A DNA stretch of 64,000 bases from Schizochytrium sp. TIO01 (Eukaryota > Sar > Bigyra > Thraustochytrida > Thraustochytriidae). The notes under the pieces are model-generated. The model made no database searches and was not told the origin of the DNA. It saw only the letters and a list, made by a program, of their open reading frames with translations. Each line of letters opens with the position of its first letter. The stretch's first letter is position 1. Shown piece after piece: positions 1 to 64,000 of the stretch. The DNA lies in contig SMSO01000025.1 of assembly GCA_004764695.1 (NCBI GenBank), positions 5,076,362 through 5,140,361 of the forward strand, in the 5' to 3' direction. Both the position numbers and the translations under genes were made by a program.

Positions 1-512
1 CGAATTTATACACGAACTCAGATCCTCTCAATAAATCTCATCGAGAGAATACTCAATCAGACACGCTGCGCTATAAAGACCCTCAAATAGTTTTCCGAGG
101 TAAACACGCATGCTCGATTCTGACTTCAGTCAATTTTCATATCATCAACCGAAATGGGTCTGCCATGTTACCTAATTCTCCTACACCACAGAGACTGTCC
201 TCGTGCATTCATTACGGAATAGCTTTCTCGCAAACTCCATCTCATCGGGCACCAACATCTTTATCTATTGCCTGCCGAGGGAGGAAATTAATATAACGCT
301 CTTCTTGATTATGATATCTAGGCCGATGTATTCTGCCATTCTTGTAGTGAAGTGAAGATCTGATTCTAAAAATCGCCTCTTGGTCTTAGCTGACCGAAGG
401 CAGGTTTTTCCAGTGTGTCTCCACAGCAGTTCTCTAACTGCCACTAAAGCCCAATAGAACGAACGCATTGGAATTTTTGAATTTGCAAAAGTCAATTGAA
501 GGAGAGCGGAGC
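1..512. other. Left-edge intergenic DNA, no gene supported
   Basis: I see no convincing gene here. Minus-strand open frames in this stretch have no recognisable domain. A short minus-strand frame ending near position 30 could be the last exon of a gene, but it is only about 30 codons long. The segment just before 513 would hold the promoter and 5' UTR of the helicase gene; no clear TATA element was identified. Confidence 0.5.
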
Positions 513-3500
513 ATGAGCGTGCGCGTATACGAGGTCGTATACACGAAGCAAAAGCAACAGAAGCGCAAGGTAAGTCCATGCGACAAGCACCGGGCACTGT
601 GAGGTACTCAATACTGACAACCACTGGGAGCTTGGCACACCGAGAGGGTGATGCTGACAATATTGACGATGGCTAGAGATGGAGCGATGGGTTCGTGAAA
701 GTCTCAGCGGAACGCAAGAAGTTGATTCTCTATGCTGCTAGCGAAGAGCAGCCTGGTCCAGAGGTCGCGCTGAGAGGTCGCGTGCTTGACGAACTGTTCG
801 TGCAGGACGTGGAGAACCTGGAGGAGGAGATTGAGTTTGAAAAGTTCCTCGTGGAAATTGGTTCCCGCGTTCACTTTGAGAGTGCAGTGATCTCAACAGA
901 AAGTACTGCAGGCGCTGAGAATGAGCAAGTCTCTGCAAAACAAACCCCAGCTAAACCTAGTATGACTGGCTCTCAGCGAGGGTTGCGACAGCAACCTCCT
1001 CTTTTCTCCGGATCACTGCGAAGACCAACGATTTCAAATCAATATTGCAGCCAAAGCCGAAGTGAGAAGTGCCATCAAGAACCTCAAGACTTCGTCGGGA
1101 GGTATAGACCAATACCTCCATCGTCAATCCCAGTCGCAACAGAGCCTTCTCAGTTGCGAGGCAATTCACTTGCAGCAAGGGGATTTCAACGCAACCGTCT
1201 TGGAGCTGCACTTCCAGCTTCGACTCCTGCTCAAGGCTCATCGAGAGGGCAGGAGAACGTGACAAACTACATACCGGAAGCTACTAAAGAAGCCCCGCGA
1301 AACATTATGCCAAGGATGGCTATGCCAGGGCCTTCTGGGACGACATGCACATCAGGCGACCTTCTTGAGCTGATGGGGTTCGAAGAACCCTCAAGTGTGG
1401 ACGAAAACAAATCTAATCTTTCCAATGCAGACCCTCCTTCCCGCTGTACCGAAGAAGAAGTGGTAGATTCGCCGATAAAACCAAGCAAAATGGATTTTAA
1501 GAATGCGCGTTCTATTCCTGCTCCTGTACGTGGCGCTTTCAAGAAACCAAGGTCCAACGGAACACCAAGCCCAACACCTTTGGCTAAGCCACGTCCTGTT
1601 TCAAATAATTCACAATCCAATGACAGCACCGCGAGTCGCATTAACAAAGGCCCATCTTCAGGTCCAAGATGCTTTCCCCAAGACCTTCTACCTGAAGGCA
1701 CGCTTCGCCTTAATCTTCGATTTCGACAGACAGGACCCTGGGACACGAATCGTAAGATTTTTCACCAATTGCCCTCTGCGCATGCGTCTAGTGCTGAGCA
1801 TATGCATAATTTCCAGAGTACCTCTATAGCCATCATGACAGAAGAAATCCAAGCAAGTCTCGATGATTTCTTTGAGTTTCTCTCTAGAACAGGACCCCAG
1901 CGAACACAGGCTCGATATGATGAAAAGTGCACGCTGTACCGGACTCAGCCCAAAAGTGCACAGATGCAAAGGAAGTTCAAAAAGAAAGGCAACAAGTCGC
2001 GTGGAGGCTATAGCAAAAGAGGAGACTATGATAATACTGCTGAAGCCGAGGTTTTGGAGGATGACGAAGACGATAGTGATGAAGATGGGGGTCCTGTGGA
2101 CGAAGTCAAGAAGCCGCGCATTTTTTTAAACTCAGCTCGTTTACGAGAGAATCATAATGCGCGCAAGGCTTGCCGTTATGGCGATCTATGGTTTGTATCA
2201 CGAAACCCATTCTTCTATGGTAATGGCGAGAAAGAAATCGAAGTTTGGATCTTCCAATCCGTGTGGCATGGGCCAACTGCAGAAGGTGTACTCGAGGTTG
2301 TTCCGATTTCAGAAAACTTTGATCCACGTCGTGTATCCTCAAATTGGCAGCACAAAACTCGAGCATATGCTTTGTTTGGGCCCAACTTGGATCACAAGGT
2401 AGCCATGGCTCGTGTACTCACCGAGATGGGACCACATAGCCTGCCCATATACCCCTCTCTTGTTCTACCTCAGGCGCGTTTACAGCCGGCTAAAGGGATG
2501 TTCCCAGGGGATTCTCGTGCAAAAGAAATTTCTGAGTGTCTCTTTGAGCAGACGGTAAAGGATTTTCAACTTAATGAAGATCAAACACAGGTGCTTCGAC
2601 AAACACAAAAGTGGTTGACAGCTGAGCAAGCAGATCCTGTTGTACTTGTACATGGTGCTTACGGCTCTGGTAAGACACAATTGTCTGTGGCTACTATTAT
2701 GTATCTCACCAAGGTCTTGGATACCTTGGGTGATCAAAGCTTTCGCATTTGTGTTGCTGCTGCGACAAATGTCGCTGTCGATAATGTTCTCAAAGCATTG
2801 AAGCGTCGAGGTTTCCTTGCATTTAGTCGTGTTGGAAGCATTCGTAATATGGATCAAGAGCTTCTGGAACATATATTGCACTATAATGAACGTGGCCTTG
2901 CTGCCGCTGTGCAGGAGGCGCGCACGCAACTCTCTGAAATGATGAATAGTGACACAGGTTCTTCTGCAGGGTTATCGGTTGATCAGTCAACGACCTCGCA
3001 ATCGCGAAGACAAGCCACTCAAGCAATTAGGAAAGCTCTTCGCCATCTGGAGCACACCGCCTTACCAAAGCTCGCCAAAGAGCAACAAGAGCGCGAGAGC
3101 TCATTTCGTGTGGTTGGTGTAACGTGTTGTAGTGCCTCTCGCAATTATCTAATGCAAACGTTCGAGAAACCAGGTGTCCGCACAATTTGTCTTCTTGATG
3201 AGGCAGCTCAAGCAGTGGAGGCTCTTACCATGCTTCCTTTGGTCCGTAGCCATGCAGAGTTTGCAATGATGGTTGGCGACCCGTTGCAACTACCTCCTGT
3301 GACAGCGACCCGTGGAGGGAATTCTAAACTTCTTCAAAACAACACTGTATATGCAGATGGAGCAACATCATTATTTGAACGACTGAGCCGGCTTGGTCGA
3401 GATCCGGTTCGTCTCACGGTGCAATATCGTTGTCACCCGTCCATCAGTGATATCTCGAGTAAACTGTTTTACGAAAGTGGCGTGCGCACTGGCATTACTG

Positions 3501-4066
3501 CAGGAGACCGCCAAGCCTTAGTCGCGGGCCTTCCTGCTGCTGGATTTTATGACGTTGCACAGACTCACGAGATGCGTACTGATAATGGGTCCTTTGTGAA
3601 CGATCGTGAACAGACCTTGGTATGTATGATGGTTCTGAAACTTGTTGAAGCAGGAATTCGTCCGGAGCAGATTGGTGCGATTGCATTATATCGAGCTCAA
3701 GCTTTGGCTATCGAAAAAAGGCTGGATGAGAGCGGCCGTGCTCATGGGGTTGCCGTATCAACCGTGGATGCTTTCCAAGGTGCAGAACGAGATATCATAA
3801 TTATTTCGACATGCAGAACTACAGGCCCGGGATTCACAGCTTGCCCACGACGTGTGAATGTAATGATTACAAGGGCACGGCACCACTTAATGATTTTAGG
3901 ACAGCATTCTGCCTTATCTGGGTCAAAGCTCTGGCGAGATGTACTGAAGGAGTGCGAGACCAACGTTCCCTTGGAGGCGGTACTTGAACGCCTGGCTGAT
4001 GCTGCTCAAGAGGCAATGTATGAGCCGGATGAGGATGAAGAAAATGAAGCAGCCGCGTTTCTGTAA
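513..4066 (+). CDS. ZGRF1-type superfamily 1 helicase, two exons
   Basis: Predicted SF1 (UPF1/DNA2/SETX clade) helicase of about 1148 residues, exons 513-569 and 677-4066. The longest open frame starts at a GTG at 695 with a stop just upstream. An ATG at 513 opens a 19-codon exon ending in a GTAAGT donor, which splices in phase at an AG at 675-676 into RWSDGFVKV. This rebuilds the N-terminal domain of ZGRF1 proteins (short beta-rich DUF2439-like module, residues 1-85). Residues about 90-500 are low complexity and Ser/Pro-rich, with a Lys-rich then acidic stretch near 460-500. The helicase core follows: Walker A GAYGSGKTQ (about 679), DEAAQ (about 860), GDPLQLPP (about 887), QYRCHP (about 935), VDAFQGAERD (about 1049), ITRARHH (about 1082), then an acidic tail. 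The family unwinds DNA or RNA; human ZGRF1 acts in recombination repair. No GRF zinc finger was seen. It converges with the ARS2 gene, 504 bp between stops. Confidence 0.85.
570..676 (+). other. Intron 1 of the ZGRF1-like helicase gene
   Basis: Phase-0, 107-nt intron with donor GTAAGT at 570 and acceptor TAG at 674-676; the acceptor TAG is also the in-frame stop that truncates the downstream open frame. CTGAC-like branch candidates (ctgacaatattgac) lie about 20 nt upstream of the acceptor. Joining restores the DUF2439-like domain. Confidence 0.8.
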
Positions 4067-4570
4067 TCTTTCGTTGCAAAAGCTGATGCCAGGCACGGTC
4101 AATGCTCAAAATGTAGGTTCTATATCAAAGTATATTCATCTTTTCTTTTTTTTTCCTTTCAAATTTTAAAAGTGAATGTTTTCAAGCTCTGGTAATTCTA
4201 TGTGATGCTTCAGGACTAAACAGTATACACCCAATTGCAATGTCTCAATCAAAGTGGATGCTGATTAGAACCTTGAATTTTTAAATTGTCAATCGTCGTT
4301 TAACTCTAGAGGTACCTACGAGGTATGCTGAACTGAGGGCTAGAGACTGGCATTTACTTTTCCAAGTCAACCCACGCTAATGACCATAGAAAGCAGCATA
4401 TGTAGAGATTCAATTATCTTACTCCAAAATGCATGAAACTGAACATGGAATTAGCTAAAAACAGAATTGTGCACAAAGAATTCTTGAGTTCTATTACAGA
4501 TGGAAGTACATACTAAAATAGAAGGAGAGACATGACAAAAGTTGTTCTTAACTTGTTTGGTATACTTTAT
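4067..4570. other. Convergent intergenic region between helicase and ARS2 genes
   Basis: AT-rich DNA between two facing stop codons, holding both 3' UTRs. No open frame with a recognisable product. It contains one copy of the recurrent 9-mer GGTACCTAC at 4311. Confidence 0.5.
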
Positions 4571-6946
4571 TTAAAGGTCTGAGTAGTCAATTACGGTGCG
4601 AAATTTGCGAGGCGGGGCAGGGGCATTGGAGGACAAGTTGTCTTTGGTGCCAGACGGTCCATCAGGTCCATCGCCAAAGTGAGCCTGATAATAGGAACGA
4701 TCCTTAGGCTTTGCGTATTCGGGTATTGGCGGAAGCGGCTTGTCATCAGCTTCAAGGAACTCCTGGCGAACGATTTCGCGAACAGCCTTGACGCGAGCCG
4801 CATTAACGTGCTCCGCCTGTTTTGTGCGGATGTGCTTGTGCACGAATGACTCTGATGCAAAGCGTTTAAACGGAGGGAGCAGGCATCGGTACTTGCCTTT
4901 TTCCTCAAAGCGTGTCTGTGATTTGCAAAATTCTTCCTCAGCTTCGTCCATGAGCTTTTGTGCGCGCTCAATCTTTGCTGCACGTGCATCGCGCTCCGCC
5001 TGGACCTTTTCGGGTTGGAAGCGCTCGAGCCAGGAGGTCACAGCCTCATCGACGTTGCGAAGGTAGGTGGATTTGCGAGGCTCAAGAATCTCCTTGAGCG
5101 CAGCAATGAAGGTGTCTTCATCTGCATCGGCTCCGGTCTTTTCTTTCGCAGCCTCAATATCTGCCCAACCGGTCTTGAGTATGTCATCTCCAGGAATGTG
5201 CCGCAGGTACGGCAACATATTAAGCTGGATCATCTCTCCTTGGGAAACATACATGCGATGTCCGTAGTAGCAGGTAAGGTGAACGTGGCGAAGGTATCCA
5301 ATGATAAGATCGAGTTCTCTGCGCTGACGCGCAAGCTCACGGTCCTTCTCACTGACAGCAGCGCTTTTGTTTCCCTCGTCAGCGTCGTTTTTGTTATTAC
5401 TGGCGTTGTCTTCATTGTCTTCATTGTAATCGTTACTGCCAGACCGCTGGGAGCTAGTCTTGGTACCGGCAGAGTTGAAGGCGTCTTCCAGAGCCTCCTG
5501 CGCAGCAGGCGCCTTGAGGAAAGCATCGAGGCCGTCTTCGACCCTACGTGCCTGGTCAAGAATGTGAGCTACAGCACGAGCCTGTGCAAGATCAATTTTG
5601 ATACGGGCTGGACTGGATACCTCCTTAAAGGCAAAACGGTTACCCAATAGGCGTCGCTCTAAAACAGTAAGTTCAACTTCCTCAGGATCCGCTCCTGGCG
5701 TCGTTGGTGTGGCCTTCGCAATAACTTTGCCCTCCACTCGCAGGGCCTCCGCGGAATCTTTGCTGTCAAAGACCACCCAGGCGTCCCTGTTAAAAAGGTT
5801 CCGGCCACCACTCTTGCGCGAGGCTGCTGCTCCCGCCGCTGATGCTGAAGACGACATGGATGACGACCCTCCTGCAGCGGAAGACTGTTTCTCCAGGAGT
5901 AGGGGTTCTCCCACAAGGATCTCGAGGTCCGTAGAGATTTCTTCCCTGGGGTTCTCGGAATCTGTATTCTTAATCTTTCCAAGAGTTTCCTTGACGGCAG
6001 TTGTCAAGGAGTTTGTCGTAACTGAAGGCGGCACCCTCGGGATAAATACCACAAACTTGTCGGCGAGAGGGTCTCCAACAGCCTTGCCAATCTTTGCCTT
6101 GCGTCGAGGCTCTGGAACCGCGTCAAGTACAGGGCAAACATTCTCAAGATCAGCTATGCCTTTCGCATCCCGAAGTCGCGCCGCTTCCGCTGCTGCGTGT
6201 TTTTCCAAGCCTTCTTCGAGTGCCTTGACTCGGGTAACGTCGTACCTACTCAAGAACCACTCTTCGGCACCATGCGCCTCAAAGTATTCGCTCGCTGCTT
6301 TGGCTTGCCATCCTTCCACGTACGCTTGATACCCTGATTCTGATACTGGCAGACGGTTGTTCTCTTGCTGTCTCGCCCACGCTGAAAACGACCACAATGG
6401 ATCCACCTCACGTCCATCGCTGGTTGTCGCAGATGCTCGATCTCCCAAACCGCTTCCATGTCCATTCCCACGCTCAGAGCCGCGGTCTCCTCGGCGCCGC
6501 TTGGATGCCCTACCTCCGCTACGACTTCTCCTCGAGGAGTTCCTCATCGACGATCTTTCTCTTGAAGGACTGCGCTGTCTTCTGGAGATCCTCGACCATG
6601 ATCTAGATCTGGATCTGGACCTGCGTGAGTCTCCTCGTTGGTCTCGAGTATCACGGTTGTCCCGAGAATCCCGATGATCGCGAGAGTCACGATAGTCTCG
6701 AATGTCTCTAGAGTCCCTGGAATCCCGAGGATCATTGTCACCTCTGCGCTGGTGGTGGTAGTCTCGACCGTGCCTCCGCTGCCGTGCAGGTGGCGACCGT
6801 GAGGACCTGCGGCGCCGCTGTTGGTGCCGGTTGCGTCTGGAGGAGGTCGCAGAAGAAGCTGAGTGGCTCCTTGAAGAAGCTGAGGACCCTGCAGAGGGGC
6901 TACGGCTTCGCCGCCGCGGCGAAACCGACCCGTCGCGAGACCTCAT
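4571..6946 (-). CDS. SERRATE/ARS2 (SRRT) RNA-processing scaffold
   Basis: Predicted 791-residue nuclear RNA effector. ARS2/SERRATE proteins bridge the cap-binding complex to microRNA processing, 3' end formation and RNA decay. The start is the ATG at 6946, since the open frame's first start-like codon is a TTG two codons upstream. Order of parts: an Arg/Ser-rich N-terminus (about 1-150) with runs of RDS/RDN/RDH repeats and RSRSRS blocks; a conserved N-terminal segment beginning PLWSFSAW (about 185-270); a central acidic linker (DYNEDNEDNASNN); a helical segment LDLIIGYLRHVHLTCYYGHR (about 540-565); a C2H2-like finger region YRCLLPPFKRFASESFVHKH (about 685-705); and PLPPIPEYAKP followed by a short acidic C-terminus ending DYSDL. 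The finger keeps one Cys and the HKH pair but lacks an obvious second Cys. Strong family match by order and spacing; exact partners are inferred. Confidence 0.85.
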   Translation of the reverse strand: MRSRDGSVSPRRRSRSPSAGSSASSRSHSASSATSSRRNRHQQRRRRSSRSPPARQRRHGRDYHHQRRGDNDPRDSRDSRDIRDYRDSRDHRDSRDNRDTRDQRGDSRRSRSRSRSWSRISRRQRSPSRERSSMRNSSRRSRSGGRASKRRRGDRGSERGNGHGSGLGDRASATTSDGREVDPLWSFSAWARQQENNRLPVSESGYQAYVEGWQAKAASEYFEAHGAEEWFLSRYDVTRVKALEEGLEKHAAAEAARLRDAKGIADLENVCPVLDAVPEPRRKAKIGKAVGDPLADKFVVFIPRVPPSVTTNSLTTAVKETLGKIKNTDSENPREEISTDLEILVGEPLLLEKQSSAAGGSSSMSSSASAAGAAASRKSGGRNLFNRDAWVVFDSKDSAEALRVEGKVIAKATPTTPGADPEEVELTVLERRLLGNRFAFKEVSSPARIKIDLAQARAVAHILDQARRVEDGLDAFLKAPAAQEALEDAFNSAGTKTSSQRSGSNDYNEDNEDNASNNKNDADEGNKSAAVSEKDRELARQRRELDLIIGYLRHVHLTCYYGHRMYVSQGEMIQLNMLPYLRHIPGDDILKTGWADIEAAKEKTGADADEDTFIAALKEILEPRKSTYLRNVDEAVTSWLERFQPEKVQAERDARAAKIERAQKLMDEAEEEFCKSQTRFEEKGKYRCLLPPFKRFASESFVHKHIRTKQAEHVNAARVKAVREIVRQEFLEADDKPLPPIPEYAKPKDRSYYQAHFGDGPDGPSGTKDNLSSNAPAPPRKFRTVIDYSDL

Positions 6947-9900
6947 GACCAAATAGGTGAATCCTCAACGACGGCCACCACTGTCCTCGGAGACAGGCCC
7001 TCGATGCGCCGGGGAGGCCCTCCTCCCGGCACGCAGACACACGCCTCCGGCAAAAACGAGACGAGTTAAACGCCTCAAATGCCCTGCGCCGAGGCCAGCG
7101 CCGCCAACGAGCGAGCGCACTTGCTTCGCTTTCTGCCGCCGCTTGGAGTTTGATTTCGATTTTTATTCGTCTCATTCTCCATTATACGTACCTTCTACGG
7201 ATTTCTTTACCTCTCTTTCTTAGGATCACAGTTGGCTAATGTTATCACTAATGTTATCACTGGTCCTGTGGCAAAACATCATTCGCGAGATCATTCATTC
7301 CTTCATTCATGCGTTCATTCGTTCATTCGTTAATCCTTCGTCCATCATCCATCCACTGTGGCCACTTTCAATTACCCCCAATCTTCGGATTGGTGTCCAG
7401 GCCCACGCTCAAGCTTCTCTAGCCCTCGTATCGCTCGCGGCACTGCAGACCGTGGAATGTTTGGCTCCTCCTGCTAATAACAAACAACGAAGATGATTGT
7501 TGCTTTTGCGGTTTCTGTGGATTAGGGGACTCCTGAGTTGTCATTCGCAATACGCTGGTTCATAATTCCTGGGCAAGTTAAGGGGAGACATCGGAGCAGA
7601 ACCCTCTGGATTGAGGTCTGCCAGCGGACCCCAGAACTGCTATTTTGACGCGAGTTGGGAGCAATCTCGCCTCGAAAGGACTTAGTCGGTTTTTTCCCTT
7701 TCTTCGCAGGTCGATGACTGGAGTCCTTGTACTAAGAGTACTACGGGTACCTACCTACTTTAGCGTAACGACCAATGCCATGCCTGGTAGCAGATGGAAA
7801 CGATTAGGTAGACAGACAAATCTACATTGAGGACCGCGGGCAAGGCAGTGCCAGCTATGCAGCAGTGCGGCGGTGGATTTCAACAACGAGCACATAATCT
7901 GAGAGCACAGATTGAATTGATTGTGGACGACTGAGTTGATACAAGCGAATGGGATGGTGAAACTTCACGTAGATCTGTAAAGGTCAAGGGAGGCCGCAAC
8001 CAATTTGGATATTCTGAAAGTTGCCTATCGGTGGTCAATCATTATGAACCAAGAGCGTGAGACGGGCGGGTGACTTGCTGCGCAAGGGAGGACACCATTC
8101 GTTTATGCCTGTCGTCTTGATTTTTTGTGGGCAGTGAAAGTGATACTTCTCGTTTCTTGACTCGCTTCCTTTCTCTGAGTCGCTACTATAATTTAGAATA
8201 GAGCTTGAAGCGGAAAAGCGAGCAGGCAAGTAGTCTTTCTGTCTATATCTTTCCTGTTCTTCTTAAAGTTAATACTTGCTCGCCTTAGGAGAGAATCTAT
8301 AAGACTGGTTTCCACAGATGAGTCAAGACATTCTTAACTTGGCAAAATCAAGTTCTGGTACATTACCTATGAATTAATATCAGGAATTTGCTTTAAAACG
8401 ACACCAGAACACCGCTAAAATACAAAATCAAGCTGCACATAAAGGAAGCATCGGTTTGCCTCCTGCACTGCATTTTCTGCTTTGGATGGTCATGAAAATG
8501 ACAGCATGTTGTTTTGCCCCCCTTTCCAAATCCATGCAAGTTGGCTGGCTGTTTCTAAGATAAAACTGAGAAACGTTAATCACGATTGACTTACAACCAC
8601 GGCATCAGAATACATATTTAGAGATGCAGTAATTGCTGTGAGGATCATATTTTTTCCTTTTCAACTTCGATAGTAAAGACAGTAGCAACCGAAAATGATG
8701 GAACGAGCAACTTTATTGCTATTGCAATAAGAGGGACGCATGAGTCAAATAATTGTTCATAACGTTTTACCTATTGTACATTAAGAAAAGGGAAAAGTTC
8801 ACTTAAATGCCAATAATCGCAATATAGTCTGCAATAGACGCTGCGGCCAATGTGGCCCGACTTCTGTCTTTAAATAAAGACTGATTACAATGATACCAAA
8901 TAGGTGGTTTGAACTTCTCAGCTTCTAAATAGGGTCTGCAAGCTTCTCTTTAACTATACTTATGACGAAGTGGCGAAGATGCTGCAATGTTCAGTACAAC
9001 GTCACTAGCCAGTAATTTGAGTTAAGCTCGTTATTTATACGAACGCACGCCATATTATTCTTTGAGTGTACTTGCAACATCGATTTTCCGTGCTTTTTCA
9101 CGAGCCCATAAGAACAAATATGGGAATTGAGGCTCAAACCGATACAGGAACATGTTTGTGTTTAAAGTAAAAAGAAAAAACAAGTTTCTTTACCTAAATT
9201 GAAGCATAAAATGGAAAATCCTCGGATAGTCTCACCGTCAAAAAAATAAATAAAAAATCAAATGTCTCCCGGATGAAATTAAGATTTATCATGGATTGCT
9301 CAAGATGATGTTCTCTTTTTATACACTCGCAATCAGCACGATAGAAGTGCTGGACGAAGCACCTGCATCAGGTTGTTTACACCAATAGAGAGTCGCCCGG
9401 GCTATTCGTAAAAGATTTAAACAACTCGCAGCAAAGACGTTCTGTCAAGACGCTCATTCAGACTAGTTGACCTATGCCATCAACTTGGGGTTCGTGCTTT
9501 TCAATAGTTTGCTAGAGTCTGCCTACCTGCCTTTGGAGAACGGAAAGTTTGCATGAGTAAGCAGTACACCTCGACTCGCTTTCTACAGGGGAGTCGTTTG
9601 TTCGTTCTTCTAGTATCAGTTTTTGTTTCTATGCCTTGTTTAGTCTTTGTCACTGCATTTGGGCGTTTCTTTTGACTAATTAGCGGAAATGGCCTATGTA
9701 TTTGGGGGGTCATCTGTTCGAAAATGACAAACCTGGTCACGTTGCTAACTATAGCACGCTGCTCTCAACCTTATCAAGGTTCTTCCTTTTTCTTTCATTA
9801 GAAAAAAGAAAGAAAGAAGAAAGAAAAAAGAAAGAAGAATGGAAATGAGCCTTTGAAAAAGAAAAGAAAGGAAAAGAAAACAGGACACTAGCATGTAAGC

Positions 9901-10647
9901 TAATTCATTGTGAGAATGCCGAGAATGCCGCGTTTGAGTCACTAACAAACTATCTTGTTCTTCGCTTTCAGGAATGGAAATAACAAAACTATTTTTTGTT
10001 TCGGGAATCGAACAAAAGTGAAGTCTACATGTTGATGGTGATATATAGGGCGCTTCATCATGGAACTTGTGCGGGCCTGAAATAATGTCTTTCAGAAACA
10101 TGTGTCTGTGTCTTGTTCAGTAGAATTGGAAGTCTTACAGTAGTGCAAGAGTGCCTTGGCGTCTTTTCTGTTCACTTTTCCTTGGTTCCTAGCGTTTTTG
10201 TTTCCAGCACGATACAACCCAACCCCGGGTGGCACGAAAAGCAATTCTCACTTCTTTGGCCAAGAGTTCCAACCTTCGAGGGTTCCCCTCACTTGTTCAA
10301 CTTCGCTCTTTCCGCGAGCTGCTCGGATTCAGGTCGCCGGATTCCATTTCATCGGCACGGGTTGGTCGCGTTGCCCGCTTGTTCTTTCACAATGCACGCC
10401 TCGCGATTCGGCCCCGTGCTGTATCCCAGTCCCCAAGTCTCCACGAATAAATAATCCCACAAATAAATAAATCCACGAGCGCCACTTCTTGGCTGCTTCA
10501 CCAATTTAATCATCGGCGAGATGCCGGCATTGCGCTCTCGTGATTCTTCCGCTCGCTCGCACAAGTGTAAGTCCACATTCGCCACTTCACTTGGCGTCAC
10601 ACTCCAAAGGCCGACTGCTCGCCTTTCCCGGCTTCTTCGCTGCGTCT
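6947..10647. other. Gene-poor region, left part
   Basis: No supported gene in about 3.7 kb. The first 300 bp would contain the ARS2 promoter and 5' UTR. Visible structure: a degenerate ATTC/CATT tract near 7290-7345, a purine-rich AAAGAAAG tract on the plus strand near 9795-9880, and a GGTACCTAC site at 7746. Open frames here are at most about 118 codons, of low complexity, and match no family I recognise. Confidence 0.5.
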
Positions 10648-10978
10648 CGACCTTCTCCAAAATTCTTCCTGGCCCTTGTGTACATGCCTACGTATAAACA
10701 TACACGTGTAAACGTCTGCGTGTGTTTCATCTCCGTCATGATCGCTCCAGCCCCGCCACAATTGTCCACGACCTCTCCAGATCAACCGCTTGGCCTTCTG
10801 TGAGCCTGTTCGACCTTCTCCAAAATTCTTCCTGGCCCTTGTGTGCATGTCTATCTATATATAAATACGCGTCTATACGTCTGCGTGTGTTTTATCTCCG
10901 CCGCGATCGCTCCAGCCCCGCCACAATTGTCCACGACTTCTCCAGATCTACTACCGCTTGGCCTTCTGTAAGCCTGTC
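10648..10978. repeat. Tandem duplication, two diverged copies of about 163-168 bp
   Basis: Copy 1 (10648-10810) and copy 2 (10811-10978) begin with the same run, cgaccttctccaaaattc, and share further blocks in order: ttcctggcccttgtg, gtctgcgtgtgttt, atcgctccagccccgcca, caattgtccacgac, ctccagat and cgcttggccttctgt. They differ mainly in the middle, where copy 2 has a tatctatatataaatac segment. Non-coding; both copies read open in one frame by chance. Confidence 0.85.
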
Positions 10979-11099
10979 GCCGGTTTTACAGGTACGTCGC
11001 CGGAGATCCTCGGGCATATTGCAGCCTAGCACCCACCTACCTGTATCGCTAGCACTGATGGCGGCACTAGCAGCACACTAGCAGGGCATAAGTCTGCGC

Positions 11100-11520
11100 A
11101 ACCCATTTTGCAATCAAGAGCGGCGCCAAGAACTTGCTCGCCCTCGAGGGCTCTCGCGGCCTGCCGAGCTAGCTAGCCGGCAGGCACCCTCGCCCAGCCG
11201 GCGGGCCAGCCAGTCAGCCAGAGGGCCAGGCCCGAGCGTGGTGCGATGGTCGCCTGTGCTGCTCTAGCTTCGCTGCGGAATCGCCGTTCTCAACTTCATC
11301 GTCCATCGCCTTTTGTGGGAAGTCCTCCCTTCGCCAAGAACCCGTCAAAGCTCCTGCCGCCACTCACGGCTGCGTGGCGCTCGCCAACGCAAGCAAGCAA
11401 GCAAGCAGGCAGGCAGGCGAGCGAGCCAGCACGCAGCTGCAGGGCCCGGAGGCTTGCTTGGCGAGGGCAGGCGAGCGAACAACTTGCTTCGGGGTCCAGA
11501 TCCGCGACTTCGACGATTGA
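11100..11520. repeat. GC-rich island with CTAG/GCAA/GCAG tetranucleotide tracts
   Basis: GC-rich stretch carrying gctagctagc, agccagtcagccag, and a tract of gcaagcaagcaagcagg changing to gcaggcaggcgagcgagc near 11391-11430. It reads open in several frames on both strands only because of the 4-bp repeats (QASKQAGRQ-type translation), so I do not call a gene. Confidence 0.6.
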
Positions 11521-11603
11521 TCTTTTGTTGGAGCACTCCATTCATTCATTGCTCATTATTGATTGAGATTATTGTTCGTGTTTTCTTTGACTTTAATTGA
11601 AAC

Positions 11604-11634
<31 letters not shown>

Positions 11635-11735
11635 ATACATAAATAAAATTAAGGTAAAGTTGTCTAAAGATTCGTATTATATGTATAATAAGTGGTACAG
11701 AAAAGAAAGAAAGAAAGAAAGAAAGAAAGAAAAGG
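11604..11735. repeat. Two tetranucleotide arrays, TAAA then GAAA
   Basis: About nine copies of TAAA/AAAT at 11604-11640, followed by AT-rich DNA and about seven copies of GAAA at 11703-11733. Simple slippage-type microsatellites. Confidence 0.9.
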
Positions 11736-12254
11736 GTGAAAAGCCTGCAGTATCAAGGATGCCGCATGAGAAGTCGCGGCTTCCATGATGAAAGCTTCCA
11801 GCGGTGTGTTTGAGTGATTGTTGGGTTTTCTAGCTAGCTAGAGATGGTAGAAGGTGTACGAGAAAGCAGGTACCTACGTAACGATCACTCGCTCGTCTAT
11901 AGATTCCTGATTCCATGAGAGAACTTCGCTTTGACAAACCTACTTCTTCTTTCAGTTTGGTTTAGTTTTTTTTTTTGTTTTTTTCTTCTTCCTTCTTCTA
12001 AAATATTTTGATTAATGTTTTCGTATAAAAGTTTTTAGCTTTAAATTGAAAAATAAATAAAAAAAATAATAATAAGAGGCTGACGACATGAACTTCAAGA
12101 TTTGCCACAGAAATCCAAACCTTAGAACTAAACCTTTATCTGCAGTCAATGAAACACGATTGATCCTGCTCGCACAGCGCAATGCGATTTGTCGCTCCAC
12201 GGTCAAATGACAACAACTATTCCCGAACCCCACAAAAGGCAGGCACGCAGGCAG

Positions 12255-12298
12255 CAAAAGCAAAAGCAAAAGCGAAAACAAAATCAAAAGCAAAACAT
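12255..12298. repeat. Short AAAAGC-type hexamer repeat
   Basis: Imperfect hexamer array (gcaaaa units with gcgaaa and tcaaaa variants), about seven units. Confidence 0.75.
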
Positions 12299-12623
12299 TT
12301 CAGGTACCAATTCTATTTTCATAAGCTTGCCTTGATTCTTTCATTCTGTAACGAAAGCAGCAGAAAGTATCTCCAACAAGTTCCCGCACGCCCTGACACC
12401 GTCTCTCTCGGGGATTTAATCAACCTCCTCGTCGTTGTCGCCTCTGATTCCGCCGTGCTCGCCGTCATGGCAACTTCTCCCCTTCGCCAGCCGTGGCCTC
12501 CATAACTCGCACAAACACGCACGCACGCATCCATCATACTTACGCACATGCGTCTATACCGTCAGTCAATCAGCCCATCACAGTACTACGTTGGTATCGC
12601 CACAGCGAATTTGATTAAGTACG

Positions 12624-13042
12624 TGCAATGCAATGCCATGCAATGCAATGCAATGCAATACAATGAATGCAATGAATGCAATACAATGAATGAATCCAAT
12701 ACAATGCAATACAATGCAATCAATGCAATGCAATGCAATGCAATGCAATGCAATGCAATGCAATGCAATGCAATGCAATGCAATGCAATGCAATGCAATG
12801 CAATGCAATGCAATGCAATGCAATGCAATGCAATGCAATGAATGCAATGCAATGCAATGCAATGAATGCAATGAATGCAATGCAATGCAATGCAATGCAA
12901 TGCAATGAATGCAATGCAATGCAATGCAATGAATGCAATGCAATGCAATGCAATGAATGCAATGCAATGCAATGAATGCAATGAATGCAATGAATGCAAT
13001 GAATGCAATGAATGCAATGAATGCAATGAATGCAATGAATGC
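12624..13042. repeat. CAATG pentamer satellite grading into a 9-bp repeat
   Basis: About 419 bp built from the pentamer CAATG. A nearly perfect core of about 24 copies spans 12723-12844. It is flanked by interspersed gaatg units, and the right end (about 12967-13040) is a higher-order 9-bp unit (gcaatgaat), about eight copies. The array has no stop codon in any frame on either strand, which creates long false open frames up to 246 codons. A short array of the complementary unit (CATTG) recurs at 24061-24086. Confidence 0.95.
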
Positions 13043-13137
13043 ACCGCCGCTGCGCCTGCCGCCTTCCTCCGACGTGGTAGAGTGAGTGCAGAAAGAAAGA
13101 AAGAACTCCATCGAGACAGACACCACCTGAAGCCTGA

Positions 13138-13212
13138 AGCCTGCCTCCCTGATGCCTGCCTCCCTGATGCCTGCCTCTTCAAGACTCAGGCAGGCAGTCA
13201 GGCAGGCAGGCC
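13138..13212. repeat. CCTGCCTC repeats facing a CAGGCAGG tract (imperfect inverted repeat)
   Basis: Three direct copies of gcctgcctccctgat-like units at 13138-13175 are followed by tcaggcaggcagtcaggcag at 13187-13207, which is partly complementary to the first part, so the segment could fold into an imperfect hairpin. Confidence 0.6.
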
Positions 13213-13483
13213 TGTAGGGGCGCGAGGGGGCTGGCGCGTCGCCGGCGCGCAAGCGGCACAAAGATGGCTGCGGCAACTTCCTTGGGCGGGGCGTCAGGCA
13301 TCCGACTTTGTGCCGCACACTAAATTGCAGAGCTATGAAGTACTTAGTTAGTCCTATGCATTACGAGCAATGAAAGTATTTTATTTGTTTGTTTTATAAA
13401 CTTAAAAGAGCTATTTTTATTAAGTTTAATTAGGGAAAAGAGGCGCTTCAGTATATGTTATGGATTGATTTGATTTATTCAGT

Positions 13484-13627
13484 GATTTGTTTGTTTGTTT
13501 GTTTGTTTGTTTGTTTGTTTGTTTGTTTGTTTGTTTGTTTGTTTGTTTGTTTGTTTGTTTGTTTGTTTGTTTGTTTGTTTGTTTGTTTGTTTGTTTGTTT
13601 GTTTGTTTGTTTGTTTGTTTGTTTGTC
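13484..13627. repeat. TTTG tetranucleotide array, about 35 copies
   Basis: Uninterrupted TTTG/GTTT microsatellite of about 140 bp. A matching array in the opposite orientation (CAAA, about 20 copies) lies at 41608-41688. Open frames across it (FVCLFVCL or NKQTNKQT) are artefacts of the repeat. Confidence 0.95.
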
Positions 13628-13699
13628 TGTCATCTGCGTCAGAATCAATCGATCGATCAGCACATGCGATCGTCCTTCCGCTAGAACTTGTGAAAAACG

Positions 13700-15060
13700 A
13701 CAAGAATCCTCCACAACTCACTCACTCACTCATTCACGCACTCGCTCATTGCCCAATGCACTGCGCTGCACTGCACTGCACTGCGTTGCTCTCGGCCACC
13801 ATGATTCACGGAGATGCACGATTGAAATGAATGAATGAATGAATGAAAGTGCTCAAGCCTGAAGTTCAATCTCGGCGTCTCGACAGCTTAGATTGCCATC
13901 TTCGTGGAAGTCGTCGACGCTTTGGCGATGGCCGCCATTGCAAGAGGAGCAGCTTGCCTGAAGCAACGATGATGCAGCCCTGCCATCGACCAATCGATCG
14001 ATCGATCTTCGTTGACGATGACGATGACGATGACCACGATGCTGCTGCTGCCGCTGCTACTGCTGCTGCCGGTCGTGACGATGCAGATCGCAAGTTCCCG
14101 GAGGCCTTCTTCCTGAGCCGGAGTGAGGTCGCGTACGCCACGATGGCCTCCCTGTTTGTGTGGTGGAAGAACCCGCTCTGAAGAGCCCTGAGTCAGGAGC
14201 GTTTGGCCTGTTCATCGTGCGTTCATCGCCCTGTCGCTGGACGTGTCCTGAAGGAGAGGCCTTCTCGTGCAGGCAGGCAGGCAGGCGGGCGATACCGCCA
14301 GGCCCAGGGGCGTGGCCAGCTCGCGTCTATCGCGTGGGTCGGTCTCTTGCGCGGAACTGCGAAGAGGCGCACGAAGCGAGCACGACTCGACTCCGAGTTC
14401 TCGACCCAAGATGCGGCCGTCCATCGTGGCCGGCAGCTCCAGCTCCAGCGCAAGCACCAAGACACAGCAGCGCTGCTGCTGGGTCCTTCATGGAGCCGTG
14501 GCTTCGCAGACGCGGTCAGTGTCCACCTCCGCCGCCGCCTTCACGCGCGCATGAGATGGGTCCGCAGCAAGAACCGCCGCCCTGAGAACCTCGCAATCAC
14601 CGCCACCACCAGCAGCCATGGGGCTGACTCCGGCTGGGCCGTTGGGCGGCCGCCCGCGAGCTTGGGAGTCCAGGCCTGGGCCCGCCAGCATCAGCATCGG
14701 CAGCGGCAGCATGCGTGAGCTCCATGCTCGCGCGAGCTCTGCGATTCTCCAGAGTTCTGTTTTCTTGGATTGGGCAAAATCTTTGTGATATCTATCTATG
14801 TATCTATCTATCGTCAGGAGAACCCGAGGTTCCAGGCTTCCTCGCCCGTCGTGGCAATCGGCCGTAGGCGGTCGCAAGCGCGAACAAGCGCTCGGCCGGG
14901 GTCTCCTTGCGAGCTCTCCTTGCGGTCTCTGCGACGAGCTGGCCGGTCCCGTGGGCTCTCGGGATCTTCGCTTCGCTTTGGTTTGGGATGATGCTTTGGT
15001 TTGCTCTCTCTCCAAATCCTGATTCTGCTCAATAGGCGTTCTTTTCCCTCGTGATGCGCC
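13700..15060. other. GC-rich non-coding island, no gene supported
   Basis: GC-rich DNA with short repeats: gaatgaatgaat near 13827-13847, gatgacgatgacgatgac near 14016-14033, gctgctgctgccgctgct near 14040, caggcaggcaggcaggcgg near 14271-14290 and tctatctatc near 14791-14812. Several overlapping open frames exist on both strands with Ala/Arg/Ser-rich translations and no domain I recognise. I treat them as chance openings in GC-rich sequence, but a transcribed non-coding unit is possible. Confidence 0.45.
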
Positions 15061-15371
15061 CTGCCACCCTCACCTAATAGTTACATACCTCACCATAGGA
15101 CCCGTTCTTTTCATCGGAACGCCTTTTTGTTGTTTTCTTTGTTTTCTTTGTTTAACTTTGGATATTTATTTTACGGAGTGCTATATAACAAAAGTTTTTT
15201 AGTTTTCCATAATAAAATATGCGATTCCAGTTAAACCAAAAACAATGTTTTGATAACAGATAAAACAAATAAATTGTTGTTGTTGTTGTTTTTAACAAAC
15301 AAAAGAGAGAAAGATTTTCCGAACTGAGTCTCGTCATTCATGGTTTTCATCCCTTTGGGTTGCAAAACGGA

Positions 15372-15625
15372 CGGAAGAAGAAGAAGAAGAAGAAGAAGAA
15401 GTCCGCATCACAGGGAGGGGGCGTGTCGAGCGACGCTGATGAGCTCCAGGCTCTGTGCTTTCCCAATGGTGTGCTTGGGAGATCTCCCTTCACCTCATGT
15501 CGCGTAATGCAATTCATCCGTTTGTTCGTTCGTTCGTTCGTTCGTTCGTTCGTTTCTACTTTAGTTTTAGTTTTAGTTTTAGTTTTAGTTTTAGTTTTAG
15601 TTTAGTTTAGTTTAGTTTTAGTTTT
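15372..15625. repeat. AAG, TTCG and TTTTAG arrays
   Basis: An (AAG)n tract at about 15374-15402, a (TTCG)n tract at about 15524-15553, then about seven TTTTAG hexamers grading into TTTAG pentamers at 15559-15625. The hexamer resembles but does not equal a telomere unit (no GGG). Confidence 0.9.
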
Positions 15626-16140
15626 CTTTCTTCTTCAAAGCTGTTTTCGCTGTTCTGAGCGACTTAAGAGGAAGAGGGCGTTAGGAGGCGGTAGCAAAGC
15701 CCTACTCTGGCAAAGTGAGAGACCTATTGGGTACTTCGTTCTCGTTTATTCTGCGAATACTCCCCGTCGGAACCTCCTTTCAAAGCACAGGAACTCGCAC
15801 GCTTCACAGGTCTTCCTCGCAGTGCTTTCTTCTTCTTCGCCGCGAACGACGACGGATCACACGATATGATATGATATGATGTCAAAGCAAATCATAGCAT
15901 AGCATATCAGATTAGATCAGATCAGATCAAATCAACGCGGAGACAGGACAGGCAATCGCATTTCTTGGCCTTTTTGGCCTTTTCATGATTCCTCACTCAT
16001 TCCACTTTTCGAAAGAAAAGAAAAGAAAAGAGAATAAAAGAAAAGAGAATAGAAGAAAGCACCTCCACGCTAGCCGTATTTACCGTAAACAGTAGCAGTG
16101 GCGGCTTCCAGCTAAATAAGTATGTGCGCCGTGACAGAAC

Positions 16141-16166
16141 AGAAACAGAAACAGAAACAGAAACAG
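16141..16166. repeat. AGAAAC hexamer array
   Basis: About four copies of agaaac in a purine-rich, non-coding stretch. Related AAAGA-type tracts lie near 16010-16060 and 16350-16390. Confidence 0.8.
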
Positions 16167-16419
16167 AAGGAGAGGTGGTAGGTCTTTGCTAGGCTTTACA
16201 CTGAGAGTCCCTTTCAAATGTCAGTGAAAAGAAACAAACTAAAATAAAATGAGACACAATAAACAATAACAATGAATGAACAACAACATTTAATGAATAT
16301 ATGGTGATTAATTGTACATACATTGTGTAAGTGATGACGACGATCGAAAGGAAAAGAGGAAAGAGGAAAGAAAAAGAAAAAGAAGGAAAGCGACGTGGTA
16401 GGGTGCAGCTACTGTTTAA

Positions 16420-16665
16420 GCTAGGAGGCCAGGCGAGGCGCAGCAGGCCTTCGAACAGGCTGCGAGCAAGAGCAAGAGCGCTTGCTTGCTTGCTTGCTTG
16501 CTTTTCTTGATCGCGTGGAGCTGTGGCCGCGCCAGAGAAGGAGCCGGAGGCAGCAGCAGCGGCCACAGGCCTCGGCTCAGGGCCACGCCTCTTGGCCCAG
16601 CCACGGCGGCCTGGCAGCTCGCTGCTGCAAGGTAGAAGGTGAAAAGTGGCGAATTAACAGATAAC
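16420..16665. repeat. GC-rich island with GCTT array
   Basis: GC-rich block with gcttgcttgcttgcttgctt at about 16480-16503 and many gcagcagcagc/ggccacgcc segments. Open on both strands without recognisable products. It resembles in composition the islands at 11.1-11.5, 14.2-14.9 and 25.2-26.3 kb. Confidence 0.55.
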
Positions 16666-16689
16666 ATTTGTTTAAGCAGGTGAATGAAA

Positions 16690-16850
16690 GGAGGGTTGAA
16701 AGGGAAGTAAAAGGGAAGTAAAAGGGAAGTAAAAGGGACGTAAAAGGGACGTAAAAGGAAAGTAGATCGGGGTTAATAGGGGGATTGAAAGGGCGGTGAA
16801 AGGAGAGTAAAAGGGGGGTAAAAGGAATGTAAAAGAATGTAAAAGGAGAG
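16690..16850. repeat. 11-bp minisatellite upstream of the PEP carboxylase gene
   Basis: About 14 imperfect copies of an 11-bp unit (gggaagtaaaa with ggacgtaaaag, ggggtaaaa and gaatgtaaaag variants), ending about 310 bp before the PEP carboxylase start codon. Confidence 0.85.
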
Positions 16851-17067
16851 GCGCCTCCGCAAGATTTGTCGGGTTCGTAGACCCGGAATTGCCGGAGCGA
16901 TCGGATCGCGACTCGTGACAGCTCGCCGTTGCGCGGCAGCTGAAGCGTGGCCAGACCTGCGTGCGCGCAGGCAGGAAGGCGGGAACAGAGGCAGCCAGCC
17001 CCGCTGCCAGCAGAAGACCCGGCAGCCGGTCGGAGAAGCCTGATCTGTCTGCGGCTCTCATTACCCG

Positions 17068-17097
17068 CGTATCTATATCTATCTATCTATCTATCGA
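17068..17097. repeat. TCTA array just upstream of the PEP carboxylase start
   Basis: Short (TATC)n tract, about six units, ending about 65 bp before the ATG. It probably lies in the promoter or 5' UTR, so length changes could affect expression (inference). Confidence 0.8.
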
Positions 17098-17162
17098 ATA
17101 ACAGCACTTGGCAAATCTGAGAGATCACATTGAGGTATCATTGCCATCTCAGAATTGCGAAA

Positions 17163-20100
17163 ATGATGCGCGCTAGAGCTCGCGGAGCGGCGTCCTCGCT
17201 GGCGCTTGCACCGCAGAAAATGGACTCGCGCAACGTGGCGATGCCGGTGTTTCTGCGCTTGAAAAGTTCTGATGCTTCTTCGTCATCCCCAGGAAGCGAC
17301 ATGCCGATGCCAGATCTTAGCAAACCCGGTCTCCGCACTGACGTTAAGCGCCTCGGCCGCATCTTGGGTGGCATTATCAAGGAAGAGGACGTGAACGTGT
17401 ACAACCACGTCGAAAACCTCCGTCACCTTGCTAAAGACTTCCGTCGCGACTCCAGCCAAGTCGCTTTCGATGATATGGTCCGCACTGCAGGATCCCTGTC
17501 CCCTCGCGAGGCAAAGGATGTAGCAAGGTCCTTCTCGCACTTCCTCGCGCTCTCAAACTGCGCAGAAACCCACCACCGTGTGCGTGAGCTTGAAGAGCTG
17601 CGACGCAGCCAGAACGTCCCATCGCCGTTCCCTGACAAAAAGGACTCCTCGCGTGGCGCAATCCAAGCTCTGCTCGACGAAGAAGGACTCTCCCCACGTG
17701 AGGTACGCGAGACTCTGATCAAACAACGCGTGGAACTCGTCCTGACAGCTCACCCGACCGAGATCAACCGTCGCACGGTGCTGGACAAGCACCGTCGCAT
17801 CAATATGGCTCTTGACGCTTCTGACAGACTTGATCGTCTTAACGAGGGACCTCCCGAAGCTTCCTACGAGCGTCGCGAAGTTGAAGATTCGCTCAAGCGT
17901 GAGGTTGCAAGCCTTTGGTCGTCTGACCAGATCAGACGCTTCAAGCCCACCCCATTCGTAGAGGCCCAAGGTGGCCTTGCTGTCATTGAATCTGTGCTCT
18001 GGACCGCAGTTCCGACATACCTTCGCAAACTTGATGCAGAACTTGTCAGGTCACTTGGAGAGCGCGGACTTTCTCCGGATGAGGCGGGGCTCCCCCTTGA
18101 TGCAGCCCCGATTCGATTTGCTTCGTGGATGGGAGGTGACCGTGATGGTAACCCGAACGTTTCGGCGGAAACCACGCTCCAGGTTGCTGCTTTGCACAGG
18201 TGGCAAGCAGCGACTCTGTACGTGGCAGACCTTGAGGCGCTTTACATTGAGCTCAGTATGAGCACAGGGTTCTCCAATGAAGTCAAGCACTTGGCATCGA
18301 ATATCCACAAGTCCCCTGATACGGTTGAATTGTACCGCCGCATTATTGGCAACTTGAGACTGAGACTGCTTGCAACCGCTCAAAAGGAAGAAAGAGCTCT
18401 CCGAGGAGCGGACTTTACGCCAACTCATGCAGGACAAAACCCGCAGCAGCAGGTCGATGCCAAGCCGCTGGAGAAACCTGAAGATCTCATGGGACCTCTT
18501 AAGGCTATTCATGCGTCGCTCAGGGCGTCTGGAAGATCCGAGATTGCCAACGGAAGACTCGCTGACACAATTCGTCGTGTGGCGGTTTTTGGACTCACGA
18601 TTATGCCGCTTGATATTCGCCAGGAGTCCACAAGGCACCTCGAGGCTGTCGATGCTATCACAAGACATCTGGGACTTGGATCGTACGCTCAGTGGGATGA
18701 GGATACCAAGATCAACTGGTTGTGCCAGGAACTCAGCACGTCACGACCGCTCTTGCCGCATCAGGTGCTCAGTGACTTCAACAACTATGGATTCTCAGAA
18801 ACTGTTGTTGATACCCTTGAGACCTTCCGCGCCGCCTCGCAGCTTGGTGAGGGATCCCTTGGTGCATATGTCATCAGCCAGGCCAAGGCCACCAGCGACG
18901 TGCTCGCAGTGGCTCTGCTCCAACAGGAGTTTGGCATGGTCGGTGCTCCCGCTGCTGCCGGTGAAGGTGGCAACAAGTTTGCCAAGAACCTTCGCCCTAT
19001 GATGCGTGTCGTACCCCTCTTCGAGACCCTCGATGACCTTAACAACGCCCCGGGTATCATGCGCCGTCTTCTTAACCTCCCCGCTTACCTAGGTCGCATC
19101 TCTAACCGTCAGGAGATCATGGTTGGCTACAGTGATTCTGCCAAGGATGCAGGACGTCTAGCCGCTTGTTGGGCTCAGTACCGCTGCCAAGAGGAGCTCG
19201 TTAAGGTTTCTAAGGAGCTCGGTGGTGTGGAGCTGACCTTCTTTCACGGCAAGGGTGGTACTGTCGGACGTGGTGGAAACCCGGCTGTGTACCGTGCTGT
19301 GCTTTCGCACCCTCCCAACACCATCGATGGACGTTTCCGTGTAACTGAGCAAGGCGAGATGATTACGCAGAACTTTGGTGACCCGGCCATCGCGCAGCGT
19401 ATTCTCGATATTTACACCGCTGCTGTCCTCCGCGAGAAGCACTACAAGCACGTTTTGCCTTCAGCAGAATGGCGCCAGACTATGGATGCCATCTCTGAGA
19501 CCTCATGTGCGAAGTACCGCAAGATGATTCGTGAAGAACCTACGTTTGTGCCCTACTTCCGTACTGTGACACCGGAGCTTGAGCTTGGTTCTCTCAACGT
19601 CGGATCGCGCCCGTCGAAGCGTAACCCAAAGGGTGGCGTAGAGTCTCTTCGTGCCATTCCTTGGATTTTTGCTTGGTCCCAGACGCGTTGCCATTTGCCT
19701 GCTTGGCTCGGTGTGGGCGCCGGCCTCAGCACTGAGAACTCCATGGAGCACCTTCAGACCATGTACGAAGAGTGGCCATGGTTTCGCGAGATCGTTGATC
19801 TTATTGCCATGATTCTGTCCAAGGCTGACCCTCCTATCGCTGCCAACTACGATGCCCAGCTCATCCCTGGTGCCTCTGATAACGATGATGTAAAGGACTC
19901 CATGGTTGAGCTCGGTAATGCCATTCGTGAGAGCCTCAAGCGTACCTGTGGCAAGGTTCTCGAGGTGTCTGGCCAGTCTGATCTCAACATGGGTAACACC
20001 ATCCTCCAGCGTGAGCTTGAGGTTCGCTCTCCTTACCTTGACGCACTTAACGTGATCCAGTGTGAGGTGATGCGCCGTCTGCGTCAGAACGAGTTCGCCT

Positions 20101-20183
20101 CTGCCGAAGAGGAGGCCTTCCTGCGTGATGCCTTGCTCATTACCATTAACGGTATTGCCGCTGGCCTCCGCAACTCCGGTTAA
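17163..20183 (+). CDS. ppc: Phosphoenolpyruvate carboxylase
   Basis: PEP carboxylase (EC 4.1.1.31), about 1006 residues, adds bicarbonate to PEP to give oxaloacetate, replenishing the TCA cycle. The open frame extends 11 codons upstream to a TTG, but the first ATG is at 17163 (a second follows at once). Family signatures in order: LTAHPTEINRRTVLDKHRR with the catalytic His (about 197), SWMGGDRDGNPN (about 320), VGYSDSAKDAGRLAACW (about 655), FHGKGGTVGRGGNP (about 694), LGSLNVGSRPSKR, IPWIFAWSQTRCHLPAWLG, and the C-terminus NGIAAGLRNSG, close to the usual RNTG end. The first 60 residues (MMRARARGAASSLALAP, rich in Arg, Ala and Ser, few acids) look like a mitochondrial presequence, which would be unusual for this enzyme; a plant-type N-terminal phosphoserine motif was not seen. 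Codons prefer C/G endings, suggesting strong expression. No introns. It converges on the kinase gene. Confidence 0.95.
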   Translation: MMRARARGAASSLALAPQKMDSRNVAMPVFLRLKSSDASSSSPGSDMPMPDLSKPGLRTDVKRLGRILGGIIKEEDVNVYNHVENLRHLAKDFRRDSSQVAFDDMVRTAGSLSPREAKDVARSFSHFLALSNCAETHHRVRELEELRRSQNVPSPFPDKKDSSRGAIQALLDEEGLSPREVRETLIKQRVELVLTAHPTEINRRTVLDKHRRINMALDASDRLDRLNEGPPEASYERREVEDSLKREVASLWSSDQIRRFKPTPFVEAQGGLAVIESVLWTAVPTYLRKLDAELVRSLGERGLSPDEAGLPLDAAPIRFASWMGGDRDGNPNVSAETTLQVAALHRWQAATLYVADLEALYIELSMSTGFSNEVKHLASNIHKSPDTVELYRRIIGNLRLRLLATAQKEERALRGADFTPTHAGQNPQQQVDAKPLEKPEDLMGPLKAIHASLRASGRSEIANGRLADTIRRVAVFGLTIMPLDIRQESTRHLEAVDAITRHLGLGSYAQWDEDTKINWLCQELSTSRPLLPHQVLSDFNNYGFSETVVDTLETFRAASQLGEGSLGAYVISQAKATSDVLAVALLQQEFGMVGAPAAAGEGGNKFAKNLRPMMRVVPLFETLDDLNNAPGIMRRLLNLPAYLGRISNRQEIMVGYSDSAKDAGRLAACWAQYRCQEELVKVSKELGGVELTFFHGKGGTVGRGGNPAVYRAVLSHPPNTIDGRFRVTEQGEMITQNFGDPAIAQRILDIYTAAVLREKHYKHVLPSAEWRQTMDAISETSCAKYRKMIREEPTFVPYFRTVTPELELGSLNVGSRPSKRNPKGGVESLRAIPWIFAWSQTRCHLPAWLGVGAGLSTENSMEHLQTMYEEWPWFREIVDLIAMILSKADPPIAANYDAQLIPGASDNDDVKDSMVELGNAIRESLKRTCGKVLEVSGQSDLNMGNTILQRELEVRSPYLDALNVIQCEVMRRLRQNEFASAEEEAFLRDALLITINGIAAGLRNSG

Positions 20184-20708
20184 ATCAACGAAAACATTGA
20201 TGCTGGATTTGTACTCTTTAATTTTTCATGTTGCACTGCGTCTGAACAAATGATAAAGAGTATGATTTGACCTTCAGCTATGTACGCTCGTTACTTCTTT
20301 TTTGTTTTTTTCAATCATCACTCCACCTTTTACTCCAACTTCTTTCTAAACCCAAAACATAACATACCTTTTTATCTATCACTAATTTCTACTCATCCCT
20401 TGCAAGCTTGAACATACCTTCTGCGTAGTAGTTTTATGTTGTCCGCAAAGTGTTCTCATTTGCTGTATTTCGTTACCATGCAGAGGGAGAAAATGTTTGT
20501 TTGGAAATCTAAACAGGAATTGCATAATCCATATATCGACAAAAAATAGAGAGAACAAAATCTTCCTCGATTACTATTTAAATTACATACTATGCTCTTC
20601 TTGTATAACGCGACTTGAAAGAAATAAAACAACAATAAATCTAGAGACATGGTTGACAAGCAAAGGAACCCTTGAGAAATTCAGAATGGAAGAGAACAAC
20701 CCATGACA
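20184..20708. other. Convergent intergenic region, PEP carboxylase / kinase
   Basis: AT-rich 525-bp spacer between two facing stop codons, with a pyrimidine-rich tract near 20297-20350. It should hold both 3' UTRs. No gene seen. Confidence 0.5.
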
Positions 20709-22301
20709 TTAAGCAATCCTCAAAGATCCCTGCTCATGTTGTGGAGGGTCCACAGCATCCTTTTTGGTAAGGGAGTAATCGGACGATAGTGTCATGTTCG
20801 AATCTTTATTCTCCTGTTGCTCTTGTTGCTCTTGTTGCTGCAAGTCATCTTTAACAGCTTCGATGAGCCCGACCATGTCTTCACCCACAGCTTCATCACC
20901 TGTAACATTCACTGGAACAACAGGCTCCTTAAGACTTGCGCGAGGTGTAGAATTTCCATGCGAGTCAATTTCGCTGATAGACTCGTCAGATAGACTTTTG
21001 CGGCTCGTACCAAATGCCTTGAAGCGGATCATCGCCTGCACCGCATTCCGCAAAAGAGTGACCTTACGCTTTGCGTTCCACTCGCGCATTGGCTCAAGAG
21101 AGCTTGAAAGGTCCACATGCATGGAGCTAGCGAGGAATGGGTGCCCCAAGAGGTCCGGAATCGTAGAGCGTTTCTGAGGATCTGCCACGAGCATCTTTGA
21201 GACAAAGTCCTTGGCATCCTTGCTCACCGGGTCCCACCATGGGGAGTCAAACTCATAGTTGGCGTGGCGAATCTTGTGAAAAAGAGCACGTCGGTCCGTG
21301 CCACGGAAGGGCGGGTACCCGCAGAGCAAGATATAAGCTACCACACCAAGGGACCAAACGTCGCAAGCCCGATCGTAAGGTTTTTGAGAAATTACCTCAG
21401 GTGCGACATAGCCTGGTGTGCCGCATGCAGTTTGCATATTGGAAAAATTCTCCTCTACAAATTCTCTAGCAAAGCCAAAGTCTGCGAGACGAATCTCATC
21501 GTCATCAGTCTTGCTTGCAAGTAAAATATTCTCTGGCTTGATATCACGATGCACAATACCATTCTCGTGGCAGAACTGCACTGTCTTCAGAAGTTTGCGC
21601 ATAATTTTGCGTACATCGGCCTCTTCATAGTATTCGCGCTGCACAACACGTTCAAAAAGTTCACCGCCCTCAGCGAACTCTGTGACAATGTATAACCTCT
21701 CGGCGTCTTCAAAGTGCTCAATGTATGTGATCACGTTCGGGTGGTTCAATTTAGCAAGGATCTCTGTTTCCTTCAGAATCGAAGCAAGCTCCTTCTTTTT
21801 GAGGCGTGCTTTGGTAATTGCCTTGACTGCAACTTTATCTCCGTTTGACATTTCCGCCAAGTACACCTTGGAGTATGCACCTTGGCCAAGTTTCTTCAGA
21901 ATACGGTATTTATTCGGCTGTTGCTCATTTTTGTCAGCTGCGCCCGAGCCGGCAGAAGCCGAAGATCCAGTGGAAACCATGGAACCACGAAGAGCTTGAC
22001 CAGCGACCATATCTGCGTTGACGTTGCCCCCAGTCGGTGTAGACGGCAAATTCGACTTTGATGATTTCTTGTTACCCCAGGGTTCTGCTGGTTTCTTCTT
22101 TGTGGATGCTTGGCGACTCTTGCGCTGAGAGGCGTTGTCCGCCTTGAGCGCAGCTTTCTTGGCGCCGGTACCGGTAGATGCTGCGTTAGGCGACGCGGGA
22201 TTACTGCCTCCTGCGATCATATTTGCGGCCTCTGCAGCATTTTTCCCGCCTTGTTTGCTGTTTTTTCGCGTGAAACGTATCAGCGTCCACGGCGCCACCA
22301 T
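20709..22301 (-). CDS. CaMK-type serine/threonine protein kinase
   Basis: Predicted Ca2+/calmodulin-dependent-like kinase, about 530 residues from the ATG at 22301 (context CCAAGCATGG). The frame stays open upstream to about 22478 but without an ATG, so an upstream coding exon is possible. Residues 1-130 are low complexity (Ala/Ser/Lys-rich). Kinase domain about 132-390: glycine loop LGQGAYSKVYLAE, VAIK-type lysine in KVAVKAI, catalytic loop HRDIKPEN (about 248), DFG (LADFGFAR), activation segment ending GTPGYVAPE (about 299), DVWSLGVVAYILLCGYPPF, and the terminal HPFL. All catalytic residues are present, so it should be active. Just after, MREWNAKRKVTLLRNAVQAM (about 404-423) is a basic amphipathic helix in the position of the CaMK autoinhibitory/calmodulin-binding segment. 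The C-terminus is acidic with a QQQEQQEQQEN run. No EF hands, so it is not a CDPK. Confidence 0.88.
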   Translation of the reverse strand: MVAPWTLIRFTRKNSKQGGKNAAEAANMIAGGSNPASPNAASTGTGAKKAALKADNASQRKSRQASTKKKPAEPWGNKKSSKSNLPSTPTGGNVNADMVAGQALRGSMVSTGSSASAGSGAADKNEQQPNKYRILKKLGQGAYSKVYLAEMSNGDKVAVKAITKARLKKKELASILKETEILAKLNHPNVITYIEHFEDAERLYIVTEFAEGGELFERVVQREYYEEADVRKIMRKLLKTVQFCHENGIVHRDIKPENILLASKTDDDEIRLADFGFAREFVEENFSNMQTACGTPGYVAPEVISQKPYDRACDVWSLGVVAYILLCGYPPFRGTDRRALFHKIRHANYEFDSPWWDPVSKDAKDFVSKMLVADPQKRSTIPDLLGHPFLASSMHVDLSSSLEPMREWNAKRKVTLLRNAVQAMIRFKAFGTSRKSLSDESISEIDSHGNSTPRASLKEPVVPVNVTGDEAVGEDMVGLIEAVKDDLQQQEQQEQQENKDSNMTLSSDYSLTKKDAVDPPQHEQGSLRIA

Positions 22302-24059
22302 GCTTGGTGCCCGCTCGAGAGCATTTGGAGCCCATTCTGTTTCTGAGTCAAGCTGTTGTGTTGCTCTGGATTCACTGAAAAACTTTTTCAGTAGTTCCAC
22401 TGCCCACCTCAAGGGAGCAGAAGACACCAAGAATGGGGCCTTTTCCTCTCCAAGTTTTGCTCCGGTGTCTGTGGCTCAGCAAGTCCCCAAAGCTGGCCCT
22501 GAGCAAGACGAAATTCAAGGAGGTCTTGCAATCAAGGGGGGTTTAACAACACGAAACTAGATCGGGAAAGCGATCTCGAGGAGCTCAAACCTCAATCAAG
22601 CGCTACGTAAGCAAGTAAGTCCCCTCTCAGCCAAAGCCGTGAGCAAGAGAATGAATGAACGCACGACCGCAAGTGTCCGAAAAGCGCAAGTCAACTAAGC
22701 AAGAGCACGCCTCGCGACCCTCCGCGGTGGTGTTTGCTACTGCCGCCGGTGTTGCTGCTGGCTGCACTGCCGCCGGCCTGCTGCAGTTATTTCAGGTCTG
22801 CTGATGGATGTTGGTTTGTTTGTTTCTAAGTTTAACTTTGTTTGATGTTTGCTTCTGATTCCTACGATCGAAGTTCCCATTTCGAAAAAGAAGACGATTA
22901 AAGGCACAGAGAAAGTAAGAAGAAGAAGGAAGTGGAAGAAAGCTCAATTAAAAGCGGAGATTACAGAAGAGGAAAGAAGAACTTTCGAAGCATTTAACTA
23001 ACTATCTACCCTCTACTGCCGCAGTAGTGTTGCCTACGCCCCTTATTACCTTTATCATCTTCAGAAGGAAAACTATACGGATAAAGTGAAAAAAATAAAT
23101 TTAAGAAGAGCTCAATTTGTCAGTTAGACCGTTCCTACCTTTATTCATAGTACTCCTCCTTTGAAAAGCTCTTATGTTAAACTCAGCAAAGAGCCCTTCT
23201 AACCTCTACTCTATCCCTCATATTATAACAACACCCAGTTCCAAGATAAAATTTATCTCAAGCAAAGAAACAAGGGGTCTCGGGAGAAGACATATGTATT
23301 CTGTCCCTGTTCCTCTTTTCTTCCTCGCTTCTATAATTTCAGTTAGCACTTTCTATCTGAAGCTAAAGAGAGCCACCTGAGGAGGAGTTATGGCGCTGCT
23401 AAGGAAAATATTAGGAGGAGGGCTGCCCAGCTCGCTGTGATGAGGTAGTACTCGTTAGAAGGACCTTAGTTCCCTGGCGCTTTTTTATTTTTTCAATGTT
23501 TTATTTTCTTTATTTTTTAACTTAAAGATCGTAAAATAAAACAAGTTGGCTGTTTCCGTCTCTTCTACTAAGGGACATGTAACAAAGATCTCCTCCGTAG
23601 GTGGGAGGAGCGGGAGACTTTCAGTAGCTGCGGGACAAGAAGAGCCAAGCAGAGAGTGGGATCTCGGGCCAGTCACGGGAGGGAGACACTAGCTGCGGGT
23701 CGGGCTGGAGGGACATGTGGTATGGCGCTGTGGTAGGGGCGTTTTGTTGAGGGTGGCACGCTCAACAAACGCACGCGCTGCGCAAATAAAAAGGATGAGA
23801 AATGAGAGTATTCCGAATGTATGTTAATGTCTCCGGCGAAGTCTTCGGAGCAATCGCAGAAATCGTCGGTGCTTCGTTCCACTGCTCTGAGAAGGGCGCC
23901 GAAGCCGTGGCCAAATGCTGTTCGTCTTGCTGGCGCAGCCTCAAAGAGCGTACACACACCTCTATCGATTGGGGTCAAAAAGAGGACAAGGCAGCAAAGC
24001 AATCCCCGTGATTGCCGTCTTTGTTTCTCTCCTTTCCTTCCCTTCGCATATATTTATTT
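22302..24059. other. Gene-poor region upstream of the kinase
   Basis: Contains the kinase promoter/5' region. A plus-strand open frame over 22135-22560 is a shadow of the kinase frame. No domain was recognised in the remainder. A small plus-strand frame at 23802-24011 (69 codons, Cys-rich, no hit I know) is the only one with an ordinary amino-acid mix; I leave it uncalled. Confidence 0.45.
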
Positions 24060-24245
24060 ACATTGCATTGCATTGCATTGCATTGCAGTTCATCGACGGC
24101 GTTGGCGATTTGCAAAAGTTGTTCTTCTAAAAGTCAGTCAGTTAGTCGGTCAGTCAGTCAGTCAGTTAGTCAGTGTCGAGTGTTTGTTTTGTTTGTTTGT
24201 TTGTTTGATTGTTTGTTTGTTTGATTGATTGATTGATTGATTGCA
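24060..24245. repeat. Cluster of short arrays: CATTG, AGTC, TTTG, TTGA
   Basis: Five CATTG units at 24061-24086 (reverse complement of the 12.6-kb satellite unit), degenerate agtc units at 24132-24175, then tttg at 24185-24206 and ttga at 24220-24243. Confidence 0.85.
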
Positions 24246-24542
24246 AGACACTCTCAGGCGGCTTGAAGGAAGGCTTCGAAGTCCATCTCCGCTTCTGCAG
24301 ACAGACCTTTACCCGTGTTCCTTGAGCGTCTTCTTCAGATCATGTCATAATAATCTCGAGCCGAGGCATTCTCGCAGCCCCAGGGTTTGCAAACTGCCGG
24401 AGAGAAGAACCACGAGGTCAACGAGTTCTTCAAGAGCGCCGGAGCAGGGCCTGAAGGCAGGACATGGAGCGAGCTGCTTTCTTCTGCTCTTCGATAGTGG
24501 GCGGCGACCATGAATTCAGGGTGAGCGCAGACAGTGATTGGA

Positions 24543-24738
24543 ATATATATATATATATATATATGTGCATCCGCTCTTGAAATATCACCTCTGTTATGTA
24601 TGTATGTATGTATGTATGTATGTATGTATGTATGTATGTATGTATGTATGTATGTATGTATGTATGTATGTATGTATGTATGTATGTATGTATGTATGTA
24701 TGTATGTATCGCCATCGTCATCGTCATCATCATCAAGA
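24543..24738. repeat. AT dinucleotide and TATG tetranucleotide arrays
   Basis: About ten AT dinucleotides at 24543-24564, about 29 TATG units at 24594-24709 (116 bp), then a short CATCGT/CATCAT tract to 24738. Frames read YVCMYVCM or IHTYIHTY and are artefacts. Confidence 0.95.
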
Positions 24739-25139
24739 CACCATTCAAGTCGTCGTGGACTAGTTGCTGAGAGCGCTTTGCGGGAAAGCCCGCACTCATC
24801 TCATGGAGACCGGCTGCATTCCGTGCTGCACCTCCTTCGCCGCCCTGCTCTTTGTGAGGTGTTGCTATCTTCATTCGCAATCTTGCCGTTTATTCGTACC
24901 TCTTGTTTGCAAACTCTCAATCGTCAAAGATCCTGGAAGTCGCCTGTTCATTGGTTCTTACTTAGTTTCATACAAATTTATAAAGAATCGCCACAGTAAG
25001 TAATAAGGAGAGGGAACCGGAACTCCCTTCATACTGTTCGTACGTAATCCTTCCTTACTTTACTATGGAGCTTTTTCACTTTATTTTCATTTAAACTTTG
25101 AATTAAAATTTAACTTTTAAAAAAGAATTGAATAACAAT

Positions 25140-26400
25140 TATGAAAGCTCAGCAACAGAGAGAGAAGAAGAGAGGAGACAGCGAGTGGCTCGAAGAAGAA
25201 ACTGGCGAAGGCAAAGGCCAAAGCTTCGATTGCGAAGGCGCCTTCGCCGCTCCCGGACGCCCCGTCTCCGCCGGAGACCCGCCTCAGGTCGCAGCGGCCT
25301 CCTCAGCGAGGGCCTGGCCTCTGCGGCAACCGATCTCTGCCTCCGATGGATAAATCCCAAACTGGTTTTGGTGGTGCAGGTGCGTACCGGAGGGAACGAA
25401 TAAAATACGCCGTACGAAATTGACGAGAGCCCCCGTGTTTAACGTGTTTAACGGCGATATTGCCGAATTTAGGACAACGGCGCCGCCGCTGCTTAGTGAA
25501 CAGAAGAGCAACTCGAAGGACGCGAAATTTGAATTCGAAGGATTTGAATTCGAAGGATTTGAATTCGAAGGATTTGAATTCCGAACGAAAGCGATTTCGA
25601 ATTCCAACAAATTCGAATTCGATGTCGGATTCGAACTCGAGGACGCCTTCGACGCTCGCGCTGCCGCTCGCGAGGCGGCGACGTGCGGAGAGGCGAGAGG
25701 CGGCCCACCCGCCTGGTCGCGCAGGCCCCCGCTTGCTTGGGAGAGAGGGCGACGAGGTGCGTGAACGCAGATGAGAACGATGCCGCCCCCGAAGCCGCCC
25801 TGGCCCTGAGCAACGGCGAGGTCTCCTTCGAGGCGGTGGCAAAGCTCGAACCAGCCAGCCAGCCAGCCGGCCAGCCAGAGCGGGCGAGCGAGCGAGTCGG
25901 TTGGGCCTGCCGCAGAAGGCCTGCCCAGTCAACGGCTACACAGCCTGCGTCGTCGTCGCCCGCCTGGTCGAGCGCCATCTCCATCCCCGCATCCCGATGG
26001 ACGGCCGTGCCGAGGCGGCGCAGGGAAAGCGGCGTGGAGCATGGAGCCCAAGCCGACCTGCAGCTCGACAGCCGGTCGGTCGGTCAGACGGCAGCTGCGG
26101 CCACGACCCCGTCGCCAAGAACTCCAGCCCGCTCCTGGAAAATGGATACCTTGGCCCGTGCATGTGACATCCATTGAGACGACGATGAGGATGTTCTCTC
26201 TTATTATGTGCTGGACGATGGAAGATTTTGTCTGTTGGCAGGGAGGCGTGGGCGGACCTCGCCGATGGCGTGGGGAAAACGGCCAGCGGCAGAGGAATTA
26301 TCTCGGCCGAATTGGCTTCGGTCAGCTCGCCTGGTCCCTCCGCGGCTCGAGCTTGGGAAGCGCTCCGAGTTATCGAAAACTTCAACTACGAATTCTTGGT
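25140..26400. other. GC-rich island with possible decayed coding sequence
   Basis: GC-rich block containing an EcoRI-like 15-bp repeat (25531-25575), a ccagccagccagcc tract near 25853-25884 and a gagcgagcgag tract near 25887. Open frames exist on both strands. One plus-strand stretch (25765-25850) translates to a fairly ordinary Ala/Glu-rich peptide (NADENDAAPEAALALSNGEV) and could be a fragment of a lost gene, but I recognise no family. Confidence 0.4.
25531..25580. repeat. 15-bp tandem repeat GAATTCGAAGGATTT
   Basis: Three exact head-to-tail copies at 25531, 25546 and 25561, with a degenerate unit on each side. The unit length is a multiple of 3, and it reads EFEGF on the plus strand, but no surrounding gene is supported. 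Confidence 0.9.
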
Positions 26401-29095
26401 GGTGTATTATTTGTTATTGTTATTGTTGGTGTTCTTCTTCTTAGTATTACTATAGAAAAAGCTTTTTCGATTTTTTATTTTTTTATTTTTTTAAAAATAG
26501 AAATAAAAAAATAAATCAAAACGAAGTAGTAAGGTAAGTCATAGGTACCTACTATAAGGGAGCGCCTAGTTTCATTAGTCAAAGTGAATAATTTAAATCT
26601 TTTAGCAGCTAAAGACTGATTCTGGATAAACCCACAGGCATGGTTGACTTGTGGGGGATCTCAATGCTAGGTGCAGAAGAACAGTGGGAAAGGAGATACG
26701 TGATTGGAGTGGACTTGCAGCTCTTTGAGCTTGCAAAGCTCGAAGAGTACAACATGAATCATAAGAAACTGAAGTTGAAGGGAGAATTGATCTGTAGAAA
26801 GTCGTTTGCTGCCTTACACAAGAAATATAAAACTAAAATAAGAGAATATGAAGAATGAAAGTGGGTATGCATGACATAGCTCGGCTAGCTGTGTAAGTAA
26901 AACATCATGAGAGACATAGGCCGGAAAAGGGCGGATGGTTAGCGAGGTAAAGAACCAGTCGATCGCAATAGTGTTAAGTGGCTCACGATCCTCCTTCGTT
27001 GGCCATGAGAGGGCTTTTGGCGCGTGTGGCTCGCTCCTATCCCAAAGAGGAAGAGTCGGCATCGCAAGGAAGCGCACACCGCTGGACGAAGTTTGTGCTC
27101 ATAGAATTACATTCCTTTCTTCAAACTTTCGAAAGCGGAACTTTGCGGGACCTGGTGGTGCGGTATAGGGCACATTTTCTAAAGCAACAACCAGAAATAC
27201 ACTTGTAGGTAGAAACACGCTGACTGGCATGGCTGAAGATACAGAGCATCGTGCCTTTTTCTCATGATTGGTGGGTACGGCGGCGTCAGATGACCTGAAC
27301 TTTTGTTTCAAAAGGGTCATTGCGAAGGAATTTTGAATCAATCATATACCTACCACCTACAAATGCCTGGATATAATTGGCCTTCCACAAGCCTGTTCAG
27401 CCTTGTGTTGCGATGATATGTGAGCCTTGCGATGGTAGCAACGCAATCAAGTTCCCTCTAACAAATTGCAACAGAATTCTAAAATACGATGCAGGGGATT
27501 CATATCGAAATCCGTTCCTTTCCAAGGTGCTAGATTCATCGCTGGGTGTTTAATAGAGTTCATGCAAGCTATCAATCTAATCTAGACTTATCTGCGCGCA
27601 AGCAGGGCTCGAATGTCACTTGTGTTCTCAGTTGCCCACAGGCTGGGCAGGGCTTCCCGAACGATGATTGCGATGGCGGAGACTGTAATTTACAGAGCAA
27701 AGTTGCTGTAGGTGAGCTAAATAAAACAAAACGTGATAATCACGGAATCCGTCAAGCACTACTAAGCGTAAAAGAGAAAAGCGGTTGCTCTACTATAGGA
27801 CCTTACGTTACAGGATGATACCTACAATCCACTTGCCATCTACACGAAAGCGAGTCGTACCACTCACTGACAGACGAAGAGTTTGTAGTAGCTACGATCC
27901 ATATACAGCATGACCCTGCTTCCCAGTCGTTCGTTTAGAATTTGATGTTTTGGTATACTGGCATCCATAAGATATTTAGAATACAGCAAAATATGGGAAT
28001 ATGAGGATTGTATTTATATAATGAATATTTCAGTTTCTTGGAACGAAAATACTTTAGCTGTTAGGTCTTTATACAACGGAATAATTATTTTTCAATTCGA
28101 TGTGACACCCAGACAATCTATATTTTGCAAAACAAAAAAACAAAAAAAAAAACGATTCTTGGCTCATCAATTAAGTGTCCTGGAAAAACTCAAAGCTCAA
28201 CAATAGTTTCTTTCGAAGTTGTCTAGTATCAATCTCAAATCGTCAAATTGTTCCTGCCAGAATAGAGTTTTGAAAGCCAATTATTAATCTATAAGACGAC
28301 ATTCCGTTTTCGACAATTTAAGTAGTGTATTTCTTAGGGCCGCCAGTTTGCCAAACGACGCGCACCCCAACAGAGCTAGTAAAAGGAAAACCATTCCGTT
28401 GAACGTTTTACTGGCAAAAGCCCTAATTCCTGCGTTTTTATAAAAGGATTTTCCTGGGGGTATTCATTTTAGACTTGGGTGGGGTTGATGTTGTATTGTG
28501 TTTGCTCCGCTGCATTATAAGTATAGTGTCAGTGTGATACATGCACCAAAATGCCAAAGATTATGACCAGAGGGGATGCCATTAAGGTTGGAAGAGATGG
28601 AGATGTGTCTCGCAAAAGAGAATCGCACTATTTCAAAAGAGGTAGACTGAGAAGTCCAAACGCTGAATAGAAGATCCTTTGTTTCATTTTATATAATTAC
28701 TCGAAATTATAAAGCATGGTGAAATCATTTGAAACGAAGATTGAGAGTTAATGGTCTTAATATGTAATTGACTCGGTTCATGATAAGCCTATTAATTACT
28801 CTGAGAACCACTGCACCCAGATATCATAAATTTCTTGTACTCCACAAATAGTAATACGTGAATCATGATATAGAAATTGCATTACGGAAAGGAATCTTCA
28901 GGTTTGCACATTAAAATAAAGAAGATTAAAAACTTACAGCGACTGCTACAGAGAATGTGATTTCTTATAGTTTGCAATCTTCAAAGAAAGTCACCGTAAG
29001 GTTATGTACAACAGCATAACTAATGCCGGGCAATTGAGATGTGCAACTCGAAACTTAGGATGTACGAGGCAAATGAATCACAGTTAATTAAAGGT
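26401..29095. other. Gene-poor AT-rich region, 3' of the TTL-like gene
   Basis: No gene supported. It has one GGTACCTAC site at 26544. Short plus-strand frames at 26640-26858 (72 codons), 27546-27818 (90 codons) and 28551-28670 (39 codons, basic) have no recognisable domain. Confidence 0.45.
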
Positions 29096-31090
29096 TTAGT
29101 CGACAATTTCATGGGCAAAGACTTCACCAGGTTTGGGAAGGCGAAAGTCATTGGGATTAAAGGACTTTTCGTGAAGCGCAAAGCGTCTGTTGAAGTCATC
29201 CTGCTCGAGGTCCTTGAAGAATTTATCACATTTGCTGCCAGGGTAAGGGATTTTACGCTCGCGGCAGAGATTCTTCTTCTTTTCTTCAGTTTTCTTGACA
29301 ATACGCTTGCGCTCATTTTCAAGACGCTTAGCAGTCTGCTGAACCTTACCAACCTTTTTGTTTTGCTTGGTAAGGTCCTTATCGTTAAAGTCAATAAAAG
29401 TATGGCACGGATTATAAACAATCTTGTGGCATGACTCGGAAAGCTCACTAAAGATAAGCTCCCAGCCACCGTACTTATCACCCTTAACCATACCCTCGAA
29501 AGCCACAGGTACCTCGTGGAGCTCTTGAACTAAATCATGTGTATCTGCAATAAAACTAGCCATATCCATCTTATGATTTGGCTCAAGCTCTGGGTTGCCT
29601 GATGTTTTTTCTAGGTAGACCCTGAAGGTCTTGTCGATGACAAAGTCGACACTGAACAATTGATACGAGCCCTTACGGCGACGGATCTTGGTGCGTGCCG
29701 CGTGAAACAAAAATCGTGCTACCTGTTTCATGGAACTTTGTAAGAAGGTATCCACATAGTGTGAACCGGTAATCTTCTCTTTAGCCAAGTATTCTTGGAA
29801 GTACTCGAATGATACCTGAGTCGCGCCATTATCAAACTGATATGGCGAGTTGAACGAAGCCCCGTTGGCAAGTCGAACATAACCCTGGCGGAAGAAGACC
29901 ATCATCGGCAAGGTGCTTCCAATGAGCATGTAACTACGCACATCAAAAAGCTTACCGTCAAAGCCAGTAAATGGATTAGCCACTAACATAGAGGCCAACT
30001 TGGTTGCCTCGCGGGAAGAATACGCATTAGCGTTGTTAGCGCAAAAGTTTGGATCTGCTGCAATATCTCTGGATGACTTCAACGTGATCTTTTCTTCACC
30101 AGTGGCCGGGTCAAACTCCGAGAGCACCCATGCATCAGTAGGGTGACGAGCCACCGATTTTTCAAGTTTGGCACAGTCTGAGGCCACGTCATAGAGGTAT
30201 TGTAGCGGTTGAACCTTGAGCGCATTGTAAGAACATCCAAAGTTCTTTGCCAAGCGCGAGCGGGCTACATACTGCTCCAGGAGGGAACCGTCCAATCCAG
30301 ATGCGCCCATGAGTGCATTCAAATAGGTGCTTCCCTCATGCTGCTCATAGATAGTGCTGAAGACCTCTGGTTTACTAGCCCTCAACTTCACAAGTGTCTT
30401 GCTATCTGTGAGCACAAAGGTCGACAATACGCGGTCCTCCAGAGGCTTATCATTTGGCTTGAGCCTCCAGCGGCGAGCCACAAAGTCGTCAATAACCGCC
30501 TTCGGGCACGAGGCTTTTCCTGCACGCAAACATGTGTAGATGCGTCGCTTCCACTGACGTTTCTTATCCAAGATGAAGAATGGTGCCGTCACCTGCGGCG
30601 AAATTCGTCGAATACTACACTCTCGAGGTGGCCGTTTTGTCACAAGCGGTCCTTGCAGCTTGTCCCAACCCAAATTCCCGTGTTTGGACTCAATCACATC
30701 TACGCCCTCCATGGACACTGATTCATCTTCGTCGTCGTCGTCTCCATCCTCAGACTTTTTCCTGCGTTTTTTTGTAGGCTTTGCAGCTGCAGCAGCACGT
30801 GCCTCCGCTTCTGCAACGTCGTTACTCCCGCCGGATCCAAATGGTTTCAAAAGGACGAAGACAAGCACAAGCATAAGTACAATGACAGCCAGCTTCTTGG
30901 GTGGCATTCCAGCGATGGCCTTGACCGGGGAGGAGGCCAGTCCCGGTGTCGAGGATGAGGTCGTGGAGGACTTCTCATGGTCCTTATCCTTGCGCTTGGA
31001 ACTTGGAGATGCATCGTCACTCTTGCGGCTCTTACTCGACTTCTTGGCCTTCTTGGCCTTTTTGGCAAGCTTGCCGTCGTCGCTGCCCAT
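29096..31090 (-). CDS. Membrane-anchored tubulin-tyrosine-ligase-like (TTL) domain protein
   Basis: Predicted 664-residue protein. The open frame starts at a GTG; I use the ATG at 31090. Residues 1-65 are Lys/Ser-rich (KKAKKAKKSSKSRK) and probably cytosolic. A single hydrophobic segment follows (KKLAVIVLMLVLVFVLLKPF, about 65-84), then an acidic/basic linker (KKRRKKSEDGDDDDEDE), giving a type II membrane topology. The rest resembles the TTL/TTLL ATP-grasp fold: NPFTGFDGKLFDVRSYMLI (compare the family's NPLLxDGRKFDLRVYVL), FFRQGYVRLANG, and YQLFSVDFVIDKTFRVYLEK ahead of SGNPEL, where classical enzymes have LEVNxSPSL. The usual catalytic Asn region is thus altered. If topology is right, the domain faces the ER/Golgi lumen or cell exterior and tubulin would not be its substrate. 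The C-terminus is Lys-rich and helical with several Cys. Confidence 0.65.
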   Translation of the reverse strand: MGSDDGKLAKKAKKAKKSSKSRKSDDASPSSKRKDKDHEKSSTTSSSTPGLASSPVKAIAGMPPKKLAVIVLMLVLVFVLLKPFGSGGSNDVAEAEARAAAAAKPTKKRRKKSEDGDDDDEDESVSMEGVDVIESKHGNLGWDKLQGPLVTKRPPRECSIRRISPQVTAPFFILDKKRQWKRRIYTCLRAGKASCPKAVIDDFVARRWRLKPNDKPLEDRVLSTFVLTDSKTLVKLRASKPEVFSTIYEQHEGSTYLNALMGASGLDGSLLEQYVARSRLAKNFGCSYNALKVQPLQYLYDVASDCAKLEKSVARHPTDAWVLSEFDPATGEEKITLKSSRDIAADPNFCANNANAYSSREATKLASMLVANPFTGFDGKLFDVRSYMLIGSTLPMMVFFRQGYVRLANGASFNSPYQFDNGATQVSFEYFQEYLAKEKITGSHYVDTFLQSSMKQVARFLFHAARTKIRRRKGSYQLFSVDFVIDKTFRVYLEKTSGNPELEPNHKMDMASFIADTHDLVQELHEVPVAFEGMVKGDKYGGWELIFSELSESCHKIVYNPCHTFIDFNDKDLTKQNKKVGKVQQTAKRLENERKRIVKKTEEKKKNLCRERKIPYPGSKCDKFFKDLEQDDFNRRFALHEKSFNPNDFRLPKPGEVFAHEIVD

Positions 31091-32562
31091 CTTCGAAACA
31101 GACACTTCAGCAAATAAAAGGCTCGCAAGAGATTAGGTGAAGATTGCCGAGATCTGATCAGGAACTGATCAAATTTGATTGAATTCAGACCGATTTGGAA
31201 GGGACAAGACTAATGTCAACACAGATGAGTGGGTTGTTGGATGGATTGGTTTGAAATCGAAGAGCCTTGAGCCTTCTTCGATAAGGCCGGGCAAAGCCTT
31301 GAGTTGGGACTCGACTGTCGGCGCCTCTATACAGAGGCAGTGACAGGAGAGCGACGTCTCGCACGCCGCAAGACACCCTCGCGAGCGCCCACAATGCGCT
31401 CCGCGTTCATGATCTGCAATGCTCTCGCTCCGCTTTTATTCTTCTCCATCGCATCGTTATCATGATTATTATCACTATGTGATTTATGAGCTACTTAGTA
31501 CTATGTATATTATATATCGTCGATCATTGACCAATATCGACTCTCCATATTTTAAATAGTAAGGAACGCAGTAGAACGGAGGGCAGGCTATGTAATCCCG
31601 CGGAGGGAGTGCTGTGGAGGTAATTAGGGGAGACTGCGGAAAAGATGGAGAGACGTCTGGAATACACCTTAAGAATGGACAGCGCGACACTGCCTTTTTG
31701 CTCGTGTTTTTTTTTTTTGAAGGCTTGATTGTATTGTGCAGAGCGATTGAGGCGACAGGAATTGACATAGTTGCTGATGATGAAGAAAAGATAGCAAAGA
31801 CATTTCCAATAAAGGAAAATTTATTAGTGCAGAAGAGATGTCGCGGATTTGGGATATTTTTTCGAGAAACTGTGTCACATGATAGAATTAGATCGAAGCA
31901 AAGAATGCTTACGATTTGCAAGCTTGCTTGCTGCTATGCTGCAAGCTCGGCGAATGGTAGTTTAGTGGCTTCATAGGGTCATCTCGCCCTTGAGCTTTCA
32001 TGAAACTATATGTATGTGTGCTAAAATCAGGTGGGTGAACTTTTCATCGCGCATGGAAACACCAACTTATCATCACCAACATTCAAGAGAAACGACCTAC
32101 AAACGTGACTGTGTTTTGCACATTCCGGTATAGAACTTGAACGAACGCAGTCTCTCTCCCGCAATCGTTGCAAGATTGAAGCCTATTTTACCGTGATTCA
32201 TTTTACAGGTCAAGAAATTTTGAATGCACAGAAAGATAGGCCGAGAGGGTTGCGAACCTCAAAACAGCCAATACAGATATAAATTCTGACAAATAATGCC
32301 ATGCCCTTTTGGCTGTTATTTATAGCATTTAAACTGCCGGGACCGCCGCAGACGATCATTGATTTAGCAAACACAAGATATTGCACATGGCACGAGATTA
32401 CACGGTTCGGCAGATGCAAAAACTATATGAAAAACGATGATATTGTTAGGATAATTTGATAGGCAGGGAGGTGGCTACAAAGAGCAAGAAGCGCTCATAA
32501 GAAATGAGTAGTAGTAAAAAAAAAGAAAACAAAGGGGACTATAACAGCATCCAGATGTTGGC
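31091..32562. other. Intergenic region between TTL-like and MOB1 genes
   Basis: About 1.5 kb. It holds the TTL-like gene's promoter and the MOB1 3' UTR. A plus-strand frame at 31614-31976 (120 codons, interrupted by a T12 run at 31707-31718) has an ordinary amino-acid mix in its second half but no family I recognise, so it is not called. Confidence 0.45.
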
Positions 32563-33667
32563 TTAAGTAGACTGCTTCTTGTACTCCTCCATCATGCGCT
32601 CGCAAGGTCCCTTAAGGGCTTTCATCTCTTTCTCATCCTGTGACGCAAAAATGAATTTGCATCAAATGGGAACACATCAATTTGATTGAGTGAAAATATA
32701 AAACATAGTAGGAACCAGACACGGTAAAGAACGGCCAAACAGCAATACGAAACGTTAGCATCAAAAGACATTAAGCATATAACAACAATCCTCCAAGAGG
32801 TATTCTTTATGGCAAAACTTACGACAAGAGAGAACTCGAGCACAAAGAACATGAAGTGCTTAAAGCAGGTGTTAAGGTGAGCAGCTGCATCAAGCTTCTC
32901 AATGGTGGTGAAATGACGATGATAGATGATGGCAAAGATTCTGAAGATATCCAACATATTCACCGCAAATTATAGTAAAAATGATATGCACGCGTTAAAC
33001 ACATTCAAAAGCGGAGCCATGCATCAAAAGTTAGTACATGAAAGGGAACTACAACGCATATTAATCTCAAAGACAGCCTAGTCCCAAATGGTGAATATTG
33101 AAAGCATCATATGAAATGTATGCATGTATGCCTCAGCTTAGACTTTACATATCTTGCGCATCTACATATGCGTGTTTCAATTTTACGAGCAATAACTTAC
33201 CTAAACAACCTTTTGAAGATATCTTTGACGTAGTTCTTGAACTCCGATGGGAATGCCTGGGTTTCAGAGACGGGGAAAATATCCTCGTTGTTGATCTGAT
33301 CCTCGGTCCACAAGAGTACGAGATCGACGTATTCTGGGGAGGAGACACGCATGGGCTTAGTAACCTGTACGCCGTCCGCCCATCTGTACTCAAATCCGGG
33401 CGGGAAACCTTCGCCAGGCTTGGTAAATTTGGCGGCATCATCCGAGACGAGGCCGTAGAGAAGCGAGATCTCATTAAAAAAGTCCACAGTGTTAGCCGCG
33501 AGCCACTCGTTGAGGTCCTCGTTGTCGGGAAGCGTCACTGCTGCACGAAGGTTTCCTGATCCCAGCGTACGCTTTGTATACGCCGAAAGGGTGCTGCGCT
33601 TAGCTGTCGCATGCTTCTTGACTGGCCGCAGAGTCGATTTGTTCGCGCGAGACTTGAGGAAATTCAT
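32563..33667 (-). CDS. MOB1/phocein family kinase activator, three exons
   Basis: Predicted 219-residue MOB1-like co-activator of NDR/LATS kinases (mitotic exit/Hippo-type signalling). Exons: 33667-33201, 32940-32823, 32637-32563, joined in phase. The start MNFLKSRANKS matches the usual MOB1 start; the longer frame begins at a non-ATG. Matching blocks in order: TLGSGNLRAAVTLP, EDLNEWLAANTVDFFNEISL, FEYRWADG, KPMRVSSPEYVDLVLLW, then across intron 1 KRLFRIFAIIYHRHF, AHLNTCFKHFMFFVLEFSLV, and a short final exon rich in Lys/Glu ending KKQST. Odd: the Cys-x4-Cys zinc ligands of MOB1 are missing (VSDDAAKFTKPGEG instead), and the first zinc His is Ile (AIIYH for AHIYH), so this MOB probably binds no zinc. 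The end also diverges from the usual ELAPLQELIEKL. Hippo-type regulation is inferred from the family. Confidence 0.88.
32638..32822 (-). other. MOB1 intron 2
   Basis: 185-nt intron, donor GTAAGT (complement of 32817-32822), acceptor CAG at 32638-32640. Phase 0. The following exon is only 25 codons with stop. Confidence 0.85.
32941..33200 (-). other. MOB1 intron 1
   Basis: 260-nt intron, donor GTAAGT (complement of 33195-33200), acceptor CAG at 32941-32943. It splits an Arg codon (AG/A) inside KRLFRIFA, a block continuous in MOB1 proteins, which confirms the junction. Confidence 0.9.
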
Positions 33668-36500
33668 CTTGCCCACGACTTCTGGAGCTTCGGCACCTGC
33701 GTTGACTCCAAGCAGAAGCCACTCGAGAAATACCACTACCACACACGCAAAGGCAGCTCTGCCGGGCCTGGAATAGCTTTGCCGACGGCCGTCGTACGTC
33801 GCAGACTTTGCCAGGACAAAGCGAAATGGAAATGAGGTAGGTTACGTACTCACATTCTTATTCTTCACTATTCCGGTTAAAAGAAGGAGGCAGCCAAAAA
33901 AAAAACAAAAAAAACTCTTTTAGGCTACTTATAAATAAACAGCTATTAGTACCAGTAGGTACTAACTAACTTTTTGCTTACCATCTTAGGTGTAGCCTGA
34001 GAGACAGGCCTTGCGTCTTCCTGCTCTGGCGGCCATCTTCCTGGAACTTGGTTGCTGCTTTGTGTTTCGTTGATGTCTTCGACTGACCGACCGACTGTCT
34101 GTTTTCAACTGAGGTGATTTACAAATAAAAGTTTCGATTCACATCTATTTATATATTATATACATACGTAGATAGCAGAAAAAAGGAAACAAAAATGTAG
34201 AGATTTGTCATTTTCCAGCGTGAACTATTCTTCTTTCTTCGAAGGCTCCAATTGCAGAGGGATATGAGCAAAGCAAGCAAACTGGCGCTGCCTCCGAGTT
34301 TGCCTTACATAATATGGGTCTCCATTCCTTCAAGAGTCAAGCTTTGTTCAAGTTGTTTGTCGCTAAAGAGGAAACTGTGTTTGAGTGTTTCGACTGATTG
34401 ATTGACTCTTCAATTGTGAAAGTGAACGTGTCAAAGAATCAGTCAAACGCTCTGCGCCGTAACCGTCTGATGAACTTAAGACAAGCCTCGTGAGGACGCG
34501 CGAACGGAACGCATCCTGGGTTTCACGCTTGGCCAAGACCTCGAAAGAGAGCAGCGCTGGCCCAGAAAAGTCATTCGCGCCTTGATTCTTCAAGCAGAGG
34601 CGAGACCCGGCTGACCGACTGCTCACCGACCTAGGTTTATCTACCACCTGACCAAGAGTCATTATGTATATATTTCTACTATTGAATCAATCGGGTCTGG
34701 TGGGAAGACGCTTGCGAATCAGTAGCACTCCGATAAGAGCATCGCACAATACACCAGTCTGTTAAATGAAGTCGGACAGGTCATGCCACGAAGTTGGAGA
34801 TCATGGTTTCAAAGAACTCGTCAAAGAGGAACCTTTATTCAGATTTCAAGATGGCTTTGTATGGGTTCGCACCAAGCAATATATCACCGTGGTGGTAGAG
34901 TATCACACTCGAAGGTCTCAAGTTCTTGAGAAAGTAGAACTCGATCTATTCTAAAAAGGTCTGGATGAAGTTCTTGGAAAGGGCGGTTCACGATACGTGG
35001 GTGCAACAGGATAACTTTAAAGCTGTCGCTCGAGCTTAGGCTTGAAGTCAAACTCGCACAGACGTTGCTTTCTCAGGAGGAACAAGAGTCAGAATGTAAA
35101 GAGCAACTTCAGGATAGAGCTCCAAATAGTCAAGTTGTCTTTCGGAGCGCGGAGGGTGTCGAAGCGGTGCACGTGCAATAAGTAGTGTGAGTGTGTGAAA
35201 CGACTTGCAATATCTCATAACGCGCGACATTCGTGGAAGTCATCAAGGGTCTCCATATTATCTCAAGTATCCTAAAACCTTATTCACAATGAGAGGTGAG
35301 GGTAGTGGTAGGTCGTGTAGGTCTCAACTTTCCTTTCGTTGCTTTCCATTCTCATTTTCTAAGCACAATAGTAAGTCGAAGCTAAGTTTTTTTCCTAATA
35401 TATTTGTTTATTTATTTATCTATGTAATTTTAATTTTTTAAATTAGAAAATTTAAAAAAACGTGTGTAAAAGTACCAACTAGATTAGCACATAATTAACG
35501 ATCACTATTCGTGTTTCATTGCTATGGGTTTAAGTGGAAGCAAGAACGACGCGGCGGGGAACCCTCACAAACACGGCGGGCCAGACAAACGTTGCTATTA
35601 TTGATTCCACATCTCTATAACCAGGCCCAATCGAAATAATTCTAGTACAGGAATATAAAAGAAGCCCTGAGGCAGTAATAATTGTGATTACAGGGATTAA
35701 ATCGAGTACTTTACCTAGAATGAAGCCACAAACTTGAAAGGTTAGAGGGAAACCATGATAATCACCACTTAACTTCACTTGGCGATTGTCATCGTCGAAC
35801 ATGATCGAATTTAGACATAATCTGTTTTGAGACATGCGAGACCCTCTGTAATGTAATTGTGGAGTTTTCGTCGGCAGTTGCGAGAACGTCTGACTTGGGC
35901 GATGGAAAATGATGAGTGAGGTTGCGGGAAAAAAAAGCAAGGGATGGATTATTTGTATTGTTGCCAGAGGCCTATGCTTATCGCCATGTCATCACCTCAA
36001 CCGTGAAAAACGTTGCAGAAAAACATAGCACGGCGCCAATTTTCGGATATGGTGTACTAGAAAATGAAGGAGCTGGGGAAGATAAACGATAGAGGTCGCG
36101 TGGTATATTTGTTTGGCTTTGGGCAATCAATACCTGTACCTAAAAAAATCAAGATAGTGCTGCCCCAAGTGATGCTTGCTCATTGCGATCTTCTTCATCT
36201 TTTGTTTATCTTGTTTGTCTTGTATCATATAGAGCATCCTGGTGAAGGGAAAGCTCAGCAAGGTCTTGTATAAGTTTCTTTGAATAAATCTTCTTTCAGA
36301 GTGTGAGCCGTGAAATTGTCTCGCGATATTCTTGCAGGTCATGAGTTGGAATAAGAGTTAATCGGGAAGCGTCGGAACTGATGGTTGCCGGAGTCGTCGG
36401 ATATGTTTTGAATAAGAGTGCGGGTAGATGGAAAGGCGCAAGGCAAACCCGCATGGGGGGGGGTCATTGCATGAACCTTTACTACTGCCATTATTGCCAC
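33668..36500. other. Intergenic region between MOB1 and HDAC genes
   Basis: About 2.8 kb without a supported gene. The 34766-35039 plus-strand stretch has protein-like reading in two adjacent frames separated by a stop and a frame change, and may be a decayed gene. The remainder is AT-rich with no repeats of note. Confidence 0.4.
34766..35039 (+). pseudogene. Possible decayed coding fragment
   Basis: An ATG at 34766 opens a 62-codon frame ending near 34954 (includes RFQDGFVWVRTKQY). In another frame directly downstream, a stretch of about 27 codons follows (KFLERAVHDTWVQQDNF) ending at a stop near 35039. Both have mixed amino-acid composition unlike the repeat-driven frames nearby. I recognise no family, so this is only a weak suspicion; it could be chance. 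Confidence 0.2.
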
Positions 36501-39299
36501 TTAAGCTTGCTGTTGTTCCTGCTGCTGTTCCTGCTTCTGCTCCTGTTGTTGCTGCTCCTGCTCCTGCAATCTTGCTTGGTGCTGCTTGCGAGACTCCTCC
36601 TGAAGCTCGCGGTTGAGCTTGACGTAGTCAATTTCGCGGGAAGCGGCAGCACGACGAGGGCGCTTGCGAGAAGGGCCTTCGCCAAGATCGATATCCATGT
36701 TGTTTTGCAAAGCGTTAGCGCGAGCTTGCTCCATAGCACGGCGTCGCTCCAAAAGTAATGTTGCCTCACGGTCTTCTTCCCAGGCGGCGTCCTCGGGATC
36801 GTACAATTCGGTGCTGGAAGACTCGGTAAGGGCAGCCACGTGAGAAGATACAGAACGAGCAAAAGGGCTAATAATCTGGCCTTGGATTTTATAGCCACCC
36901 TCAAGAACAGACACAATCCTGCCCTTGGAGTAGCTGTTCGCAATCTTGACGAGCTGGCGCGTGAGCCAATAGTAATCATGCTCCAAGATAGAGAGATAGC
37001 CCATGTTAATGTCATCGCGCATATGCGCATCAAAGCCTGCTGAGATGATGATCAGGTCTGGCTTGAACTCAGCAAGTTTCGGCAGCACATGGACACGCCA
37101 GCTGGTGCGCCACTCCATTCGCGATTTGCTGTTTTGGCCAACGTCTACAATGTGTGGCTCACCGGGTCCAGGTTTGCCATAGTTTCCAAAGCCATAATTG
37201 GCACCGTCACTCGGGTAGAACATTCCTACACGCGGCGGCGCGAGGGGATCCGGGTCGAGTCCAGGTACGCGCTTTCCGTAACCATGAATGGACGCAAAAA
37301 AGATGTTATCTGGGTCGTCCTCGCTCAACCAAGGCTTGTAAGTCGGCTGCGTCAGCTGCACTGTGCAGAGTGGTGTCTCGAGGCTCGACTTGTGCTCGCC
37401 AGGGACAACGTTGCGAACGCAAGCTTCCGTACCGTTTCCGTGGTGTACGTCAAAATCCACAATGGCAACCTTCTTCACCCCCTGGTGACGATAGACGTTT
37501 CGTGCGTAGGCGGCACCGATGGCAGCGTTGCTCAAAATGCAAAAGCCGTAAGAACCATTCGGGTCAAGCTTGTTGGTAACAACACCGCGCGGCCCAGCAT
37601 GGTGACCGGGTGGGCGCACGGCACAAAATACATTACGGTTTTCGCCCCGCATTACGCTATCGATACCGTTGCAGACTGAGCCAGCAGCGTACAAGGCAGC
37701 CTCAAAACTCTTGCCGGAAATTGAGGTGTCTGTGTCAAGCTCGCCAATCTCGTCTTCGTTGAGCTGTGCTGCAAAACCTCGAATTTTTTGCACGTAAGCA
37801 AAATCATGCACACGCAGGATGTCTGCGATCTCTGCCTGAGTGGGTACACCCCATTGTAAAGACTTCGCAAGTCTTGAGCACCGGAGGCTTCCAATCTCAT
37901 CGTTGAGGAGTACCTTGAGGCGGTTTACATTCTCGGGCGGTACATCAAAGAAACCACGATTCCGCGTCCATGCCGGTCGACAGGTGTAGTGCCTTTCGCA
38001 GATCTCATGGGCCAAGACAAGCGTCGGTTTCTTTGTCGCAGAGGAGGCTGAGTCCGCAACTCCATTCGCAACTTGTTGGGTATCACTCATAGCAGCATCT
38101 GCGTCATCTTGCGTGAGTAGAGCAAGGTCCTCCTTATGACCGTGAGCGCGAGCCCAATCCGCAGGTAAACGGCCGCGGCCATCTTTGCGGCTTGCCAGTT
38201 CTGGTGCCACTGTGAGCAGGTATTTGGTGCCTTCTGTGAATCCATTAGCAGCGGACACGTGAAGTGCAGTCATGTCATACATATCTCCCCTTTCAAGAAA
38301 CAGTGACTTCATTTCCTTCGGAACTCCCTCCACTAGTGTCTTCAAGATCTCAAGGTGGCTCGCTCTGCACGCAATATGCGATGCAAGGCGTCCTTCGAGT
38401 TCCGGTAACAGCCACACATTGGTGAGTCCTCCATGTCTGATAAGCATCGCAAGTGCCTCCACCTCATCATACTCTGCACAGAGATGCAAGCAAGTTCTCT
38501 TGAGGTCATCTAGCGTCGCCACATCGATCTTGTCGGTCTTGTTTGGGCTGGTTGCCGCCACCGCAGCGTGGTCCTCCACTGCTAGAACGAGCTCCAGCGC
38601 CTCCACCGCGAACTTGCGGCATTTCTCCACAGATCCAATTCCCAAGATTAGGTGCGGGATTGGTGAAAGATTACACACTGTTCGTTTCTTTGCACCTGCT
38701 GTGAGGAGCACTTGCATGCACTCTAGCTGGCGCCACATGATGGCCACGTGCAACGGCGTGCAACCCTCATGGTCGCGTTTCTCAAGGAGCCTCGCAAGGT
38801 GTGTGGCCTCCCACTTGAGCAGAACAAGCTTGAGTGTCTCGGGGTCTTCCTTATGTTCCATCTCAAGCGTCATGCGGTGGTCCACATAGCGACTCGATGT
38901 CATGTGCAGCTCGATGAGACGCTTGACGGCCAAGACGTCGCCCTTCTCAGTAGCGTTATGCAGCATGAATTCTGAGCTCTCCACAGCGGAGTCGTCAGAC
39001 CCTTCGTCGTCGTCGTCATCATCATCATCACTGTCGTCGTCGGAGTCGCGAGACTTGGATTTCTTTCCACCGTCGCCCTTGATGGATGGCCGCTGGACGG
39101 ACTTGCTGCCGTCGGTGATGCCGCCATTGGCATTGCCACCATTGACATCATTGTCATCCTCAGAGACGTCATCGTCGTCGTCGTTCTCGCTCCAGTCCTC
39201 GTTCAGTCCATAAGCATCGTCCTTCGAGGGTCCGCCGCCGCCAGCGGCGGCGCCCGAAGAGGAGTCCGCCTTCGCCGCGCCGACAGCCGCCACGTCCAT
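36501..39299 (-). CDS. Class II histone deacetylase with N-terminal ankyrin repeats
   Basis: Predicted 932-residue zinc-dependent deacetylase. The open frame reaches upstream to a GTG, but the first ATG is at 39299 (MDVAAVGAAKAD). Residues 1-105 are acidic and Ser-rich (DDDSDDDDDDDDEGSDD). Residues about 110-420 hold several ankyrin repeats, e.g. GCTPLHVAIMWRQLECMQVL and MTALHVSAANGFTEGTKYLL. The HDAC domain (about 460-830) keeps the active site: PPGHHAG (tandem His, about 562), DFDVHHGNGTE (zinc Asp and His, about 613), SAGFDAH (zinc Asp, about 752) and LEGGY with the catalytic Tyr (about 799). It is therefore probably active and class IIb-like in that Tyr. The end carries KRPRRAA (possible NLS) and a Gln/Glu-rich tail (QEQEQQQQEQKQEQQQEQQQ). 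Ankyrin repeats probably recruit partners; targets are unknown. An acidic insert lies between the second and third motifs. Confidence 0.92.
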   Translation of the reverse strand: MDVAAVGAAKADSSSGAAAGGGGPSKDDAYGLNEDWSENDDDDDVSEDDNDVNGGNANGGITDGSKSVQRPSIKGDGGKKSKSRDSDDDSDDDDDDDDEGSDDSAVESSEFMLHNATEKGDVLAVKRLIELHMTSSRYVDHRMTLEMEHKEDPETLKLVLLKWEATHLARLLEKRDHEGCTPLHVAIMWRQLECMQVLLTAGAKKRTVCNLSPIPHLILGIGSVEKCRKFAVEALELVLAVEDHAAVAATSPNKTDKIDVATLDDLKRTCLHLCAEYDEVEALAMLIRHGGLTNVWLLPELEGRLASHIACRASHLEILKTLVEGVPKEMKSLFLERGDMYDMTALHVSAANGFTEGTKYLLTVAPELASRKDGRGRLPADWARAHGHKEDLALLTQDDADAAMSDTQQVANGVADSASSATKKPTLVLAHEICERHYTCRPAWTRNRGFFDVPPENVNRLKVLLNDEIGSLRCSRLAKSLQWGVPTQAEIADILRVHDFAYVQKIRGFAAQLNEDEIGELDTDTSISGKSFEAALYAAGSVCNGIDSVMRGENRNVFCAVRPPGHHAGPRGVVTNKLDPNGSYGFCILSNAAIGAAYARNVYRHQGVKKVAIVDFDVHHGNGTEACVRNVVPGEHKSSLETPLCTVQLTQPTYKPWLSEDDPDNIFFASIHGYGKRVPGLDPDPLAPPRVGMFYPSDGANYGFGNYGKPGPGEPHIVDVGQNSKSRMEWRTSWRVHVLPKLAEFKPDLIIISAGFDAHMRDDINMGYLSILEHDYYWLTRQLVKIANSYSKGRIVSVLEGGYKIQGQIISPFARSVSSHVAALTESSSTELYDPEDAAWEEDREATLLLERRRAMEQARANALQNNMDIDLGEGPSRKRPRRAAASREIDYVKLNRELQEESRKQHQARLQEQEQQQQEQKQEQQQEQQQA

Positions 39300-39803
39300 G
39301 TTCGCGGATGGTTTCCGCTCTGTTTGTTTGTTCAATATTTCTCTGTTGTTTATTTCTCTGTTATATATTCCTCTGTTTTCTCTCTTTCTCTGTTTTCTTT
39401 CTTTCTTCTCCACCGTAGTACTCACTTACTCTTCACTATTCATTAAATTTCCTTTTCCCTAATTTCCATCATCATCAACATTAAACTCTTTTATTTCTAA
39501 TATTTTCTCGTCGCCTTGTTTTTATTTTTATTTTATTTTATTTTATTTTATTCATTTATTTTTATACTGAAAAGCTACTAAGTTTTACTTTCCATCGCTT
39601 TCGTCGAGTCACCCATAATCCTCTTCACTTTGTTCTTGAATCTTCCCCTCGCTCTGCTACCTCATCGCCTACCTCGCTAGGCCGGTCTCTCTTTCGTAGC
39701 CTCTCCGCGATAGTCAGCTTGTTTGTTCCTTCGTGAGCTGGTTAGCGTTAGTTGCCTCGAGCTCTTTATTCCCTTCTCTGCCTTGTTGGTTTCTCCTTGC
39801 TTG

Positions 39804-39852
<49 letters not shown>

Positions 39853-39970
39853 CTACATAGCAGGCACCTGCTACCTGCCTAGCTAGGAATGTAGTAGCTC
39901 GGCATAGGCGAATCAATCAATCAATCAATCAAATAAATAAATAAATAAATGAATGAATGAATGAATAAAC
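39804..39970. repeat. GATA array followed by AATC, AAAT, GAAT and AAAC tracts
   Basis: Twelve GATA units at 39804-39852; then aatcaatcaatc near 39911-39931, aaataaat to about 39950, and gaatgaatgaat/aaacaaac to 39978. Successive tracts differ by single-base steps in the unit. Confidence 0.9.
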
Positions 39971-40163
39971 AAACAAACAAATAAAATAATGCAAGAAAAC
40001 ATCAACTGACGGATGATGTTTAGGTACCTGTCATTAGCGAGGGAAGGAAGTTTGAGCGCTATCATTGAATCAATCATTCGATCATCATTCAACAGATGCA
40101 GGTACCTACCTAGCTCATTGCAGACTTCGTTTCTTATGAAGAGCGAATTCAGCTGTTGTAATC

Positions 40164-40306
40164 AACACGAATGATGATTTGGCCTTTGGAAGCTTGCTTG
40201 CCTGCTTGCTTGCTTGCTCTGCTAGCCAAGGATTGATTAACTAACTGATTATCATTCGTACTTAGCTAAGCCTTCATCTGTCTACGCATACAAACTTACT
40301 TCAAGT
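40164..40306. repeat. Dispersed repeat, copy A
   Basis: Shares ordered blocks with 43296-43426: aacacgaatga-gattt, cctttgg-agcttgcttgc, gctaag, gtctacgca, and a final ctt-ac-tcaagt. Copy A has an expanded gcttgcctgcttgcttgctt tract. Same orientation as copy B. Confidence 0.75.
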
Positions 40307-40949
40307 TAGGAGGTAGGTACCTACTACCGACCGCCAACCTGCTACACGATACCTACATAAATACATACATACTTACAGACATACTTGCATGCAGAATTGC
40401 ATTCATAATTGCATACTTGCATACCTCTATACACAAAAGCTTGATGTGATTGTCGCTCGCTTTGGGGTTCTTGTTCTTGTTGATCGCCTCGTCTCTTCAA
40501 GTAATATGGACGACCTGGGAGGTCCACTCGCTCGACTAGTACTGCTCACCGCTGTTTGTGCCTCAGTTTACATTCACTTGCGTTGCATAAATGAGTTGCA
40601 TGAAGTTGGTTGGCTGCATTGGGTTGTCTGATTGAGTTGGTTGCATCGCACCGATTTGGTTCGAGATATCGCGTGACTAGCTTGTTCGAGTTGATCCCCA
40701 GTTTAGTAGTACGAGTGCCGCTTCTGACTTTCAAGATCACTCTCTGCCTGTTCTTAGTCTTCTCTTCAATTCTTATCTTCGAAATCTCGAGTAGGTAGGT
40801 AGGTAGCCTGAATTATTCATTTCTTGTTTAGTTGAAAATACAATTAGAAACATTCTTCTTTCAAGCTTCATTGTGTATTTATTTACAATGATTGTCCTGA
40901 AAAAAACATGTTATATTATTTATAATTATATGTTTTAAAGTTAATTTAT

Positions 40950-40975
40950 AAAAAAAAAAAAAAAAAAAAAAAAAA
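40950..40975. repeat. Poly(A) tract, 26 nt
   Basis: Uninterrupted A run following AT-rich sequence. It may be a simple repeat or the tail of a short retroposed element; no element body was recognised upstream. Confidence 0.85.
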
Positions 40976-41399
40976 GTTCCTTGTTTCCTTTCTGTGTACT
41001 CCGATATCACAGAAATCACAGAAACCTGTCACAAATTGAAGCATCGTGGCACTGCTCTGCTTTCCCAAGCTGCTTGCTTTCCTGGCAACGCGTATTGTCG
41101 CAGAGCTCTATACTCGCTGATCACGGCCTTTGGCGGTGCCTCTACTGCCTCTCTCAAGTTGGCGACGGAGCACGATATGGCTTTCAGAGTAAATGTGGTA
41201 TTCTTGGAAATGCAGACAAAAGGAAAGTGAAGAGCAGAAGAAGAAGACCGATGAATCATTTTGTCATTCAATTCATCAACGAAGTCTTGAAAACCAACTT
41301 TCAACTCGACGATTGAAGGCGATCGAGTCAACAAGTTTCGACCTACAAATTCGACTCTGGTGCCTACACAAAAATTAAGTCTGTGCTATTCACTCTTCA

Positions 41400-41490
41400 G
41401 AAGAGGCGCTGTGATGAATGAATGAATCAATGAATGACGAATGAATGAAAATGAATGAATGAATGAATGAATGAAAATGAATGAATAATG
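41400..41490. repeat. AATG/GAAT tract
   Basis: Imperfect tetranucleotide tract, interrupted by aaaatg units. Confidence 0.8.
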
Positions 41491-41607
41491 AGTGAAGAAG
41501 TATATGAGTGAGGGAAAGTGAGGAAGAATCGTCGTAGCTAAATCAGAAAGAAAATGAATATCAATGAATCAAGAAACAAAAGTATGGGTAGGTACTACCT
41601 ACCAAAT

Positions 41608-41736
41608 CAAACAAACAAACAAACAAACAAACAAACAAACAAACAAACAAACAAACAAACAAACAAACAAACAAACAAACAAACAAACTTGAAACAAATA
41701 AACAACTCGAAACAAATAAACAACTCGAAACAAATG
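41608..41736. repeat. CAAA array plus an 18-bp minisatellite
   Basis: About 20 CAAA units at 41608-41688, then about 2.5 copies of an 18-bp unit (gaaacaaataaacaactc) to about 41736. Followed by aatgaatgaataaatgaatg. Confidence 0.9.
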
Positions 41737-43295
41737 AATGAATAAATGAATGTATAAATGAATGAGTGAGTGAGTGAAAGAGTGAATGAAAATGGCGAAT
41801 CAGGAACACAAGAGATGATTCGGAACCCGGACTGAGCAATGCAGAACAAAAAGCACGGACTTCGAAGATGTGCTCACATCGCAACGCTCGAAATCACAAT
41901 CGTGACGGAGAGCGCATGAGATGAATCCACTGAGGATGAATGAATCAATGAATGAATCAATCAATCAATCAATCATGAATCACCGTCATCTCTGGACTGC
42001 AGTGGATTGCAATCGCATGAGAAGAACGTCTGTGATCATCGTGAGCCACGGCCAAACTGTGAATCAAACCTTGAAGACACGATTGCCTGAATCAATCGTG
42101 GATCTCGTGCAGCAGACCTCGGCGATGACCGCGATCATGACGAGCACGACGGTGAGCATTGGCACCACCTCCGCCACGCCTCGAAGCAGCAGCCGGGAAG
42201 CTGCTGGCAGCAATGCAGCTGAGGATGCACTTGTGAGGAACGATTGATTTCGAGGTTCTTGGCAACCAACGCGTGTTGTTCTCGCTCGGCAAAATGGCCA
42301 AGTTTAAGGCAAGGAGAAAACCCATTGCCGTGGCCTCGCCGCGAGTGGGTTGGCAATCATCGCAGGTTGCAAAACGTCGAGGTAGCTTGGTGGGCCGGGC
42401 TGATGATTTTGTGAGATTTGCTTGTGGATTTGGTGCTACGTAGTACGAGTTTGGTGTGCTCCATTTGCAGACAGGCAGATATGCAGGTTTGGTGAAAGAA
42501 GTAAGTTAGTTAGTTCTTTCAAGTTAGTGGCAGGACCGCGAAACCTGGCTGCCCCCCCAGCTCGGCGTGCGGCGATTCCCTCTTTCGGGGCCCGGGAGGC
42601 GCCACTGGGAATACTTGAATGGCCCACTTGCACCGGGGAAATAGCTCACTTGCGGGAGATTTGCAAGTAGGTTATAGCGGCCGGGGGCCCTGAGCTGAAC
42701 CCCGCAGTGTGCACGCGGAAGGCGAAGGGCCACAGTAGGTAGGTAGTAGGTTATACGGAGGGTGATACTATGGAGCTATTGGCTATAACTCAGTGTGTTG
42801 CAGGGAATACTCTACTTGCGCGACCCCATAGCTCATTTGGGGAGCCAACTTGAAACGATTGCGCTAAACTTTGGTGGAACAAATGGCGGAGCTCGCATCC
42901 ACGCGCATCGACGCATACTACGCATACTTCGCACAAACTCGGACCGTGGCGCAGTAATCGTGGTTTTACGCTGTGCAATCATGGAATAATTCACCTGCAG
43001 ACCTGTATCTATGTAGAGGCAGGTGCTCTAAATGTCATCCTCGATATTACCCACTCATTTGCTTTGGTAATTTGAGGAGTTCTTTGTTGATTTGTTGTAT
43101 GTTTGTGCGTAGGTAGTAGCTGTGTCCGAATCCTTTACAATTCCATAATTTGTAGCAGTTCCATCACGAGACAATCAGTTCTGCTATGATGTGCATCATA
43201 TTGGTCCTTCCTCACTCTGCTTGTCGTATCTAGATACTAACTAGGTACTTGCAAATGTAAAATTGAATGCCTTTCCGATGTATCGATATGTAATG

Positions 43296-43426
43296 AACAC
43301 GAATGACGATTTAACCTTTGGGAGCTTGCTTGCTCTACAGGTTAGCTATTGCAAATAAATTAATTATCCAGCTAAGTCAGAGAGAAACCCTCGTCTCCGT
43401 CTACGCACATAATCTTACCTCAAGTC
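43296..43426. repeat. Dispersed repeat, copy B
   Basis: Second copy of the element at 40164-40306, about 3.1 kb away in the same orientation, without the expanded GCTT tract. Confidence 0.75.
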
Positions 43427-44355
43427 CAATTAGTGATTGTTTTGGCTTGAGTCTTTACCAAGATTTTTACTTATCACCTCCAACCACTAAGCAGGTCCTC
43501 CTCGCGGCCGTTACGCCCTCCCTCCATAGTCTACTTGCAGACGCTATACTTCACTTCCACTCCGCCCTATAACTCACTTGCAGATACGCTATAGCCCACT
43601 TGCGCCTCGCCAACCGCGGCTGTCTAAGGATCTATGGAAAACGAAGCAACTAACCACCTAACAGGCCCTTCTCAACTCCTAGCGCATTATTTTTGAATGG
43701 AATTTACCTACGCTATCATGGTATGTCTATAATTGTAACATAGTAGTTCTAGAGGGACTATTAGGCAGCCATATAGCGATATGAATGAATGAGTGATAAT
43801 AAATGAGTGAATAAGAGAATGAAGGGATGGATATGATATGATATGGAATGATATGAAATGTATGAATGAATACAAATGAGGTTGAGATCGACCGCAGCAA
43901 TTTGAATTTTGGCTGCGCGAGGGCTCCTCTGCGGCAGCAGCGAGGCGGCTCTGGAGAGCTGGGGGTAGGATCTAAGGCGGATAGACCTGCCTTTCGCTTG
44001 GCGGCGGCGCTCTTCACTGGCTGCCTGGCCTTGTGGCTTCAATCTGTGACCACCGTTCATCATCGAAGGGCTTGCCTTCAAGATCCCGACGGGACACGGC
44101 GCAAAGGGCGAGCGCTTTAAAGATATCAAATTATTGACCGGCGCGGGATATTGGAGCCTTCTGGACGAGAAAGCTTCTGTTTGAATCTTAACTGTCTTTA
44201 AGAAACAACCGTTACTAAGTCGAGTGGACGACGTTCTGAAGCACGACTTTGAAGAAGATATAATACAGAGCTGTAGCAACAGATTAACTGCGCGTCAGAT
44301 TTGCAAAGCGTGCATAATAAAGTGCTAGCGCATAACAGATTAAAAGCTCTGCACC

Positions 44356-47300
44356 ATGTCCTTTAATTTTGGAGGAGTGAATGCTTCAGGAACAGAGTCA
44401 GCCCCGCCAGAGCGATCTGAAGGCAGCGTGCCATCATCCTCAAACTCCACATCTACCTCAGGGTTTAGCTTTGGCAATAGCGGCAACGTTGGCAGCGACG
44501 GCAGTAGAAATGAAAGTGGTGGTGAAAACCCATTTAGCCAGAGCGGTAACTCTGCCTCATTCGCCACCCCGACACCGCAACCGAGGTCTCCCCAGGCTGG
44601 GAGCTCAACGAGGCCAGCATTTACTCCATTCTCAACTTCAGCTCCATCAACGCCCGAAAAGGGATTTTCACTAGTCGGAGGGTCCACACCTGCAAAGACA
44701 AAGAGTCCTACTAGTACTTCGGCTCTTGTCGTACCTAGTGGGGATTGTTCTGAAGAACTCTGTGTGGATGATGTCCTCAAAATCCTCGGCCTGGAGGATC
44801 AAGGCCACGACTGGTTCACGACGGAAGCTCTAGCACTTGCGTGCTCGGGTGAACGTTTGGGTGGCATGCGCACAAACACAGAGCTTGAAAATGACGACAT
44901 TGAAACCTACTTCCCAACAGCATCGCTCGTACAGCTCCTGAACGCTTTTCCAAGGCGGCCAAAGTCAGAGATTGAGGCTGACAAAACACTATCAACCACC
45001 GCTCCCTCCAAAACTCGTACTAGTTTTGTCGATGAGGTCTGTCAGCGCCTAGACCTCAGCAACAGTGCAGGTCGTACTCTCGTGGCAAGATTCCTTGCGA
45101 GCAATGAGGAGGTGGGACTCGGTGTAAGGAGAGCTAACGCTCGCAGGCGCGAAATTCTTCGTGTAGTTCGTCGCAGCAGTGCAAAGCGCGGCGCTGTAGA
45201 GCAAGCACTGGGTAATGTGCGAACTTTTGCCGAACTCGACGCGATTGACTCCGTTGTAGGTCTAGTATCTCTTAACGCCGAACGCTTCCGCGCAACACTG
45301 CAGGCAGATGTGAAACTTGCTCGAGACAATAGCAACGAGATTGTCTTTGGCCTTTGCAAATCAGAGGCCCTTCTCAAGGATGTAGAACGACGTTTTCAGA
45401 ATGAACAAGCTGCACTACTCAACACCATGGTTCTCATGGCAAGGGCAGCTGATGACAACGACAACAAAGCGAAAAGTAATGAGATTTGGCATAACTTTGC
45501 GGTTCGATTTGTTGATGAGCAATGCGAGACTGTCATGGACCACGTGCTTTCCACCTTAGAGCGCAAAGACCTGTCAGACACTCTCGAAAAACTTCTTCTC
45601 AGAATTCTTTTTCACATGCCTGTCACAAAGGAAAAGAAGCTCGCGCTTCGCCTTCTTAGGTCTAAACGCACTAGCCTTATCACACGCGTACCCTACATCT
45701 CTCGTGTTCTTGTACTCTTGTCAAAGCTACGCGCTGGCTATAGTGATGATCTCAAAGAAGCCGTTGAGTCCTGCGGTGCCCCCGCTATTAGTCTTGCGTG
45801 GTCTATTTTCGCAATTGATGGAGACCTTTTCGAATCTAGCTACTCAAGCGGTTTTGAAGATCTTGAAAACATCCGTCGCCAACCCGAATTTGCGGGCCCG
45901 CTTCGCGACATTATTATCTCTGGTATGGAGAATTTTGGCATTCATGAGTTACTCGACAACGAAAAAGACTGTATCTTTATTGCCAAATTATGCGCCACCA
46001 CATTCGCTACTTCGCCAGAGGATTGCGACTTTTTCTGGCGCGAAGAGAACCATCCGCTTCGCAAACTGCTTGAGCAGTTGCAAAATTACCCTAGTGCATT
46101 CCTGGAGCTCTGTGGCGCTCTTGTCTCAAGTGAAAATAGCGCAAGGTATGCGCTGACCTACGTTGGCAAGAAAATCCGCCTTGAGAACCTTGCTCTACTC
46201 TGCAATCTTGTCAAATACCTTGATTACGGTACTATCGCAAGCTTTGACATCATGACGACCACGAGAAACGTAGTTCGTAGCCACATCAATGACCCTCGTC
46301 TGGTGGAAACCCTTCGCAATATTGCAGAAAAATTCCCGCAACATGTTCTAACAGTCTTGGCAAATGAAGCAGACCAATCATCTACATTTCCTGTTCTCAC
46401 AGCCATGCGTCGTGAGCTCGAAAAGGAAATAACTACTGGCAAATACTCTGGCCTTATGAATGGACTGCATCTCATAAGCATGCTCGTTCTCCAAGTTGAG
46501 CGTGAGCACTATTCCTCTGAACTGCATGTTGCCTTTGAAGACGCTGGCACGCATTGTACGCGTGCTGATCTGTCTCGCAATCTCAATGTTCTCGGCTACC
46601 GTGGTGACATTGATATTGCGACGCTCAGGAAACTTGCGCCATCTGACTCCCCAGATGAAATCGATCTCAACCGGTTGTTGCAACTTCTTCGAGTCGGCGA
46701 AGGCTCTTTTTTTCGTGTTCTGAGTCTTACTCTTCAGGGTCGCCGTTCGCAAACCAAACAGTTTGTTTTTCAGGCCGTCAAACTCGTCCGCGAGGTTTTC
46801 CGCAGCCATCGTGGGTGGCGTTTCTCTTCTCAAAAACAACGCTGGGACATTGGAACTCAGACTACCCATATTCTCCACCGTTGCGTCGAGATGCCTTTTG
46901 AGCTTGATGGTGTGCGTGCTAAAGTAATGGACGACCTCATGAACGATACCGCCACTCAAGATGCTCTCAGTGCGAACATTTTTTCTCTCAAGATACCGCG
47001 GGCTACATTTGCTCAAGAACTTGTTGCCACTTCACTAGACCTCTTAGCTGGCGTCCTGAGTCTTGAAGGCTTTGGAACTCAAAAAATTACGTTGCTTTGC
47101 CGCCAGGATCTTGCTGCTAATGTGGCTTCATATATTGGTTTTCCCTCCGAAAGCGACCGGATTACATGCGAGTTTCCCTTGCAGCGCTTGGCAGTGCGAG
47201 TCTTAGAGAACTTTGTTGTATCTTTGGATGCCTTTCGGCGTGCACGTCATCAACAAAAAGCCTCAGGAGGTGTACCTAGTGTAGTTGCGATGCTCTCGAA

Positions 47301-50300
47301 GTCTGCAATGCTTTTGGATGATGTGGCAACTTCTATTGCTAATGGAGAAACCTCCACGCTCGGTCTTCTAACCACATCCCTTGAACTTGAGCCTGGCCTT
47401 GCGGCTATGCTTCTTCAGAACGATGCCATACTCGAGAATATTCTTGACATCCTGCGTGACACGTCTAATTTTGAGGAGTGCCCGCGCCTCTATCTGATGG
47501 CAATGGAATTTCTCGGTACTCTCTGGTATAAACGCTATACATCTATTATTGCCCGACTCTTGGAACTGGAACCAAAGTTCTGGACGCATATGTCCTTCAG
47601 TTTGTACCAAGACATTGACGAGGATATGCTTCTCAGCTCCACCCCCAAGGTGATTAATGCGCAAAAGAATCAGATTTGTGCCAGAGCATGGGCGCTCGAA
47701 ATTATGACCCTAGAAATGGAGACAAGTGGAGTTGGTGGGGCATTCATGGAGCTTATGCGTGACTTGCGCAACGAAGATCGAGATACTAGCTGGCTTAATC
47801 AGTACCCTGTCGCAAGTGTCTCCCTCCATCGAAGTGAAACTCTCTCCGTTGAGTCTTCCAGCGTAGATCTTTCTGCTTTCGTACAGAACCATTCTGGATT
47901 TGTTACACCAAACTTGGACCCGTTCTTGTTCGAACGCCGTCAGTCACGCTTCGGACTGGTAGCCTGCCAGCAGTACGACGTTGATATGCTTCAACGCGTT
48001 TTCCCTGGCGAGGAGACTCTCGCGAAGGAGGTACGTTCGCGCAACTGTGCATTGGCTCTTTCCGAAGCCCAGCTTATGCTATTGCGTGCATGGAAAACCT
48101 ACATGGAGACCCGCTGTTTGATCAGCTGGGAGGATCAACCTAATTCGCCGAGTGATCTAAACACTCCAGTTGACGGTAGCTTTGAGTCCCCGGGCACGCG
48201 TCGTAAGCGCTCTTTTAGCAACACAGAATCCAAACATTGGGGAGATGTTACTTCGTACACACTAGTTGCCAAATTGGCTGCTAACCTTCGCGAGGCAGAA
48301 GACCTTGGTAATGAACACCAACAGTGCTATCTTCGCGAGGTTGTTGAGATGTTCACATCAATGCTGCATTTTAAGATCTTTGAACGTTGTCAATCTTCGG
48401 ACAACAGCATGTCTTCCCTGCTTTTGGATGCACACGCATTCATTCCCCAGGGCAACTTTCGTAAGCGCTCTCGTGAGATACGCGGTGACAAGCTTGTGCT
48501 CGATAGTGATGATTCTGAAAGACCAGGTGCTGTCCAGCTCATTGAACGGATTTTTGACTGCCTGGTGAAGATTCTCGAATTTGCTGAGAATTCATCTGTG
48601 GACACTGCAAGCAAGTCTCGTAGTTTTGTTCTGGAGGTAGTGCGCTCTTTGCTTGCTGGTCTCTTAATGCTGTTTGAAGTCGCCGGAGATGATGAAGCTA
48701 ACACCCAGGCTTCGGCAAAGCTTGCTGAGAAGCGTGTTGGCTCTCTTGAGCCTCTGGCAAAGATGCTTACACGGTATGCAGACGAAACCGAGATTGTTGA
48801 CCTGTGTTTGCCGCTGCTGAGCTTAATTATTTCGGAACTTACAAAAAGCAATGCTGCTGCCATGAAAACCTTGGTTGATCAACAAGTCTTCACCCTCTTG
48901 CAAAAGACATGCATTCAATACTCAGAAGCTTTTGGTCGCCGGTATGCTGATCGTCAGGGTCTCTACATATGGCTTGAGCGCAACGGTTTGAGCGACCTTA
49001 GTGTCAAAGTTCTAAGCGCCACAACGCCCTCCAATGCTACCAAAGGCAATGAAGGGCTTGTTGCTTCTCTCTCTCAGAATAACGACGAAGGTGAGTACAG
49101 CGGTGCCGCATCATCCACCGCTCTTGTAACAGCTGATACGTCCTCTTCACTTGCACTTACGACCGTTGATGAAGAAGATGCATCTGATTTTGAAGCAAAG
49201 GAACAAGCGAAGCGTGATACGAAGCAAAAAGAGAATGAAACTCGCTTGCGCGAGATTGCTCGTCAGCTCGGTTACAAACATTACGAATTACGATCGAAAC
49301 ACAGATCATCTCGAAATTACCGTGATCTTGTAGGATCAAAGGCATCTGGCTATTCCGATGAAGACGGATTAGTTGACATTAGTGTGATTCGTTTGTTTAT
49401 GGACTTTGGTATTACGAGTGTCAACGAGTTGCGAACTCTCGACCACGCAGCATTGCAAGAGATGGGTATCTATAAGCCATCGGATCGCCGTCGTCTTTTA
49501 GATATTATTGACCAACGTGACGCATCCGGATTGACTGGAATTTCTTCTAAAAGGCAAACTGTAGGACCTACTTCAGGTCGGTCTGGGGATGAAAATGACG
49601 CCACAAAGCGTAAGCCTATCTCACGAAAGGTTGGTTTTGAGGCTGCTCAAGAACTCAAGCGCGGCCTCTTGCGGATCCAGATGATTCTCCACATTTTTAA
49701 CTCCGCAGTACTCGTGGACCAAACTACTGTGGGTGCTCACCTCGCACGCCTCAATGTTCTACGTGGTCTTGCTTCTGATCCGTTGCTTCGCTGTGTTGCT
49801 GGTGATAAGCCTTTTGCTTCAAGCATGGATAACCGTGATAACGCTGCATCGATTGCGTTCCGAGGTTACTCGGTGCAGGGGGAGCGCGACCCAGCCCATT
49901 TAGTATGGTGCGAAGCTTTGCAGCTCACTGCAAGTTTGCTAGAAAGCAATGAGAACAGTAAAGAAAACCGTAACGTTGAGCTTGCACTTGAATTTGTTGC
50001 AAACCACCGAGGTACGATCTTGGCTACATTACAAGCCTATAAACATGCAGATAGTGTCATGACACTTGGAGCACTCGATGAAGCTTTGCGCACAACTAAT
50101 CTTATGCGCGCTTTGTCCAAGCACGTTCAACGCTGGCGGCTCCACGGTGAATTGTATGCACCTTTATTGACTGCAGCTTGGACTATGCTTCATGAACTAG
50201 TTGTCGGTAGTGAAGGCGTCCGCCGTCCGTGCTTTTTGGAAGAGTTTGTGCGCACCTTCTTCACCGGTTCTAAGGCTGTCCCTCGCCTTTGTATTTGCAC

Positions 50301-52264
50301 TCGTCCTGTTACTCCACTTGAAATTGAGCAAGATCGTCAGCCTGTAATGGAGTCTCTGCAGCGCAAACCATTGGTTGGAACACCACGCGCGAGCATGGCT
50401 TTAATGCGTACAGCAAGCGTTGTGGAAGAACTTGAATCAGAACAGGAGGCTCCGGCTTCGTCTAGTAAGGGTGGCGTTGTGTCGCAACTTGATGATGGTG
50501 ATATTTCTGTACTCCATGTAACCATTGAGTATCGTATTTGTACCGTGGTGCAACAACTTCTTGCCCTCTTTCGCTCCAACCAAATTGTGAAGAAGCCGTG
50601 CCAGCTGCAGAGTGACGAACATTCTTCTCAAACGCTTCCAGTGCACGATTGGGGTAAGGCAATGATCCCGTTCCCCCTGGGTCAGGCTACGCTCAGGCAA
50701 ACCCAGCATCAGCACTATCATTATGAGGGGCGCCCTCGATCATATTCAGGGTCTGGCGATGCTAATTTCTACAGTCAAGGGTTGGGCGAAACAAACGACA
50801 TGGGATCTACGCCGAACATTGCGACTCTATTATCTTTGCTAGGTTACACCAAGTATAGATTGAACTTGGCAGCTAACATGGGTGGCAGCGGCTCCTCAGA
50901 GGATCTTCGTCATCCGAGATCTGAACGTTGGCAAAAGATGCTATCATACCTATCTACCAATGCTCTTTACCTTATGCTGAACTCCCTAGAGTTGTCCCTA
51001 CATGAACGTGAGCGCATCAAGGCTCAAGTTATTGACCGCCGTACGGAATCTATTGCAAGCTTTACGTTGAGTGAACATGTTTTTGACTATCTGCAAAAGA
51101 AGGCATGCGAAGGTAGTCAGAAAATCTGTCATTTCATGAACAAGCTCAACGGCAGCGAGCCCCGTAATTCAGAGATTGTGGATTTGCTCAGTGAAAGAAT
51201 TAAGGATACACTCCAACAATTCGATGTCCGTGCTGATGAGTCATTGTCTAGTGAGCGCAACTTGCAACCAACGATGGGACGGGAGATCCCCAATAATCAC
51301 AGCAAAACTCTGGCCCTCGTTGAGAAGCGCGGTCCATCGGAAATGGATAGCATCGTTGAATACCATTCAGAAAAACGCTTTCGGTTGGCGATGTCTCGTG
51401 AGGTCAGGATATCACACTATCCGACGCATGCTGTAGTCATCTGGATACCAGGCCCTCAGGATCACCCTGCATCTTGGGAGGCTATCTTCAGAGATTTTGG
51501 TATGCCACATGTTCATTTCATTATTCCCGACCTTTGCACAGAATCAGTTGACTCTAGCATTGCTCCTGGCCTAGATGAAACGCTTCTCCTGCCAGGTGGT
51601 TCGAAGGTCATTCAACGCGTGCTAGCTGAGGCAGCTGAGGAGATGAATCGCTTTCACGCGATGGAAAAGAAGGGCCCATCGAAGCAATCATCCAACTTGT
51701 CGTCATCTTCCTCTCAAGCTCGCGTGGCGTCAAGGAATTCTTTTCCTGCTCTCCGCGAGCTTTTCGCGCTGATCACCGCGCGGTACGAAGACCGTGATTT
51801 GGTTCTGGAGGCCGCCCGGTACGTGTGTGACATAGTTCGTGACCAAAGGGCACGAGATATTTCCCCCTGGAAAGATCTTGTTAGGTGGTTTCCAAACTGG
51901 TGGAAGTTTCGCTCTGCTTTGCGCGTTACTACTTGCTATAGATCCTGATCCAATTGTGGTTGGAGCGGTTTCTACGATCAACTCTTATCTCCCCTTGGCA
52001 AGCGAACTGTGTGACTCTCTTCTTCATTCTCTGTTGACGAAACCGCAGAATCAGAGGCTCCAGTTGCCAAAAATCATGATGCGCAACGGAGCTTTAGACA
52101 CTAATGTAAAACCTGAATTGGCCGAAGTGACTGCTCGCGCATTGCATGCAATTGGAGCAAGCGTTAACTTTGATACAGCTCAAAATTTGGATCACTCACA
52201 GTGGACACTGGATGAAATGAAGCTTGTGTGGGAATCCTTGTTACAGATTATGGAAACAAAATAG
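44356..52264 (+). CDS. Giant Nup188/Nup205-like protein with SAM-like segment and C-terminal thioesterase-like domain (frameshifted)
   Basis: One frame runs from the ATG at 44356 to a stop at 51948 (2530 residues); the protein-like sequence then continues one base out of phase to a stop at 52264, about 2635 residues if the shift is ignored. Residues 1-130 are Ser/Thr/Gly-rich with FG-type pairs (SFNFGG, GFSFGN), as in nucleoporins. A helical region of about 1500 residues follows, resembling the large inner-ring scaffold nucleoporins in length and in segments such as GWRFSSQKQRW; this call is moderate. About 1672-1732 looks like a SAM domain (VDISVIRLFMDFG, LQEMGIYKPSDRRRLLDII). The last 260 residues match acyl-protein thioesterase/LYPLA hydrolases: AVVIWIPGPQDHPASWEAIF, then, in the shifted frame, ILLGGFQTGGSFALL, NGALDTNV and LDHSQW. 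The nucleophile Ser of GFSQGG is Gln here, while Asp and His positions remain. The shift sits at C5, 51863-51867. Confidence 0.55.
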
Positions 52265-52731
52265 TGAAATGATGATGTGCACTCGTTCTCATAAGTATCA
52301 CAGTGATACATCATTTCAGCGCTATAAATCTGGTGAAATGTGGTATTGCTAGTAGTCTTTATAAGCACATTTATTGTGTGCATGGAGCATGCAGGTCGTG
52401 TGCGTTTCTTTCATTTCCTGGGAATGCTGGAACGCCCTGACATTATATCTCTGTAATAGCGTGCTTTCTTATACATTTAGCTAGGAACTAGAAAATTGAG
52501 CGATGCAAATCTTTAGTGCATGCTTCTATGATTTTAAATGTCATAAACGTTTTCTATTTTTATTTTAGTTTTGAACTTAAACCCTGGCTTACTTATCTTA
52601 TATTGAAGAAGAGAATATAAATTCATTGGTTCCTCCCTACTATACCGAGACCTGTGTTATTGGTCTGCTTTGCTGGGTATTTTTAAGACCTTTTTAACAA
52701 CTTAATTCTATAAAGATTGAAGGCTCTGTTA
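52265..52731. other. Convergent intergenic region, nucleoporin-like / ThiF-like
   Basis: AT-rich 467-bp spacer between facing stop codons; no gene seen. It should contain both 3' UTRs. Confidence 0.5.
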
Positions 52732-54018
52732 CTAAGGTTCTGATCTAGTAGCGGTAATCTGGGGTACCATGATTTTACATTCTTTCCTTGGAGGATTGTG
52801 TATACTATTTGTTGAATGAGAGCATTCGCAAAGATTAGCCTGCCGTCCCTGCTTTACTGATACTGTGACTTGATCCATCATTTGCGAATACGATGTATAA
52901 AGACGCCCAATCTCTGGTGGGCCACTAGATGCCGAAGTATATTTTGTAGGAGGTAGCGTTGTGAGATGTTTCACCGCTTTGGTAAGTGTTATTCCGGCGA
53001 GGAATTGAGAAAACCCTGCATCTAAAAAGCTTGCCAAGTCTCCTAGAAGGCTGTCACTATCTTCAGATATACTTGTGCTCTGATCGCAGCGCCCGCAATT
53101 GTAAAGCGTTGTAGGCTCTACTGCCGTATTTATAGTTGTGTAGTCATGAACTCCTCCTCTCAAGCCCCGCGTCGCGTCTGCGAAAATGGTTGTGTCAATT
53201 AGTGGTGTTGAGTGACTTACACACCACGAATTAACAAGCCATCTTGTTTTTGTATCCTTTAAGCAACAAATAACCAGATCAACTCTTTTGCGCTCTAAGT
53301 CACCACACAGGCTATCGAGAGCATGGTCTGAGACAGATTCGGTCATTGATAAAACATTTGCTTCAGAAGAAAGATTCTGAATTATACTTCGAGCTGCAAC
53401 AGATTTTGGCCAGCCAACATGCTTTCGCTTATATGTAGTGTACTTGATACAATCATCATCAATAACTTCATTGTCTATAATCCCAATGTTGCCTAATCCA
53501 GCACGAGCAAGACCGTCGACAATATAAGATCCAACAGCGCCTGCTCCCACAACAATCACTGCGTTGTTCCCGAGAGGCATGTGCTTGGGCACCGAAAACG
53601 CTGCATTTGACTTGGCCAACTTGCGCCCAACAAATTTCTTCAGCTTTGGGCACTCCAACTGCGTTTGCGCTCGCTGAAGCTGCGGTCCATCGCGACTCAA
53701 GCGCACAGCATTCTGCAATTCTAAGACCTTCGCTTCGAGTCGTTGCACCCAACTCAGAACGTTGTCTCCCTCAGCAATGTCAAACTTTGATCGTTGTCGT
53801 TCAATTGCAGCCTTTCGCGATTCCTTTTCTTCACTATCATTTTCATTTGCACTTTTTGGACTTATCACCTGCTGCTGCTTGGGCTTGTCTCCATTGTAAC
53901 TATTGAGATCGCCAACGATATCCTGATCTTCTTCAAGGTCTTCATCGGACTCTTCTGCGCTTGCTCCTCCCCGTCCAGATTCGTGAGAGTTTTCTTGCAC
54001 CACATCCAATGACATCAT
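52732..54018 (-). CDS. ThiF/MoeB/E1-like adenylating-enzyme homologue, divergent
   Basis: Predicted 428-residue protein of the E1/ThiF fold, which adenylates a ubiquitin-like or sulfur-carrier protein C-terminus. The start is the ATG at 54018 (tandem MM), because the longer frame begins at TTG. Residues 1-60 are acidic (EESDEDLEEDQD), then a short coiled-coil-like helix (WVQRLEAKVLELQNAVRL). The Rossmann nucleotide site is clear: VIVVGAGAVGSYIVDGLARA (about 153-172), GNIGIIDNEVIDDDCIKY, and KRKHVGWPKSVAARSII. The family's Arg after the second Asp motif seems displaced. DLVICCLKDTKTRWLVNSWC matches the adenylate-binding Asp region. Candidate zinc ligands are NCGRC (about 306-310) and CEC near the end (about 396). 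I see no clear UBA5, UBA4 or ATG7 signature, so substrate and even activity are open. Confidence 0.65.
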   Translation of the reverse strand: MMSLDVVQENSHESGRGGASAEESDEDLEEDQDIVGDLNSYNGDKPKQQQVISPKSANENDSEEKESRKAAIERQRSKFDIAEGDNVLSWVQRLEAKVLELQNAVRLSRDGPQLQRAQTQLECPKLKKFVGRKLAKSNAAFSVPKHMPLGNNAVIVVGAGAVGSYIVDGLARAGLGNIGIIDNEVIDDDCIKYTTYKRKHVGWPKSVAARSIIQNLSSEANVLSMTESVSDHALDSLCGDLERKRVDLVICCLKDTKTRWLVNSWCVSHSTPLIDTTIFADATRGLRGGVHDYTTINTAVEPTTLYNCGRCDQSTSISEDSDSLLGDLASFLDAGFSQFLAGITLTKAVKHLTTLPPTKYTSASSGPPEIGRLYTSYSQMMDQVTVSVKQGRQANLCECSHSTNSIHNPPRKECKIMVPQITATRSEP

Positions 54019-54603
54019 GAGTGAAGCTCCTTTCCTATGGCAATCTCTCTTCAGCAAGTTTTGCTTCTGCCATTCCGCATAACTCCCTGCTCACCTCATC
54101 ATCTCAGTTCTGCACTTCCTCAACAGCATCTCCGCAATACATTACCTGATCTTAGGAATTTGCCTATATAGATGCGCCACATGTCCCATTCACTCTAACC
54201 CAAGTTTAATACCTACATTAGCCTCATGCAAGAAACCAAGCAGGCTTCTCAAATTCATCAAACCCTTTCACTTCAAGCCCACTTCGATCGTCTTGTGCAT
54301 CTTGCACCTCGCTTGCGAGGCATTGAGCGCACGACGAGACAGGGAAAACGAGCGCACGAGCAAAATTAAAAGGGCCTAAAAAGGGGCCCAACGACTCCTT
54401 TAAGGTGGCTGGAGACCTTTTATTTAAGGAGGCAGCGCTGGTGGACGTAATGAGAGAGAAAGAACTTGGTTGGAGACAGTGGATCGATGTTGATTTATTA
54501 GGAAGTGACTTAGGTCGCTTGAGATTGCTCGACTAATCACCGTATTTGGCTTGCTGCTCGTGACGCTCCGCAGAGTCCGCTCGGAACCGTCTCGCTCAGC
54601 ACC
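54019..54603. promoter_or_regulatory. Divergent promoter region, ThiF-like / NOP10
   Basis: 585 bp between two divergent start codons. No TATA box, operator or repeat was identified. It must contain promoter elements for both genes if both models are right. Confidence 0.45.
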
Positions 54604-55196
54604 ATGCACCTCATGTACTACCTCGACGAGGAAGGCAAGCGTGTCTACACGCTCAAGGTAGGTTAGCTTCGGAGCTCATTTCTGAGATGGAGGCGTCGAT
54701 TCATCATCGTCTGATCTGATCATCTCAGGCACCACGACAGGGGTACTCTCTCGCTTGTGGCAGTTCGTTTATAACTTGCCCGGACTCGCGGGCTGGGAAA
54801 TGGGTACTGGATGCGACCTGAAAAATGGTGTTTGGGGATGAGGACTAGCGTTGAATTCATCAAGACCGACCAAAAATCATGTTTTTGTGAATGGATGCGT
54901 CAGACTTTGTGGTTGTGCGGGAAGGGAGGTACAGATGTACTAAGGATGAACAATTATTTTGAGTAAGGAGGATTGAGACTGACGATGATGCTTGAATGCG
55001 TAAATGAACATCTTTTCATGCTTGCGATCATTATTTCTGCTTTTTGTATTAACAGAAGGAGACCCCGACTGGTGAGCCCACCGAGTCTGCCCACCCGGCT
55101 CGCTTCAGCCCCGACGACAAGATGTCCCGCCAGCGTATTACTCTCAAGCAGCGCTACGGCCTCTTGCCCTCCCAGATGCCTGCCCCCAAAGTGTAA
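54604..55196 (+). CDS. NOP10: NOP10, H/ACA snoRNP core protein, two exons
   Basis: 64-residue protein, the family's usual length. Exon 1 is 54604-54657 ([18 protein letters not shown]) and exon 2 is 55056-55196, joined in phase 0. Exon 2 carries the family core [20 protein letters not shown] and ends [13 protein letters not shown]10 is a component of H/ACA small nucleolar RNPs, where with dyskerin, NHP2 and GAR1 it guides pseudouridylation of rRNA and snRNA in the nucleolus, and is part of telomerase in animals. N-terminal MxLxYYL and YTLK are typical, and the eukaryotic form lacks the archaeal zinc ribbon Cys, as here. Codons are mostly C/G-ending, fitting a highly expressed gene. It is too short and split to show as a long open frame. 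Convergent with RHL1, 322 bp apart. Confidence 0.95.
54658..55055 (+). other. NOP10 intron
   Basis: 398-nt intron, donor GTAGGT at 54658 and acceptor AACAG at 55051-55055, preceded by a T-rich tract. It is the longest confirmed intron in the window. Confidence 0.9.
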
Positions 55197-55518
55197 TAGA
55201 TAAAAACAGACAACGCTACCCATACCAATATTTCTCTTGTTTTTGTTTAGTTTTTTTATTCTTTCTTGCTTTATTCATTCAATATGGTTGCCGATTTGCA
55301 CATGATTGAATCCACGCCGATTGCATGGAATTTTGACTTTCAATGGGTCATTTAATATTAAGGAACTCTTCAGTGACGCATATCTCAACATTGCGTGTCC
55401 CTGCGAATATGATACGGCCCAGATCTGAAAGTCATAAGGAAAGGATCTTAGCATTGTGTTATGCTGTGACTTAAGCGATAGAGGAATCGAAATGGCGATG
55501 ACTACTTCACATTCTCTT

Positions 55519-56982
55519 TTACTCTGTATAGTCATCGTCATCATCATCGTCAATAATCTCGACAGGTTCATCAACCTCATCAGCGGGGCTGTCATCTCCA
55601 TCCTTATTATTAGCGTCCTCATTGTCATCGTCGTCATCGTCATCATCGTTGCTGTCATCGACGTGCAAAGCCTTCAAAGCGGATTGTGCTGCAGAGCGGC
55701 GTGAGACCTGTCGACGCTCTGGAGTAGCGACCGGCCCAGAGTCTTCACTATCATCATCATTGTCATCTTCATCCTCGCTTTCCTCACTCACATAATTAGT
55801 TCCGGCAGATGCTCTGCGTCTCCTACTGGCCATACTCTCAGAAGCGGCCTCAGATTTCGCGTCATCCTGCACAACTGAGGACAACGTACGTGACTTGTAT
55901 GACTGGCCAAACAGTTTGGGGTCGTTCCAATCAATCATCTCTGTAGGCTGTCTTGTTGAAGTAGTGGTGTTTCTTCCAGCAGTGTCAACCCATTCATACG
56001 AGGTGAACACAACCACTTCCTCATAGTCGGCATCCAAGGTGACACCCTGCTTTTCCCGTTCATCGAAGTTCACAAGAAGATACGAGCTCTCCGGAGAAAC
56101 TAAGGAGCCATACATTTTCAGAGTTCGCTTTTCTTCTGGGAAATCAATATTCAGAATAGGTTCGTTCGATGCAAAGTTTTCAATGGTTCCACACGTACCA
56201 ATTCCCTGTAGTGATATTTGTCCAGGCAGAACAAAAAGACGCTGGTGCTTGCGACGCAAGCCCTGGCTAACCTTGAACTCACGATCGGTACAGCTAGCCA
56301 CAGCGATGGGGAGCGACATCCCCTGCTCTGCGGGTACTTCCTTTCGCTCTCTGCTAATCATAGACAACCGCGTGCCCTGTTTAACACCCTCTACCTGGAT
56401 CTTAGCAGCTTCCAAGTCGGCTTTTGTCGCAACTACTTTTACAGCAGCGGTGCCAGTGGTATTTTTACTTGCCTTGGCCTTTGGAGCTTTTGCTTTTGTA
56501 GTGGCACCTGTTGAGGCAGTCGCGCCTGTGCCAAAGAAGTCTGATGCCGATTTTGCCCCTGTCGCAGTCTTTTGTTTTTTGGCTGCAGGCTTCTTGGCCG
56601 TGGATTTAGGCTTCTCAGTCTTGCCTTTAGTGGCTTTAGGCCGCTTCGGGGTCGGCGTTGATTTTGCAGCAGCTGCTCCTTTCTTGGAATTCTTTTTTGT
56701 CGGAAGTGCAATCTCGATATCGCTATCTAAATCACTACTCGACCCACCCATGCCGCCATCATCCATATTGAAGTCTTCATCATCATCACTATCGCTGGCG
56801 GCAGCTTTCTTACGCTTCTTGGGGGTACTTGCAGGCTTCGCTGGTTTTTTGCGTGCTGACGATGGCTTCGTGCTCTTCTTAGGCTCGTCGCCAAAATCTT
56901 CATCGTCATCACCATCGCTCTCGCCACTTAGGCCCTCCTCGCGGTAGTTCACTGAAGATCTCGCACGACCTCCTCGAGCCAT
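55519..56982 (-). CDS. RHL1-like protein (putative topoisomerase VI accessory subunit)
   Basis: Predicted 487-residue nuclear protein starting at ATG 56982 (MARGGRARSSVNYREEG). Residues 1-190 are Lys/Ala/Ser/Pro-rich and acidic in patches (KKPAKPASTPKKRKKAA; DSDDDEDF), typical of chromatin proteins. Residues about 235-350 resemble the conserved core of plant RHL1/HYP7: RRKHQRLFVLPGQISL, GTIENFASNEPILNIDFPEE, KMYGSLVSPESSYLLVNFDE, EEVVVFTSYEWVDTAGR. Plant RHL1 binds DNA and is part of the topoisomerase VI complex needed for endoreduplication. The C-terminus is strongly acidic (DDSNDDDDDDDDNEDANN; EIIDDDDDDDYTE). The match is by motif order and was read by eye, so it is moderate. If right, SPO11-3/TOP6B homologues should also exist in this genome. 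Confidence 0.6.
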   Translation of the reverse strand: MARGGRARSSVNYREEGLSGESDGDDDEDFGDEPKKSTKPSSARKKPAKPASTPKKRKKAAASDSDDDEDFNMDDGGMGGSSSDLDSDIEIALPTKKNSKKGAAAAKSTPTPKRPKATKGKTEKPKSTAKKPAAKKQKTATGAKSASDFFGTGATASTGATTKAKAPKAKASKNTTGTAAVKVVATKADLEAAKIQVEGVKQGTRLSMISRERKEVPAEQGMSLPIAVASCTDREFKVSQGLRRKHQRLFVLPGQISLQGIGTCGTIENFASNEPILNIDFPEEKRTLKMYGSLVSPESSYLLVNFDEREKQGVTLDADYEEVVVFTSYEWVDTAGRNTTTSTRQPTEMIDWNDPKLFGQSYKSRTLSSVVQDDAKSEAASESMASRRRRASAGTNYVSEESEDEDDNDDDSEDSGPVATPERRQVSRRSAAQSALKALHVDDSNDDDDDDDDNEDANNKDGDDSPADEVDEPVEIIDDDDDDDYTE

Positions 56983-57580
56983 CTTTGCTGCCCCACAAGC
57001 TTACTAGAACCCAGACAGCCTATGCAAAGCAGCGCAAGCTCGCTCGAACTCGATGGTTGAGTTCCCGTTTGGGGTTTACTTGCCCTCCTAGTTAGCTCTC
57101 TTAATATTCTTTACTCTAAGCAAGGTTGACTTTGCCTATCTTTCATAACGACGGCCAAAGCGAAAGGGAATAAATAACCAAGTTAGACAACCCGCAGCCG
57201 ATTACAATCGACTGTAGAATCCTCGCCGAGAGTTAAGCTCGCTGGCAGCAGAGAAGGCTAAGGCGAAACCGGGTGAAAACCTAGGTGCAAAGTTGGCTTG
57301 GATTAAGAGCAAGAGGGTGGTTTGACGGCTGAGGATAGTTAAGGACACAAGATTGTGGATTTGTTGAAAAAGGGCAACTTTGAGGTGTGGAGCAACTAAG
57401 GTTGAGAACGGTGTCACCAAGTTAAGATAGATTGAAATCAAGCAAGCTGTAGAGATATTGAGGTTATTCACGTTAGTAAGGTAGTAAAAGGTTATACGTG
57501 GAAGAGCTGTGAAATAGTGCACTAAAAGGGTACGGAAGGAAAGGAGTATTTGAGAGCGCCGCCCGCTTGAGAGCGCAACT
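56983..57580. promoter_or_regulatory. Divergent promoter region, RHL1-like / P4H-Gnt1
   Basis: 598 bp between divergent start codons of the RHL1-like (-) and hydroxylase-transferase (+) genes. A minus-strand open frame in it is a chance frame. No clear promoter motif was identified. Confidence 0.45.
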
Positions 57581-59530
57581 ATGGATCCAGACTTGCTGGC
57601 TAAAATTGCAGGTGATACTAGTCTCGCGGAAAAGCTAGCAGGGTTCCTTGGTACGAAACCCGCAGAGGAAAAAACTACCAAGGTGGAAGAGCAGAAACCA
57701 GTATCTCGAGCAAAAGTGCTGCAAACTGCAAAGCAAACTGAATCGGCAGGTGATAAATCGAATGTGCCTCAGCTGAAGAAACAAATTTGCAGGAGCGTTT
57801 TAGACCCACAAAGACTATTTTCCTTGACAAATAAGGGTTTCGGTTGGTGTGTCGTGGATGGTGCACTAGAGACCAATGACTGCGATGCACTCTGTGCTGC
57901 GATTCGTGATCGAGGCCCAGGTGACCTTCGTGAAGCTCAGATGGGTGCGCAGAAACAATGGAAAGATGATTCATTTAGATCGGATCATATCGCATGGATT
58001 ACAGCTGCCTGGGACCGAAATACAATGTTCTCAGCAGCATTCCGTGTCTTAAAGGAACTTCAGGCTCAGTTACGCAATTATTTCCCTCTGTCAGACCGAG
58101 TTAGTATTCAGCTAGCGTATTACCCGGCTGGTTCGCGGGGTTATGTAAAGCATCGCGATACAGAGCGCCAGGGAGAGGAAACGAGGATGATAACTGCCCT
58201 CCTCTACTTAAACCCAGGGTGGGATTCAACAAAAAATGGAGGTGAACTTCGTATTTATTCTCCAAATGAAGAAGACCCGCATGATGTTGAACCATCAGCG
58301 AACAAGTTATTGGTCTTTCAATCGCATCTAGAACATGAAGTTCTTGGGTCTCGAGATCGCCCTCGATGGGCAATTACGTGCTGGTTTTATGGTATTGAAT
58401 CCACTTCCACCAAAGTAGAAACTGCCACCGATACACCTTTGCAATCCCTAGGTTTGGTGTCTGCAAGTTCATCTACAGCTAAAATTTTTGTAGCTATACC
58501 TAGCTACCGTGATCCTCTATGTGCCAGAACAGTAATCTCCTTGTTGTCCTGTGCAGATCATCCAGATACTATTCGTGTTGGAATCTGCTGGCAAAATGAG
58601 ATTGGCGCAGCAAGCGAATTCTATGGTTCAAGCGAGCACGAACAAGCTCAGTTTATTGAGTATATAAAGAATGGTCAGGTCCGCGTAATCTCGCTTCCTT
58701 CTTCTGAGGCAACTGGCCCTTGTACTGCCCGCGCCTTAATTCACAAGACTTTGTACTGTGATGAAAATTTCGTGCTCAATGTTGATTCGCACATGCAATT
58801 TTTGCAGAGTTGGGACACTACTCTAATCAATTTACTGCATCAGGCAGAATCACAGTCTACCTTTGGGAAGGCTGTCATTTCGACTTATCCGGCTGGCTTC
58901 GAATTTGACTCCAATACAAACACTGTTTCTCTTCCGCACAAAGAGCTAAGTCTTACTTCATTGCACATTTTGACGGCCCCAATTCTCAAAGCCAGCCATT
59001 TTGATGATGAGGATTGCACGCTGCGCATCAAGGCCTCGCGTGGCGGCTGGAAAAGCTTTGCAACAGTGAACGCTGATACGAATTCTCAAGAGCCAAATTC
59101 CCAGTCAGGAGATGCCAACTTGGTGGTCAAGTCGCAGTTGCTTGCAGGTGGTTTTAACTTCTCTCGTGCCGAGACTATGATCTCTACCGTTCCGTACATC
59201 AACGTCCCTCATCTTTTCTTCGGTGAAGAATCTGCTATGGCCGCTATGTTGTACACACATGGTTTTGACCTTTTCTGCCCTCTTAAGGATGAGGTAGTCT
59301 TTCACTTGTGGAGCCGAGCGCATAGACAAACCTTCAAAAGCCCTCCACTTGCAAGACTCGAGGCTTCGAGAGCCGTCGCGAACGCCCTGGAAGAGGCGTC
59401 AGGTCACTCTACGTTGCTCCGAGTTGGCTCGCGCCGCTCCATGGCCGCCTGGGAAGCGGAAATTGGTGTCGATTTTAGATTGCGCAAGATCCAACCGTCA
59501 GTCGAGAGCGACTCTACCACGCAACCCTGA
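57581..59530 (+). CDS. Bifunctional Skp1-type prolyl 4-hydroxylase / hydroxyproline GlcNAc-transferase
   Basis: Predicted 649-residue soluble protein with no signal peptide or membrane segment, starting at ATG 57581. N-terminal half (about 80-280): 2-oxoglutarate/Fe(II) dioxygenase of the cytosolic prolyl 4-hydroxylase type. Iron ligands are H191 and D193 in KHRDTE and H252 in LEHEV; R264 in RPRWAIT should hold 2-oxoglutarate. C-terminal half (about 300-640): glycosyltransferase of the Skp1 hydroxyproline GlcNAc-transferase (Gnt1, GT60) type, with FVAIPSYRDPLCARTV, VGICWQNE, ATGPCTARALIHKTLY, the metal-binding DSHMQF (402-407), ISTYPAGFEF and the late FGEESAMAAMLYTHGFD. In Dictyostelium these two steps act in turn on one proline of the SCF subunit Skp1 and couple oxygen to development. 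Here one gene would do both. Substrate is inferred. Tandem with NUS1, 322 bp apart. Confidence 0.85.
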   Translation: MDPDLLAKIAGDTSLAEKLAGFLGTKPAEEKTTKVEEQKPVSRAKVLQTAKQTESAGDKSNVPQLKKQICRSVLDPQRLFSLTNKGFGWCVVDGALETNDCDALCAAIRDRGPGDLREAQMGAQKQWKDDSFRSDHIAWITAAWDRNTMFSAAFRVLKELQAQLRNYFPLSDRVSIQLAYYPAGSRGYVKHRDTERQGEETRMITALLYLNPGWDSTKNGGELRIYSPNEEDPHDVEPSANKLLVFQSHLEHEVLGSRDRPRWAITCWFYGIESTSTKVETATDTPLQSLGLVSASSSTAKIFVAIPSYRDPLCARTVISLLSCADHPDTIRVGICWQNEIGAASEFYGSSEHEQAQFIEYIKNGQVRVISLPSSEATGPCTARALIHKTLYCDENFVLNVDSHMQFLQSWDTTLINLLHQAESQSTFGKAVISTYPAGFEFDSNTNTVSLPHKELSLTSLHILTAPILKASHFDDEDCTLRIKASRGGWKSFATVNADTNSQEPNSQSGDANLVVKSQLLAGGFNFSRAETMISTVPYINVPHLFFGEESAMAAMLYTHGFDLFCPLKDEVVFHLWSRAHRQTFKSPPLARLEASRAVANALEEASGHSTLLRVGSRRSMAAWEAEIGVDFRLRKIQPSVESDSTTQP

Positions 59531-59852
59531 GGTATTCGTTGGCGGGCACCAGGGCACACGGCGTGTTCGAGCTTAGCCTGAAGCCGCGATTTGCCAAATA
59601 GCCTAAGTTACTGACTTTAGCTTACCGAGAGCAAGCAAGATCTTCCGCCCAGTCTTTAGTTTTTTGGGCCTGTTGACACGTGTTTCTAATATATCATATT
59701 GTGGGCAAAACCCAAATTTGAAGGTGAAAGAGATAGACAGCTATCACGGTCAAGGTTGGGGAGATACTGTGGAGGAGTCAACAAGTCAGCACCTGAGCTG
59801 GAAAATTTAGGGATATTGTCTGGGATATTTACAGAGTGTTGCCAACTAAAAG
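59531..59852. promoter_or_regulatory. Spacer between P4H-Gnt1 and NUS1
   Basis: 322 bp between the stop of the fused hydroxylase-transferase gene and the NUS1 ATG on the same strand. It probably carries a 3' UTR and the NUS1 promoter. No gene and no repeat seen. Confidence 0.4.
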
Positions 59853-60783
59853 ATGTTAACAGCAATTTTGGGACTGCTTGTGGCGGTTTTAGCATGGTTG
59901 TTTCGACATGCACGTAAACTTGAGCTTAAGGCGCGGGTGATGTATTGGAGTATCGCACTTTTTACAATGAAACTTGCAAGGAAGATTGGTGATTCAGGAC
60001 GTCGTGAGGATGCAACATTGCATCTCGCCAAGGTACCCGCGCGCACAGGTATATGCTTGGAAAGATGCTCGTACAGCTTTTCTGGAGATGCGAAGGGGTT
60101 GGAAAAGTTCGCAAGGAAATGTGCACGTATCACGCTTTGGTGTATGGACGCCGGTGTGGATGAGATGGTCATTTTTGAAGGTAGTGGTGAACTTCAGTCT
60201 GCTATTTCGCTTGTAGCAAATTGCCTCAAACATCTCCTTTTGGACAAAACAGCACAGGATGAGCTGATGTTTGGTAAGCTCAACAGAATCCGTGGTGTTA
60301 GTCTCTTTCAAGGTGGCTCAGACGTTCCCTACTCCATCATCAAGTGCGCAAATGTGGAAGAAGGAACTGAGGAGGTGGTGTTGCGGTTTTTTTTCAGATA
60401 CAGAAGCTGCTGAAGATATGGCTCGTCTAACGCAGGAACTCGTTGATGACAAGGATACTTCCCTGCAGGATATTGATGAAGATTTGCTAGACAAGCGTTT
60501 GTACTGTACTAAAAGTGCCGGTGGCCGTTTGGATCTGTTACTTGTATTTTCTGATACCCCAAATTTACATGGCTTTCCCGCGTGGATCGCACGTTCCCCA
60601 GAGATTTTGTAAGTTGCTATCATGCTTCACAATTTTACCCTTTGCACTGTCTATGGGACAAATTGATCAACTAACGAATAATACTACAGGACATATGGAG
60701 AGTCCCTTGAGGAAGCATCGTATGCCTCATTTGTGCGCACTCTTTTCCGATACGCCAGAACAGAGCAGCGTTGGGGACGTTGA
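59853..60783 (+). CDS. NUS1: NUS1/NgBR-like subunit of dehydrodolichyl diphosphate synthase
   Basis: Predicted non-catalytic cis-prenyltransferase subunit that pairs with DHDDS in the ER membrane to make dolichol precursor for N-glycosylation. The start is ATG 59853. A TM segment (TAILGLLVAVLAWLF) opens the protein, followed by RITLWCMDAGVDEMVIFEG, which matches NgBR, and the C-terminal RYARTEQRWGR*, a variant of the family's R-x-G end. The last exon 60690-60783 joins after an 81-nt intron (60609-60689). Between them, the frame changes at a T8 run (60387-60394) inside VVLRFFSDTEAAEDM, a block resembling the family's VKVLSPEDGKADIV. One extra T would explain it, giving about 282 residues, the usual size. 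Alternatively, a GTAAGC donor (60274) and ttttcag acceptor (60397) define a 124-nt in-phase intron, giving 241 residues. The C-terminal region also has LDLLLVFSDTPNLHGFPAWI. Confidence 0.75.
60274..60397 (+). other. Possible NUS1 intron, or coding sequence with a T8 frameshift
   Basis: A GTAAGC at 60274 and a TTTTTCAG ending at 60397 would remove 124 nt and keep phase. Against it, the removed part includes residues resembling the NUS1 family. Transcript data would settle it. Confidence 0.4.
60609..60689 (+). other. NUS1 last intron
   Basis: 81-nt intron, donor GTAAGT, acceptor TACAG, with a CTAAC branch-like sequence at about 60671. It splits a Leu codon (TT/G) and joins SPEIL to TYGESLEEASY. 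Confidence 0.88.
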
Positions 60784-61015
60784 AAACCATTAAAAAAAAA
60801 GAAACTAGTATCAAGGGGCTCAGTTGCTAATACAGAATTAAAAAAATATTTCAGGGTGGAGCATGGCCTTGTGTATGTCTGAAAGCAACATCAAGAACAT
60901 CAGGTCTTGGAACATATATAAAAGAGCAGAGCAGATGACATAATTCTGTTTTTTTAAAATGATAATCTTGTCGTCGTGCTAGTATTAAATGTAATTCAAA
61001 TAACAATTCTTTCTT
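60784..61015. other. Convergent intergenic region, NUS1 / KNL1-like
   Basis: 232-bp AT-rich spacer between the two facing stop codons. Confidence 0.5.
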
Positions 61016-64000
61016 TCAAAAAATTTCGAGGATGCTTGCCCAGAGTGCAGAGAGTGGAGCAAAATGGTTCGCTTCTTGAGAGCGCTGTACAACTGCCTGC
61101 TCTAGGTGCTGAAGCATCTGCTCATGATTGCGTTCGCTGACAAGGTTGAAGCTAACTTTGCATGAGTCAGAATCGAGAGGGTAGCTCGGCAGAATCTCAA
61201 AGGCCACCTGGACGACGGCACCCACGCCGCCATAATAGATTTCCGCAGAGAACTGCATGCTACCGTCCTGACGAGCAATCAATTGACATGGGTATGTCTC
61301 ACTTTGGCAGATCTGTGAGATCTCTTCCCAAAGGTCGTTTAGTCTGCCAAACTCGACATCTAGCTCCAATAACGCATCGGGGATACACGAGGGTGGTGCA
61401 CCACGCAAACGGTTTCTCAAAGCAGCAACAGTGTTTGCGACACGGGAGGTTGTAATCTTCACAATTGACTTTTCGATATCCGACGTTGCACCAGAAAGAT
61501 TAGAGGCATTTTGACTAGAGTCTGTTGATGAAGCATCCCCAAGAACATGCTGGACTGAAAAGTCGCTCACACTTGGCTGAAGATCAAACAATAATGTGAT
61601 TAGTTCGAATGATCCATCAATTTGGTCTAAAGCAACCTGCACCATTGTTGCGTTTGCATGATGGAGTCTCCAAACATGCAAACCCTGAGCAACATCAAGA
61701 ACAGCATTCTTTGATTCAAAGTCCATTTCAGCTTGGCGCTGAGCCTGCAAAGCTGCTAAACTATCCTTTGCCCCACGCAAACGAACGTCTTGGACGTCCC
61801 GTGCACTTTGAACGCGGGATAGCTCCTTACTTGCAGATGCGGAGCGCTCTTCAAGCTGAGCGATCTCCTCTTGGTAGCCTTCAATCACCTCTCGCTGCTC
61901 CATCAGAGCCTCGATAAGTGAGAGCAGACGCTCAGCTGCCGAACTAGCTTCGCCAACTTGACTTTTTGCAGCCTCGAGGCGTTGCACACCATCACTCACA
62001 ATACTGATATCCTCGTTTAAGATAGTCAGGTGCTCCTCCAACGCCTGCAAAGAGAGATTGATACCCTTGGCTTCAATGTCGCTCCAAGAGACGCTTGCCT
62101 CGCACTCTGCTTGTTTTCTCAACGTTGCAACAGCCGACTTTACATCAAGGGTAACTCCTTCGGATGCATCGATTTGTAAAAGGCTAGGCTCTCCGCGCTC
62201 AAATGTTGTTGCAAGCTCTTGGATTGTCTGCTGAGCTAATAGTGCGCGATTTCGCGACTCGTTACATGTCCATTTTTGGCCCAGGATATCTGCTTGAAGC
62301 ACGCATGCGCGAGTGAGTTCTATTTCTTGAACTTTTTGGGCCTCAACCTGAGGGTCTTCCACAATTTCTTGACTCGGATCCTCGGCATCGCCTAATTCTT
62401 GTTTCAGAAGGGACTCAGAAAGAGGCACTTCACAATGATCAAGAAATTCAAGAACAGATAGGGTCCGTGTTTCCGTACTTTGTAATGTTTCTTCTTCTCC
62501 TTCTTGGTTGTCTTCTTCAGCAAGATCTTTAATGGCCTCAGCTGAGGATGAAGGAGTTGGCGGCTGCTTCTTCTTGGATGCCGAAGTGTTGTCTCCGCTT
62601 TCGGAAGTATCTTGCATTGCGTGATCAGCAGTAGGAGACTGATCAGTTCCTGAATACTGATTTTCTTCGTCTAGTTCAAGAGGCGTCCGTGCCAGCGTAC
62701 GTTGCGTCTTAAACGCTTCAGGCGTAGTTTGTTCAACTTGTTGGTCCTTTTGTTTTTCAGGGGTCATTTCCATTCCGGTTGTTGATGAATAAGTATCTTG
62801 GCTCAGTGATGCAGAGGAAGTATTGAGGACATCTGGTGAGGGTGGTGTCTGGAGACTTCCGGTGCTGGCTCGGCGCGACTCGGTTGCTGCAGACTTTGTA
62901 GATCCAGTGCTTGCACGGCGAGATTTACTTGCCGGGGTTTGTTCAGAGGTTGTAGATCCTGGAGAGTTCATAAAACCATCAAGTACCGCGGCAGAATCAA
63001 ACTGCAGCTTTGATTTGTCCTTCTCTTCATTTTTTTCAGAGGACTGGTTCGAGGAAGACCCTATCGAAGAGAAGCTAAGACGCATATGAGGTGACTTCTT
63101 ATTTTCAGAATCAACCTCGTCTGAAGTGTGGTCGACCCTATTTTCTTCCTTGGACGATGTTTGCTTGCTTTGAGCGCTACTGCGGCGAGATGATTGTCTC
63201 CCTTTCGGTTCCTCAGGTGTTGTTGGAGTTGCAGGCGTTGCAGGCGTCGCAGGTGTTGCAGGAGTGCCAGGTGAGAACGCTGCAAGGTCAGCTAGATCTC
63301 CTAGTTTTTGGGTGCGTTCCTCTGAATGGCCATGTGACCGCATCGATGGAGAGTGAGAGTTAGATGATCCAGGGGTCATCATAGCAAGTTCTGAAAGATT
63401 GCCGAGCTCAACGGTTTGTTCTTCCGGCTTACGAGAAACAGTCGAGACCATGGACTGGCGTCTAACAGACCTTTCGTCAAAAGGCTCAGAGGAGAATGAC
63501 ATATTGGCCAAATCCCCAAGTTTACCAAGCTCGACTGTGCGCTCGCCAGAAGAAACTGGTGAATGTTGTTGTGAATGACGCGAACGTGGAGTTCCAGGGT
63601 CACTCTCAGGAGACATACGTGCAAGCTGAGACAAGCGCCCCAGCTCCACGGTGTGCTGCGGGGAACTTGTACTTACATCTTGCATTTCCACATCTCCATC
63701 TTCACTGGTGAAGCTCTTTTCAATGAGACGACTACTGTTTGTAGTATCACCATCATTATCATTCTCGCTGTTCTGACTATCAATCCTTTGTCTGGCATTC
63801 CGAGGTTCCTCAGGTGTAAATGAGGCGAGGTCCTGTAGACGACCAAGCTGGACTGTTTGATCTTCTTTGTGAGTGTTAGTGTTTATGCTGTTTGTGGCAC
63901 TTGCAGTACTCTGGATAGATGACAAACGCCGACGACTTCTCGTGTTATGCGCTGGAGACTGCCCTGTAAACGGTGAGTCAGCTCCCAAATTCGCCAAAAT
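61016..64000 (-). CDS. KNL1/Spc7-like kinetochore scaffold, 5' end beyond the window
   Basis: At least 994 residues are visible; the frame is still open at 64000 and no start ATG is seen, so the N-terminus (where KNL1 proteins usually have PP1-binding motifs) is missing. Numbering here is from 63997. Five copies of a unit reading TVELGxLxxLAxM then S/T-P or S-F occur at about 48, 116, 154, 195 and 229 (e.g. TVELGRLSQLARMSP, TVELGNLSELAMMTP). A sixth, partial unit (LANLGADSPFTG) lies at the window edge. They sit in the region and spacing where KNL1 has MELT repeats. An ATP repeat (245-259) and a Ser/Thr/Glu-rich stretch follow. About 540-770 is coiled coil (ALMEQREVIEGYQEEIAQLE). About 770-993, starting near LHVWRLHHANATM, could be an RWD-type Spc7/KNL1 C-terminal domain. 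The family assignment is moderate. Confidence 0.6.
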   Translation of the reverse strand: MLANLGADSPFTGQSPAHNTRSRRRLSSIQSTASATNSINTNTHKEDQTVQLGRLQDLASFTPEEPRNARQRIDSQNSENDNDGDTTNSSRLIEKSFTSEDGDVEMQDVSTSSPQHTVELGRLSQLARMSPESDPGTPRSRHSQQHSPVSSGERTVELGKLGDLANMSFSSEPFDERSVRRQSMVSTVSRKPEEQTVELGNLSELAMMTPGSSNSHSPSMRSHGHSEERTQKLGDLADLAAFSPGTPATPATPATPATPTTPEEPKGRQSSRRSSAQSKQTSSKEENRVDHTSDEVDSENKKSPHMRLSFSSIGSSSNQSSEKNEEKDKSKLQFDSAAVLDGFMNSPGSTTSEQTPASKSRRASTGSTKSAATESRRASTGSLQTPPSPDVLNTSSASLSQDTYSSTTGMEMTPEKQKDQQVEQTTPEAFKTQRTLARTPLELDEENQYSGTDQSPTADHAMQDTSESGDNTSASKKKQPPTPSSSAEAIKDLAEEDNQEGEEETLQSTETRTLSVLEFLDHCEVPLSESLLKQELGDAEDPSQEIVEDPQVEAQKVQEIELTRACVLQADILGQKWTCNESRNRALLAQQTIQELATTFERGEPSLLQIDASEGVTLDVKSAVATLRKQAECEASVSWSDIEAKGINLSLQALEEHLTILNEDISIVSDGVQRLEAAKSQVGEASSAAERLLSLIEALMEQREVIEGYQEEIAQLEERSASASKELSRVQSARDVQDVRLRGAKDSLAALQAQRQAEMDFESKNAVLDVAQGLHVWRLHHANATMVQVALDQIDGSFELITLLFDLQPSVSDFSVQHVLGDASSTDSSQNASNLSGATSDIEKSIVKITTSRVANTVAALRNRLRGAPPSCIPDALLELDVEFGRLNDLWEEISQICQSETYPCQLIARQDGSMQFSAEIYYGGVGAVVQVAFEILPSYPLDSDSCKVSFNLVSERNHEQMLQHLEQAVVQRSQEANHFAPLSALWASILEIF

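Follow-up and report, generated by a model that had tools for sequence, protein, structure and literature searches.

Results

Organization of the fusion gene

One long reading frame on the forward strand of the window (the whole stretch of 64,000 nucleotides that was analysed) encodes a protein in which a prolyl 4-hydroxylase (P4H) is joined to a GT60 GlcNAc-transferase. Its features are as follows.

57581..59530, + strand: P4H and GT60 GlcNAc-transferase fusion, 649 aa (single ORF, Pfam matches on both halves)
57833..58405, + strand: PHD-type 2OG-Fe(II) prolyl 4-hydroxylase domain, residues ~85-275 (PF13640, PDB sequence matches to EGLN1 and Dictyostelium PhyA (DdPhyA), fold match)
58151..58159, + strand: iron-binding HxD motif with H191 and D193 (both invariant in the alignment with two P4H paralogues)
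58334..58366, + strand: H252, the third iron ligand, and R262, the Arg that binds 2OG (alignment; +10 spacing)
58406..58471, + strand: short Met-free linker, residues ~276-297 (ORF translation)
58472..59500, + strand: GT60 (PF11397) GlcNAc-transferase domain, residues ~298-640 (Pfam)
58784..58792, + strand: DSH motif, residues 402-404 (both D402 and H404 invariant across the alignment of 38 sequences)

The frame starts with an ATG codon, is preceded by in-frame stop codons, and continues for 649 codons without a stop, compared with 228 codons for the longest open frame among 50 mononucleotide shuffles of the window. Methionine residues occur at positions 1, 121, 149, 203, 405, 533, 553, 556, and 621 of the protein, and codons 203 to 405 have no intervening ATG. 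Because of this methionine-free stretch and a linker of only ~20 residues, the transferase half does not have an independent ATG start. The fusion of both domains in one frame is confirmed, and a PHD-type P4H and a GT60 transferase in one polypeptide are the composition of a Skp1 PhyA-Gnt1 dual-function enzyme.

Hydroxylase domain

The Pfam model 2OG-FeII_Oxy_3 (PF13640) matched residues 177-270 (E = 3e-21; 76.6 bits against a cut-off of 27). H191, D193, H252, and R262 were invariant in the alignment of the window P4H with two P4H paralogues; the iron triad HxD...H and the 2OG-binding Arg are those of PHD-type P4Hs (PhyA/PHD2). In DdPhyA, the counterparts of the third ligand and the Arg are H266 and R276, with the same +10 spacing (PMC7864055). 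The domain scored 69 bits with EGLN1 and 62 bits with DdPhyA when compared with PDB sequences.

The full-length model was built with the 38 GT60 rows only, and its P4H half was not confidently predicted. The P4H domain was also considered as a separate model, which was folded with 3 sequences and was of moderate quality (mean pLDDT 65.5). In a Foldseek search with this model, DdPhyA (6t8m) had the highest identity among the matches listed, the best 50 (29-32%, compared with 23-27% for PHD2 and 27-29% for the Pseudomonas enzyme), and the Pseudomonas enzyme was at the top by fold E-value among the same matches. Structure prediction of both halves, as proposed in the preliminary description, gave a P4H fold like that of PhyA/PHD2 at this quality, but not a confident P4H within the full-length model. 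The window P4H is likely to be a PhyA orthologue.

The genome examined comprises 64.06 Mb in 37 contigs, and all locus counts from the genome searches are lower bounds. At least three further P4H-like places were found. L003 is a separate PHD paralogue that scored 115 bits with EGLN1 and 71 bits with DdPhyA in the PDB sequence search; compared with the 69 and 62 bits of the window P4H, it is more EGLN-like. L006 is a remote P4H (31 bits with the Pseudomonas enzyme). The third is a P4H-like match at G000:C30:4097865-4098152 (E = 6.1e-6) inside a 714-codon frame. Any of the three predicted P4Hs could act on Skp1.

Transferase domain and its GT60 relatives

PF11397 (GlcNAc), which we take to be the Pfam model of GT60, matched the transferase half in two stretches, the better of which covers residues 350-585 (E = 1.5e-43; 150.1 bits against a cut-off of 21). 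Dictyostelium Gnt1 is the prototype of the enzymes for this GlcNAc step. The DSH motif presumably corresponds to the metal-binding DxH of the transferase, and the predicted GT-A fold, related to ppGalNAc-transferases, together with such a DxH motif is that of GT60. The preliminary description had claimed an uninterrupted frame at 57581..59530 with a 2OG-Fe(II) dioxygenase (H191, D193, and H252) and a GT60-type transferase with a DSH motif. The frame proved to be intact (649 aa, ATG, no internal stop), the named residues are present, both Pfam matches lie above their cut-offs, and the profile search suggested there for the transferase half returned GT60.

No transmembrane (TM) segment is predicted in the fusion protein, in which the highest Kyte-Doolittle 19-mer value is 1.19. 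At least six GT60 loci occur in the genome, namely that of the window and five paralogues. In the frames read, four of the five paralogues have an N-terminal hydrophobic or TM segment; L014 lacks one, like the window protein. An alignment of 38 rows (the window protein, the five paralogues, and 32 of 80 viral loci) was used for an unrooted tree, in which the five paralogues grouped together (98/89), the 32 viral rows grouped together (89/87), and the window protein, a long branch of unusual composition, was placed between the two groups. The missing signal anchor and the separation from the Golgi-type paralogues are features of a Skp1-type Gnt1, although the separation is to be taken with reserve because of the long branch. 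By path length in this 38-row unrooted tree, the nearest rows to the window GT60 are viral. Viral contigs (IMG/VR) commonly carry GT60 relatives, with at least 564 confirmed among at least 600 matched stretches, and 80 loci were kept (L038-L117).

Searches for the fusion in viral and prokaryotic contigs

The whole fusion protein as a query, which reaches close relatives only, gave no match in viral contigs. A P4H near or fused to a viral GT60 was found in none of 943 frames (at least 80 aa) in the 80 loci, as judged with a 3-sequence profile that may be insensitive. With the P4H alignment as query, there were 12 pattern matches in viral contigs and 32 in prokaryotic genome contigs, none of which was a confirmed relative. 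Since bacterial PHDs exist (4iw3), this search is too narrow to show absence.

Skp1 acceptor genes

Three Skp1 genes are clustered within ~5.7 kb (L026 2931-8621, G000:C33), and a 300-codon frame sits between the first and the second. Skp1-2 and Skp1-3 are 43-44% identical to Skp1-1. The aligned Pro is present in all three Skp1 genes found, and it lies in a TPE context in two of them. Skp1-1, the best conserved of the three, carries NDFTPEEE; the context is NLTPEQD in Skp1-3 and LPEGDD in Skp1-2. A Skp1 with an acceptor Pro in the TPE context is therefore encoded in this genome, and the conserved Pro near the C terminus, for which the preliminary description had advised a search, was found. 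The NDFTPEEE context is that of the modified Skp1 peptide of Toxoplasma (PMC11570480). Mammalian Skp1 has a glutamate at the acceptor position in our alignment, and human Skp1 is likewise described with a glutamate at this site (PMC7864055). The changed context of Skp1-2 may be set beside the title of the Pythium paper discussed below, which mentions differentially modified isoforms.

Candidates for the later sugar steps

At least three GT8 loci occur in the genome, one of which is Gat1-like (L024 2510-3487, G000:C13). Its best PDB match is the Skp1 alpha-galactosyltransferase 6mw5 (E = 2.2e-49), and the best glycogenin match lies far behind (E = 5.9e-22). The L024 protein has a serine-rich insert close to its N terminus.

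At least five GT2 loci were found. L035 is a TM-free frame of 751 codons with GT2 in its C-terminal half; the ~370 residues N-terminal to GT2 gave no Pfam match, and a GT74 domain is assigned to this part by position only. The domain order of Toxoplasma PgtA is GT74-GT2 (PMC6939170), as it would be in L035. A second TM-free GT2 frame, L033, has 443 codons. The fusion protein (57581-57700) and the PgtA-like L035 protein each begin with a short stretch (DLLAKIAGDTSLAEKLAGFLGT and DLAALIASFVGT, respectively) followed by low-complexity sequence. The stretch of the fusion protein, DLLAKIAGDTSLAEKLAGFLGT, is modeled as helices with low confidence. The two N-terminal stretches are possibly a shared docking element.

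Among at least six GT32 loci, L030 is the only one of those found without a TM segment. A TM segment is predicted in all five of the GT77 loci found (at least five in the genome); hence no candidate for a cytosolic enzyme of the AgtA type (Dictyostelium) was seen. The Gat1-like GT8, the PgtA-like GT2, and the TM-free GT32 are, as far as sequence can tell, homologues of later enzymes of the Skp1 pathway.

A JmjC-GT32 fusion

The TM-free frame of L030 (679 codons, - strand, around 1084963-1085094 of G000:C13) encodes a JMJD6-like JmjC domain (PDB 3k2o, E = 1.4e-46) followed by GT32. No F-box family was found in it by a Pfam scan at E 0.1. JMJD6-like F-box proteins interact with Skp1 in Dictyostelium and Toxoplasma (PMC9485057, PMC11570480); the co-occurrence of JmjC-GT32 with the pathway is therefore suggestive. 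L030 is a candidate for the enzyme that adds the fourth sugar in the Skp1 pathway, here joined to a second dioxygenase, and its proposed link to Skp1 lies in its family and its missing membrane segment. Glt1 is assigned to GT32 in PMC6939170, whereas PMC8724618 prints its family as GT31. A JmjC domain fused to GT32 or Glt1 was not among the matches listed in our literature search, which is thin on subscription papers, and the available text of PMC9485057 mentions neither GT32 nor Glt1. The JmjC-GT32 protein as a query gave 21 pattern matches in viral contigs, none of them confirmed.

Other features of the window and the genome

A 993-codon frame at 61016-63997 (- strand) of the window contains repeated TVELGxLxxLA units and had no Pfam match at E 0.001. 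To us, these units are reminiscent of the MELT repeats of KNL1/Spc7 kinetochore proteins. A 2530-codon frame at 44356-51948 (+ strand) matches Nup188 below threshold (22.4 bits; cut-off 24.3). Elsewhere in the genome, two long frames of 1031 and 2172 codons at G000:C4:608161-617209 encode a PfaA-like polyunsaturated fatty acid synthase, in the middle of which several matches overlap. It scored 1157.4 bits against a cut-off of 1010.1 (with neighbours in frame), which none of 14 control genomes exceeded. Thraustochytrids have PfaA-type PUFA synthases, and the locus found here is in keeping with such an origin.

Discussion

The gene very probably encodes a cytosolic bifunctional Skp1-modifying enzyme of the PhyA-Gnt1 type, as in Pythium ultimum. 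The P4H domain, using O2, 2-oxoglutarate, and Fe(II), would hydroxylate the Pro of NDFTPEEE near the C terminus of Skp1, and the GT60 domain would then move GlcNAc from UDP-GlcNAc onto this hydroxyproline. The PgtA-like protein, the GT32, and the Gat1-like GT8 would add the other sugars and so complete a Toxoplasma-type pentasaccharide, which would tune the assembly of the SCF ubiquitin ligase to O2. The acceptor Skp1 and the putative homologues of the later enzymes in the genome lend support to the Skp1-pathway reading already given in the preliminary description. The fusion may make hydroxylation and GlcNAc addition processive, as also suggested for fused enzymes in PMC8724618.

Sequence alone leaves the substrate of the P4H unfixed, and with L003, L006, and C30:4097865 as other P4H-like places, the fusion could be real and yet act mainly on another cytosolic protein, while a separate PHD such as L003 hydroxylates Skp1. 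However, the P4H partner suggests that this GT60 acts on a hydroxyproline, and in Toxoplasma and Dictyostelium the acceptor of Gnt1 (GT60) is the hydroxyproline of Skp1 (PMC6939170). Moreover, L003 is EGLN-like rather than PhyA-like, and an acceptor Skp1 is present. We consider a main substrate other than Skp1 to be unlikely.

With five other GT60 loci in the genome, four of them with an N-terminal TM segment, a Golgi-type mucin-initiating GT60 might have gained a hydroxylase domain. This origin is highly improbable, because the fusion protein has no TM segment, the five paralogues group apart from the window GT60, and PHD-type enzymes are nucleocytosolic. That the frame wrongly joins two neighbouring genes, or stems from an error of assembly or annotation, can be rejected almost with certainty on the 649 open codons and the missing ATG from 203 to 405, together with the ~20 residues between the domains and the published precedent for the fusion.

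Bifunctional Skp1-modifying enzymes of the kind proposed here are known. The Pythium enzyme of van der Wel et al. is reportedly named Phgt and is said to act on Skp1 after expression in E. coli. The name Phgt together with Skp1 gave no match in our literature search. The title of van der Wel et al. names both activities as one dual-function enzyme on differentially modified Skp1 isoforms, and the organism is Pythium ultimum, a plant-parasitic water mould (oomycete; PMC7864055), probably another organism than that of the present genome. According to this title, PhyA and Gnt1 activities are combined in one enzyme there, as is predicted for the protein described here. According to a review, enzyme pairs of the Skp1 pathway are often fused in protists (PMC8724618). 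Because a dual enzyme is already in print, the present fusion is a further example and the arrangement is not new.

Dictyostelium PhyA (6t8m) is, like the window P4H, a PHD-type P4H with HxD...H, an Arg at +10, and a similar fold. However, PhyA and Gnt1 are separate proteins in Dictyostelium (PMC3515798), as the preliminary description had it, whereas they are fused here; DdPhyA ends directly after the last core strand (PMC7864055), where the transferase follows in the fusion protein. For the Toxoplasma pathway of PhyA, Gnt1, PgtA, Glt1, and Gat1, candidates of the same families are present here (a PgtA-like protein with C-terminal GT2, GT32, and GT8). In contrast, PhyA and Gnt1 of Toxoplasma are separately deleted genes (PMC11570480) rather than a single fused gene, and the candidate GT32 here is fused to a JMJD6-like domain, unlike in Toxoplasma. 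Phytophthora and diatoms are among the groups with pathway-like genes (PMC3515798). Thraustochytrids together with Skp1 were not found among the matches listed in our literature search.

More speculatively, and at best as a tentative possibility, O2 might be read twice by fused enzymes. The P4H-GT60 would gate the first sugar, and L030 would be the fourth-sugar enzyme, with its dioxygenase half gating the completion of the chain or hydroxylating Skp1 or a partner. If this were true, two dioxygenase-transferase fusions would make the length of the glycan itself a record of O2. The JMJD6-GT32 fusion is the least expected piece of this study and offers a concrete new hypothesis of a second O2-dependent step.

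With the P4H-GT60 gene, a type of fusion reported from an oomycete extends to a further genome. Given its thraustochytrid source, the fusion may have arisen early among stramenopiles, and a marine protist that is aerobic and can be cultured could serve as a model for O2-linked control of SCF.
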